A stretch of 64,000 nt of DNA from Daphnia pulex (taxonomy: Eukaryota > Arthropoda > Branchiopoda > Diplostraca > Daphniidae), in NCBI RefSeq assembly GCF_021134715.1, contig NC_060023.1, positions 1,488,001 through 1,552,000 on the forward strand, written 5' to 3'. Under the pieces are notes generated by a model. The model saw nothing but the letters and a program-made list of their open reading frames with translations. It was not told the origin of the DNA and did no database searches. Shown piece after piece: positions 1 through 64,000 of this stretch. The translations under genes were made by a program, and so were the position numbers. How positions within the stretch are numbered: position 1 is the stretch's first letter; each line of letters opens with the position of its first letter.

Positions 1-1732
1 TCTTTTCTCTTGTTACACATCCATATTTTCTCTTTTTTCTCATCATGTTTTCTTATTTTCACACAAATTATGCCATTCTTCTTGCAGCTATCCCCCCAAC
101 CTGTCTTATATTATTAAAACCATCTCTCCTCCCATATAACTTCTATTTCGCTTTGGCATTTACACTTTTTTATTATACTTCATTTTTCTTTCTTCCCTTG
201 TTTATCTCTCGTGGTGTGTTTTCTTCTTCTTCTTTCTTCGGTCGCCTAAATTTCGGAATAATAATCCACTCATTTCTTTTCTCTCTCTCTTGTCTGTGTC
301 GTCTGCTGTGTGTGTGCGTGTTATACCGGAAAAAACAAACAGCCATTCTAAATTATTATTATTATTCTATTCATTAGCAGCTTTGGGTGAAATTTACTTC
401 ATATTATATCTTTATTATATACCATGTTGTTTCCTTAATACCATTTTCTCATTCCTAACAGTCGATTGAGAATGTCGAAAAAACGAAAATGCCGAACTAA
501 AAAGAAGAATTAAACCAAAAACTTATTCAAAAACAGTTCTCCAAATACACCGTTGTCGATTTTGGGAATTGTCTATTATTCAATCAATTAGTAAAATCAT
601 TATTTTTGTTTTATTTTTTTGTTACAGGTCCATTTGGTAGCAGTCGGTTGGTTTTGGTCTTTATTTTTAACCTGTCTAGTTAGACGTTTTCGACGAGTGG
701 TGACTGGATATAGATAAAAGTTTGGGGGGATAAATGTATCCTATAGTATACACCCTCCTGCTTTTGATATTGATGTAACGATGACACTCTTTTGGTCGCT
801 CGGGGAGATATGAAGAGTGGCGCCGCTCTTAGTTCACGCTTGCACGATTCCCGTTCATGTTGTGGGTATCGTTACCAGCAGCAGAACTGGATACGTCATC
901 CCACTCTCTTCCGAGCCCATCTCTTTTGATGTTCGTTTGATCTACTATAGCAACTCTATTACATTGCCAAAATAAAATAAAACAAAATAAAATAAAAAAA
1001 ACAGGATATCGACCCGCAGACACTGTCGCGCTCTTGTTACTATCGACTGGGGAATTTAATAGATTATATATACATTCGACAAGAGAGACTTGGATGTCAT
1101 GACTATATTTTAGACTTTTCACGGGCAGAAAAGAACACACAACTTTCGCCGTTGTTCAATAAAATATAGTCGACAGGGTATAGAGGATACGAAACTACAA
1201 AGACATCTTTATTATTATACGTGTAATCGGATATTGATCTGACTGAATTGCCATCCATAGTCTATCATCTTTTCTTTTCTTTTGTTTCCATCGTTCGGGA
1301 CTTTCGACTAATAACGTTGAGTTGGGATTCACTTGGGAATTCTCCCGAGTTTGCTCTGACCTGTCACATTTCATAATTCAGTCTCATTTATTTATTCCTA
1401 CATATTTACACGAATCATAAATTTGGGTAACCAACCAGAAAGGCAGAAATGATTTGTCTGAAATAAATTCAATTCCGTTCTTTTTCTGTCAATTTCCAAT
1501 CAAAACTAGTCTGTCAAAATCTCTTATGTGGTGTGGTCCGATTGAATTTAAATTTTCAATTCTTTAAAAATTAAAATTGCAATGATTTAATAAATTTTAA
1601 TTTCTTTCTCACTTTGTGTCTTTTTTTCTTGATTAGAAACTGAATTTAATTTGAACCACTTTGTCGAATTTGGAATTTCCCGGGTTAAGCAAAATATCAC
1701 ACCTAGCAGACGAAAAAATAAACAAAACACAA
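1..1732. other. no gene recognised; upstream flank of the DUSP12 gene
   Basis: The stretch is AT-rich with pyrimidine-rich runs near the left edge. The open frames in it are low-complexity (Phe/Ser/Tyr-rich) and show no splice-supported continuation. It probably holds the promoter of the phosphatase gene at 1733 and perhaps the flank of a gene outside the window. I see no RNA gene or mobile element in it. Confidence 0.5.
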
Positions 1733-3033
1733 ATGGATTTGGTCGAGGGAAAGTTGTGGATCGGTAATTGAGTTTCCGCCTCATCTCAATCGAATTTTTT
1801 CAGTCATCCGTGATTCGTTTTAAAATCTCGTTATACTTAATTGTCATCTAGGGGGTTTGTCTGCAGCTCTGGATGGCAAGCTACTACACGATCAAGAAAT
1901 CGTTGCTATCGTAACTGTTGATATTAAACCTCTGCCCCCTAACGGGAATCTCGATTACCTATTTATCCCGGGTAAATATTTGATATGTTTGATTGATTTT
2001 TTCTACTGTGTACTATATACTTCTCTGGTCTTGGGTTTCAGCTCATGATGTCTGTGAACAGGATTTACTTGGCTGTTTTCGTTCAGTCTTTGAGTTCATT
2101 GAGAAGGGAATTAAGCATGGTGGTGTCCTCGTTCACTGGTATTATGACTTCTTCAACTTTCAAAAATGTTTTTAATGGGCCTTAAGCCAAGACATGTGTA
2201 TGTTTCATAGTTTTCATGGAGTGTCAAGGAGTGCAGCCCTAGTCATCAGCTACCTTCAGAATAAGCACAACATTTCAACTGATGAAGCACTGGCAAGGTT
2301 GGATTTAGTTTCTATTAAACAATCTTTAGACCAGGCAATCTTACAAAGCCTTAATAAATAACATTCTGCTTTATAGACTTCAGGCAGTAAGGCCTTCAGT
2401 CATGCCTAATGAAGGTTTCATGGCACAGCTCAGGCTTTATAGATTACTCCTACAATTGGACAAGATGGATTCCACGGTCATGAAGTGGTATAATTTACAG
2501 AGAACCACCAAAACACACACTCATCGTAAGAAGAGGTTTCCATAAATTATGTCCATGTCAAATAACTAAAACATTAATTTCTTCAGGCCCAGATATATTC
2601 CCAGTGGTGCCTTCCCATGCAAGATCATCATCTGCTTTAAAATGCAGAACTTGCAGGTGAAGTATTCAGTATCATCATTTGTTATTCATTCATTTGAATT
2701 ATTGATCCATTTCTCAGGCATGTTCTGGCTCACGGAGAAGATATCTTGCATCACAAACCTGGAGAAGAAGCTGACTGGAAAGATCTTTCTTGGGTTCAGT
2801 TTGCTCTTTCGGATAACGCCAGAACAGAATCGTGTCGTCAAGCCTTTTTTGTCATACCACCAACTTGGATCAATGCAATCAATGCGCCACAGGGGAAGCT
2901 CAACTGTCCGAAATGTCGGAGCAAACTCGGGGCATTCAGCTGGAACCAAAGTCTCAAATGTCCTTGCGCCGCTTCATTCCAACCCGCTTTCTATTTCACA
3001 CCGTCAAGAGTCGATTTCATCGTCAACAAGTGA
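1733..3033 (+). CDS. DUSP12: DUSP12/YVH1-type dual-specificity phosphatase
   Basis: Seven exons: 1733-1763, 1852-1971, 2042-2138, 2211-2297, 2377-2525, 2587-2656, 2718-3033, giving 289 residues. All junctions are GT-AG and keep phase. The start was chosen because a short exon reading MDLVEGKLWIG joins in frame to GLSAALDG, as in the family. The active-site signature HCFHGVSRS exists only after splicing of exons 3 and 4, which supplies the catalytic Cys (about residue 83). The C-terminal half has the zinc-binding domain of this family: KCRTCR, then an ESC/FFV segment, then NCPKCRSKLG and CPC. In other eukaryotes YVH1 acts in late 60S ribosome maturation (release of Mrt4) besides its phosphatase activity; this is family knowledge. 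The gene ends tail-to-tail with PGLS, stops 91 bp apart. Confidence 0.93.
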
Positions 3034-3038
3034 GTTGC

Positions 3039-3052
3039 AATAAACTTTATTT
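3039..3052. terminator. overlapping convergent poly(A) signals
   Basis: AATAAA lies 6 bp after the DUSP12 stop on the plus strand, and its neighbour TTTATT is AATAAA on the minus strand, suitably placed downstream of the PGLS stop. The two signals are adjacent, so the 3' UTRs of the convergent genes would overlap. Confidence 0.5.
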
Positions 3053-3124
3053 GAAATTCCCCAAAACACGTAACCCTGGTTTTTAAAGTAGAAGGAATGA
3101 TGTGTTATAAGACACAGTGAAGCG

Positions 3125-4271
3125 CTACAGCTGGCTGGCTGCGCTTTTATCGAGGATCCAAAGCAATTCCAGCGGCTTGACACGGTTAGCCGGCAAGTCT
3201 TCTTTATCCTTTAACAAGCGCTGCAAAAGTAACGTACAAATTAATTTAAGGGTGAAAAAAGACGAACCAATCAATTTATTAGATGTACATACCTTAACCA
3301 AGTCTGCTTTTCCAGCCCCAGCGAAAGCGAAGGCTGCGCAAAGAGCGTTGTTTATGATTGGATAGGTTAGCGTGACACGGCACGGCGGTGGCTTGGGTGA
3401 ATCCTCAATTGAAGTCACCCACCTATCCGTTACATCCAATAGCGGATGACCTAAATTGATTAGCACACGTCAGAATCAATGTCTAAGCATCGACCCATCG
3501 TAAAAAGAAATTGGATGAAATATATATATTATATACCAACCTGGGAAAAGAGAGCAAGTGTGGCCATCTGGGCCTGCTCCAACGAGTAGAAAATCAAATT
3601 TCGGTAAACCTACGACATCGGGGTACAGAGCTTTTAGCTTGCGTTCATAATCTTCGGCAGCGTCCTTTGCTATACAAGAAATGCCACGTCATCAAACAGT
3701 TGGGTCTAATTTAGATTTTGTTAATGATACCAGACAATGAAGGATCGATAACGACGAAATTTTCATCAGTAAGAGGGATTTTAGAGAATAATTGGTTTTT
3801 GTAGACACTAAATGTACATTCGGCGTCGTCAAATGGTACGATTCGTTCATCACAGAAAATGAACTTCCATTTAGTCCAGTCTGATGTAATCATAGGCAAG
3901 CCTTTGCAGAAAAATGTGCAAGCTGAACCTCCTGTTAATTAAGATGGATTATGTAATTATGTTTTGTTTTTATGGCATCCCAATTATTTACATCTTTATT
4001 TTGGAATAACTTGTCATAGGTAATGAGACCCACCTGATAAGCCGATAACGAAACGATCTCGCTCAGCAATGGCTGCCTTGGATTTCTCCTCGACAAAGTG
4101 AACCAGTGCGTGAACGACTTGTTCCTCTGAATCAACTATTTCAATTTTTTCCATGTTGCTACTTGATTCTGCGTTTAAATTAACGTATGAAGATCCGCGT
4201 TGATTGCCGGCAACACTTTGACACTCCCTGCAGTAGCAGAAGACACGAGATAACCACGAGGCAGACGACAT
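3125..4271 (-). CDS. PGLS: 6-phosphogluconolactonase
   Basis: Five exons on the minus strand: 4271-4034, 3931-3731, 3669-3541, 3450-3293, 3220-3125, giving 273 residues. The enzyme hydrolyses 6-phosphogluconolactone in the oxidative pentose phosphate pathway in the cytosol. Family motifs are present in order: GLSGGS (spliced across exons 1 and 2), [32 protein letters not shown] (spliced) and [13 protein letters not shown]. The C-terminus [11 protein letters not shown] matches the family end. The N-terminus carries about 40 residues, including three Cys, before [12 protein letters not shown], where the domain usually begins. Translation might start at that internal Met instead. It lies head-to-head with TRUB2, 95 bp between starts. 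Confidence 0.93.
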
Positions 4272-4366
4272 ATCAAACTTGCACCAAGTGTGTTTGTTAT
4301 TTTTTGAGTTGCCCTGGAAAAGTTTCTAAAAGTTTGGTTAGAATAGGATAATTAGAGCGTGAAAGT
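4272..4366. promoter_or_regulatory. presumed bidirectional promoter PGLS / TRUB2
   Basis: Only 95 bp separate the start codons of the divergent PGLS and TRUB2 genes. No TATA box is visible in either direction. The short space makes a shared promoter and very short 5' UTRs likely. Confidence 0.5.
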
Positions 4367-5602
4367 ATGGCTGTTTCCACGTCAGTTGCAACGATAAGGG
4401 AGGCCTGGTTTCAATTGAATGGTGTCATGTGTATTTACAAACCTACCAAAATTTCATGGAAGCAGTTAAGAAACACGCTCGCATTCAACATCTGCCGAGG
4501 TATCTACCGAAAGTCTTTAGTTGATAAAAACGTTGACATTAATATAATGTTTATTTATATTTTAGATATTAATCAACTCGAAGAGACTCCACCAAGAAAA
4601 TTTGTAAACATTGAATCTATTACACCCGATAATCAACTTGATGGAGAACTCGTTGCACCTACCAGTTATGGGGTAACCACAACAACAAATCTTACTGATC
4701 ACAAGCTTGTTAGAGGACCAGCAATACAGTTAGATGACATCAGATTATTTCATGCAAACAGAACAGGATACAATACTTCTGGGGTGCTTGGTAGGCATGC
4801 ATAAAACAATTTTAAGTTTATTCAAATACTGAAATTCATCATTATTTCAGTGGTGGGACTCAACAAAGGTAACCGGTATATTGACAAGTTGAATCTCAGT
4901 AGACCTACTAGTGTCTACCAAGTAAAAGGTGAATTTGGCATAGCCACTGATACCCATTGGGATGACGGCAAGGTTTGGGAAAAAGCTACTTATGCACATC
5001 TATCCAAAGGCAGTATAGATAGGGTGATGGCCTCAATTCAAGCATCTAATCAGAAGAGTTTATTCCAGTAAGAAATTTTGGTCTTTTACTAGAATCTCAA
5101 TCTAACCTTGTGTAATATCCTACAGGTACTGTGGAGTAGATCCTAACAGTCAAACAGCTTATGAGCTTGCCAGTACAGGTTTACTTCGACCAGCTGTTAA
5201 AGGACCTACTGTTGTGTATGGAATTAGATGTATCCATTTTGAACCTCCAAATTTTACACTGGGTAATTCAATTCATTAAAACGTTGATTGTTGTGTCGCA
5301 TAGCTTGATGATATTTTGTCTTGTTAGAAATCCATTGCATAAACGAAAACGAAGAATACTTTGCAATTATGATCCATGACTTGGGTCTAACACTGAAGAC
5401 AACCGCCGTGTGCAAACAGATACGTTGCATCCGCTACGGATGTTTTACTGTGGAAGACGCGTTACTCAGAAAACATTGGTCACTTAAGTACCTTCCGGAT
5501 CATATGAGTTTGTGCCATACGAAACTTAAAACTCTTCCACGTCCAACACCACAACTGTCCGTTTACGAGCAGCCATCGTCAAGTCAAATTGAAAAATGTT
5601 GA
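4367..5602 (+). CDS. TRUB2: TRUB2-type (TruB family) pseudouridine synthase homologue
   Basis: Five exons: 4367-4499, 4566-4790, 4851-5067, 5126-5262, 5328-5602, giving 328 residues, close to the human length of about 331. Shared family segments include GVMCIYKPTKISWKQLR, LVRGPA, SGVLVVGLNKGNR, the HWDDGKVWEKATYAHLS region, GIRCIHFEPPNFTLE and GLTLKTTAVCKQIRC. TRUB2 acts in mitochondria on rRNA and mRNA in mammals. The first intron (66 bp) is a multiple of three and has no stop, so its retention would add 22 residues. The segment that should carry the catalytic Asp reads NRTGYNTSGVL, with Gly where the family has Asp, so activity is doubtful (see findings). Confidence 0.88.
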
Positions 5603-5815
5603 AAAATTACGTAATCTATGACCTTATATTAACGAGTACGCGTGGAATATAACAGCCCAAGAAAAATACAACGTAAAAGTAGTGTTATAAACTTATAATA
5701 GTAATCAGTACTTTACAGATAATGAAGGCCGAGAGCAGTTTCATAGCGCTCCTCTAATAGAGAATCCGTACTGTAAACATGGAAGAAAAACGCCATTCCC
5801 AGATTTTTGAATTCA

Positions 5816-8614
5816 TTATAAGGAAAATTCACTAATCGGAGACCTATTAGATGATGGACTGTCTTCGGATGATTCGCTCATTTCTCTTAGTCCGAGAATT
5901 CGACGGACCTCAGAGCCCACCGATGGAGAATCTTTGAGTTGTATGAATATTCCTTCCGCCTTGGCTAAAGCTTCTTCCAGGTCAATGTACAATGCCAGAT
6001 CGTTCACATGCTGTCAACAAAAACACATTAGAAGGTACGAAATTTGAAAAACAAATTGTAATTGTCCTGGTACCTTGAGAATTTCAGTAAATCCGAAGCG
6101 ATTTTCTAAAATTGTGTTTCTTTGACTATCCAAAATACTGAGAGCAACCAGCAAGTGAAAGTTGGTAGCTGAAAGTGACTCTTCGTCGCCGTGGAACGGT
6201 CCATCCGTCCAAAAGACTTCCCATAAGCGCAAGATTTGGGGGTAATTAAACTCACGCTTGAACAGGACCAAAAGCCAGCGAAAGCAGAAAAACAAATTGC
6301 CAGAATCGCGAGTGTCAAGATAGGAAGCCAAGTGCGGATCAACAGCTTGTACAAGCATTCGGAGCTGACTCAATTGACGTTTAATGCCAGCCTGGTCTAG
6401 GTGAAAGTTTAAACTCTGCATGGAGAGAATTTTTTAAAGCTTAAACCTGAGAGCTGCCTGTTATTAGAACTTCGAAGAGCTATAGCACTTACTACACGCT
6501 CCATGTACGCCGAAAAACACCAAAAGGCATCCACCTCGTCGTCTAAAACGAAGAGAAGTGGAGCAAGCAAATCACTCATACCCTGTTACCAAAAATAATC
6601 ATTAAAAAATGATTTCCTCATGCCAAAATATTACATTTACCTGGACATATCCGAGGTCGAAATCATACAAACAATAGGTCATCAGGACATCACGAAGAGT
6701 AGAAACATTTGTATTGTTTTCGCCGGCATAGTAAGAAATGGTCCGGTCTGTTCGGTTGACATCTTTTTCTACAAGTATTTCGATGCGTTAAAATACGACT
6801 AAGAATTCCAATGTGTTTGCATGATAATTACCGATCAAATCTTTTCGTTGCTTGAAGGAGGCGAAACGGGATTCTTGGAGAGCAGAAAGTGAACGCCACT
6901 GAAGCTTCATACGAAAGTATTCCTCGACTTTCTTGTCGCGTAACTCTTTTCTTTCGACCTGACTCGTGTGCCAGGGATAGTAGCCTAGAAGAAACTTCCA
7001 CACTTCACTACGGATAGATGGCTCGATCCCCTAAGGCATTTACTAGAATTATTTTTAATTCAAATAATAATGCATTTGATTTTACTTACCCCCCGAAATA
7101 TTTTGATGCGGATTTCTTGGGATTTCTCGATTCTCCCTTCTTCATCGAAATAAGTTTGCCATTCGATTTCAGTTAAGGGTTGTCCTCGATTAACTCTTGG
7201 TCTCGGGATAAGGTCTGCCACTGGCGGTTGAATTACTTCGTAACTGGAATTGTTTTAAAGCTTTTTTTTTAGTACATTTAATAATTAATTGAAAATGAAT
7301 ACGGTGTACCCTTCAACTGACGAATCTGAGCTGCCCACTAGCATTGTGCTTTCGTCAGCATCATTACTACTCGCAATTGGAACTCTTTGGGCTGTAGTCG
7401 TGGGCTCGTCTAGTGTTAAACTTTTCTGAAGTAACTCTGCAATATCTTCATTGGCCTTCACCTCTTCGTGGACTAGAAAACAAGTAAACCGTTCAATTTA
7501 TATTAAACAATAACTTTTAAGAATATAAGTACTTACGTAAGTAGTCTGATATTTTCGAAAAAGCAGTCATGGTTGCAGTGTAGGGATCTCTCTTTAAGTC
7601 ATTAACGAATCTCCAAGCTCCAACACCGATCTGACCCAATTGACCTGAATTTTGCAACATAATAGTTTAACTTTGTTTAGAGACTCGTTGTTGTGGAAAT
7701 CTAAAAGGGGGAAAATACCTAATCTAGCATATCCGGCTGAATGCATAGCTGGGTTTCGGTCAGGGAAAAGGCGCAGCTCAGCTAACGATCGCTCGTATGG
7801 ATCTCTTCTTAATTTAGGGGTCTTGGGTTCACACAAAATCATCGAGTCATCATGGCAAGATCTAGCAATTAATGGTAATATAACTATAATATACTTGGGG
7901 TTGGAAGCTTATTAACTGTACCGTTTTAACACTAAATGTTGAGTAAGAGCATCAAGAAGACCATGAGTTGATCCACCCGGAAAAATAAGGTTAGAATATG
8001 TAGTTCCATCAGTTTGCACAAATGTTACACTGCACGTCCGACCAGGATCAGCCTTTGCCCCACTTGTGTGCCTTCTAGGTTGTCCTAAAATCAATACATA
8101 GTTATGAATAAAATAAAATAATTAAAAAATAAGAATACAAGTACCACTGCTGTCAGAAATAGGAGATAAACAAATGCATTTCAAATCTTCAACTTCAAAA
8201 CGAATAGGTCTTCCAGTACCATTGCTATGATAACCAACTGAACCTTGATTAGGATTAATTACTGTCCAATCAGTGTCTGTAGAGCCAGAGTATGGTAGAC
8301 CTGCACTATTTTCTTCACTTAACCATAACATATATATCCCCGTTTTCTGAATGAATGAATATTACATGAGTTATATGTCAGAACATAAATTGGATCTAAA
8401 AAAAAGAAACCTCTTTAACAATGCGCAGTTTTCCCAGATGAAGATTAGAGTTGTCACCACTGATTCCCTTGGTAGTCAACAAAACTCCGTCTTGTTCGTA
8501 GAGGAGGAACTGGAAAGAGGCGTAATAAAGAAAATTCATTCATTTATTCACTGAATCATAACGAAAGTAACAAGAAAGTAAGCTTACCGATCCTCCAGCT
8601 TCTGAGTTATCCAT
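5816..8614 (-). CDS. TBC1D15: TBC1D15/17-type Rab GTPase-activating protein
   Basis: Thirteen exons: 8614-8588, 8509-8411, 8346-8145, 8084-7922, 7861-7719, 7644-7537, 7472-7310, 7243-7090, 7030-6832, 6768-6641, 6582-6493, 6415-6074, 6010-5816, giving 670 residues; every phase closes. The N-terminal half has the Rab-binding region of this subfamily, followed by RRDPYERSLAELRLF and KRDPYTATMTAFSKISDYL. The TBC domain runs from about residue 351 (FRGGIEPSIRSEVWKFLLGY) to about 590. The arginine finger is in DVNRTDR and the glutamine finger in DLGYVQGMSDLL. TBC1D15 relatives act on Rab7 at lysosome-mitochondria contacts; that is family knowledge. It ends tail-to-tail with TRUB2 and starts opposite an orphan plus-strand exon near 9150. 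Confidence 0.93.
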
Positions 8615-9149
8615 AAAAATGTTCGGGGCGAACTTTTTTTACGATGGAATCCAGATTGAAAAACTTTTGATGACTCAACGTGACGCAAGAGAAATGGTAA
8701 ACAATGTGAATTCTGATTATTTCTGAAACGACATTGAAAAAGCGACTTTTTGTTCGAGAAAATGGCAACGCTGTAATTTAAAATCATAACACTTTCCCTC
8801 GTTTTTCATTCTATCCATTTTGGCGCTTTTCCTCGTCTCGTCGATCAGAGCACTCAGCAGTCTGTGGAGTGAACGTCTGAAGAGATTAAATATTAGTTTG
8901 GGTAATAATACAAGTATTCCCCTCGATAATTGTTTTCTCATTATGAAACTGATTACGTTTTCTCTAATGCTATGTAATGCTTGTGTTATTGTTTTATTAC
9001 TCTATGTGTTTGTTGCTTGCAGGTTACTTGTGTATTGAACACTGGTTTTTGCCCATGGTACAAATTTATTTAAATATGCAGGAAGAAATGTAACAAGGGC
9101 TAAGACTCCCATCTGTAGTAGCAGCAGCAGTTGACAGTGAAAGTTAATA

Positions 9150-9330
9150 ATGGAGGAGGAACTCATCGTCTCAACTATCCAAAAGTTTGGAACCACATGT
9201 CTGAGTAAGTGGAAATTGATTTACTACATGCTACCTACTTAAATTTGTCACATATGTTGTCTATGCGTGATGTGAAGCTTGAAATATCTTGTAAATTCTT
9301 TCCTCAGTCAAACTGGAGCTAGTGATATAG
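9150..9330 (+). CDS. putative first coding exon or spliced micro-ORF, unknown
   Basis: An ATG at 9150 opens MEEELIVSTIQKFGTTCL and ends at a good donor (GTAAGT) at 9205. Splicing to the acceptor before 9306 would add only IKLELVI and a stop, a product of about 25 residues. Upstream, 8790-9120 looks like spliced 5' UTR, with a donor near 8899 and an acceptor near 9022. It shares the intergenic space with the divergent TBC1D15. It may be a micropeptide gene, a decayed gene, or the first exon of something I could not follow. Confidence 0.25.
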
Positions 9331-9495
9331 TTACTTAACTTAATCGACAATTATTAAAATTTTTATGGAAGCTAGAGCCCAGAGGATATCATTCAAAACT
9401 ATTTAGATTAGCATCTCACAGCAATTTAGCGTGACCGAACTGTTTTTTTTTTATACAACGACTTGTTATACTTAATGGTAAAAGCAAGCACTGTA
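9331..9495. other. short intergenic stretch
   Basis: AT-rich sequence between the orphan plus-strand exon and the stop codon of the 37-exon gene. It should contain the 3' UTR of the latter on the minus strand. Confidence 0.4.
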
Positions 9496-12400
9496 CTAGA
9501 ATCCTGAGGTGGCCGTCGAAAATTTGTTCCTCAGACCTTTGACGATTTCGGCTTCTGTTGTTGACTTTTCAATTCGAAGAATTACACACAATTTTGCAAT
9601 ATCCTTCATTGGTAGCTGCCAAACCTGCCATAAAGCTGCGTTAGTATTCGACTTAAAAAGTAACAACGATTCAAGGTTTTAAAGTAGCCTAGTACCAGCC
9701 AGCTGTTTCGTGAATTCTGCCTTCGTAATCACGAAATCTTGCTTAAGTACCGCTACATCTAATTAAAAAAAAAGTTCCTTCAGTAATTTTGCAGGCATTC
9801 ACGCTGTTTTCATGTGGTTACGTACCATCCAATTTTTTTGTCGCGTTCACCCAATCTTGTCTGATTACTGCCAGATCTAATCAAAGTTGTACGAATATTA
9901 GGATATAACCATTCCATTACTATTTAAACGGCCGTACCGTCAAATTGTTTTGTGTAATCCGATTTCATTTCGTTCACAAAAGATTGTTTAGCTACTGCCA
10001 AATCTAATGAAAATTCAGATTTTTTCCACTTTGAAATCTAGCTTTTTTATTTTCAAATTATTACAACAGTACCATCAAATGTTTTTGTATAATCCGCTTT
10101 CATAGCGCTCACCAAGTCTTGCTGAGTTGCCGCCATATCTAAAACAAAATCGTTACTGTTATTATTATCATTTTTTCATTGGAATAATTTTGCGAAATAG
10201 GTTACCGTCCAATTGTTTTGTGTAATCTGCTTTCATGGCGTCCACTAATTCTTGATGAGCTACAGCCAAATCTAATAATGGATCGTTAGTCTTTTCCCGC
10301 ACGATTATATGGCTAGACATTTTAAATATTACCGTCCAACTGTCTTGCGTAATCTGCTTTCGTGCTTGTCAAATCTTGCTTGAGAACTGCAAAATCTATT
10401 AAAACATTTATCGCTAACTCCAATAAGAATACCACTCTTAATATTGAAAAGATTACCATCCAGTTGTTTTAAATATTCTGCTTTAGCGCCCACTAAATCC
10501 TTCCAAGTAGCTGCCAAATGTAATAAAAATATTCTTCCTAGGTTATTTACGTTCAAAACATGATAATCTGTTGAAGTATATTACCATCTAATTCCTTCGT
10601 AGTATTCATCGCACTTTGCTTGATTATTGCCAAATCTGCTCGGAATATTTCATTAAAATTAGAGTGTTAACTTTTACGCCTAGAATATTGAAATATTGCC
10701 TGTCAGCTGTTTTGCATAATCCGATTTAGTTTTCATCCAATCTTGCTTTATCGCCGCCATAACTAATAAAATTCTCTCAATTATTTTTGGACGAATAGCC
10801 ATTTTAAAGGTTTAGGAAATGTTAGAATATTTACCCTCCGATTGTTTTGCGTACGCCAATTGAGCGTTCATATAAGCTTCTTGCGTTGCTGCAAATGTTG
10901 TGAAAAATTATAGGAAATGTGTTTCGAATTTTAAACAATCAGCTATTACCGTCCAGTCGTTTTGTTGCGTTTATCAAATCAGCCTTTATTGCTGTCATGT
11001 CTAATCACCCAAAATTGATTTTAAAACTTGGAATGTTGATCTTAAAATTATATTACCACTCAATTTAGTTGAGTAATCCACTTTTGCGATCACCAATCCC
11101 TGCTTAATTATCGCCATATCTAAGCAAACAAAAATGTTTGTAAAACTTAATACAACACATTTTTAAACTGCTGAATGCTACCCTCCGATTGCTTCGTGTA
11201 ATCCGCTTTTGCGCTCGTTAAACTTTTTTGAATTGCTGAAATGACAATATTCCGTTCTATTTCAAAATTTGAAATCCAGGGAGATAAAAAAAAATATTTT
11301 ACCATCCAGTTGTTTCGTGGCGCTCATCAAATCTCGCTTAATTACTGCCAAATCTATTTCAAAATGTTTTTGATGAAAGTAAAGTCGCTTAAAATATTGA
11401 TGTATTACCATCCTGTTGTTTGGTGTAATTCGCAATAGCTCTCTGTAAATGATGTTGAGTTACTACCGAATTTTATCAAGAACTTATTAGTGACGACTTT
11501 TAAGAAAACTGCAGAAAAATTTTAACTTTACCATCCCACTCTTTTGAAAAGTTTGATTTTGCGCTCAACAAATCTTGTTTTATTTCTGCAAAACCTATCG
11601 GAACATTTGTTATTATGTGAAATCTATTACATACTCTCCACAAAGATATTACCATTCAATTGGTCGTCATATCCCTTCTTGGCCTTTTCTAAATGCCCAA
11701 GGGTTTCTGCAAATAAGATGAGAGGTTTCCTATTGTTTACTCAAACAGTGAAACAAATAAGACGTTACTTACCACCCAGATGTTTAGTTCCGCTTATCAA
11801 ATCTTGTTTGAGTATTTCCAAACCTATTATCGACGTGCAATAAAAAAAAAATGATTAACGATTTCCAATACTGATGATTCAACTGTAGAAAGGTTACCGT
11901 GCAATTGATTCGTGTAATTGGTTTTTGTGCTCATCATTTCTCTTTTGATCGCTGAAATTGCTGAGAAAATAATTATGTTAGGCCAATTGTAAATGAAGTC
12001 TACTACAATTATGACATCTCACCATCGGATTCCTTTTTATAACCTACTCTAGCGGTTATCAAATCTTTCTGCGTTGCTGATATTTATTTAAAATCGAAAT
12101 TATTAGCGTCCGTTCTATCAAAATCGATCAAATTTATTACCATCTAATTGTTTTGTGACGTTCATCAAATCCTGCTTGATTACTGAAATGTCTAGGGAAG
12201 GTAGAAACATTTTATGGCAACGCTTAAACACCGTAGAGGAAAAGTTAGATTATTTACCTTCCAACTGTTTCGTATAGTCCAATTTGGTATTCTTCAAATC
12301 TTGCTTAATGGCTGAGTAATCTATTGAAAATGTGATGAATTTTAAAGAAATATTAACATGTTAAATCACAAATACTTACCGGTTAATTGTTTTGCATAAT

Positions 12401-14241
12401 CAGCTTTAGCACTCAACAAATCTTGCCTAATTAGTGTCACATCTAATAATTTTCATCGCATTTTACTTTCCCAATTTATTCAATATAATTAAATTATTTT
12501 ACTAATTCCAATATTACCATCCAGTTGTTTGATGAAATTCGATTTGGTGCTTATCAACTCTTGCTTAATCACTGAAATTTCTAAGAAAATTACGCTATTA
12601 ACTTCAGTAGTAGGCTGGTAGTAGGCTACAAAAAATCAGGCTGTTGGAAATTACCATCAAACTGTTTTTTGTATTCCATCTTAGCGGCTGTCAAATCTTG
12701 TTGGGTGGCTGTAAAATGTATTCGAAACTTTTGTTGTATCCACTTAAAAAAATTATTTTCACCTTTTTGAAATATGTTACCATCCAATTGTCGAGTGGCA
12801 TTCACTACGCCTTGCTTGATTACTGAAATATCTAGTTAAAAATTTGGGAGATATTTAAAATATCAAAGCCGATTAAATTGTCAAAGAGAATTACCAATCA
12901 ATTGCTTTTCATAGTCAGTCTTGGTGCTCAGCAAATTCTTTTTGATTGCCGCCATATCTAATAAAATGTTGAAGTATTAATAAAAAATCAACAACTGTTG
13001 CAAAATATTTAAACCGCCGACATATGTATGTACCGTCAAATTCTTTGGCATAATCCGATTTGGTACTCGCCAGTTGTTGTCGAGTTTCTGCCAAATCTAA
13101 ACGGAGTGCCATAAGCAATTGCTACTAATACAATAGCCATTAAAAAATTACCCTCTAATTGTTTTGCGTAATCCGATTTTGCGTTCACCAAGTCCTGCTT
13201 CATTGCTGCCCATTCTAATTCCGAATAGTATTAGCGTCTACTTAAAAAAATAATCAATGCAAATATTACCATCCATTTGTTTTGCGTAATCCGCCTTCAT
13301 GGCGCTGACTAAATCCTGTTGAGTCGCTGTCAAATCTAAATCAAATTTCCCTTGGCTCTTATATGCATCAAAATGTAACTTTTGACAACATCAGTTTACC
13401 TTCAAACTGCTTTTTTGTGTTTATGAGATCTTGCTTGATAGTGGTTATGTCTAATCAGATTTTGTATTAGTAAAACAGTTCCAAAACTCACCAAGCTATC
13501 TGAACAGTACCTTCAAATTGTTTAGTGAATTCCTCCTTGGTGCTGACCAGTTCTTGCTTAATAACCTCAATATCTAATCGAAAATGCAATTGGTAATCAT
13601 ATCAAAAGTAGTCTCGAACCATTATTGAACCATTACCGTCTAATTGTTTTGAGTAATCCGTCCTGGCACTCACCAAATCTTGTTTAATATCCGTTAAACC
13701 TTCAGAAGTTTCTGAAAAATAAAATTATACGGATTAACTTAACTTTTAAAATGCAATTAATTTTTTTCACAATAGACAAGCTTGCCTTTTACACTCGTCT
13801 TTAAATTCACAACTTCCGTCATCGTTTCAGCTAGGATATGAAATGATTTTTCTAAGCGTTGGGAAGTATTATTCAACTGCAGAGTAGTCTCTGAAAATCG
13901 CAACCAAATTTAATTTTTCGCATTAGTTAAGGTTAATCTTAATAATGTACCCTGTAAGTTCTTTGCTAATGTCTCTGTGGTTTGTTCTAGTTTTTCGAAT
14001 CGCGTCGATGTCCGTCGAAAAAGGATATTTCGCCCCATCCTCACAGCCAGGTCGTCGGAGTCCACTTCTGCACGACGATTACTACTCCAATCGTCCGCCA
14101 ACTGGGCCGATACGACACAGGCCAGCGCCAGAACTACGGCGACAAACTGAAATGGGATGATGCAAATGGTAAGTGACACATTTCTCTCCCTAATTCATTC
14201 ACGAATAATTAAGGCGGACGTCAACTTACTGAAAACTTCAT
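9496..14241 (-). CDS. secreted helical-repeat protein built from 33 tiny symmetric exons
   Basis: Predicted 37 exons and 795 residues. Exon 1 (14241-14230, MKFS) and exon 2 (14146-13951) give a signal peptide, MKFS plus FVAVVLALACVVSA, then a Cys-poor mature chain. Exon 3 is 13890-13786. Exons 4-36 are repeat cassettes, all phase 1 at both ends, from 13711-13637 to 9758-9696. The last exon is 9635-9496 (ALWQVWQLPMKDIAKL... to stop). The consensus repeat is DLAVIKQ-DLVSAKA-DYTKQLD: three heptads, 21 residues, with Leu/Val/Ile/Tyr at heptad core positions. Cassettes encode 17, 18, 21 or 22 residues (the first 25). The donors of exon 3 (13785-13784) and of the cassette at 10762-10700 are GC rather than GT. 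I do not recognise the protein; coiled-coil rod or lipid-binding amphipathic helices are both possible. Confidence 0.85.
9696..13711 (-). repeat. tandem array of 33 exon cassettes (51/54/63/66 nt)
   Basis: Cassettes in transcription order, residues each: 25, 21, 17, 22, 21, 21, 21, 17, 18, 21, 21, 21, 17, 18, 18, 17, 18, 21, 18, 17, 18, 21, 17, 18, 21, 17, 18, 21, 22, 22, 22, 17, 21. Examples: 13573-13511, 13335-13270, 12831-12781, 12708-12655, 12580-12518, 11353-11303, 11235-11182, 11119-11057, 11000-10950, 10888-10835, 10762-10700, 10635-10585, 10510-10457, 10395-10333, 10138-10073, 9876-9826. Each is bounded by an AG acceptor and a donor after the last full codon plus one G. Introns are roughly 50-100 bp. 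A 17-18-21 triplet occurs three times in a row (11353 to 10333). Confidence 0.88.
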
Positions 14242-14261
14242 GTTGCTCCGACTCGGATGTA

Positions 14262-14296
14262 GACTGAATAATGTCCTGGCCATCAAACCTTTTATA
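14262..14296 (-). promoter_or_regulatory. TATA box plus TCAGT initiator of the repeat gene
   Basis: On the minus strand TATAAAAG lies at 14296-14289, followed about 30 bp later by TTCAGTC (14268-14262), the arthropod initiator form. The start codon is about 20 bp further on. This predicts a strong focused promoter. Confidence 0.7.
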
Positions 14297-15174
14297 GTCT
14301 ACTTATCCTGTTTGACGTTTGTTATCAGCTTATTCGTGAGGGCAAGTTCGTATACTTCCTAGGAATTTCAATTAAACCCAATCGAGTGCGCACCATTGAT
14401 TGGGATAAGTGTACATGTGTGTACACATACTCTTGAATCGCCCAGGCCATTGTCCTTGGATGACCGTAAATATGCAGCTTAACTAGTTAGTCTCACAATT
14501 CGAATTTGCGGGGATTGGCTATTACCGTTATTATGCTCGAATGAATTACCTGTTTCCATTTCGTGCGGTTTCAAAAGTATAAACTCGTTTGTTTGACTTT
14601 TTTTTTTTTTAATAAGCTTTGGTTTTAGTGGATTCACAGAGCGTAAGACCACTTCTTATCGACACGTTTTAGTTTTTTCGAGATCCATTTGAACGGAATG
14701 GAGAATCCAGGCGATCAAGTCGTTAGCTCATAAATAATTCTCCACTGAATAGAAAACCAAGTACAAAACACAGCGTTCGGTTCATTTTGGTTGAACGGGA
14801 AACTTGTTATTTCCATCTGCTATTACGTGTGACCTTCAGTATACTATCTGGTTACTTTCTGCAATGTCATCGAGATGTTTGAAAATGACCAGTAAACTTT
14901 ATCGTACAACTTTTGCGTTTGTTTTGGAAAATTGAAAACAACCTCTTTTGAAATGTTTACCTGCTTTCTTGTAATAATCAGCAACCAGTTTTGTAAGGGA
15001 TTGGGGGGAGAGAACAACAGAGAACTATCGATATTTGAAAACATTTTGTACGATTTGTGAGTTGTGTTAGTTTACATTTTGACATAACTTATAACAGAAC
15101 GATTAATATCCGAATTATCCGCCATGGTCCTGTTTGTTTTCTTTTCCCGTACATCATGATCCATTTTTCAGCTT
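14297..15174. other. intergenic, nothing recognised
   Basis: AT-rich spacer between the two minus-strand secreted-protein genes. Possible short frames here have no splice support. It should include the 3' UTR of the gene ending at 15175 and distal promoter elements of the repeat gene. Confidence 0.4.
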
Positions 15175-16304
15175 TTATCCTCGCCGCATTGAACTCGATG
15201 GTAGTAGACGGTAGCCTATTACTGTCCGGGACGTGGGAGATTTCTGTACACACATAGTCAGCCCAAAAGATTGAAACCATTAGAATAGATTCTCTTGCCA
15301 AATTATCGTGCGGGTAAATTTTTCAAAAAAGTTTCCTGTTTTCTTACTTGATGGATCGTGAAGGCCTCGTACGACGAACCGGTTTGCCCGTACTGTGTAT
15401 GGGAAATCAACACAAATAAGAAAACAAGAAATACGCGGTCAGTTATAACCGGCCGAAATATTTTTGTTGTTGCTCGTGCAAGAATTCCCGTCTCGTACAA
15501 CAGTGTCCAAAATCGTTTGAAACAATTTTTTTGAAAAGTCTAGAACTCTACAGCAGACACTTTACGGAATTAGATAATTGGGGTACATACCATTGGGTCC
15601 TGACTAGCTCGGGAATTGTCTCGTCCATAGTTTTTCTGTCGATGAGATGATTCGAAGGAATCACGAACTGAATAACTGGGTGTTCGATACGCCGGGGTTT
15701 TCTCGTTCCCGTAGGATGAATCAGGATAGCTGTTTCGACTTCTGAATGTTTCACGAACTACCGGCTGGTATGTTATTCGCTCTCTCTGCCGATGATGCCG
15801 CTGAGAAGTCGAATGAATTTTGTTCGGACAAAAGGTCGCTGTATTGTCATGGATATCAAACGGGTCGCTACTGGGGGAGGAATAACCCGGGTCACTACTG
15901 GGAGAAGAATAGCCCAACCCACTACTGGGAGAGGAATAGCTTGGGCCACTACTGGGAAAAGAATAATAACCCGGGTCACTACTGGGAAAAGAATAACCCG
16001 ACCCACTAGTGGGAGAAGAATAGCTTGGACCATTACTGGAAGTGGAACAGCACTGGCCACTACTGGGTTCCGATGAATAAATTGGGTCACTACTGGAAGA
16101 GGGATAGCTCGGGACGCTACTAGGAGAGTAATAGTTCTGGCCAATACTGGAAGAGGAATAACTCTGATCACTAACACCGGGTGATGTTGGCACAGCGTAC
16201 ACCACGATAGAATCGAAGCCAGCTCCTAGCCTACGGATGAGTCCGTAGGGAGCCGAGTTGGCCATGTTGAAGGCAATCGCGAAAATTGTTAAATGAAATT
16301 TCAT
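15175..16304 (-). CDS. secreted Ser/Pro/Gly/Tyr-rich repeat protein
   Basis: Exon 1 (16304-15591) begins MKFHLTIFAIAFNMANSAPYG, a likely signal peptide. It continues with about ten imperfect repeats of the type SSDPGYSSPSSGPS, then a basic segment (RQRERITYQPVVRETFRSRN...). I join it in phase 0 to exon 2 (15392-15348, YGQTGSSYEAFTIHQ) and exon 3 (15243-15175, KSPTSRTVIGYRLLPSSSMRRG then stop), giving 275 residues. If the first donor is not used the frame ends at 15570 (244 residues). The composition suggests an extracellular structural or adhesive protein. It carries no recognisable domain. It sits next to the fucosyltransferase genes, and a decayed piece of it recurs near 18910. Confidence 0.65.
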
Positions 16305-16822
16305 GGCGGTGGAAGACGGTGTGAACGTTATCCAGTCTGTGGCCGACTGAGTAGCCTGAACATTTTTCGCAGCAACTTATTGCAACCAGGAATCTAACCG
16401 GTGTGTTGTTCGGGATCCAGTTGCGAAAGATAAAGAGATTGAAGTGAGATAGGATAACTTAACCATAGAGAGACATGGAGGGACGTGCGATGAATATGCA
16501 ATTCAATTTCGAATGTTGAAAAATCCGCGCAAAAGTTCCTTTGATGTGAATGAGGTCGTCATGCAGGACAGGTTACCTTTTTTTTTTCTTTTTTTCATTC
16601 GTCCCTTGAATCAATTTAAATCTGTCAAGCTATTCATGCAAAGAAGAAAATCTCGTTTTGTTTGCCTTGTAGAAATATGATTTACTTTTATATGGGCACA
16701 TACACATTGGAAGGTCAAATTAAAGAAAAGAAAAATTAAGGTAAAAGAACAGCATCTTTTTTTTAACATTCAGAATTTTTTTGTCTGCTGTTTGGGTAAT
16801 ATTTTTTGTTTGAAATAATTCA
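16305..16822. other. intergenic, promoter of the Ser-rich gene and 3' flank of FucT-1
   Basis: On the minus strand a TCAGT-type initiator can be read near 16350. No clear TATA box was seen. The rest is AT-rich and includes a T-run at 16577-16596. Nothing else was recognised. Confidence 0.35.
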
Positions 16823-18001
16823 TCATAACCAACTGGAGTCCAACTGTTGACACTTGTTGCCATCGCCCCATTCCGACTCCAGTTCCTTATACGACCGAAA
16901 ATTTCCATCCAGCTGGTGCAGTTTTCGACACAAGTCACAAAAGCCGTGACGAGTCATGTCTTCTACGCTGTATTCCACTTGGTAATAATCCTTCCACCAG
17001 AAATACTCGTTGTAGAGCGTGTCGTTTGCACCGAGTAATTTGAGATAAGCGGCCAATTCTTTGGGTTTGAACTTGCGGGCGTCGATGTACGAGTGGGGCG
17101 GTACGTGTTGGGTGTAATCGGCTCCGCCGTAGACGATCGGAACGATGTGGTGGCCCATAATTTTGAAAAACTTTTCAGTGACGTAGTCTGGACAAATTGC
17201 ATTTTCAAAAGACAAGTAGAATTTGTAGGTTGACTCGATCATGTCGTAACACTGCGGGTCCGAGTGATGCAGTACGTGAAGCGCACACGACAGATTACCA
17301 CATCTGCCGTAAATATTGACGTCGATGTATTTGCTCAGCTCTTTGACGTACTTTTCTCGTTGGCTGTGTGTATCACAATGAGAAACCATCCAGGCAACTG
17401 TTTTGGTCTTGTTACTAACTGCGTCTGGCGGTGAACTAACACGAGCTCTTTCTCTTAAATGACTTATCTCTTCCGGTGTCCGAGGAGCGTTTTCTTTTGG
17501 AATAATCCGACCGTATAGTAATCGAATATCAGAGTCCATTCTGTACGTCATTGTCCAATTGAAAAAATGAGCTAATTGAGTCATGTTGTAATACCGTTTC
17601 AAGGCTGGGGGAGACTCTTGAGTGAACATGACGAGGTGCTGATTTTCATCGCGTTTGTTTTCAAAATCTGGCATCATCATTTGATCCGGTGATTTGAATT
17701 CGTCATTAAGTACAATGACAATGGCGTCGTAATGATGGAGAGGACGTTCTTTCCGATTGTCGACCATTTCACATCTAGTTTCAGGGCATTTCTTATTGAC
17801 AAAGACGTCCTTACCCCAGCCGAAATTGCGGACTTCCTTTCGGCTAGATCCGTTCCAAATTAAAATTGTTTTGGTTTCATTTTGCCGGCGAATAACTTTG
17901 CCAACATTTTTATGAGTGGCCAACACCAAGACACCTAATAGAATCAGTAACACAGCGAGAACTCCAAATTTAGTGATTCTTTTAGTAAAGAATGACGTCA
18001 T
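16823..18001 (-). CDS. GT10 alpha-1,3-fucosyltransferase, copy 1
   Basis: Single-exon frame of 392 residues. It is a type II membrane protein: a short cytoplasmic start, a hydrophobic anchor at about residues 11-30 (KFGVLAVLLILLGVLVLATH), then a lumenal catalytic region. The GT10 donor-site motif is present as [19 protein letters not shown]. Other conserved segments are [30 protein letters not shown] and WMVSHCDTHSQREKYVKEL. It should transfer fucose from GDP-fucose to N-glycans or other glycans in the Golgi. Unlike the two neighbouring copies it stops at SSWL and lacks their hydrophobic C-terminal extension. Several N-glycosylation sequons are visible. Confidence 0.88.
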   Translation of the reverse strand: MTSFFTKRITKFGVLAVLLILLGVLVLATHKNVGKVIRRQNETKTILIWNGSSRKEVRNFGWGKDVFVNKKCPETRCEMVDNRKERPLHHYDAIVIVLNDEFKSPDQMMMPDFENKRDENQHLVMFTQESPPALKRYYNMTQLAHFFNWTMTYRMDSDIRLLYGRIIPKENAPRTPEEISHLRERARVSSPPDAVSNKTKTVAWMVSHCDTHSQREKYVKELSKYIDVNIYGRCGNLSCALHVLHHSDPQCYDMIESTYKFYLSFENAICPDYVTEKFFKIMGHHIVPIVYGGADYTQHVPPHSYIDARKFKPKELAAYLKLLGANDTLYNEYFWWKDYYQVEYSVEDMTRHGFCDLCRKLHQLDGNFRSYKELESEWGDGNKCQQLDSSWL

Positions 18002-19101
18002 TTTTGGCTGATGAATGACGACGAAACCACTTCACATTTGGTAAGGACTGCTCGGAAATCTCGGCACTTCTTACTATATCAGAAAATGTGATAGAAAGCT
18101 ATTGACTCAAACTGTCCGTCTCTTTGTTTGACACTTGTCTGTTGGCGCGAATTTTAAAAAAATTCCGCTTTTGAAAAAACGTGTTTAATGTGTTCAACAA
18201 AAGGGCAGCAACTAGAGTGTCTCTCTGCTCGTCCGTCGTTGCATACTTATTCTCTGTATAGTCCGTTAAACATATGAGTATAAGAACCTCTTGAATTCCA
18301 TTTTCACCATGTTATCGGGCCTGGGAAAAAAACAAAATACCCGACGAACTATTATCAGCTAATCAAACATTTTATTTTACCTGAAAATGTCTGTAGTTGT
18401 ACAGCAATTCTGCTCAAAAGAAACTTTTTAACGTTCTTTTTTATTAAGATTACTTCTCAAGTACTAATTATCATGCCTTACACGTAGTTAACGAAGGTTC
18501 AGAACGAACAGATAAGATTGCGCGTTTTGACCCACTTTTTTGATTACGTACCGTATAATAAATCTTAGCGAACGTTTTATTTAGGCAACTTGATCTATAA
18601 CTAATACCAGACAAAGTTTTAATTTATTTCGCTTGTTTTGAAATTAAAACATCTTCATTTTGTTTGGCCATTAAAATTCGTCCTTTGATACTACGGTGAT
18701 TGCTTCGTTATCTTTGAGCGGACGACCCCATCAATCATCAATGACTTTTTTAAAAAATCTTTGTTGTCGTCGACGCAGGGATGGCTAATCATCTCAAAGG
18801 TTGAACGGGCTTTTTATGTCAAATGTTATCTTTCTCTCTCGATAAGTTGTTTTTCGATGACGCTCCTAACCAAATTGAGATTGTCTTGTTCATAATTACA
18901 ACGATACAGATGAGATGATCGATCGAATGAATCACGAACTGAATAATATTACGTAGGAATCGTTATTTCTTAGGAAGTCGAAGTGGCGCTGCTTACAGCT
19001 ATTGCGAAAATTTCACTCTTCAACTAAAACAAATCAAACTCATTACCCTCTTCGTACTAAAAAAAAAGACAATCTCGTTATTATAACTATAACACTTTTA
19101 A
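18002..19101. pseudogene. spacer with decayed pieces of a FucT gene and the Ser-rich gene
   Basis: Around 18680-18760 the minus strand reads a broken version of the FucT segment [18 protein letters not shown], with an in-frame stop. Around 18908-18945 there is a roughly 35-bp match to coding sequence of the Ser-rich gene at 15630-15685 (ESSHRQ / SVRDSFE region). Together they suggest an old third duplicate of the Ser-rich plus FucT unit that has almost eroded. The rest of the stretch is AT-rich and unremarkable. Confidence 0.4.
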
Positions 19102-20454
19102 TTATGATTTATTTTTACAGACATAACCACAGGCAAAAAGGCCAATACAAAGAAGGGCCACTAACAAAATGAAGCACATTGTTTTCTTCGAGTTCTCTTT
19201 GAGTAAAATTTCTTCACTAGGATCTGATATCCAGCCGGGATCAAACGGTTGACACTTGTTGCTTTCGCCCCATTCAGAATCCAGTTCCTTATAAGTCCGA
19301 AAATCGCCAACTTGTTGCTCGTGAAGTTTTTGGCACAAGTCACAAAATCCATGACGAGACATGTCCTCTATACTGTATTTCACGTCATAATAATCCTTCC
19401 ACCAGAAATACTCGTTGTACAGCGTGTCGTTTGCGTCGAGTAATTTGAGATAAGCGGCCAATTCTTTGGGTTTGAACTTGCGGGCGTCGATGTACGAGTG
19501 GGGCGGTGCGTATTGAGCGTAATCGACTCCGCCGTAGACGATGGGAATGATGTCGTGAGCCAATATTTTGAAAAACTTTTCAGTTACGTAATCTGGGCAA
19601 ATGGCATTTTCGAATGACAAGTAGAACTTGTAGGTTGACTCGATCATGCCATAACATTGAGGGTTGGAGCTATGCACCAGGTGTCTTGCACAAGTCAAGT
19701 GGCCACATTTACCAAAAATATTGACGTCGATGTATCTGCTCAGCTCTTTGGCGTATGTTTCTCGTTGGCTGTGTGTGTTGCAATGAGAAACCATCCAGGC
19801 AACTGATTTGGTTTTTCTCCGGACTCTGTCTGATGGCAAACTAACACGAGCTTTTTCTCTTAAATTCCTTATCTCTTCCGGTGTCCGAGGAGCGTTTTCT
19901 TTCGGGATAACTCGACCGTAGAGTAAACGAATATCAGCGTCCGATCTGTAGGTCATTGTCCAATTGAAAAAATGAGCTAATCGAGTCATGTTGTAATACG
20001 GTTTCAACGCCGGAGGAGCTTCTTGTGTTAAAAAGACGAGACGTTGACTTTGATTTCGTTTGTATTGAAACTCTGGCATCTTCAGTTGATTGGCCCACGT
20101 GAATTCGTCATTAAACACCACGACGATGGCGTCGTAATATTCGAGCGGACGATCCCATCGGTTGTCGACTATTTCACATCGTGTGTAAGTGCAGTTGTTT
20201 TTGGTGAATACGTCACGGCCCGTACCAAAGGCCAGCAATTCGGCTCGGCCCTTATGGAACCAAAGCGTGCCTCCCGATCCATTCCACAATAAAATGCTTT
20301 TCGTTCCGTTCTGCTGCTGAATGTATTTTGCCCAGTCTGATTTGACGGTCGGTGCTGTTAGGCATAGCAGATTGTACACAATGGAATAACTCACTAGCAG
20401 AACAAAAGCCACAATTTTAACCGATGATCGCAGTTTGTGTCCAATCCACTGCAT
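19102..20454 (-). CDS. GT10 alpha-1,3-fucosyltransferase, copy 2
   Basis: Single-exon frame of 450 residues. The N-terminal anchor is at about 12-32 (VKIVAFVLLVSYSIVYNLLCL). GT10 signature [15 protein letters not shown] lies at about 280-294, and WMVSHCNTHSQRETY at about 220-234. The last 40 residues form a tail not seen in copy 1: WISDPSEEILLKENSKKT followed by a hydrophobic stretch at about 426-446 (MCFILLVALLCIGLFACGYVC) and KNKS. If both hydrophobic segments span the membrane the enzyme would have two membrane passes. It is about 75-80% similar by eye to copy 3, and the two share upstream flank as well. Confidence 0.88.
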   Translation of the reverse strand: MQWIGHKLRSSVKIVAFVLLVSYSIVYNLLCLTAPTVKSDWAKYIQQQNGTKSILLWNGSGGTLWFHKGRAELLAFGTGRDVFTKNNCTYTRCEIVDNRWDRPLEYYDAIVVVFNDEFTWANQLKMPEFQYKRNQSQRLVFLTQEAPPALKPYYNMTRLAHFFNWTMTYRSDADIRLLYGRVIPKENAPRTPEEIRNLREKARVSLPSDRVRRKTKSVAWMVSHCNTHSQRETYAKELSRYIDVNIFGKCGHLTCARHLVHSSNPQCYGMIESTYKFYLSFENAICPDYVTEKFFKILAHDIIPIVYGGVDYAQYAPPHSYIDARKFKPKELAAYLKLLDANDTLYNEYFWWKDYYDVKYSIEDMSRHGFCDLCQKLHEQQVGDFRTYKELDSEWGESNKCQPFDPGWISDPSEEILLKENSKKTMCFILLVALLCIGLFACGYVCKNKS

Positions 20455-21146
20455 TGCCGTCCACTTGTATTACCGGCACAAGGAGCTCTAAAATAACTGG
20501 CTAGACTTTTGTGATATCGGTTTTTTAAACTTTGATTATCAGTGTTGGTTTTTTTTATCAATAGCCTTGGCTTATGATTTAGGCTTGGCTGAATTATTAT
20601 TAGGTTGTCATTTCGTCGAAGAATGAATGCTTTTGAGTTGTCGACAGATGGCACAGTTTGATTTTCAGACAAATGTTGCAATCTTTGTTTTCTTTGACTG
20701 TTTTAAGCAACTTGAACTACTCGAACCTTTTCAGTCGGAATACTAACTACACTTTGGACGTATCGATCTCGACAAACGGTAACTGTTTGTCATTCAGTCC
20801 CCGCGCTTCTCGTCAGCCATATAGACATTTGGCTTATCTATCGAAACCTGATGTTTTTTTTGTTTTTTTTAACGGGGCTTCAATCTTATCACATTTGATC
20901 GGACTTTGCCTCTACCAAACATGTTGAGTTTGTTTTGGTGATGACCATAGGTTTTTTGACATTTGAAAAATATAATAACTGGATAAATATGGCCTGTTAA
21001 TGAAACATGTTGGGGGAAAAAATATTTCCATGTCGTAAAATGGTGAAATATGTTCACCTTATTTCTCTAATTGTTGAAAAATGAGATTCAATCAATTTTA
21101 TAATTTAGCACAATTCGGCGACACATACGAATTACCAAGCGACGAG
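20455..21146. other. duplicated upstream flank of FucT copy 2
   Basis: This spacer is recognisably similar to 23225-23760 upstream of copy 3. Shared pieces include the segment around 20750-20840 (AACACTTTGGACGT, TCTCGACAAACGG, CATTCAGTC) matching 23400-23500. It contains the promoter of copy 2 but no further gene. Confidence 0.6.
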
Positions 21147-21418
21147 ATCAAAACCAAGGGGTCCGCAACTCAAATTTACTACAATAAAAAAGGTAAAAAA
21201 GGAAAAAAAAGTGAAAAAAGGAAAAAAAAAGGAAATTTACTTTACGTGCTAAAAGAAGGGCGCGCGCGAACGAACCCCCCCTCCTCCCCATCCCCTCCCT
21301 ACCCTTTTATTTTCGCTTGAAGGAAAGCCTATCTCAAAAGTAAAAAAGGAAAAATAAAGCAAGGAAAAAGTAAAAAAAATAAAAAGTAAATTTGAGTTGC
21401 GGACCCCTTGATCAAAAC
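21147..21418. mobile_element. MITE with 26-bp terminal inverted repeats and 8-bp target duplication (hAT-like)
   Basis: The element runs from 21155 to 21410 (256 bp). Its ends are perfect inverted repeats of about 26 bp beginning CAAGGGGTCCGCAACTC. It is flanked by the direct repeat ATCAAAAC (21147-21154 and 21411-21418). An 8-bp target duplication fits the hAT superfamily. The interior is purine-rich (AAAAAGG) with a C-rich run and codes for nothing credible. It sits in the spacer between FucT copy 2 and the truncated HP1 copy; the corresponding spacer of the other duplicate lacks it. Confidence 0.85.
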
Positions 21419-21548
21419 CAAACAATATATTTAGTATCGATTAAGCAAGCGAATTACAAAAATTGACAACACTTTCAGGGAAAAAATGTGTTTTTTAATT
21501 ATTTCATAGCTACTTGTTGAACCTTCTTGAACTTTTAAAATTTTTACC

Positions 21549-21830
21549 ATGTCCAGTAATAGCAGAACGAAGGCAAACAAAAAAAAGTTATAGTGAAGAA
21601 GAAGAAGCATTCATTGTTGAGAAAATCCTGGGTAAAAGGTCAGATAAACTTATTCTAGCAGATTAAAATGTTTTGTTTGTTTTGTTTTTTTAAGTTTCTA
21701 ATGAATGTAATTGATCCTAGGGAGAAGAATGGTGTAGTTGAATATCTTCTGAAATGGATTGCTTATTCAGATGAGGAAAATACTTGGGAGCCCAATTTAT
21801 TGATGAGATCATTTGAACGAATGATACGCT
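21549..21830 (+). pseudogene. truncated HP1 copy (5' half only)
   Basis: It matches the first two exons of the intact HP1 gene at 24355. The start MSSNSRTKANKKK runs into a stop because of a one-base deletion. The intron position is conserved (donor near 21632, acceptor before 21720). Exon 2 reads [25 protein letters not shown] and then breaks off at about 21830, where sequence matching the 3' flank of a FucT gene begins. It has no chromoshadow part. This is the scar of the tandem duplication. Confidence 0.85.
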
Positions 21831-21856
21831 CTTCGTGCTACAAGGTAATCTCGTTG

Positions 21857-23224
21857 TTACTTGGACACTCTTAATCGTGATTTATTTTTATAGAAATAAC
21901 CACAGACAAAAAGGCTTATACAAATAAATGCCAAGAACAAAAAGCACAATGTTTTCTGCCAGTGCTCCTTGAGAAATATTTCTTCAGTAGGATCTGATAT
22001 CCAGCCGGGATCAAACGGTTGACACTTGTTACTTTCGCCCCATTCAGAATCCAGATCTTTATACGATTGATAATCCTCATCTTTTAGCTCGTGCAGTTTT
22101 TGGCACATGTCACAAAATCCATGGCGCGTCGTGTCTTCAATGCTATACTCCACACGATAGTAATCCTTCCACCAGAAATACTCGTTGTAGAGCGTGTCGT
22201 TTGCGTCGAGTAATTTGAGATAAGCGGCCAATTCTTTGGGTTTGAACTTGCGGGCGTCGATGTACGAGTGGGGCGGTGCGTATTGAGCGTAATCGACTCC
22301 GCCGTAGACGATAGGAATGATGTCGTGAGCCAATATTTTGAAAAACTTTTCAGTGACGTAATCCGGACAAATGGCATTTTCGAATGACAAGTAGAATTTG
22401 TAGGTTAACTCGATCATGTCGTAACATTGGGGATCGGAGATATGCAATGGGTGTTTTGTGCAAGTCAAGTGGCCACATTTACCGAAAATATCGACGTCGA
22501 TGTATCTGCTCAGCTCTTTGACGTACGTTTCTCGTTGGCCGTGCGTTTTGCAATGAGAAACCATCCAGGCTACTGATTTGGTCTTTTTGTGTTTTGAATC
22601 TGGCGGCAGACTAACACGAGCTCTTTCTCTTAAATTACTTATCTCTTCCGGTGTCCGAGGAGCGTTTTCTTTAGGAATAATCCAACCGTAAAGTAATTGG
22701 ATATCAGAGTCTATTCTGTACGTCATTGTCCAATTGAAAAAATGAGCTAATTGAGTCATGTTGTAATACGGTTTCAACGCCGGAGGAGCTTCTTGTGAAG
22801 CAAAGACGAGTCGTTGACTTTGATTTCGTTTGATTCCGAACTCGGGCATCTTCAGTTGATCGGCCGTCACAAATTCGTCATTAAACAACACCACGATAGC
22901 GTCGAAATATTCGAGCGGACGATCCCATCGGTTGTCGACTATCTCACATCGAGTGTAAGTGCAATTCTTTTCGGCGAACAAGTCTTTGCCCGTGCCGAAA
23001 GATGTCACTTCCACTCGGCCTTTTTTGGACTGCAACGTGCCTCCGGAAGCGTTCCATAATAAAATGCTTTTCGTTCCGTTCTGCCGCTGAACGTATTGTT
23101 CCCAGCTTATTGTGATTGGTGGTGTTGTTACGCGTAGGAGATTGTACAAAATCAAAATACCCACTAGAGTTACAAAAGCGGATATTTTAACTGATGATCT
23201 CATTTTGCGTCCGGGCCACTGCAT
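21857..23224 (-). CDS. GT10 alpha-1,3-fucosyltransferase, copy 3
   Basis: Single-exon frame of 455 residues with the same layout as copy 2: N-terminal anchor ([19 protein letters not shown]), catalytic segments [17 protein letters not shown] and [15 protein letters not shown]. The hydrophobic tail is [21 protein letters not shown], ending [10 protein letters not shown]. Two stretches of 50 or more residues around [20 protein letters not shown] are identical to copy 2, which suggests recent duplication or gene conversion. The stop codon is only about 26 bp from the duplication breakpoint in the truncated HP1 copy. Confidence 0.88.
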
Positions 23225-24354
23225 TGCCGTCCACTTTATTTTCCCGCACAGTCACTCTTAAAAAAACGATATCACAAAAATCTAGACTAAGTCTAGCCAG
23301 TTATTTTAAATTTTGATCAACAGCGTTTGTTTTTATCAATGGCCTTCCTTGTTGTCTTGAGTGTTCAGGGAACTTGAACTTAATTGAACATTTCAATCGG
23401 AATACAAGCAACACTTTGGACGTGTCGGTCTCGACAAACGGCGACTGTTTTCCATTCAGTCACCGCTTCTCGTAGCCACAGATATTTTTCTTATCTATTG
23501 AGACCAGATTGAGACCTGGTTTTTTTAACGGGTCGTGAATTTTATCACATTTTATTGTACCTATTTTGTATCTGATGTCTACGAAAAATGTCGTTATGTG
23601 CTTTTATGTCTATGACCAAATGGTTTTTTAGATATATTCTCCATGATAACTGATCTCCATAATATGTTCTCTTATATTTCGTAAAATGGTGAAATATGTT
23701 CTGTACCTAATTTTTGAAAAGAGGGAGATATACAATTTTATAAAATCTTAATCAAATTTATCACAGTTTGACATAAATGAATTGCTAAGCGACATTACAT
23801 GAATTTACATCAGATAAACTTAATAACTAGATCTATAATTTAAAAATAGATTTAGTATCGATTAATCAAAGAGCTTATCAAAACTGCGACAACAAGACAA
23901 CAAGAACAATTGATTATGTATTTTTTGCTGCTGATTGAAAAAGTGGCAACCCTGCTCAAAGAGGATGAGAAATTGAGAATCGGCCATGCTTAAATCGGCT
24001 TAAACGATAGACGTAGATCTGAGTGACTATCGACAAGTGAGTGGCTTTTGCTGCTGGATTGTGGATTCAAAACCTTTGTTATTCTATTTTAATTAAAGGT
24101 ATGGATTCTTAACTTTTTGAAACGAAATTTGCAATCAATGTTCACATTTTACAATCATTAGTTTTTCCTCCACTATATTGTGTTTACAAACTTACAAAGT
24201 TTAAGAGATTGTAAAACTGAATGCCTGAGGTCAACTTCTATTGAACTTGAAATATTTCTTGTTTTACTTGACAGGACAACACCTTCAGGGAAAGTTGTGT
24301 TGTTGAATTATTTTATAGCTACTTGCTGAAGCTTCGTAAACTTAGATTTCTACC
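23225..24354. other. spacer between FucT copy 3 and HP1; both promoters
   Basis: The first part matches the upstream flank of FucT copy 2. The part from about 24270 matches the sequence just upstream of the truncated HP1 copy (TTTCAGGGAAA, ATAGCTACTTG). The two genes are divergent here. No TATA box or other feature stands out. Confidence 0.45.
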
Positions 24355-25299
24355 ATGTCCCGTAAAAACAGAGGCAAAGGCAAACAGAAGAAAGTCATAG
24401 AAAATGAAGAAGATGAAAAAGAATATATTGTTGAGGCAATTGTGGATCGGAGGTTAGTTAAACTTATTCCAGCAGATTAATTTTTTGTTTTTTATCATTA
24501 CACCCTTGTTATTCATTGTAATATTTCTAATGAATGTAATTGATCTTAGGGAGAAGAATGGTAAAGTTGAATATCTTCTGAAATGGATTGGTTATTCAGA
24601 CGAGGACAATACTTGGGAGCCCCAAGAGAACTTGAACTGCACTGATCTGATGGCAGCATTTGAAAGAAAAAGAAAGGTAGAGCAGAAGAAGAAAACAAAA
24701 CCAGTTGTCGAGAAGAAGGAAAAAGTTAAACGTCCACTAGTGCTGGAAGACTGTGAGATTCAGCAACAAGAGGAGAATAGGCCAGCAAAGAAAAAAGCCA
24801 CAGAGGAGGTTTATAGCGCATTTTAAACTAGAATATCCGTCTCTCATCGTATGCCTTCAGTTCGTAAAGAATGATAGTTAATATTTGTGTATCGTTTCAG
24901 GAAGTAACAAAAGGTCATCTGAAAGGGTTTGAACGAAAATTGATTCCCGAGAAGATTATCGGCGCAACAGATAACGTTAGTGAAGATGGTCAACTTCATT
25001 TCCTCATCAAATGGTTCGTAAAATTCTTGAAACTTAATTGTTTTTTAATGATATTAGCTAGTTCTGATCTTGTGTTGTGAGAACACTTAACGCCTTTAAT
25101 CATAAGTTGATTAAGCATTCCCGCGGGGCGCAGCATCAGCGCCACATTAATTTTATTTTGGTGCTTATTCTTAAGGGAATCAACTGAGTTAGCGGATCTG
25201 GTTCCAGCAAGCCAAGCTAATGAGATGTGCCCTCAAGTCGTGATCGAGTTTTATCAAAATAACTTGACTTGGCCAAGCCTTAACAACAAAGAAGTTTAA
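24355..25299 (+). CDS. heterochromatin protein 1 (HP1) family protein
   Basis: Four exons: 24355-24452, 24550-24808, 24901-25013, 25176-25299, giving 197 residues. The chromodomain occupies about 22-75: [32 protein letters not shown]. The aromatic cage residues that read H3K9 methylation are intact (Tyr24, Trp45, Tyr48 here). A Lys-rich hinge follows. The chromoshadow domain at about 125-190 reads [47 protein letters not shown], the dimerisation and PxVxL-binding fold. Intron positions match those of the paralogue at 26403. Role: heterochromatin structure and silencing in the nucleus. Confidence 0.9.
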
Positions 25300-26402
25300 A
25301 GGAGAAGAGCTACAAGAAAACGACTTGAAAAATAATCTCAATTTCAATTTTTTTTTATTCATTCAGCATGTTTGACTGTGGTCAGAATTGACACTTGTGT
25401 GTTACCTCTTATCCAATGCTTCTTTCTTAATATTGTTTGTGTCAACACAAATATTCGATAATCAATTTTTATACTGAGAACCAGGAAAATACAGTAATAA
25501 TTTAACAGGGTATTCTTGCAAAATGGTTTCCGCTTGCAAACGGCTTAGCTTAGACCCGTATGTGGAGTGTGGATTTTCTTTTCCAAGTGATGAGCAATCA
25601 AGTGTCGTTGTTAGCTGATGACACGCGGTTGATGGCTTGAAAGCTAGTAGATATCATGTCAGAATACCACCTAAGTCCTAAACTACCGAGAAAATGGAAG
25701 CGTAAAATAATATCTGCACGCAAGATGCAAGATATATGGCATTTTGTATAGATTACTACTGAATTAAGGGACATGATATTGTAAAAGATTTACACGCCAG
25801 ATGCCATCAGCCAGGAATCAAATTATGTTAAGAAATCATCTGACAGATGGCAACCAATCATTGACGAGCTTTCTCACTGACTGCTGGTTAAAAGCGGTTA
25901 AAAGTGTCGTCTGCTGAAGTGTTGACATGGTGTTGACGATAGCACGATACTGCGATAGTATCGTAGATTACGAGTTGACGACCTCCATACGAACGTCTGA
26001 ACCTGTTTCTAATTAACAGACAGATCCAGATTTTAAACCATAGTCATCTTCAGTAAACTTTTACTCTTAGTATTTTAAAGGTCAGGTGATTATTTAATTA
26101 ACATTTTAACTATTCCAGCAATTTTAATATCGAGTTTGTCAGAGTTATTAAAAAAAAAAAATGCGTTGAACAATTTCTTGGGGTTCGGAAAAGGTTACAC
26201 AGTATGCAATATGCACTAGCACACTTTGCCTCATGGGCAAGTTTACTTCCGTTTTAAAGCCAGAAGCTGAGTGAGCAGCAAACAGGGTTTCAATTGATGG
26301 AATTAAATTGTTGCTTGTATTGTTTTCCTTACATGTCACATGTTAGACACTGACAAGGACTAAATTCTATGTTTTCAAACAGCAGGTTTTAGCATTTTTA
26401 TC
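25300..26402. other. intergenic, nothing recognised
   Basis: AT-rich spacer between the two HP1-type genes. It should hold the 3' UTR of the first and the promoter of the second. No coding exon with splice support or repeat was seen. Confidence 0.4.
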
Positions 26403-27179
<777 letters not shown>

Positions 27180-27727
27180 TGGGAACTGGGAAGATAGTTT
27201 CGCTCGGTATTGAATAAGTTTTAATTTCAGTTTTAATTTCATTAGTTTACATGTCAGGATACTCAAAAATAAAAAAAAATTTGATTTTTTTTTTGTTTTT
27301 TTTTTTTTTTTCATTTTACTTCTGGTTTAAAACACAGTACAAAATGCCATAAAATGAAGTTTGATTTTCAAGGCTACAATTTTTATTTAGAAATTATTAT
27401 TTGCTAAGTTTAGATATTAATCCTTCAGTTTCATTTAGTGGTGATGTATCAACCTCTTGGCAGCCTCTTGGTAAGCTTATTTAAATTTGCAGTGATGGAT
27501 AATATGTTAAACTCTCTTGTTATTATTCCTCAGCCCATGGCCCAATGTCAGGTTGACTTTTCAGCAAAGAGCGACAGAGAAGAAACTAAAGTCCAATGTC
27601 AGCTGTGATGTGTAAGTTGAACAGCATTTCAAGTAATTTTTCATCTGTTTTTTTCATTGGATGCAATTTTTTATCTAATCGAGACTATAGACTTCATCCG
27701 GCATTGGGGTATTGTGACATGGAGTAA
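27180..27727. other. spacer before the palindrome
   Basis: It contains the 3' UTR of the HP1 paralogue and A/T runs at 27270-27312. No gene was recognised. The left arm of the inverted repeat begins at about 27728. Confidence 0.4.
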
Positions 27728-27994
27728 ATTTTTAACATTTTGCAACTTTTGAGAACTTATTGACCGAGAAAAGAGGTTTCTAACAAGACTGTGTGCACAT
27801 CATGAAATGAATCTAGATTAATCATGTGTTTGAATGTTGAAATATAGCTAAGATTGCAGAGAAATATTTTTAAAATAGCCGACTGCTGTCCTTCAAACGG
27901 TTCGAAATGGAAGATTTATTCATTCACCGAAGAAACGAGTCAAATGACTCAGATTTCAATATGTGTAAAGTGAGTTTTAAGCCGTAACCATTTG

Positions 27995-28064
27995 GTATTC
28001 ATTTTGATGTATTCATTTTGATGTATTCATTTTGATGTATTCATTTTGATGTATTCATTTTGAT
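27995..28064. repeat. 14-bp tandem repeat, five units
   Basis: Five perfect copies of GTATTCATTTTGAT. The mirror copy in the right arm lies at about 36837-36906. Confidence 0.9.
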
Positions 28065-28079
28065 ATTGGTTTTTGTAGA

Positions 28080-28216
28080 CCCATCCCCAGCGACGTCAAC
28101 CTGCAGAAGGAAAAGCTAGTTTTCCTTCAATCGAAGGTCACGGAGATCATTACGTGTCATGCAATGGTGAAGAGGTTGGGTGAGAACGACACGTGTTGCA
28201 CCATTATCAAGCAGGT
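28080..28216 (+). other. unidentified exon-like open stretch (also in the right arm)
   Basis: After an acceptor-like TTTTTGTAG, one frame reads IPSDVNLQKEKLVFLQSKVTE and on to CTIIKQ, then a GTAAAA donor. The stretch looks coding in composition but I cannot assign it or find its partner exons with confidence. An upstream ATG at 27907 opens MEDLFIHRRNESNDSDFN, ending near a GTGAGT donor, but its phase does not clearly join this frame. It may be a captured fragment like the AIF piece. Mirror copy near 36685-36822. Confidence 0.3.
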
Positions 28217-28260
28217 AAAATAGCCGCAAGGCTTAGGGGGTGAGGGTGAGAAAAAAATCG

Positions 28261-28296
28261 TATAAAAGGAGAGAGAAAATGCCATAGAAATCAGTC
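28261..28296 (+). promoter_or_regulatory. TATA box plus TCAGTC initiator
   Basis: TATAAAAG at 28261-28268 and TCAGTC at 28291-28296, 30 bp apart. This is the promoter of the truncated secreted-protein gene that starts at 28357. A second copy of the downstream leader sequence follows at about 28545-28615. The mirror image is at 36605-36640. Confidence 0.75.
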
Positions 28297-28356
28297 GAGT
28301 GAGGATCTCCGACACGGCAACAACTGCTCTCTTCGTCGTAATATCAGTTCGCAATC

Positions 28357-28541
28357 ATGGGTAAGTATTCAATTTTATATCGAGCCGTGAATCAATTCTA
28401 TTTTGTTTTTAGTAGTATGTATATTACCAGTTATATTCGAAAACTAATTTACAAATCCTTGATTGTTTAGTTGATAATGGCGTTGGGTTGCTGTTGGGTG
28501 TTGTATCTTTGATGCCGAGCCCGAAAGAGATAAGGCGATAG
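28357..28541 (+). pseudogene. truncated YYTTKAPE-family gene (signal peptide only)
   Basis: Exon 1 is ATGG (28357-28360) followed by GTAAGT. Exon 2 starts at 28471 and reads VDNGVGLLLGVVSLMPSPKEIRR then stop at 28539-28541. Exon layout and sequence parallel the intact gene at 29810. The frame ends where the leader of another copy has been joined, so only the signal-peptide part survives. A micropeptide product cannot be excluded. Confidence 0.55.
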
Positions 28542-28544
28542 AAA

Positions 28545-28945
28545 TCAATCGAGTGAGCATCTCTGACACGGCAACTGCATTCTTGGTGTTATTACCAGTT
28601 CTCAATCAGGGGTAAATATTTTGTATTTTGAAATCTAGTTTGTATCAATTTCTTTTTCCTTTCTATGCATTAATAATATGCCCGATTTTATTGAATATTG
28701 TCTAGTAAACTATGCCGTCGTGCTGCACTACACACTACAACAGATGCTGCTCCAAGCTAGTAAACCGAAGCCTCGAAGTATAATTCTTCCCCGAGCTACG
28801 CTACCAAAGCACACAGGTGCTACACCAACGAGTCTCCCAAGTACTACACAACTACGTATGCTGCTCCAGCCTACTACACCAAGGCTCCCAAGTACTACTC
28901 TGCTCCCAGCTACTACACCGAGGTATCTGAGTATTAACCTCGTGT
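28545..28945 (+). pseudogene. decayed YYTTKAPE-family copy
   Basis: A leader resembling 28281-28355 is followed by CAGGGG where the intact copies have ATGG, so the start codon is lost. After an acceptor near 28705 the sequence is frame-shifted. It then reads ESPKYYTTTYAAPAYYTKAP and on to a stop at about 28937. It is a dead family member; the mirror copy lies at 35956-36356. Confidence 0.65.
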
Positions 28946-29010
28946 TGAAGAATCTATTCCAAGTTATTTGAAGCAAGTTGCTTAATGTGAAAATTTCTTA
29001 CATTTAGCCA

Positions 29011-29740
29011 AAAGTAACGGACTGAAGGTGCTCAAAGATTTTGCTGAGGACGGTAGCAGGTCGAGTCCTCCCTAAATACTTGAGCGAATGGACAACCAAG
29101 AAGTTGAATGCGGAAAGTGTTAATGCGTTGCCCAAAGCTAATGTTGAGGGTGCAAGCTTGGAAGACAACAAGGTCCCATTGATCTTTAACAATGGTCGAA
29201 AGGTAAACAGTTATTTCAATACATGTTTTGTTAGCGATGTTAATTAAAATCGAAAAATTATTTCATCAGGTTTAAACTGACCATGTTGTTGTTACTGTCG
29301 GTTTGAATGCAAACACGGATTTGGCTGTCGCTTCTGGTTTGGAAATTGATTCGAATTTTAGTGGTTGTCGAGTCAATGCCGAGTTTGAAGCAGATCAAAC
29401 GTCTGGTTGGTAAGAATCCTTGAACATTTTCATTTCATATTAATTTTAATACAGTTTGTGATAAAAACTTAGTCAACATTGACTGCTCTGATACTGCTAG
29501 ATAGTATAAGAAGTTTTTCTAAAGTGATTTTACACCTTTGGTGGTAAATTTTGATTCTTATTTTTGGTTTTGGACTTTTTTTTTATTATTAAGCTAGAGA
29601 TGCTGCCTGCTTTTATGATATCAAATTGGATCGTCATCGTGTGGAACATCATGACCATGCTGTCGTATCATTGGCATGGATTGCCTGGCTGTGGTATTGA
29701 TTGGCTAGAGACCATATGATTGGCAATGGATGCATGCAAA
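29011..29740 (+). pseudogene. fragment of apoptosis-inducing factor (AIFM1) gene
   Basis: Three consecutive exons of an AIF-type flavoprotein, with introns. They read GRVLPKYLSEWTTKKLN to FNNGRK (29060-29201); then V[25 protein letters not shown] to [12 protein letters not shown] (29272-29410); then [24 protein letters not shown] (29593-29670). The order and the family motif [23 protein letters not shown] identify it. A TAA replaces the Glu codon expected in GRKVETDH, and the end is frame-shifted. The rest of the gene is absent, so it is a captured genomic piece rather than a retrocopy. Confidence 0.85.
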
Positions 29741-29809
29741 ATGGGTGAAGGACTGCAGCGCGATATTTGTCACTATCTGCACTCTTTGTCGTATTTTCAG
29801 TACGCAATC

Positions 29810-30333
29810 ATGGGTAAATATTCTATTACGTAGAGTTTTGTATCAATTTATTTATTTTTTTCTCAGTTTTAATATGCCAGTTATTGAATCTAAATGTTCT
29901 AATAATTTACCATCTAGTTAACTATGGTGTCCTGCTGCTGTATGTTGGTGTCCTGCTGCTGTATGTTGTATCGTTGATGGCTGGGTCAACCATTGGTGTA
30001 CCGATGTCTCCTGGGTATGGCGGATACCAAGCCGCAACGCCGCCGCCTTCCTACACAACAACAACATACGCACCAACCGGTTACCACACCACCAAGGCTG
30101 CAGAATATTACACCACAACTTATGATGCCCCGAGTTACTACATCGAAGCCTTGAAGTATAACTCTGCCCCGAGTTGCCTCAACAAAGAGGCGGAGTACTA
30201 CACCACCAAGGCACCGGAGTACTACACCACCAAGGCACCGGAGTACTACACCACCAAGGCACCGGAGTACTACACCACCAAGGCACCGGAGTACTACACC
30301 ACCAAGGCACCGGAGTACTACACCACCATGTAA
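29810..30333 (+). CDS. small secreted YYTTKAPE-repeat protein (left arm)
   Basis: Exon 1 is ATGG (29810-29813), exon 2 is 29918-30333, giving 139 residues. The start reads MVNYGVLLLYVGVLLLYVVSLMAG, a signal peptide whose core LLLYVGV has been duplicated by an about 20-bp tandem repeat. The mature part is Tyr/Thr/Pro/Ala-rich and ends in five YYTTKAPE octads (24-bp units from 30193) and YYTTM. Similar Tyr-Thr-rich secreted proteins are typical of arthropod cuticle or other extracellular matrices; the exact role is unknown. An identical-looking copy is encoded in the right arm on the minus strand. Confidence 0.65.
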
Positions 30334-31130
30334 GCTGTCTCAGCCTTATACACCGAGGTTTCCAACTACTACTGTGCCTAGCTACTACACCGAAGCTCCA
30401 GCTATTACACCACCAAAGCGGTAGAGTACTACACCGTAGCGCCCAAATTCTATCTGCCCGAGCTACGAAACTACATTTGTGGAGGCCCAGTACTACGTAG
30501 TACCTATTTACTACACAGTGAATGATCCTTAATACTACGTTGGACCGAAATACTGCTCTGAGTCTACAGTTTACTACACCACAACCTACGCTGCCCCTAG
30601 CTACTAAACCAAAGGCGCTAAGTACTACACCGAAAAGGCCGAATATTACCCAACAACGTATGCTGCCCTAGTTTACTACACCGAGGAACCCAAGTATAAC
30701 TCTGCTCCAACCAATATCAAACAGAGGCTCCGGTTTACTACACCACCAAGGCCCCTGAGTGTTACACTACAACCTACGCTGCCCCCAGCTACTACACTAC
30801 AACCTACGCTGCCCCTAGCTACGAAACCGAAGGCGCTAAGTACTACACCGAAAAGGCCGAATATTACCCAACAACGTATGCTGCCCTAGTTTACTACACC
30901 GAGGAACCCAAGTATAACTCTGCTCCAACCAACACCAAACAGAGGATCCGGTTTACTACACCACCAAGGCCCCCGAGTATCACACTACAACCTACGCTGG
31001 TTCCAGCTACTACACTGAAGCTCTAAAGTATTACTCTGCTCCGAGTTACTACACCACTAAAGCATTTGAATATTACACCACGACCTACGCTTCTTCAGTT
31101 TACTAGAGGGAGGCTCCTAAATACTAGACG
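30334..31130 (+). pseudogene. decayed continuation of the YYTTKAPE gene
   Basis: After the stop at 30333, sequence coding for similar motifs (YYTEAP, YYTTTYAAP, SYYTKA) continues for about 800 bp but jumps between frames and has several stops. A segment of about 180 bp is repeated with a period of about 220 bp (30585-30765 and 30805-30985). It may represent a once longer protein whose tail was lost, or further dead copies joined end to end. Confidence 0.65.
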
Positions 31131-31560
31131 AAGTTTCAGTTTTATTTCATTGTGTTGAGATTTGTCGGTCATATCATACTAGTCACTGGTATTGTTGTTG
31201 TTCTTAAATGAGAAAATAAATTTTTTAATGACGGTAATCATCATGTAAGACCTCTTTTAACACCTCCAAGCCATTGCGATCGGTCTTAATTTCAAACGTG
31301 GTGGAGGTGACTTGCTCTAGTCGCTCTGCATTCATGAATTTTCTTTCCATTTTCAGGTTAAGTTACGAAAGACTGTTAAGGGTTTACTCTAAATTAGTGA
31401 AGTTTGTATTTTCAACTCAAGTCACTTGACTATTACTTAAAGTAAATGTAAAACTTCAAAGTTGTAAGACAAAACATTAAAAGGAATTGCTTTGTTATCC
31501 CACCTCCACCCACAATTCCACCACATTTTACAATCACATACATGCATACATACACTTAAG

Positions 31561-31874
31561 TTAACCCGTTGGCTGCCACGCCATACAACCCGTAGGTTGT
31601 ACTCTACTACTCTACGCGCCACGTCTGAAGGATCCGTGACCAAAGTGGGACTTGCCATTGCTGACAAGTCCGGGCTGACACGGTGACAGGAGAATCCATC
31701 ACCGCATCGACAAGGGGGAAGTCCCTATAGTGCATTGCCTTAACAGGCGCCTTGCGGCAAGTTTTGGGCTGGTACGACTTTCCGATCCCACGGCATGAAA
31801 ACCACGAGACCGAACAGCGCACGCAGCCCGTGCAAAGCTAGGGGAGAAAAAAGGCGTGGCAGACAACGGGTTAA
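31561..31874. mobile_element. piggyBac-like MITE, left arm
   Basis: The element spans 31565-31870 (306 bp) with inverted ends beginning CCCGTTGGCTGCCACGCC and one mismatch between the ends. TTAA flanks it on both sides (31561-31564 and 31871-31874). TTAA target sites and CCC-starting ends are characteristic of the piggyBac superfamily. It encodes no transposase, so it would be non-autonomous. Confidence 0.8.
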
Positions 31875-32311
31875 CTTACACAAACACAAACATATTACCA
31901 ACAACAAATGATGATCCACGCTGACGTTTTGGAGATACCGGCGATGTTTTGGTGTCCATCTTCTCGACGTCTCTTCTGCATTACCTGATTAAAGAGAAAA
32001 ACATTCTTATTTAGTGACATGCCAATAAAAGTTACATAACACAGATAGAAACAATAATAAGGTTTTTTAGCTCAAAGATTTAAATATGCAATTTTTTAAA
32101 GTTTAAATCAAGCTTGCAATATTGAGAACTGTAAACAGAACAAAGCTCACTTGCTAGTCTTTAAAAAAAATTCCGGAAGTATACCGGAAGTAACCACAGC
32201 GCCTCAACCATTGAGCTGTCGTCAAATTAAACCACATATTCGTGATCTCCATGAAATTTGGGGTCGATTAGATGTGATTTAAACGAAATCCAAAATTTGG
32301 CCAAAATCGAG

Positions 32312-32341
32312 AATTTTCCTGAACTATAGTTCAGGAAAATT
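32312..32341. repeat. perfect 30-bp palindrome, left arm
   Basis: Centre TGAACTATAGTTCA extended on both sides by TTTTCC/GGAAAA. It is within 70 bp of the arm's inner end and recurs at 32560-32589. It could form a hairpin or cruciform. Confidence 0.9.
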
Positions 32342-32381
32342 TTCAAAACCGGAAGTACGCGTACGCAAAAAACACAACATG

Positions 32382-32519
32382 AACCGACAGAGCTCCGTGA
32401 TTAATTAGTTTTTTTTTTCTACTTCCGGTTTTCTCATTTCTGTCAGTAGTTTAGTAAATATTGATCTGACGCACAAAAGAACCACATATTCGTGATCCTC
32501 GTAAAATTTGGGGTAAAGT
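32382..32519. other. central spacer of the inverted repeat
   Basis: About 138 bp of unique sequence between the arms. It includes a direct-repeat relative (CCACATATTCGTGATC and AAATTTGGGGT) of sequence at 32231-32271 in the left arm, so it may be part of the repeat family that seeded the inversion. Confidence 0.8.
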
Positions 32520-32559
32520 TCATGTTGTGTTTTTTGCGTACGCGTACTTCCGGTTTTGA

Positions 32560-32589
32560 AAATTTTCCTGAACTATAGTTCAGGAAAAT
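32560..32589. repeat. perfect 30-bp palindrome, right arm
   Basis: Mirror of the palindrome at 32312-32341. Confidence 0.9.
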
Positions 32590-33023
32590 TCTCGATTTTG
32601 GCCAAATTTTGGATTTCGTTTAAATCACATCTAATCGACCCCAAATTTCATGGAGATCACGAATATGTGGTTTAATTTGACGACAGCTCAATGGTTGAGG
32701 CGCTGTGGTTACTTCCGGTATACTTCCGGAATTTTTTTTAAAGACTAGCAAGTGAGCTTTGTTCTGTTTACAGTTCTCAATATTGCAAGCTTGATTTAAA
32801 CTTAAAAAAGTTGCATATTTAAATCTTTGAGCTAAAAAACCTGATTATTGTTTCTATCTGTATTATGTAACTTTTATTGGCATGTAACTAAATAAGAACT
32901 GTTTTCTCTTTAATCAGGTAATGCAGAAGAGACGTCGAGAAGATGGACACCAAAACAACGCCGGTATCTCTAAAATGTCAGCGTGGATCATCATTTGTTG
33001 TTGGTAATATATGTTTGTGTTAG

Positions 33024-33340
33024 TTAACCCGTTGGCTGCCACGCCTTTGTCCTCCCCTAGCTCCTTTGCACGGGCTGCGTGCGCTGTTCGGTCTCGTGGT
33101 TTTCATGCCGCGGGATCGGAAAGTCGTACCAGCCCAAAACTTGCCGCAAGGCGCCTGTTAAGGCAATGCACTATAGGGACTTCCCCCTTGTCGATGCGGT
33201 GATGGATTCTCCTGTCACCGTGTCAGCCCGGACTTGTCAGCAATGGCAAGTCCCACTTTGGTCACGGATCCTTCAGACGTGGCGCGTAGAGTAGTAGAGA
33301 GCAACCTACGGGTTGTATGGCGTGGCAGCCAACGGGTTAA
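33024..33340. mobile_element. piggyBac-like MITE, right arm
   Basis: Mirror copy of the element at 31565-31870, here 33028-33336, again with TTAA on both sides (33024-33027 and 33337-33340). It differs by a few bases and small indels, more than the surrounding arm sequence seems to. Confidence 0.8.
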
Positions 33341-33770
33341 CTTAAGTGTATGTATGTATGTATGTGTTTGTAAAATGTGGTGGAATTGTGGGTGGAGGTG
33401 GGATAACAAAGCAATTCCTTTTAATGTTTTGTCTTACAACTTTGAAGTTTTACATTTACTTTAAGTAATAGTCAAGTGACTTGAGTTGAAAATACAAACT
33501 TCACTAATTTAGAGTAAACCCTTAACAGTCTTTCGTAACTTAACCTGAAAATGGAAAGAAAATTTCCGAATGCAGAGCGACTAGAGCAAGTCACCTCCAC
33601 CACGTTTGAAATTAAGACCGATCGCAATGGCTTGGAGGTGTTAAAAGAGGTCTTACATGATGATTACCGTCATTAAAAAATTTATTTTCTCATTTAAGAA
33701 CAACAACAATACCAGTGACTAGTATGATATGACCGACAAATCTCAACACAATGAAATAAAACTGAAACTT

Positions 33771-34567
33771 CGTCTAGTATTTAGGAGCCTCCCTCTAGTA
33801 AACTGAAGAAGCGTAGGTCGTGGTGTAATATTCAAATGCTTTAGTGGTGTAGTAACTCGGAGCAGAGTAATACTTTAGAGCTTCAGTGTAGTAGCTGGAA
33901 CCAGCGTAGGTTGTAGTGTGATACTCGGGGGCCTTGGTGGTGTAGTAAACCGGATCCTCTGTTTGGTGTTGGTTGGAGCAGAGTTATACTTGGGTTCCTC
34001 GGTGTAGTAAACTAGGGCAGCATACGTTGTTGGGTAATATTCGGCCTTTTCGGTGTAGTACTTAGCGCCTTCGGTTTCGTAGCTAGGGGCAGCGTAGGTT
34101 GTAGTGTAGTAGCTGGGGGCAGCGTAGGTTGTAGTGTAACACTCAGGGGCCTTGGTGGTGTAGTAAACCGGAGCCTCTGTTTGATATTGGTTGGAGCAGA
34201 GTTATACTTGGGTTCCTCGGTGTAGTAAACTAGGGCAGCATACGTTGTTGGGTAATATTCGGCCTTTTCGGTGTAGTACTTAGCGCCTTTGGTTTAGTAG
34301 CTAGGGGCAGCGTAGGTTGTGGTGTAGTAAACTGTAGACTCAGAGCAGTATTTCGGTCCAACGTAGTATTAAGGATCATTCACTGTGTAGTAAATAGGTA
34401 CTACGTAGTACTGGGCCTCCACAAATGTAGTTTCGTAGCTCGGGCAGATAGAATTTGGGCGCTACGGTGTAGTACTCTACCGCTTTGGTGGTGTAATAGC
34501 TGGAGCTTCGGTGTAGTAGCAAGGCACAGTAGTAGTTGGAAACCTCGGTGTATAAGGCTGAGACAGC
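33771..34567 (-). pseudogene. decayed continuation of the YYTTKAPE gene, right arm
   Basis: Mirror of 30334-31130 with the same frame breaks and the same internal 220-bp-period duplication. Confidence 0.65.
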
Positions 34568-35091
34568 TTACATGGTGGTGTAGTACTCCGGTGCCTTGGT
34601 GGTGTAGTACTCCGGTGCCTTGGTGGTGTAGTACTCCGGTGCCTTGGTGGTGTAGTACTCCGGTGCCTTGGTGGTGTAGTACTCCGGTGCCTTGGTGGTG
34701 TAGTACTCCGCCTCTTTGTTGAGGCAACTCGGGGCAGAGTTATACTTCAAGGCTTCGATGTAGTAACTCGGGGCATCATAAGTTGTGGTGTAATATTCTG
34801 CAGCCTTGGTGGTGTGGTAACCGGTTGGTGCGTATGTTGTTGTTGTGTAGGAAGGCGGCGGCGTTGCGGCTTGGTATCCGCCATACCCAGGAGACATCGG
34901 TACACCAATGGTTGACCCAGCCATCAACGATACAACATACAGCAGCAGGACACCAACATACAGCAGCAGGACACCATAGTTAACTAGATGGTAAATTATT
35001 AGAACATTTAGATTCAATAACTGGCATATTAAAACTGAGAAAAAAATAAATAAATTGATACAAAACTCTACGTAATAGAATATTTACCCAT
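34568..35091 (-). CDS. small secreted YYTTKAPE-repeat protein (right arm)
   Basis: Exon 1 is 35091-35088 (ATGG), exon 2 is 34983-34568. The encoded 139-residue product is identical to that of the left arm, including the duplicated signal-peptide core and the five octads. The pair would be transcribed towards each other, so their transcripts could form hairpins or double-stranded RNA if they extend to the spacer. Confidence 0.65.
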
Positions 35092-35160
35092 GATTGCGTA
35101 CTGAAAATACGACAAAGAGTGCAGATAGTGACAAATATCGCGCTGCAGTCCTTCACCCAT

Positions 35161-35890
35161 TTTGCATGCATCCATTGCCAATCATATGGTCTCTAGCCAA
35201 TCAATACCACAGCCAGGCAATCCATGCCAATGATACGACAGCATGGTCATGATGTTCCACACGATGACGATCCAATTTGATATCATAAAAGCAGGCAGCA
35301 TCTCTAGCTTAATAATAAAAAAAAAGTCCAAAACCAAAAATAAGAATCAAAATTTACCACCAAAGGTGTAAAATCACTTTAGAAAAACTTCTTATACTAT
35401 CTAGCAGTATCAGAGCAGTCAATGTTGACTAAGTTTTTATCACAAACTGTATTAAAATTAATATGAAATGAAAATGTTCAAGGATTCTTACCAACCAGAC
35501 GTTTGATCTGCTTCAAACTCGGCATTGACTCGACAACCACTAAAATTCGAATCAATTTCCAAACCAGAAGCGACAGCCAAATCCGTGTTTGCATTCAAAC
35601 CGACAGTAACAACAACATGGTCAGTTTAAACCTGATGAAATAATTTTTCGATTTTAATTAACATCGCTAACAAAACATGTATTGAAATAACTGTTTACCT
35701 TTCGACCATTGTTAAAGATCAATGGGACCTTGTTGTCTTCCAAGCTTGCACCCTCAACATTAGCTTTGGGCAACGCATTAACACTTTCCGCATTCAACTT
35801 CTTGGTTGTCCATTCGCTCAAGTATTTAGGGAGGACTCGACCTGCTACCGTCCTCAGCAAAATCTTTGAGCACCTTCAGTCCGTTACTTT
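35161..35890 (-). pseudogene. AIFM1 fragment, right arm
   Basis: Mirror copy of the fragment at 29011-29740. It carries the same nonsense codon and frame damage, so the damage predates the inverted duplication or has been spread by conversion. Confidence 0.85.
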
Positions 35891-35955
35891 TGGCTAAATG
35901 TAAGAAATTTTCACATTAAGCAACTTGCTTCAAATAACTTGGAATAGATTCTTCA

Positions 35956-36545
35956 ACACGAGGTTAATACTCAGATACCTCGGTGTAGTAGCTGGGAGCA
36001 GAGTAGTACTTGGGAGCCTTGGTGTAGTAGGCTGGAGCAGCATACGTAGTTGTGTAGTACTTGGGAGACTCGTTGGTGTAGCACCTGTGTGCTTTGGTAG
36101 CGTAGCTCGGGGAAGAATTATACTTCGAGGCTTCGGTTTACTAGCTTGGAGCAGCATCTGTTGTAGTGTGTAGTGCAGCACGACGGCATAGTTTACTAGA
36201 CAATATTCAATAAAATCGGGCATATTATTAATGCATAGAAAGGAAAAAGAAATTGATACAAACTAGATTTCAAAATACAAAATATTTACCCCTGATTGAG
36301 AACTGGTAATAACACCAAGAATGCAGTTGCCGTGTCAGAGATGCTCACTCGATTGATTTCTATCGCCTTATCTCTTTCGGGCTCGGCATCAAAGATACAA
36401 CACCCAACAGCAACCCAACGCCATTATCAACTAAACAATCAAGGATTTGTAAATTAGTTTTCGAATATAACTGGTAATATACATACTACTAAAAACAAAA
36501 TAGAATTGATTCACGGCTCGATATAAAATTGAATACTTACCCATG
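35956..36545 (-). pseudogene. decayed and truncated YYTTKAPE-family copies, right arm
   Basis: Mirror of 28357-28945: the signal-peptide-only copy (exon 1 at 36544-36541) and the copy with the lost start codon, with the same defects. Confidence 0.6.
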
Positions 36546-37175
36546 ATTGCGAACTGATATTACGACGAAGAGAGCAGTTGTTGCCGTGTCGGAGATCCTC
36601 ACTCGACTGATTTCTATGGCATTTTCTCTCTCCTTTTATACGATTTTTTTCTCACCCTCACCCCCTAAGCCTTGCGGCTATTTTACCTGCTTGATAATGG
36701 TGCAACACGTGTCGTTCTCACCCAACCTCTTCACCATTGCATGACACGTAATGATCTCCGTGACCTTCGATTGAAGGAAAACTAGCTTTTCCTTCTGCAG
36801 GTTGACGTCGCTGGGGATGGGTCTACAAAAACCAATATCAAAATGAATACATCAAAATGAATACATCAAAATGAATACATCAAAATGAATACATCAAAAT
36901 GAATACCAACTGGTTACGGCTTAAAACTCACTTTTTAACCAATTGACATCTGAGTCATTTGACTCGTTTCTTCGGTGAATGAATAAATCTTCCATTTCGA
37001 ACCGTTTGAAGGACAGCAGTCGGCTATTTTTAAAATATTTCTCTGCAACCTTAGCTATATTTCAAAATTCAAACACATGATTAATCTAGATTCATTTCAT
37101 GATGTGCACACAGTCTTGTTAGAAACCTCTTTTCTCGGTCAATAAAAATAAGTTCTCAAAAGTTGTAAAAATGTT

Positions 37176-37694
37176 AACACTAGACTAAATGGACAACTAC
37201 GTCACTGGTTACCATTACACTTTAGTACAAAAAATCCTGTTAATTTCTCAAGAATATAATGTGATTAACTTTCAGCGCGTCGTATTATCGATTGGCAATA
37301 AGAACCACCAAAAGAAAAGATTTCGTGAAAATCACTATTCAGGGATGCCATACTAGCTGACCGTGCGATAAAAAGCAAATCTGCACGAAGCAGTCAACTG
37401 TGGAAGAATAAAAGTTTAATGGGATTTCTAATTACCTTAGAAATCTAATGATTCAGAGTCAGGCTAATACCTTGCTCAAGTGTCCAGTATCATGGTGTAC
37501 GTGTTGTTATTGCGAGGATCGTGAACACATGTGGATTTTGGCGGTGACGCTGGAACCGCTGGAACGCACATAATTTAAGTAAAAAAGAAATCGTCTTTAT
37601 TATCAGTGAAGCTTCAAACATTTAACATTACACAAATAAACGACAAATGTCTGACCATTTTAAGTTATACAAAACTCTTCGGCTGGCGTATTTC
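37176..37694. other. spacer between palindrome and BTB gene
   Basis: AT-rich sequence with the 3' UTR of the minus-strand BTB gene at its right end. No gene or repeat was recognised. Confidence 0.4.
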
Positions 37695-38874
37695 TTAAAC
37701 AGCTACATAACGTCGAGCCACCAGGAATCCAAGCTCCGGATAGTTCTTCATCAGGTTCTCCCATTCATTCGACTGACAAATGATTTTGAAATTTCTGGCC
37801 ACAAAGTCAAGAGCTGCTTCTTCGATTTTCTCCACCGAATGAAGATTTGCCCAGACCAATAAGTCAACGGCATTACTCGTCCGAACGCTTCTCAGCAGAT
37901 AACGGACGCACTTCTCCTTCAGGTCCTCGATATCGTATTTGACTGAAAGTACGAACAGAGGTTGAGCGATGGCGTCCGTCAAAGGAGTCAAAGTCTGGCC
38001 GGAGTAAATATAGTGAAGCATCTCCTTGAAAATCTGTGGCCGGATGTCTTGGACGAAGATTTTGCCCGTCTCGGACTCTTGAAGGTTGTGGTAAAACATG
38101 GCAGAGAAAACGGGACTTCTGGCAGCCAAGATGGAGATATGGCCACCGATTTTCTCCTCGTCTTCGAACAAGAATTCGACATCGCAGTTCGTTTGCTCGA
38201 CAAACACTTTCTCCAGTTGCTGCGCAATCAGCTTGCCACGACAGAACTCCTTGGACTATATATATAAATTAATACATTGTAATATTCAAACGGAATTGAA
38301 GCAAACACGATTTACACTTGAATTACAATATGTTTTTTACCTTGGGAACTTTCACGTTGTCTTTATCTTCGGCTAATGGTGTTTGCTGGGCGTCCGTCAG
38401 CTGTTTCATGATGATTTTGCTGGACTTGTTAATCTCATCAGTCCTGAACTGCAACCAAAAGTGGAAGGTTGGGTAGCCAAATGTTCTGATACCAAATTTT
38501 CTTGAAGTCCACTCGTCTGATCCAACAGCTTTTTCCAAATTTATTCTTCTGTCTTCATCATTGTTGATTGTAACCCAAACAGAGCAAGGCAGATTATGGT
38601 CACAATTAAAGATGGTGTCTTTTCCTCCACACAAACTAATAGTGTTGGTAGAGCACTTGATCAGCGATAAGCACAGTTTAATGCAAACAGTATTTAAACT
38701 TAAACAATTGAACTTAAAGCAGTGAGTAAATGAAACTTTAAAGGAAAAGTTGCTTCGTCCTTGAGTGTTCAGTTCGAACGTTTCACTTATTTCTCTGCTC
38801 GAAAATGCGAGACTTTGTAACGTTTTCCAAGTCACACAAGTAGCACCATTCTTTTCTTTAGCTTCGATTGACAT
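37695..38874 (-). CDS. BTB/POZ-domain protein, SPOP/TDPOZ-like
   Basis: Two exons: 38874-38341 and 38255-37695, joined in phase 0, 364 residues. The start was set at MSIEAKEKNG; an upstream in-frame hydrophobic stretch is probably untranslated. The N-terminal half (about 1-165) is a weak MATH/TRAF-like region. The BTB domain at about 190-300 reads DVEFLFEDEEKIGGHISILA, RSPVFSAMFYHNLQESETGKI and MLHYIYSGQ. A BACK-like helical part follows (LFVLSVKYDIEDLKEKCVRYLL, NAVDLLVWANLHSVEKIEEAALDFVARNF). Such proteins are substrate adaptors for Cullin-3 ubiquitin ligases. A broken piece of the same exon recurs at 42098. Confidence 0.85.
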
Positions 38875-40857
38875 CTTATTAAAAAAACAAAACAAAAACA
38901 CTGAAAACAATAAAACTACCAATAATGCTACGAGACAAAAATGAAAAATCCTATACTATAAAAGAATAAGCCTCTTGGGCGGAGCAAAAAAACTTGTGCT
39001 CACGCGGTGATTGGCTCCTAGAGTTTCTACCTGTTTTGGGATCTTTGCCCTCAGGGGAAAATCCTCGAGTTGCAGCAGGGGAGGCTGAGTCGCTGAAGGG
39101 GGGATCGAGCTAGGGGAGAAAATGTGGCGAAAGGAACACGGAAATTCGTTCGGTTTTTTTTACTTACGATAGTTGTTAAGCGAAAATGAAGTTTGTAAAA
39201 AATGAACTTCATATTTAACACTAAGGGAAATGTGTTCACGAAATAATAAAGACTTAAATCGGCTTAATAACATATAAATAACGAGACGGCAGTATGTGAA
39301 TTTCACTCACCACGGTTGGAGCTACGGCAAAGTATATAAAGAGTGGCAGAAAATTACTAAAATGATATTGCTACATCTGACAAAGAAAACTTTTGTGATC
39401 AGTAATAAATTCAAAGTATTTATGGAACTTAGAATTTAAAGGGAGAATAGGCACGTTTCAAGGAGAAAGAAAATCACTTAAATATAATTATGCGGGTCTT
39501 CTTTATCGGGGTCTAACACTACGGTTACTATATCTATTATTTCGCGAAAAATTTTGTATAATTAATAATAAAAACCCTAGAATTACCTGATAATAAAAAT
39601 AAAAGACAGAAGAAAACGAAAATTTGATTCACGGTCTAACACAATGAAATTGACTCAATTGCTACTAGGAAAAACGTTAGTGACCGGTAACAAATCAAAA
39701 GACAGCAATACCAGTCTTAAAATTAATAATAAAACCCCGAGAATTAAGGTATAAGAAAAAAAAGACAGAAGAAAACGAATTTGATGGTCAAACACAATGC
39801 AATTGAATCAATTGCAACTCGGAAAAACGTGAGTGACGGGTAACTAATCAAAAGAAAATAATACCCGTCTTAAATTAAACTGTTTGATTACGCATCCGCG
39901 ACTAAAACAGACCAAAATTTTGGGGAAAAGACGAATAGCTCTAACACTAATATTGAGCGAGGGGCAGACAGAATATCAGGCGACGAATCGACGGGCAGGC
40001 AACGAATATTGGGTAATAAATAACCTACGGACAAGAAATGAACAGGCTAATCAAGATATCACGCAATTCAAATAAATTACAAATAAAAAAGTCTTTACAA
40101 CTTAAAACGAATAAAAGAAAAACAGTGATCAAAAAACGAAAATAGTCTAGCAAGAAGAAAGTTAACTGGCAACAAGGCGACAATGAGTTTGACTGGCAAG
40201 ATGTCAACAGGGGGGAAAAATTTAAATCACTCTGAATCAAAATAAAACATCAATCAAATCAATTGCAAATAAAAAATCTTCGCAACTTAAAAATGAACAA
40301 ATGAAAAAAGTGACCAAAAAACGAAAAAGGTCTAGCAAGAAGAAAACTAACAAGGCAACAATGAGATTGATGGGAAAGATGTCAACAGGGGAGAAAAATA
40401 TATAAAAAATGGCGAAGCAAGCACGAAAATTGTTAATTTTTTTAATTTACGACTGCTGTGAAGTGAAAACGACATTTGTAAAAAATGAACTTCTTGGTGA
40501 AAACTAAGAGGAATATGTTCATGAAATAATAAATACGGGAATCGGCCAACTAACTTATAACTAACCAAACGGCAATGCGTGAATTTCACTCATGTTGATT
40601 TGAGCTAGGCGAAGTATATAAAGGGTCACGGTGAAAGGATTTCTGTGATGGAGAAAAAAGGCCGATTAGAATGTCATTAAAAAATAGTCCTTTATCGTAA
40701 GGTTCTATTTGCCTGATTTGCTAAAAGAAATATAACTGGCAAAAGGAGAATGGCAAGGAAACGATATGATTAACGGTTAAGATGTAAAATGGGTGGGGAA
40801 ATAATTCTATCACTCTCATTCAAAATGAAAAAAAATCAGCAACTCCAAAATTTCAAC
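38875..40857. repeat. non-coding region with diverged tandem duplications
   Basis: Three pairs of related segments can be read: 39180-39370 with 40440-40640, 39640-39740 with 39790-39880, and 40050-40215 with 40245-40400. The first pair ends in each case with a TATATAAAG box on the plus strand (near 39335 and 40614) after GTGAATTTCACTCA-type sequence. No open frame of useful length follows either TATA. The region to 39000 includes the promoter of the BTB gene, with a CCAAT box (ATTGG on the plus strand) near 39010. Confidence 0.5.
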
Positions 40858-41100
40858 ATCGATAACTCTGTAAAAAAAAACTAACTGCCACTAACTTTGC
40901 CGATACAAGCGGAAACGGAACGGATGTAGCGAGGATACCTCCAGCGTGACTCGAGCCCGCGGGGGTGGGGGCCCCGGAGGGGCACTCCCGCGGCCGCGAG
41001 AGGAGTGCTGGAGATCCTCGCGGCTAAAGAGTGTAGCCCGCGCCATAAGTTGCAACATCGACCACTCCATAAATAAAAACAAATAACTGCCACTAACTTT
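40858..41100. repeat. GC-rich insert between direct repeats
   Basis: Two copies of an AT-rich segment ending ACTGCCACTAACTTT (40858-40899 and 41055-41100) flank a strongly GC-rich stretch at about 40920-41045. The GC-rich part begins GAGGATACCTCCAGC and its end contains GCTGGAGATCCTC, an imperfect inverted repeat, so it may fold. It might be a small mobile element or a repeat unit; I cannot classify it. Confidence 0.45.
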
Positions 41101-41160
41101 GGTTAGGTTAGGTAAAGTTAGGTAAGGTTAGGTAAGGTTAGGTTAGGTTAGGTTAGGTTA
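41101..41160 (+). repeat. interstitial telomere-type repeat (TTAGG)n
   Basis: About 60 bp of TTAGG units, partly degenerate (TTAGGTAAAG variants). TTAGG is the ancestral arthropod telomere repeat. The tract lies well inside the window with unrelated sequence on both sides, so it is interstitial. Confidence 0.85.
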
Positions 41161-41187
41161 CCAAGTGTAGTAGCTCCCGAACAACAA

Positions 41188-41344
41188 TCACGGCGAAGCC
41201 GTGAACAGCAAATTTAGGATCATCACGGCGAAGCCGTGAAATTCTTATTCGGGATCATCACGGCGGAGCCGTGAAATTCAAATTCGCGATCAGCACGGCG
41301 GAGCCGTGAAAATCACATTCGGTATCAGCACGGCAAAGCCGTGA
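41188..41344. repeat. 35-bp minisatellite of hairpin units, five copies
   Basis: Seventeen-base palindromic cores TCACGGCGAAGCCGTGA start at 41188, 41223, 41258, 41293 and 41328, an exact 35-bp period. Each core can form a 7-bp stem with a 3-base loop (GAA, GAA, GGA, GGA, AAA). The 18-bp linkers vary but keep a GATCA-like end. Changes fall mainly in the loop and linkers, while the stems stay nearly intact (one T to G at the start of copies 4 and 5). It directly follows the telomere-type tract. Confidence 0.88.
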
Positions 41345-42097
41345 AAATCGTTAAAAGGTTAAGTTAGGATAAATTATGGGTTTATTTTTGAAGTAATCTC
41401 GAACAACGGGAAAAGTAAAAGTCCAAATCACTTACGAAAAACACGAATCCACGTTGCCTTGGAAAATCATTAACGCACCAAATTCTTATGTTTCCGTTAC
41501 GTTAGCTTACGACTGGCACAAGATTACTAGTTGATTTATAAATTATTAGTTAAGCATGAATGGTAAAGACAAGGTTTCATTTCTCCACGTGGTGACAGCA
41601 CAGTGAAGCAGTTAGCACTTAGCAGACTACTGTGAAATAAAAGTAATCCGGTACCTCCGTACAGGGTAGTGGAAACCATCTTCTTCACACAATTGGGAAT
41701 TCGAAATCTTTTTTGAACTCTTTAGTCTTTTATCTTTCTTACTTGATAACATCAGAAATACATCAAGCATAAAAACAAATTCCTCAAATGTAAATACATA
41801 AATGCCACTAATATGCTCTATAAAATTATTCAGTATCGATTATAAAATCTATTTCCGGTGTGCATCAAATTGAATTGAAATCATGTCCCATGATAGCAGT
41901 AAGTTTTAAGGTCCTGGCTGTAAAAATCAGTCAACAAGTTGCACTGGTTGCACTATTCAGTTCTGATTGTTGTGGCAAAATAAATTCGTAAGTGCGATAT
42001 GTTTTAAGTGTGTTATTACATATAAATTTACTCTTAACCATCTGACTTATTCAAGTACACACTTTTAAAGGTTGTCCCTACACAGAATCAGAATTAC
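41345..42097. other. non-coding, nothing recognised
   Basis: AT-rich sequence between the hairpin array and the BTB relic. No open frame with coding character and no repeat was found. Confidence 0.4.
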
Positions 42098-42206
42098 TGC
42101 AGCACGAGCAGAGGGTTGAGCGATGTCGTTCGTCAAAGGATCCACTTATTGGCCGGAGCATCTCCTTGAAAATCTGCGGCCGGATGTTTAGAACGAAAAC
42201 TTTGCC
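42098..42206 (-). pseudogene. BTB gene relic
   Basis: About 110 bp matching 37940-38060 of the BTB gene (around LTPLTDAIAQPL and IRPQIFKEML), with deletions such as loss of the LHYIYSG segment. It is a small remnant of a former tandem copy. Confidence 0.75.
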
Positions 42207-43560
42207 TGAAGGTGCAAAAATCTGAAATGAACCCTTAACTTTGCCCACTTTTTCTGTTCGTTGAATTTGGTTTTAGAAGATGGTCCGAGTCTTCAATTAA
42301 ACAGGTGACATCTTCAGTTTCCCTAAATATTAACTTGGCTTTTGAATTCTAAATAAAAAGATAAGAAATTAAAGTAAAAACACTAGAAATGCCAAAAAAT
42401 AAACCATAGTCTAGTCCAAATGAAATAAAAACAAAAACAAGTTTAGTTTGATGAATTTTTTTTTCACGTTGACCCAAACTACAAACAAAAATAGATTTGG
42501 GGAGGGGAAGTTTATTGTGAAATCATCCTCTCGGTAGTTTTTTGTAATTTTTTTGGGGAGGAGTTTCTCTCTATCATCTAAAGAGATACACCTGGTTATG
42601 TTTCCTCCTTCACTCTCACAACAGATGACATGGTATCACTCAACAGTTGGCATAGATTCGACATGAATTGCGCGTCTGACGAGAGCAGAGAGTGTGGAAG
42701 GAGGACAGTTCATCAGCGACGGAACGAACTAACACGGATTCGAAAGACGCCACAAGAACATAAAGAAAAAAAAATAAATCAATCAAGACAAGAACACGTG
42801 CGGGGGAGACGGCGGCGCGCGTTAGCGGGCTTCATAATTTTTGAAAAACTCGTTAAAAAAAATCCAACAATAAAAAAAAAAGGTGGCAGCAAATTTTTCA
42901 AATTTTTGTAAAGAGAAATTAATTTTGAATTTAAATGAATTTAAAGCACCGCGTAACGTGCGCCAGAATTCCGGCGCCCAAAAAAAAACGGGGGAGACAA
43001 AAACGGGACAGAATGGAAAAGAAAGAAAAATGATGCGCCGGAAGAGAAGAAATAAAGAAATTGATAGAACAAGTCGACGAAAGGAGAAAAAAAAAAATAT
43101 TGAAGAGCCTCGAAACGACGTCACAAACGCACAAAAATTATTTGGGAGACACCGAGAGAGAGAGAGGAGAAAGAAAGAAACGAGGCAACTTAAAATAACT
43201 TTTTTGTTTTAAACCAACGAGGGTGGAGGTTGAAGGAATTTAAAAAACTGATGAAATTAACAGGGATTAACTTGCAGAGAGAAATAGGATACAAAAAAAA
43301 ATTTTTGAAAATGAGAGCCAAGCACATTTTAAGGTGGTAAATGGCGGGCCAGACGAGATTGGAGGTGGTTAAAAAATTTTGTTTAGGATGGGAGATTGGA
43401 AGAGGCTAAATATAAATCTTTCTTTTTAATTAATTTTCAATTTTTTTTCCGCATTTTCCGTAAGGGGTAGTAACTAAAAACACGTACACAACTCGCACAA
43501 TGAACACCGGTTAAGGGAGGGTTCACAATGGTGTTGTTTAGTTCTGATGTTGTTTTAACT
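42207..43560. other. non-coding; 3' flank of the CCCH gene
   Basis: A- and purine-rich sequence, with runs at 42765-42790, 42850-42885 and 43080-43100. Frames here translate to low-complexity Lys/Arg/Glu. The part next to 43560 should be the 3' UTR of the minus-strand zinc-finger gene. Confidence 0.4.
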
Positions 43561-46500
43561 TTAACCTTCTTTGTAGCTGGAAGAGAGACGCAGACGCGAC
43601 CCAATTCCACCGTGAACGACAACAACGCTGCCGTTGTCGTGCTCCGACTTGGTGCGACGTCGCTCCGATTGAGAAACGACGCCGATGGCGTCAACATTCC
43701 TTTTGTTGACCTTTTCCTGACGTTTGTAACCGGCAGTGGTCGTGCACAAAGTCACTTTAGCCACTTTGCGGGAACGTTTACCCGCCGGCACCACGTTGAT
43801 CGAAACGGTCTCACCAGGAGAAGATTCCGTCGAAGTTCCAACCTATCAACAAATATTTAAAAATGAAGGAAAATCAAAGTTTAAAAATGTTGAATCTTTC
43901 ATACCAAGTTAAAGGCGCTAACACGTTGACATGGAAAGCGCTTGCGACGACGCTTCAATCCACCACTGGTCGGTATTTCACCCCCTCCGTTCTCCAAGGA
44001 CGATCCAGCGGTGGTAGATGTATGGTCGGCCGCAGCAAACCCTTGCGTGATGGCGATGGGGCGAGATTGACTCACCACCGGGCCGCCACCACCACCCGAG
44101 CGGGCCAGTTTGACATCGCCACTTTGGTTGTTGACCTTTGAATGCGACAACGATGGAAAGTCGGCCTCCAAATCGAACTGAAACTTCTTCCGGCCATGAC
44201 TGGATTTGCCAGCACGACCGAATTTCACCGGCAATTCACCCGCGTCCTCGGAACCGCAGCTTTCAGATAACTCGGCATCCGAACAGCTGCGATTGCGATC
44301 GCGAGAATTCTCAGCAACCGGTATGCCATGTAGAAACGGACATTCTTCACCTGAATCAAAATTGAATTTAAGTGATGATTGCAATTTGCAACAAGTGAAA
44401 CAAATCAATTATTTTACCTTTGAAACAAGAAGATTCAATCCAAAATCTGCACGGAATAGATCCGAGATCGTGGGAGAATTTGCAATCAGGGCGACGACAT
44501 TCACCTTCGACGAAAAAGCTACACGGGCGCTTGGGACGACGGACGGTTTGCTGCTTTTGGCTGGTGCGACGTCTCCTACGACGACTGTTCTTCCCTCCAC
44601 CACCACTAGCCGTTTCCGAAGCTTTCATCGAATCCAAAGAGCCGTAAATCTCGTCAAAGAATTCGTCGTCCAAGTACTCGACGGGGATGTTGGGTGGTGG
44701 CCAAGATTCCGCCAAGACGTCCGGATCTGCCCACTGCTCGCAACCATCCTCCGCCACACCATAGGGCTGTGGGATCCATTCGCAAACATCAACTTGGTCA
44801 ACACCCCCAGTGTCCTCGACGAATGGATTCCACAGCTCATCCAGATCAAATTCTTCAACGTCTTCTTGCACAGACACCGCCACCGGTGGCGGGCACGAGG
44901 CCTCTGTTGGCACCATCACTACCTTCACGTCAGGAACTTGGCCAATATCAGTAGCCTCTCCCGTTGCATCACCAGATGGCGAGTCACGGCTGTCACCGAC
45001 AAGTTGTTGTTCTTCTTCATCGACCTCACGGTTGAGGGCTGTGGCAACGTTCCAAACTTCATTCAACAGTCCATCCATTTCTTCCTCTTTGCCATTATTC
45101 TGCTCCTTCTCTTCATCCTCGTCTACCTCCTCGAGTTCATCATCTCCTTTCAGATCTTCCTTCAACTCCTTGGTTACCGTTTTGGCGTCAAACTTCCACA
45201 CGTCCCCAACATCCAAAAGTCCATGGCTGGCCGTTAGTGAAGCAGCAAAAGGATAAGAGATCGACAAAGGTGCGACAGACGACAGTTTCTCTGTTGAATA
45301 AAATAAGGACAATATTTTAATCGACTTGAACGGGTTAATAAAAGAAAAAAAGAGATCTACAGTACCGGGGTCGACTGAAAGCCTGGCATCAGTTTGGCAA
45401 CACTTTTCCGTTTGAACGACTCGGAATTTCAGCGTAAATGGGGTGGCAGAACGGCTGGTTTGCTGCTCTTGTTCGTTCTGATCTAAAGCCAACGTCGATG
45501 GACTCGGGGAAGGTGGTAACTTGTAGACCATGTACTTGGCCCATCCCTTCCATCCATCGCCGTTCTCCTCACAATCAGGTAGATAAAGAGCACCACTAGG
45601 GCTGCGCAAAAAGTGAACTTCTTCCGGCTGAGCGTCCACATCAAAAGTCGCTCCATCGCTCACCTAATACCAACAACAAAGACATTTTAAACCGGGTTCA
45701 CATTACATCTATTGATTGAAATGAAAATGCAGTACCTGGACCTCAACATCCCCTTCCTGTTGAATGGGACAAAAGTGGGTCTTGGGCGACGTCAGGAGAT
45801 TCTCTTCTTCTTCATCGTCAGGCCGTTCAGGTTCTTTCAAAATGTGTTCTACTTCGTGCTCGTCATTGTCAGGATGTCCTTGGACAACTCCTCCAGCAGT
45901 TGCAAGATTGGCCAACCATTCCAACAATTTGCTGCTCTTGGGCAAAGCCTTTTGCAGAGACCTGGCCAAAACGGGGCTAAATCCACTCTTCTCCGGATGA
46001 TGATTCAAAAGAGCCAAACTCAGCTGGACAGCCGTGTCTGCCGGCGATTTCGCTACCAAGTTGGAAAGCCACGGGGTAGCAGGCTCGGGTCCCATTAAGG
46101 CCCAATCCGACTCGACCGGGGCCCAAATGTTACTGGCATCTCCAACCGGATGACTCCAATCAGATTCTCCTTTCCAATCACCCAGAGTGCCACCGTCACC
46201 AATGGCGCCGACAGGAGATTCGGAGTCGAGAACAGCATTGTCTTCTTCGTGAAGCTGGCAGAACGACTTGAAGGCATTATTCAGCACGTCGCTCAAAAGA
46301 GCAGCTCCATCTTCTCCGTCAAATCCGGTGCCCCGCTCATAGAGACGACCTTTGGTGCTGGTGGTCGTCGCGTTGGTGTTGACGGGCGGAGTAGGAGCTC
46401 GCTCCAGGGAACTATCTCTCGAACAGTCGCCGAAGTAAGCCTCTGAAGCGCACGACTCGCCATAGACGTGCAACTCAACTTGTTGCGGACAAGAAGAAGA

Positions 46501-47549
46501 AGGGGTAGCAACTATAGCTAGTTGAGGGTTGGGAGGCGGTGACAAACGCGTTCCGGTCATCCGGACGAAACGAACGCGCGTCTGCTGGGTCTTCTCGGCA
46601 GACTTGCGGACGTTCCATATCGATTCAGTCACCAACTGGGTGGTGCTCTGCAGTAAACCAAGGCACAAGTTAGATAATCAACCTTCTGCACGAGATATTA
46701 TAATAGTAAAATAAAAGTAGACAAATTGTACCTCATCGGAATCAGAGAGGAACTCGAGTGGGGGGAAAGCCTGGCGGTAGTGTTCGGCCGGATCACCGCC
46801 TTCCGGAGACGAGACGCTGGTAAACGAATCCGAGTCGGAAGAGCTGCTGGCCGCTTCGAAACATTCTGGGGCACTGCCGTGATTGGTCCAACGTTGCTTG
46901 ACGTGTCCGTCATCGCAACTGGCACCGCCATTCTGCTCCAGTTGCAGGAGCTTCAGGCGGGCGCAAAGTTCATCGACCAACTTCTCAACAGGCCCCCACT
47001 GACCATCGTCCGTAGCCGATAGTAGGCACTCAATGGCAGCGCATTTCTTCAACGCCTCTTCGTCACCGTTCCACGAATGGGGACGCCTTCTTGGCGTCGC
47101 ACATTGCCCCTGGTTCCGTCCACTGATGAATGAGACAAGCAAAATTCAAATTTTAATACATTGCAACGACAGCAGTAAAAGTTTGTTTAGAGTTCTAGTC
47201 ATATTTACTTGTTTGTGGCCATGTTGCTTGATCTTTTAGCGACATGATGGCCTGTGCCGCAACTTTTGGCTGCTGCAAAGTTCTTCTTCGACGGTCGACC
47301 GCGCCTCGTTTCTTTCATATGGCGTTCCAGTCGCAATTCCAGTTCAAACGCAGCGCGCGGATTCCAGTTGCGCTGAGTCTCGGGATCCAACTCGAGCTCG
47401 GCTTCGGCTTCCGCCACTTCCGAGTGAAGCAGGATGGATAAAACAGCACGGGCATAGAGTGAAGCAGCCTCAACTCCTCTGGCTTCCAGTTCGGCGCCAA
47501 GCCACTCACCCAGGCCGGCAGGCATGGCAACGGGAGCTGCGTAACGCAT
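43561..47549 (-). CDS. large CCCH zinc-finger protein
   Basis: Seven coding exons: 47549-47209, 47122-46732, 46647-45736, 45663-45366, 45290-44418, 44350-43905, 43842-43561, giving 1180 residues; all phases close. The start is the first ATG after an in-frame stop (MRYAAPVAMPAGLGEWLGAEL). Residues 1-70 resemble the PWI/CCDC43-like helical domain. Long acidic and Ser-rich parts follow. Two CCCH fingers at about 898-955 read CX7CX4CX3H (CSFFVEGEC...CKFSH) and CX7CX5CX3H (CRFWIESSC...CPFLH), the second split by an intron. A poly-Arg tract precedes them, and FDLEADFPSL follows. RNA binding is likely; I cannot name the orthologue. Confidence 0.82.
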
Positions 47550-49560
47550 GGCACTACGACTGCCCCCAAATCCCTTCTGCCCCTCCACCTCCTCGTCCGA
47601 CCGTACCCACCAACAGGACTTTCACCTCCTCTTCCCTTACTTTTTGAAATCTAGAATTAAAAATAACATTAGAATTGCATGAGATTAAAGAGTTAAAATG
47701 TTAACGTACCTTTATAACAGAAAATATGCATAGCAGTAGCAGTAACGACTGCAACGAATTATTAATCTAACGTCCGGCAAAGACTAAGTCTGTCTCGGCT
47801 CACAACTGACTTTTTTGTGGGTTTTTTTGTGTGTTTGAATGAAAAATTTGAAATTTAGGTAGGGGGATAAGAATCAAAACTCAGACGTAGGATAACGTTG
47901 TAAACGGGACAGGGCGCGAAATTAAATCAATAAATAGCTTATTCTTTTTCTCCTTTCTTTTCTTTTTATGGAGATTTCTTTTCTTCTTTTGTTTCTTTTT
48001 TGTTTAGTTTTCTTTTTATTTGAAAAATACAGTGTGAATTCCTGGGCTGTATCTCCACTTCGCTTTCAATTTCTTGTTCTTTTCTTCCCGATTCCTTGTT
48101 TTGTCCCCTCTCTTAAGGAAAGGTGTTGGGTGAGGTTGGCTATTTTGTGCCCTTTTGACTAGATCGGGTAACTATTTTTGTTTTCTCTTCAAGGATTGAA
48201 GGCACGAAACAACTTGAAGATTTTGAAAGTGAAGCCTGCTACCAGAAAGTGTGAAACCAAAGGGGGGTGCAAGAGTTACACACACTTTACAAGTGCTCTT
48301 GAAGATTCACATAAAACCTGCAAATAAGAAACAACAAATGATGAATGTTGTCAAGACAATGGAGGATATAATGATTAATGATACTCACAAGATGTCCACT
48401 AGCGCCAGAACGATACACAGCCTTTCAAGGAAGATTCCAGTTAGAATCTTCCAGGTGGGAATTACAAAATAAAGCAGTAGTGTATGGTAGTATTATTTCG
48501 GATTATATAACATAGGTTGGTTTTGGTGAAGCGCTCAGAAAAACTTAGAAGAATTGTGGAGGGCAAATGGAGTCAGTCAGCAGTTTGTGGGCCGAGTGGT
48601 GGCCGGCACAGCTCACAAGGCTGGCACAAGGGCTAACCACATATAACACCACTTCAAAAGGCATGGCACATAATCTGCAAAACAATCAGAACAAAAAGAA
48701 AGATGGTTAAAAATGGTGATTAAAACTTAATTGAGCTTCAACGTCAGAAACTCGTTCGAATACAATTGTCAAAACATTGATAAGGCAGGAGATGTGGGTC
48801 ACCTAATGTCGATGAATCATTTTCTGGGTAACTAGAGTTTCTAAGTTTTAAGGACAATTTAATCGACACGTTATCACAAGTTGAAAGTGTGGCGTAATTC
48901 CCACGACGCAGTCACCCCAGTGAGACTTGAAAAAGCTCAACTTTGGTTGGCCCTCCACAACACACAAATGAAGGGTAAAACCTAAAATGACGCAAGAGGG
49001 GGCGCGCGACGTGCTATCAGTGGGGGAAAAAATCGAATGCTGACGTCACTTCGTGAAATTTTGATATTTAGAATCTAACCCCATTATTTCGAATGCATCT
49101 TTGAATAGATCTGAAACTTAAATCAACAAAAAAAATCTCCCCCAGCCTTTTCACTTCTTATTCGATTCGAATTGCAATGGCTATTGGCTATCGAAGCTGC
49201 ACGTAGTAAAATCGAGGATCAAAACAAAGCACGACAGAAAGGTGGGCGGGAGCCAGTTGAGCCACCCAACAACAACCACCAGAAATGGACGACTGTTCAA
49301 TCTACAGCATTCAGTTAGCGTACGTTACGATTCACATCCTAGAAAACTGATATACTAAACAAGTGGTCGTCAAGGTGAGAACTCTTACCTTGGTGCGAGG
49401 CATATTCGCGACTTGAAAAAGAAACTGCTTGGTTTTCTTTTTGGATAAAAAAGAAAACGAAACCAAAGTCACAAGACTTATCTCCGTGTCCTCCCTGGCC
49501 TTGGAGCTCGGAGAGAGAGAGAAAATGGCGGCTAGAGAGGAAGGGACTTTCAATGACGCG
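47550..49560 (-). other. 5' leader and probable promoter region of the CCCH gene
   Basis: A 5' UTR exon probably begins at the acceptor at 47651. Near 49400-49550 the minus strand has a pyrimidine-rich, YY1-like GCCGCCATTTT start region followed by ATGCCTCGCACCAAG and a GTAAGA donor. That short ATG exon does not join the main frame. Two other exon-like stretches (48660-48545 and 48455-48395) have hydrophobic frames but no convincing partners. I therefore treat this as leader sequence with unresolved exons, perhaps with a small separate gene. Confidence 0.35.
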
Positions 49561-51155
49561 CGTGACTCTTAAAGCCACCGCTAGGTGTCGTATGTGTTTC
49601 GTCGCGGGAAACGTGATCGTGAATTAAAATGAAAGAATAGGAAAGAGTTTTGTTTCATTTTTCTTATTTAGGGAGGGAGAGTGAGACGAAGGTCAAGCGG
49701 TCGTTTTACAGGCGGGTTGATCTCTGCCATTGGACTTGACCCCGAACTTGAAACAATAACATTTCATGGTCAATTTCTTTGAATCAACTGTAACTGATGC
49801 ATTTAAAAATAAGGAATTTCCGATGCCAATTTTTTAATTCTATCTAATTGGTCGGAGGTATTTTGGTCAAACATTGACGTCATGGTTTTGGAACGTGTCC
49901 AACTTCATTTTGATGCCAATTTAATACCTCTGCCAAAATGTTTAAATTTACTTAATTTTTTCTTGTTGCGAGAGAGAAATAAAGGAATAAACAGAAATAT
50001 GCTTTCACGGTTCATTTCGATAATACACGAACTACACGCACTCCATCACTTACAACAATTTTTTGACAATGTCTGCAACTGAAATAATTCAATTAATCCA
50101 AGTGTGGCAAATTCAATTTGACGCGGGCACACGTAACAAATAAATATTCGGGACATTTTTCGTCTGCTAGGCTTATTTCTTTTTCCTTTTTTTTTTTTTA
50201 AAATGCCTAAATAACAATTCAAACAGTTTTTCATTTTTCAAATAGTTGATGATGCTGGGATTTGTGTCTCAGACATGTATAAAGATATTTAATCAGGATC
50301 AGGTCAGCATTTATTTGATGGCCAAAGACGACAAAGACTATTGTGTGCATTTTCTGTATACGTGTGTGTGTGTGAATAAATAGAATTGAGTAAATAATAA
50401 CTATTGGTCATCAAAAAATGTTTGGTCTTTCTTGATGGGATGGATACGAGAGGAGATGGTCATTCAAAAATGGGCAGCCCGGCAGTTGCTGCCCACACAA
50501 GAAAACTAAACTGTATACTTCTATAGCTACTACAATTGTTTACATTAGCTGTCAAAACACAAAGTATCATATACCATTTTGTCGTGTGTGTGTCTGTGTG
50601 TGTGTGAATGGAGTTTTGTTAACGAAAAAATGTACATCTCAGGGGAAAGTAAACATCAGGTTGAAATCAAAGGAGGGCGGGATGAGTGAAACTTTGTGGA
50701 AAACTTGTTACACACACACAAAACACAAAGTCAGATTTGAATAATATCACAGTCAGAGTTTCACCAACACATTAACTACAACACACACAAATAGAGTTAA
50801 CAAAAAGAAAAGTGAGGGGGGATTGAAGTGAACTGAATTTGTACGTGGTGAAATCAATCAACCACAAATAAAAGAGTGCCAGCATTCAATCCCCATGGAT
50901 TAAAGACACACACACACACACAGAGTTTGTTTGAACACCGACAGCATTTGATATAGTTAATCGTGTGAATATGTAGACTTCAGATAGTTCATTCCTATGT
51001 CAATAAATAGTGGTAGGGAGTTGGGACACACTTAATTAAGTAGTAGTAATATAGTACTATAACAGTTTTTGAGATAATAATGGATGAATTTGAATTCCAT
51101 TCCAAAAAACAAGTCCTTTTCGACCATCTGAATCTTTATATAGACCGGTTGTTGT
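49561..51155. other. intergenic with microsatellites
   Basis: It contains (TG)n at 50581-50605, (CA)n near 50900-50925 and many CACACA tracts; the right end should be the 3' UTR of the minus-strand gene ending at 51156. No gene recognised. Confidence 0.4.
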
Positions 51156-54100
51156 TCAACTACTCGACCCTCCGTGTTGAAAGTGATGCAGAACTTGTTT
51201 CGTGTACTCCAGCAAGTTGATGTAATCCCTGACGATGATGAAATCGCGGAGATTGCGGCCAGAAGCGCTCCGCATGTCGCGGTATTTGTTGTCCATCAAC
51301 TGACGGGCAGCGTCGGCATCGGGCTCGACGTGTTTCTCGATCATGGCCATCTGCAACGAGCACAAGACCTGCATAATAAAATGTCAAGAAATTAATCTCT
51401 CATATCTGTGCAATTCATTTTAAACAAAATTTCTGCAATCAATTATTACCATGGCGAGTTTGTTCTCGGTTGTGGCAAATTGTTCCAGAAAATCCCCGCC
51501 GTAGACGGCCCTGTCAAGGATAACTTGTTCCAGACCTACGGCTATCGTCTGTGAGGCCAGGTACAACTTTTTCAGCGTTGCTCCCAACTATTGATGATGA
51601 ATTGATTAATTCAAAGAATAAAAATTAAGAGCTGCCTTTTTCATTTAGCCTCAATCAAAAATGAATAATTTTACCTCGAGGGAATCGAGTTGACGAGGGA
51701 CGAGCTGGGCCCCGATGACCTTTGGCACGGCTTCATAGGCCGGCAACCAATCGTAGTGAAAATGCGCCCACGTTCGGACCATCTCGTCAAAGTCCATCCG
51801 GAACAGCGATCGCACCTGGTGGGATCGAATTAACAAACAAAAACAAACAAAAAACATGATTAGACACACGTACTAGGTATACACACATGTTGTAAATGAA
51901 TGACAACTTGTCACTTTCAACTCCTCCCACTATACGTCAAATTGGGTTGGAGGGGGGGGGGACTAAACGAAAAAGTTTAAGGATATGCGTGTAAACAAAT
52001 TTGGAAGCTTATTATTTTTAAAAATAGTACACACATGGCCTTATAGAGTCTTTTTTAAAAAACTATTGTGGTTTTTTTTCAAAATTGCGATTGCTCAATC
52101 GGAACTACTGCGAATTCTGGATCGGCCTCTCTGTGTACGTACAAGAGGTCGTCGGATATCCGGTTTTTGCGGTGGTCTTGGAGGAGACCAGGAGACGGGA
52201 GGAAAATTGCGTGCAGCCGGAAGAGTCCGGATCGTGGGAAAAAAATATTTTTTCGTTCGTTCGTGAGTGCGTGGGTGTATATAGTTGTGTACCGGAGATG
52301 GTATTTTATTTTTGCGGTGGCACAAAATTGAAAATGTTTTCTTTTCTTTTATTAAGTTGAAAACGGTATTTGATTATATTTGTACAAGTGACAAATACGA
52401 AGAAAAATTCCGAACGATTTTCAATTGCAGTTTCGTAGAAACACTAACGGCCTAGACATACACACAAGAAAAAGGGGGATCTATTGTTCAGGTATACTTT
52501 CTAACTCTCTATATGACTCGACTCTACCCATTAAGAAAAATATAAAAAAAGGGCGGAGGGTTTTTCCAGTCTTCCCTATCGGAATTTCAAAAATTCCCCC
52601 CAAAAAACAAATCTGCGATGTTTTAATTAATTTCAATTCAATTTAAAATAAAAATGCCATTTTAATCGATTTAAATGAGAGCTCAGCTGGTATCATTAGA
52701 CTTCCGGCGGGATTGACCCTTTATCAAGAAAATGTGTACCGCAAGTGTGACGTCACAACAATCGCGCACCGTGGGAAAAATGTATTTCTCGATACTTTTT
52801 ATTTTTTTAAAAAGACGGTGGCATTCCGAGTGTGTCCTGGACAATTTTCACGTAAATTGATGCGTGGGCGTTCGTTTTTTTTGTGTTTTTGGCAAGGAGG
52901 AATCGTAAAAAAAGAAAAAGTGGAGCTTCCGGAACTCATTACATCCAAGTGTCTTAGGGGTCACCACACAACCACGGAAAAGCTCCTGAAGAAAGCTCCA
53001 AAAAATGATTTAACAATCTGTTTCGGTTTCATCAGTTTTCAATTTCCAAAATTTAAAAAATTCTGGCAGACTAAACATTCCGCCTTTTTAAATAAAAGTT
53101 AATAAAGGTAAATCCCATCTCTAAGCTCTTGTCCATTTCAGAAAATATCGGAAAATGACTTGTTTAAATAGAATTCCCCAATGGTATAAAAGATATGTAT
53201 AGACGGTACCACAAAAAAAAAGAGAGTGAAAGGATTCGTTTTTAACCACCGACTGACTGAGGATTTTTTGTTTTGAACCAAAAACCGTGGGGTTATTCCC
53301 AGTAGAGACTGGTGGATTTTTGGAGATCCAGTGATACATTCCAACCGACCAAAACACCACACGCATAACCCACCTTTTGGCTGTGTGTGTGTGCAATTTT
53401 CTACGAGTAAAGACAGGCCTATACATGAGCTATTTCAAGACTCTATTGTTTGGTTTCATGACACCTCTTTAAACCTTTTTCCTTCCAACCTGCGAAAATC
53501 GTGTGACATTGCGAAGGAATTTGGTTGCTTCTAATAATCCTAAGAGAGAAGACGGTAGCCAGCCCAGAGGCTGTGAGGAGGGAGTAGTATGTTAACGACA
53601 TCCGGAATTTTTTAAAAAAAAGAAAAGAAAAATGGTTGTTGCAACAACAACCTTTTCTAGAACAACTTACAAATTCATCTTTGAAGGATTCAATCTGGCT
53701 GAGAGCAATGTCAACGTCGAGGACGGCATTGGCGGCAATTTCGGAATCTTCCAGCGGCGGAGCATCCGGGTCGACGCCGGAATCGTCCAGGATGCCACCG
53801 CACGGGTTGACCCACTTGGGCCGGACGTCGCGGAATCGGTCGCCCATTCCTCCTCGACCACCACCTACCCAAAAAAAAATTAAAATTAATTAATTTCAAT
53901 TCAATTTAAAATTAAATGGATTAAATATACCTTCGAGAGGAACGGGAACGACATCGTCACTTTCAACGTCCAAATCGGTGGCCGTTTCATCGTCCATAGT
54001 CGAAGGTGTCGGGCTGTTCTTGTGACGTTGAACCGGTGCGGCCATGACGTTTCTGGTAGCGCAGCAGATGATGAACACGATCCAGCTGACCGTTCGGGCT

Positions 54101-54898
54101 TCTGTTTAAAACAATTGACAAACAAATAATTGAAAATTAGAATTTTGTTTTTTTGACTGGGACATCTGCGATGGTGAGAGACACGAGCGTCCCTTTTAGG
54201 ACTATAACAACGACGTCGCGTGTGACTAACCAACCACAAACCTCCCTACCAGCCCCCCCTTGCTCACCACCACGCGATCGCACGGGACAATTTCCTTTCC
54301 GCGTGCTGGATGACTCAAAGAGAAACACCAAACAATTGGAAAATAAGAGAGCCTATATATATTATTACGTCATTCTTTTTTCGAAATCCGGGTTGAACAT
54401 AGAAACTAATCATCATTAAAATAGATGAATCATCTTTGTATGTCTAGACTTGATAGGTACACGTGAGATATGGCGGCTTAAGAAAAAATCACTGATTCGA
54501 CAATTGTGTCTCAAAATCAAAATGAAAAATCCAAAAATCTCAGGTAAAGAAAATGTCACCACGAGGTGAGAGAAAATCGGTAAAAGGCCAGGGGGGTTCA
54601 TTTTGGTCGGGAAACGACCTTGAGCTGAGCAATGGTCGTCCAAATGATTTGTCTTTTACTCTCATTATTACCTGGAATCTGAATCAAAAGATAAGACTAT
54701 CTTTGATGGACATTGACGAGACAAACATTTCCAGCTAAATGTTCAACCCAAAACACGTCAAATGAAAGTTCTAATAATCAACTTACGCTGGCCAATGTGT
54801 CTGAAATTGAGTAAAGACGAGTGTCGCTTTTTGGAGACGACGATCCGTCTGACGGTAATCGGTTGGGCGACAATCACAAATTCACTCGATGAAATCAT
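51156..54898 (-). CDS. conserved-looking helical protein with one hydrophobic segment, unknown
   Basis: Six exons: 54898-54787, 54101-53931, 53864-53671, 51815-51675, 51587-51450, 51368-51156, giving 322 residues with all phases consistent. The start MISSSEFVIV has a good CAAAATG context; an in-frame upstream Met (MIVLHVCAGLFYGYF) is an alternative. A hydrophobic stretch TVSWIVFIICCATRNVMA at about residues 42-59 may be a late signal or anchor. An acidic linker (DDETATDLDVESDD) follows. The C-terminal 200 residues are predicted helices: DFDEMVRTWAHFHYDW, LGATLKKLYLASQTIAVGLE, AMIEKHVEPDADAARQLM, LRDFIIVRDYINLLEYTKQ. I recognise no family; a secreted helical bundle is conceivable. Confidence 0.72.
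51865..53670. other. long intron and flanks; no feature seen
   Basis: Most of this is the 1.85-kb intron between exons 3 and 4 of the helical-protein gene (51816-53670). A poly-G run lies near 51949-51961. Frames inside it are low-complexity and lack splice support. Confidence 0.5.
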
Positions 54899-57781
54899 TT
54901 TGGGGAAAGTCAAAAGTCGTGAAAAAAAATACCCGTAAAACAATCCCGCACACACATGCAACACAATCATGTACACAACACACACACTCGCCAACAACAA
55001 GATTAGATTAAATGAATAATCGATCCCGGCACTGACGTTCTCTAATGTGTTCACCGTTCAACGGAGAAATGGAAACTGAGGGATAAAAATTGAACGATGG
55101 GGGAAAAAACAACGTGGCGGTGACACACACACACACACTCACACACACACAGACGATGATTGGCAATTGGGTGGGCGATAGGAACGACTGGACTGGCCTA
55201 CTCGGAAGGAGCTTGTCAACTGATTGCTACTGACGTCGGACACCTTATATTTTTATGATCCGTTGCATCAACGTCTATATACTAAGTCTGTTGCTTCACT
55301 CATAGTTTCAGTGTGTGTGTAGTCCCCCCATAATTGTGTGTGTGATGGGGGACGACCCACCAAAACAGACCCACCCTACCCCCCCTATAGGTGCCCCAGT
55401 GCACACTACATCTCAGGTAAGAAAAAACTAGAAAAATCAACCAGGTTCGAATCTGGGAGGTGCTATCAAAATTAAGTTCCGCCCTTATAATGTTTCAAGT
55501 CACCTCCCACTTAGACACACACCTTGGCTCGCCCACCTTCTATACTGTCGGTCGGATGCTGGTGAAGAAGAATCTTTCTGGCGGGCCATTTGTTTGGGGA
55601 AATTCTTTTTTTTTTTTTTCCAGGTGGGAAAACATAGAAGGGACCGACGGTTATTGGTGGGACGGAGGTGAAAGAAGAGGCGGGGCTTACGAGGGAGGGA
55701 GATTCCGTGACGTCAAAAAACTATGACGTCATAGGTAATAGAAATAAGAAACCAAGAAACCGCAGAGCCGTTTTTACTGGGAATCATTTTTTTTCAATAT
55801 AGAGAAACGAACCAGCATCCATTTCCGGACACTTCCGGTGGTTTTTCGGAAATACTATGTACGTATACATTTGCAATTCCCAACGTAGCGGGATTCTTGG
55901 TTTGTTTTTTTACGTATTCAATGATTGGAAAATATTTACAGCAGAGTACGACCGGCACTTTCTGAGGGTTCCATTCATTTCTGGGCTTTGCTAGTTACTA
56001 CGACTGCGACAAAGTCAAATGTTTTAGATTCAACTTTTAGCGTTTGGGCACGGTTATATAACTCCAAAAATTTCGGGAAATTGGTTTTGCGTAACACATA
56101 TCTTTTTGATCTACGGAATATCGCGGAAATTTTACCGTTTCACCAAATAATTCTATAAGCTTGGTTCGCAAATACTTTTGACAGTTGATAATTTCCGAAC
56201 GGGAGAAACATTTTACGTAACGAGTTTAAAATTTGGCAAAGCAGAAATGAAAATGGTAAAATTAATTTAATTAGAATTTCTATTAAATGAAGAATTTCAA
56301 TGAAAACTATTAAATGAAAGCAAATTAAAGAAGCCATTTTCATTCAAATTTAATATAAATAATAAGAGTATGTTATGCAGGTCTATTACATCGCGTTTTA
56401 CTTTAATCTTAAAACGGGAAAATAAAATCAATTCAAAGCAAAATGGCAACGATATTCTTCACTTAATAAAATGAAATCATTGATTGTCCTACAACAATAA
56501 ATGATGATTTAAGCCAACACACAGTTAGGCTTTTGCCATTTTGCATTGACCTTATAGGGGAAAAAACGAAAGATTTTCGTTCAGTTTAGTGATAGCATCG
56601 CCTGACGTCGCCCCGCCCAATTTTTCCAAGTTCCGGGAGAAAAGGAAGACGTTTGAAATCAATCGAGTTGCGATATTGTAGACCAGTGAAAGTTTTTAGG
56701 GCCATATAAAGACTCGTGTGTTTGGGAGTCTCTATACTTCCGTTGTACTTCCGGTTTCAAATTTATCAAATAAGCAAGGATTAACCAACGGGATTTTCCC
56801 CCCCACTAAAGAAAGAAAAAGTGATCACGGCGACTGTTGCACGAATATGTCACGGTCCGGTGATCTATGCACTTTCCACCTTGCGGAACTGGACGTGCAA
56901 CACGGGACGAGAGCAATCACCAGGCCCATTCATTAAAAATATTCCCAAAAATTCGTTGTATACGTCACGAAAAAAGGCCAATCTATCTATAGTGGTGACG
57001 ACACGTTAATCTCATCATTACCTATGACTCGCCAGGCCGACGACGAAGTGAACCCATTTCCGTTGCAACCGATGAGGAAATAGGTTCTGGTATTTATAGA
57101 GGGTCTCACAGTGTCTGGATTTTGGCGGTTACAGGAATGTCATAAATTCCTGAAAAAGATTCCTACGAAGGTTACCTAATCATTTCAGATGGGCCAGGCA
57201 AGAGTTCAAAGATCAACCGGATTGCAGATATGATTGTGGCCTGAACTTAGACATTGGACTGCCAAAGCTGAAAAGTGGACGAGTCATTGCAAAGCTGGCT
57301 CTATAAATTGCCCTGCACATCCCCCTAGAATAAGGACAGAGATCAAACCAGGCAAGAGATACTCGTTAAGGCTTGAAAAAAGATAGCGATGACAAAGTGC
57401 AACGCATAAAACTGATAAAAATAAAACACGAGCCAAAATGGAAAACCTGTTTCGTCATCGTGAGCTCAGTCACAACTAGATAAAAACTGATGTACAAAAT
57501 GGGTGGTAATAATAATGAAAACTCACCTGAAAACCAGTTTTTCTATATTTATGATGAATGAATCGAAAAATCTAGTCAAAATAAAAGCTAAAAGAAGCAT
57601 TTGATAAAGGCGCCAACCAGTTGTTGGGAACACTGATGCACGTGTTGTGCAAAAAGAAAAATTAGCAGACGCCCAGGTGAATTTTATTTAATCTGATTTA
57701 AAGCAATTTGGCAACGCCTAGCCTCTATATCTCGACAAGGAAACTCGTCCCGAAAATATACACGTCAAATTTTCGCGTACC
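54899..57781. other. intergenic, no gene recognised
   Basis: Divergent space between the helical-protein gene and fucose mutarotase. It holds (CA)n at 55123-55152 and a C-rich tract near 55376-55386. Open frames here are short and unsupported. Promoters of both genes should lie at the two ends; no TATA box is evident. Confidence 0.4.
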
Positions 57782-60700
57782 ATGGGTCGTTTGAAAGGCA
57801 TTTCCCCGCTTTTGTCTCCCGATTTACTGCACACACTTTGCTCGATGGGGCACGGCGATGAATTAGGTAACTTTTTTCAACATTTACGACCCCGTTCGTT
57901 TGATTATTTCGGCTTAAAAATCGGTTTGAAATCAGCAAGATAAGAGAGAGACACTCACCTGTAGTTCGGCTGCTCACACAAGTCAGCTGTTGTGGGGGGA
58001 AAAAGCCTGTAGGGCCCTGCGTGACCCGTTTTCTTTTTTTTTTCTATTTCTTGCTCACGTTCCGTCTAATTATAATAACGGCGGCGCCTGTTTTTGAAAA
58101 CGAATCTTTGGCGTCTTTCCCGGAAGATCAAGAATGGGGGAACGCCATCTGCCAAACCCAGAGAATCTCTCGCCCATTATTGTCCCATTATCTTGTTTAT
58201 TTTTCTGATGATCTAACAGAGATGTCGGGATTTTTCATTCTTCATCGAATGCCGGGGCTTGATGACCGGCTGTTATTTTTTTTTTTCTTTTAGGTGAACA
58301 ACCAGAAAATTTAGACTGTCTTGATGATCTTTCAGAGGCCAAACAGCCTTGAGTCATTCGTGGCAATCTGACATTTCGACACACACACACAAGAGTCACA
58401 TCAGAAACTGCTCCTGAAAACTCAGCCAGAGCGTCTCATGACCTTGCAAGATAAATATTCATTTCGCTCTGGGACTGGCATTGTTCCTGCTTTTGCGAAA
58501 CAAGGCCCAGCTGAGCATTGTAAACCAACTCGACACCAATCAACAATGGCAGTCCAACAACTGTGTGTGGGTGGCTGAATGTCAGACGGTCAATTCTAGA
58601 GAGATGAAAAGGCGATTGTCAGAGCAGCTTTTTTTTTTTCGAAATAGATTCTTTCATCTGTTAAGTTTTTGTGGTCAATGAGAGAGAAGGGCTGCTGCTA
58701 CAGTGGCAAATGACACACAATGGATGTGGTGACGGTCGCAGGAGGAAGCCGTGGCCGTCCCCGTGGTGACAGGTTGCTCAGGATCGCGGAGGCGGCCTGA
58801 TTTCCCGTCTCCGGACGTGTCTCTCTCTCTCTCTTGTAACCACTTCTCAACAATGGTTCCATACACTTTTCCGATGGTCGTCATGTGTATATATCTACTT
58901 GTACAACTTCTTTGGGTATTTATTTCTCTCTCTTACAGATTCCCTGCTCAACAATGGCCAACTTTGCAATCAAAAAACGTATATTTCTAGGTCTCTTATT
59001 GTATATATTTCGTGATGTTCATTCACACACGAATCTTTGAATTAATGTGCACACCGTTTAGTGCGTTTTGACAGGTCCGTCGTCTGCTGGTTTGTTATAG
59101 GCAAGTTGTCATCGACGACTATTTCTCGGTTATATTTCTTTCACGGTTTGATTGAATAACACAGATTGAGTATTTCCATTTCTTCTTTTATTCTTTTCAA
59201 ACTTTTTTCCCTTTAGTCATCCAAGGAGGAGGTGTTGATGGTATTCTTGTGTGTGTGTAACGAAAAATGCTCGTTCCCATCTCATCACGTTCCCCTTTTT
59301 TTTTTAAATAAGAAAACAGCGTGACTACTGCGATGCCCCAGCTAGTTCTGCGAATCCTTACCGAGCAATAAACAAACGGTCCGTGAACGGGACGAACTAC
59401 CAGCAGCAGCAGCTTCCCCCTTTTCTTCCTCTCAAAAAATTTTCTAATAATAATCCAATGGGATTAACAATAGCACGTATAGATAAGGACAGACACTCAT
59501 CTTTTTAAAAAAAGAAGAAAATTTGAAAATAATCGCCCGCCCCTTTGGAAAAAAAGAGAAAAAAGTCCAAAGGGAATTTTCTTAAAAAAATTCGATCGAA
59601 TAACGTTGCCAGTTTTGAAATCAAAATTCCCGGAATTGTGTGTGGAAAGAAATTGTCGGCGTATATATGTGTTAGGCCCACCAGTGTGTGTAGTGACTTC
59701 AACACCTGTACCCCCCCCCCTATTTCTAACACAGGTACAAACGACGGGGGGTTTTCTTCTTAAAAAAAATGTTCCGATTTTGTTTTTTTGTTTTTTTCAA
59801 TTGTTGGGTCTGGTGAAGAGGTGAACCCCCGATTTTCTTTGGCTAAGTGAATAAGACAATTGGAAATGGTTGTAGGAAACTTTCTTGAGAGCCCATAATC
59901 AACCCACACAGGTGGACGGGAAGTAGCTAAGAGTGTATTGTTTTAATCAATCAATGGGAAGGCGGCATGTTTGTTTTTATTTGTTTTAATTCTTTGCCCA
60001 GGTGTGTTGTGACATGTTTGTTTAAAGCGACAAAAGTTACGGAACGGCCATCGACTCATCGATTGTTTCTAGTAACTTTTGTTTCTTTAGCCCCATACAG
60101 CTAGTAGGCTCATCATCATCATCACCTGACAGGTGTGTCTCCACCGCCAACTCTTTCCATTCCCGAATTCACTTTTTTTTATTATTTTTATTTTTCCGAC
60201 TTTTTCTTGTGTGTGGGGTAAAAATGTGGAAAATCATCATTTTCCCCCTTTTATATTTTTCCCTGATTTTCTTTCATCATTTTTCGTCTTAGTCGGGATG
60301 GGAAGTTAAGGAGTTGCGCGTTCTCTCTCTCCCTGTACGCCGTGTCACTATTCCCGGAAACTTTTCATGTTTAGGCCTACTCTCCGCGTATATGGCTCTC
60401 TCTCCCGCCGCCATCACCACCATCACGGGTGGAACTTTTTTTTTAAAAATGGCTGGAACACAAAAAAAAATGTTTTTTCTTGTTTAAACATTTCTTTCGA
60501 ACTTTTCATCTTTTTTCTTTTATTGATTTTTCCTTTTGATTTGATTATTATTTTTCACGTCACGAAGGAAAAAAGTATCGAAATCAAAGCGTTTGCGGAT
60601 CTTTGAAACTCTGGTCTCACTCGTCAAGAGCGTGACTATTTTATTTTTTTTCCATCCGCAGTTTCGGGATTGGTCGTCTGCTCTTCTGAAATCTGATTGG

Positions 60701-61955
60701 TTCTCCCGAAAAGAAAAAGATGTTTTTCTTCTTCTTCCCGACTTTCTTAGATGCTGGTGGGTGTCGATTCTCCATTCACGGACATTATAGCGGGAGCCAG
60801 TCTCTCTCTGCCCCATTCAAAAGTTGTACATCCGCCATTGTTGCTAAAGATATTCTCTCTTTGGCTGGATTGAATTACAGTGTGGCCCGGTTGTATTTGA
60901 TGATATTTCTTTTTTTCTCATTTCATTTCATTTCGGTAACAAGGTGCGCTTCATTGTTATTCATTTTCTCTTCTTCTTCGTTTTGATGATGAGAAGATCG
61001 TGTGAAGAGTGTCGACCGACGATACACATTTTCTTCTTTTTCCCCCCTTGTTGAACGCGCAACGGGCTGTTGTTGGCCGTTCTGGCCCCATCACCTTTCC
61101 GGGAATCGGCCCGTCTGTGTTGTGTGTGCGGGAGGCAGGCGCGCTGGGGGGAAATGGGGGGGGGGGGGGGGAGAAAGGAGTTAAAAATGAGAATTGAATT
61201 TATTTATTTATTTATTTATTTACTATTCTTACCGTTTTTCTTTTTACATTTTTGTCTGATGCTTTGGAAAATTGAATTCTTGTATTTTTGTATTTTCTAG
61301 TTTTGGCGGATGCCAATTTCCCGACGGCTTCCATGTGCCGAGATGGAGCCAAACAAATCAGAGCCGACGGACACACGATTCCGGCTCTGTTGGAAGCTAT
61401 CCTCACCTTGATGCCGTTAGACACTTACTGCTGGTCGCCGGTAAAAATTTCAACTTTAATCATCAAAATGATTTTTTGAATTCAATGTCGCCATTTGGAT
61501 TTCTTATAGGTTAGCGTGATGGATGTGACGGATAATGATCGTTGCAAAGGCCTAAGTGACCCGCCCGTCTGGCCGCAGTACAAGCGTCTGCTCAAAGAAG
61601 CTGAGCAACGTGACATTCCCCTGTAAGTTTCTCATTTCTCTCAATGAATCAAATCGCCACATCATTCGATTTGGATAATCAAAATTTTTTCTCTTGATGG
61701 ATAGGCAAACGATGGAGCGATTTGATTTCTACGATCGAGCTCGCAAAGCTTTCGCCATCGTCCAAACGGGGTTAGTTTTTATTTTATTTTATTTTTGGTG
61801 GATAATTTCGTGTCACGTCATGACGTTTAAAAGTCTCACATTTATTTGTTTGTTTTCTCTGCAGGGAGACTGCGCTTTACGGCAACATTATTCTGAAAAT
61901 GGGCGTCATCTCTGATGCTAGCCAAACGGAGCCACCAGCAGCCGACAAGTCTTAA
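57782..61955 (+). CDS. FUOM: L-fucose mutarotase
   Basis: Five exons: 57782-57866, 61301-61440, 61510-61622, 61705-61770, 61865-61955, giving 164 residues. RbsD/FucU family: MGRLKGISPLLSPDLLHTL, SMGHGDELVLADANFP (spliced, with the catalytic His-Gly-Asp), [59 protein letters not shown]. The enzyme interconverts alpha- and beta-L-fucose and feeds salvage to GDP-fucose. The first intron is 3.4 kb, unusually long for this window; the others are 69-94 bp. The ATG has a strong ACCATGG context. The C-terminus has an extra tail (SDASQTEPPAADKS). Confidence 0.93.
57867..61300. other. 3.4-kb first intron of FUOM
   Basis: The intron is rich in poly-T and poly-C runs, with a G-run at 61157-61170 and a (TTTA)n microsatellite at 61197-61221. 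No nested gene with splice support was found. Its length may reflect regulatory content. Confidence 0.5.
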
Positions 61956-64000
61956 AAAGAGAAAATTTCCAGCAGCTTTCTTTCCTTTTAAAATAAAACC
62001 AAAACCATTCCCAATATTACAAGAAAAAAACAAAAATGTTTGATTATTAACTATTTTTGTATTATGAGAGTGAATGAGGGTATTCCTTAAATGGGTTTGA
62101 AATAAAAGAAAATGTGAATCGATTCCTTCGCTTTCACCATTCATCACCGATGAATTTAAATGTATAAGAGCAAACCGGCTTATCTGTTGATGTGGCAAGT
62201 GATCAGCGTATAAAAATAAATCTTGTGATAACAGAAACAAGGTTTTTTATTTGTAGTTAATCGATTTGAGCTTGTTTTTTTTTATAATAAGCCGCATTGC
62301 TCATCTTGTTGATTTATTGACTGTGGTTTGTTTGTACGACCGTCTTAGTTCATGTATACTGGTGTTTAATGGAAGCTATGTGACTCATCCTTATCTTATT
62401 GCTGTTTGATTGCAATAGCATCAAGTCAACACCTTTTTGGGTGGTGACTTAATTCAAGTTTCTTTCGGTTTCCAAAAGTTTCTAGTTGCTTCTGTCTTCC
62501 AGATTTCAATCAATGGTGCAATCACGGGAAATTTGTCGAGTTGAGCACTTGCCTTTGTGCCATTTCTGTCAGAAATAAAAATAAATATATCGTCAACAGA
62601 GATTTGACCAGGTTTAGACTTGTCCGGTCGGCCGGCGATATTTGTTTTTAGTCAGAGATTTTGGCATTGATTATAAATACACCTTGTTTAATTGTTTTTT
62701 AAAAGAAATTGCTCGGTATTTTTGGCTTAGGTTTACCCCTTTTCATTCCTCGAATTGTTGTCGCCTTGACAAATCACGGTTAATTTAAAATTTCAGCGAA
62801 AAGTCATCAAAGGCGTCAGAGATGAATGAATCAGAAAACATTTTTGGGGTGGGAATTCCCCACAGAATTAATTAATTTCTCCAAATTCTTTAACCTGTTC
62901 ATTCATATTTCCCTAGTCCCGAAACATTTTGAAATGTTCGTCACCAAATGTGTTAAGCCAGTTGCCCGAAACGTGACCGCATACATAATCCAATCATAAA
63001 TACCTAAATTTTTCACTTGTGATAAAAATATTGTTAATTCGACTTGTCCGCTGAACATTGCAATATCCTCTGCCAGGTAAGTGCGTGTTATTACTACCGG
63101 TTATTATTACGTAATTAAGGTTATTACAGAAATAATACTTTGATGGCGCAACATTCAATATTTGATTTGGCCGGACTGGGCACGTGGCAACGACAATCAA
63201 CTTAGATAGACTTGTTGAAAAATGATTTTGACGTATTACAGGTGCGAAGGGATTTATTCCGATCAAAAATCAATGCATGAATAATATTCGTGTCCATACT
63301 AGCACGAGAGGGGGAGGAGGGGTTTTTCTGATTCAGCGCTGATAGCGAGCCTTGATTGCCTAATTGGTAAAAAAGGTATAAATAAAAGGTAAGAACAGTC
63401 CGTTATGAACAGAAACTGTCTAAAACTTGTCAGCTATACCAAAGGTGCGATCGTTTAATTTCTTAACGACCAAATTATTTTCTTAATCACAACGAATTCT
63501 TATTTAATCATCACTTTCAAGAGCAGAATGACGCCCGAACCAGTCACTAGAGTTCGATGGATCTTTCACCTCATTTATGGTCAGTTTCTCGAAATAATCA
63601 TTTTTAAAATGTTGCACACAAGTTATAGAATTAATGAGAGCGCTGAGGTGGGGTGAAATAGTGATGTATTTTTTACAAAAATTTCGTTTTGAATTTGGCG
63701 CCACATTCCTTTCGAATCTAATCTCTTGCACCTAAAGGCATCGGCTTTTATCTTGTCGGTGAGATAAATCACTGAAGGTTTTTCCGGTTCTTTCACTATT
63801 GAACACGTTGTTTAAAAGATCGGTGTCCAGACAAGAGTTTAACTCATCTAAATCTAGTAAAATTTAGCTTCTTATTTTGTCTCATTAGAATTCATTGCCT
63901 GTTTTATTTTTTACAACAATTCAAAATCATTTTTGAAAATTAGTGAATATCCAACGGTGAAATTTCACGACGACTAGTTTGACCTCATTTCACATTTAAA
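61956..64000. other. intergenic to the window edge
   Basis: AATAAAA near 61991 and AATAAAAG near 62100 are likely poly(A) signals of FUOM. A TATA-like element (TATAAATAAAAG, 63377-63388) on the plus strand might start a gene beyond the window, but no coding exon follows before 64000. A minus-strand frame at 63504-63731 has no support. Confidence 0.4.

Follow-up and report, generated by a model that had tools for sequence, protein, structure and literature searches.

Thirty-three symmetric mini-exons encode the repeats of a predicted secreted coiled-coil rod in Daphnia pulex

Introduction

Fibrillar collagen and the PEVK region of titin exemplify a rod or spring encoded by an array of symmetric exons. 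Collagen probably lengthened by the copying of whole exons, and the elastic region of titin is known for length variants that arise through alternative exon use.

Two further groups of genes come close in design to the locus described here. Schistosome micro-exon genes (MEGs) encode a signal peptide and are split into numerous short exons whose lengths are mostly divisible by three; these exons are mainly symmetric and of 36 bp or less, and the introns run from 100 to almost 5000 bp. According to a review on these genes, short symmetric exons may drop out without loss of frame, favouring protein variation, and a MEG paper cites, by its title, a report of tandem exons with 81-base repeats. Aphid bicycle genes are described as having many small internal exons, almost all of phase 2.

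Here we analyse a minus-strand gene of Daphnia pulex within a 64,000-nucleotide window, by which we mean the whole stretch of DNA that was studied. Most of its coding sequence lies in 33 small repeat-encoding exons, hereafter cassettes. Like schistosome MEGs, the gene has numerous short exons, mostly of multiple-of-three length, behind what appears to be a signal peptide, and like the bicycle genes it has many small internal exons in a single phase. However, none of the 33 cassettes (51-75 nt) is of 36 nt or less, the long MEG introns give way to introns of 55-76 nt between cassettes, and all 33 cassettes are of phase 1 rather than phase 2. Whereas bicycle proteins bear CYC motifs, the mature Daphnia protein has only two cysteines, both in its preferred tail. 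These defining features are thus absent, and the gene is comparable in design to both groups but a member of neither. Collagen and the PEVK region differ from it in fold and repeat, and no sequence relation to them is claimed. Its build is a variant on an already known exon-cassette design, not one without precedent.

Results

Gene architecture

The exon chain was rebuilt manually, with splice sites picked among candidate sites and from the sequence. Coding starts at position 14241, and the 36 exons that precede the terminal one measure 12, 196 and 96 nt, followed by the 33 cassettes. The features are as follows, in window coordinates.

14290..14296, minus strand: TATA box, TATAAAA, identified by eye
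14230..14241, minus strand: exon 1, phase 0, encoding MKFS in 12 nt, matched by a 12-nt first coding exon (MKIS) in the paralog
13951..14146, minus strand: exon 2, which completes the apparent signal peptide and carries a conserved N-terminal region, from the rebuilt chain and paralog alignment
13795..13890, minus strand: exon 3, phase 1-1, where the helical part begins, from the rebuilt chain and paralog alignment
9696..13711, minus strand: 33 phase 1-1 cassette exons of 25, 22, 21, 18 or 17 residues, from the rebuilt chain
10700..10762, minus strand: cassette exon 28, with the sole GC donor, from the rebuilt chain
9569..9624, minus strand: preferred terminal exon, comprising a truncated cassette, a CxxxC tail and the stop, from branch-point spacing and the paralog
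9496..9635, minus strand: alternative terminal exon, open, less favoured

One cassette is 75 nt long, four are 66 nt, 13 are 63 nt, seven are 54 nt and eight are 51 nt, corresponding to 25, 22, 21, 18 and 17 residues, respectively. Every cassette is open, starts in phase 1 and has a length divisible by three (33/33). The rebuilt chain thus agrees with the first-pass annotation, which had described 33 consecutive frame-neutral exons of 51-75 nt, phase 1 at both ends, each with a related repeat. The TATA/initiator promoter that it had proposed also fits, since by eye an initiator-like TCAGTC, with its A at 14265, lies ~31 bp downstream of the TATAAAA.

The last exon had been placed at 9635-9496, and this choice is now disfavoured. 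Its AG follows a TACTAAC branch-point-like site by only ~5 nt, whereas the AG of 9624-9569 follows it by ~16 nt; the product of the latter, GLAATNEGYCKIVCNSSN, has a cassette-like beginning. On account of the branch-point spacing, and because the last exon of the paralog likewise looks like a truncated cassette, 9624-9569 is the more likely terminal exon.

Among the cassette acceptors, TAG (24) outnumbers CAG (9), and every cassette ends in G. The donors are GT in 32 cases and GC in one. Only five of the 33 carry G at position +5. The commonest donor sequences across 9696-13711 are GTAATA (nine) and GTAATT (three), which were perhaps copied together with the cassette exons. The 32 introns between cassettes average 64.75 nt, and for 28 of them retention would place a stop codon in frame.

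Repeat identity and constraint among cassettes

A profile trained on 17 of the 33 cassettes, applied to a six-frame reading of the window at a threshold of at least 12 bits, gave 29 matches, all within the gene. It recovered 11 of the 16 held-out cassettes and gave no match in five random windows of equal dinucleotide make-up. A splice-chain finder trained on the gene's own sites returned two runs that together comprise 23 of the 33 cassettes.

Differences among the cassettes are concentrated at silent positions. In equal-length pairs, the pooled pN/pS was 0.416 (pN 0.297), a ratio that is rough because synonymous sites are near saturation (pS 0.713), and differences per site reached 0.525 at the third codon position against 0.331 and 0.280 at the other two. 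Within the gene, 78 of 528 exon pairs were alike at E<0.001, compared with 2 of 496 intron pairs. Taken together, the pN/pS, the third-position excess and the likeness of exons rather than introns make it likely that the cassette copies are old and that selection on the protein maintains them.

A predicted coiled-coil rod

The joined product has 767 residues and no proline. It opens with an apparent signal peptide, MKFSFVAVVLALACVVSA, clear by eye, as expected of the secreted product that had been proposed earlier. Hydrophobic residues recur with a peak period of 3.50 residues (power 23.9 over 648 residues), which is the hallmark of a very long coiled coil and, together with the lack of proline, bears out the earlier description of one helical repeat per exon. 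Restricting the residues to the narrower set ILMVF moves the peak to 3.51 (power 22.5) and gives a power of 18.9 at 3.50. Across the cassettes the heptad power is 24.1, a value reached by none of 2000 residue shuffles (maximum 7.2).

The order of the cassettes also matters. Shuffling that order reached the observed power in 37 of 5000 trials (72 of 5000 with ILMVF), so the heptad phase is better preserved in the actual order than chance would allow for. In six places an 18-residue cassette comes directly after a 17-residue one, a count that 20 of 100000 order shuffles reached. Such a pair spans 35 residues, or five heptads, and the 21-residue exon spans three. The heptad phase does not run unbroken along the rod, with changes of register at exons 6-7, 22-23 and 32-35.

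N-glycosylation sequons occur in five of the eight 17-residue cassettes and in three of the 25 others (p 0.0099, uncorrected for post-hoc choice).

In database searches, the best Pfam match was Fez1 at 31.3 bits, under its curated cutoff of 34.4; NCBIfam gave below-cutoff matches only, and PDB sequences gave none at E 0.01. Among the literature matches listed, we recognised no description of the gene.

Exon skipping and heptad register

A single gene of this kind could yield a ladder of rod lengths if its cassettes were alternatively used. All cassettes are frame-neutral, and the 28 donors without G at +5 could favour skipping. Frame-neutral removal of short symmetric exons has been proposed for schistosome MEGs.

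The introns and the heptad signal speak against such a ladder. Introns as short as these suggest splicing by intron definition, in which errors retain introns rather than skip exons. Their length of 55-76 nt therefore argues against routine cassette skipping, and retention would in most cases introduce the in-frame stops noted above. Without one of the 17-residue cassettes, the heptad power falls from 24.1 to 16.7 on average (eight cases). The power stays at 22.7 when a 17+18 pair is dropped (six cases), at 23.0 for a 21-residue cassette (13 cases), at 21.0 for a 22-residue cassette (four cases) and at 23.5 for the 25-residue one. Frame is thus not the sole constraint on cassette loss; the heptad signal is affected as well. 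All told, we regard a splice-variant ladder as unlikely.

We also considered whether every skipped exon of other than 21 residues has an obligatory partner. This was rejected for the 18-residue exons, whose single loss gave a power of 26.3 (seven cases) and hence no decrease.

A paralog on the same contig

A search of the gene's own genome at E 1 gave 37 matches among the best candidates scored, 35 of them in the gene itself and two at a paralog (L022, 7664-6123). This lies on the same contig, C7, across a gap of ~106 kb. It has the 12-nt first coding exon listed above and the same phases, and over exons 2-4 (the N-terminal exons and the first cassette) it is 45% identical to the gene under study. 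Four cassettes follow, each of 138 nt, phase 1-1 and 46 residues, with a period of 3.54, and the product has 349 residues.

The two genes share an apparent signal peptide, phase 1-1 coiled-coil exons and a last exon that is a truncated cassette. The paralog differs in its Tyr/Pro-containing N-terminus and in having no cysteine tail. G stands at +5 in six of its seven donors, against 5/33 in the cassette donors, a comparison of two genes only.

A C1q-bearing stalk family

Weak matches led to a second family, on contig C10, of which six loci (L043-L048) were fetched; the exon chain was worked out only for L047. Of the other weak matches, one on C9 was dropped because by eye it looked like a cuticle-like repeat read in a different frame, and one on C11 is a long coiled-coil reading frame; the remaining ones fell at a further place on C10 and at one on C12.

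G000:C10:12508001-12518000: L047, C1q domain and a stalk of small phase 1-1 exons

With exons picked by eye among candidates, L047 has 24 phase 1-1 exons besides a large N-terminal domain; the last of these exons (150 nt) is probably not part of the stalk. The chain has three gaps, where this copy looks degraded or could not be resolved. Tandem blocks recur every 469-496 bp. After the exon run comes a C1q match covering part of the domain (E 5.5e-8). All six loci matched the N-terminal part of L047 and the piece containing C1q, and all six held stalk-like matches. The N-terminal match of L046 is split across two frames and therefore suggests a damaged copy. A composite stalk query hit 59 places at E 0.01: one in the C7 paralog, six on C3, C5 and C12, and the remainder on C10. 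The splice-chain finder gave no run of at least six exons in the six loci, taking the two best chains per strand.

The Daphnia rod gene and L047 are alike in their run of small phase 1-1 exons and their coiled-coil-like repeats, whereas the large N-terminal domain and the C1q domain set the C10 family apart. A profile search did not establish homology between the two sets of cassettes; its best match had E 0.0018, in L048, and the others were weaker. These appear to be separate families whose stalks are built alike. Together with the paralog and the aphid and schistosome designs, the C10 stalks contradict the first-pass statement that no family with this build was recognised.

The C10 genes raise the question of whether the product of our gene, too, is a stalk in a protein of immunity or recognition, and not a structural rod. 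A published account counts 172 genes with C1q domains in Daphnia pulex, and a Neurexin/C1q family of 82 genes is reported to be over-represented among the genes that this species down-regulates in response to predator cue. That the same genome places a C1q domain behind a stalk of small phase 1-1 exons, and that the cassette profile has one weak match in that family, would agree with such a role. Against it stand the absence of a C1q match in our gene (Pfam, E 0.01) and in the paralog (E 0.1), along with the profile comparison of the two sets of cassettes. We consider a recognition-protein stalk improbable.

The one GC donor and the many donors without G at +5 might suggest a gene in decay, or open segments that are spliceable and stand in a row by chance. 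Either is highly improbable given 33 open cassettes out of 33, amino-acid constraint among them and a gene start conserved in the paralog.

Discussion

The open exon chain, its phases, the repeat, the heptad period, the constraint among copies and the paralog are direct observations. From them we infer, with good though not full confidence, a real gene, spliced in vivo, whose product would be a secreted and very long coiled-coil rod of structural function with a two-cysteine tail, grown by the duplication of symmetric exons. The rod would comprise ~640 residues, or roughly 95 nm if fully helical. Such helices may associate into oligomers, and the two cysteines of the tail could cross-link chains, presumably through disulfides. 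The most likely job would be structural, with the cuticle, an egg covering, the gut lining or a secreted matrix as candidate sites in the animal. Counting against this reading are the shift of the peak with ILMVF, the rough pN/pS, the donors without G at +5, the shifts of register and the heptad signal left unharmed by loss of one 18-residue exon, and the database searches lend the proposed function no direct support.

Growth may have proceeded as symmetric exons were duplicated whole, singly or in blocks, each added cassette bringing a whole repeat and leaving the reading frame intact. Two modules dominate, the 21-residue exon and the 17+18 exon pair, both of which keep the heptad phase.

If this is correct, coiled-coil rods of this crustacean change length through the copying of whole exons, and exon lengths may record a rule that keeps the helix in register. 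The locus would then allow one to test cleanly whether the geometry of the protein restricts the gain, loss and skipping of exons. More speculatively, and as an idea we hold with considerable doubt, arrays of symmetric mini-exons might be a recurrent genome device for building, lengthening and possibly splice-tuning secreted coiled-coil stalks. It would have been used in at least two families, one a pure rod and one bearing C1q, with heptad-neutral modules as the units of gain, loss or skipping. Such genes are easily missed by automatic annotation and by profile libraries.

Neighbouring features of the window

Beside the rod gene, at 15570-16304 on the minus strand, lies a 244-residue open frame that contains tandem repeats rich in Ser, Tyr and Pro and may encode a signal peptide; Pfam gave no match for it at E 0.01. 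Two single-exon family-10 fucosyltransferase-like genes follow on the minus strand, at 16823-18001 (E 2e-63) and 19102-20454 (E 7.6e-61). Elsewhere in the window, positions 27967-31837 and 33064-36934 form an inverted repeat with arms of 3,871 nt that are 100% complementary. The inverted repeat and two copies of a tandem-repeat stretch lie within a palindrome at ~27757-37145, which arose through recent gene conversion or else is an artefact of assembly.
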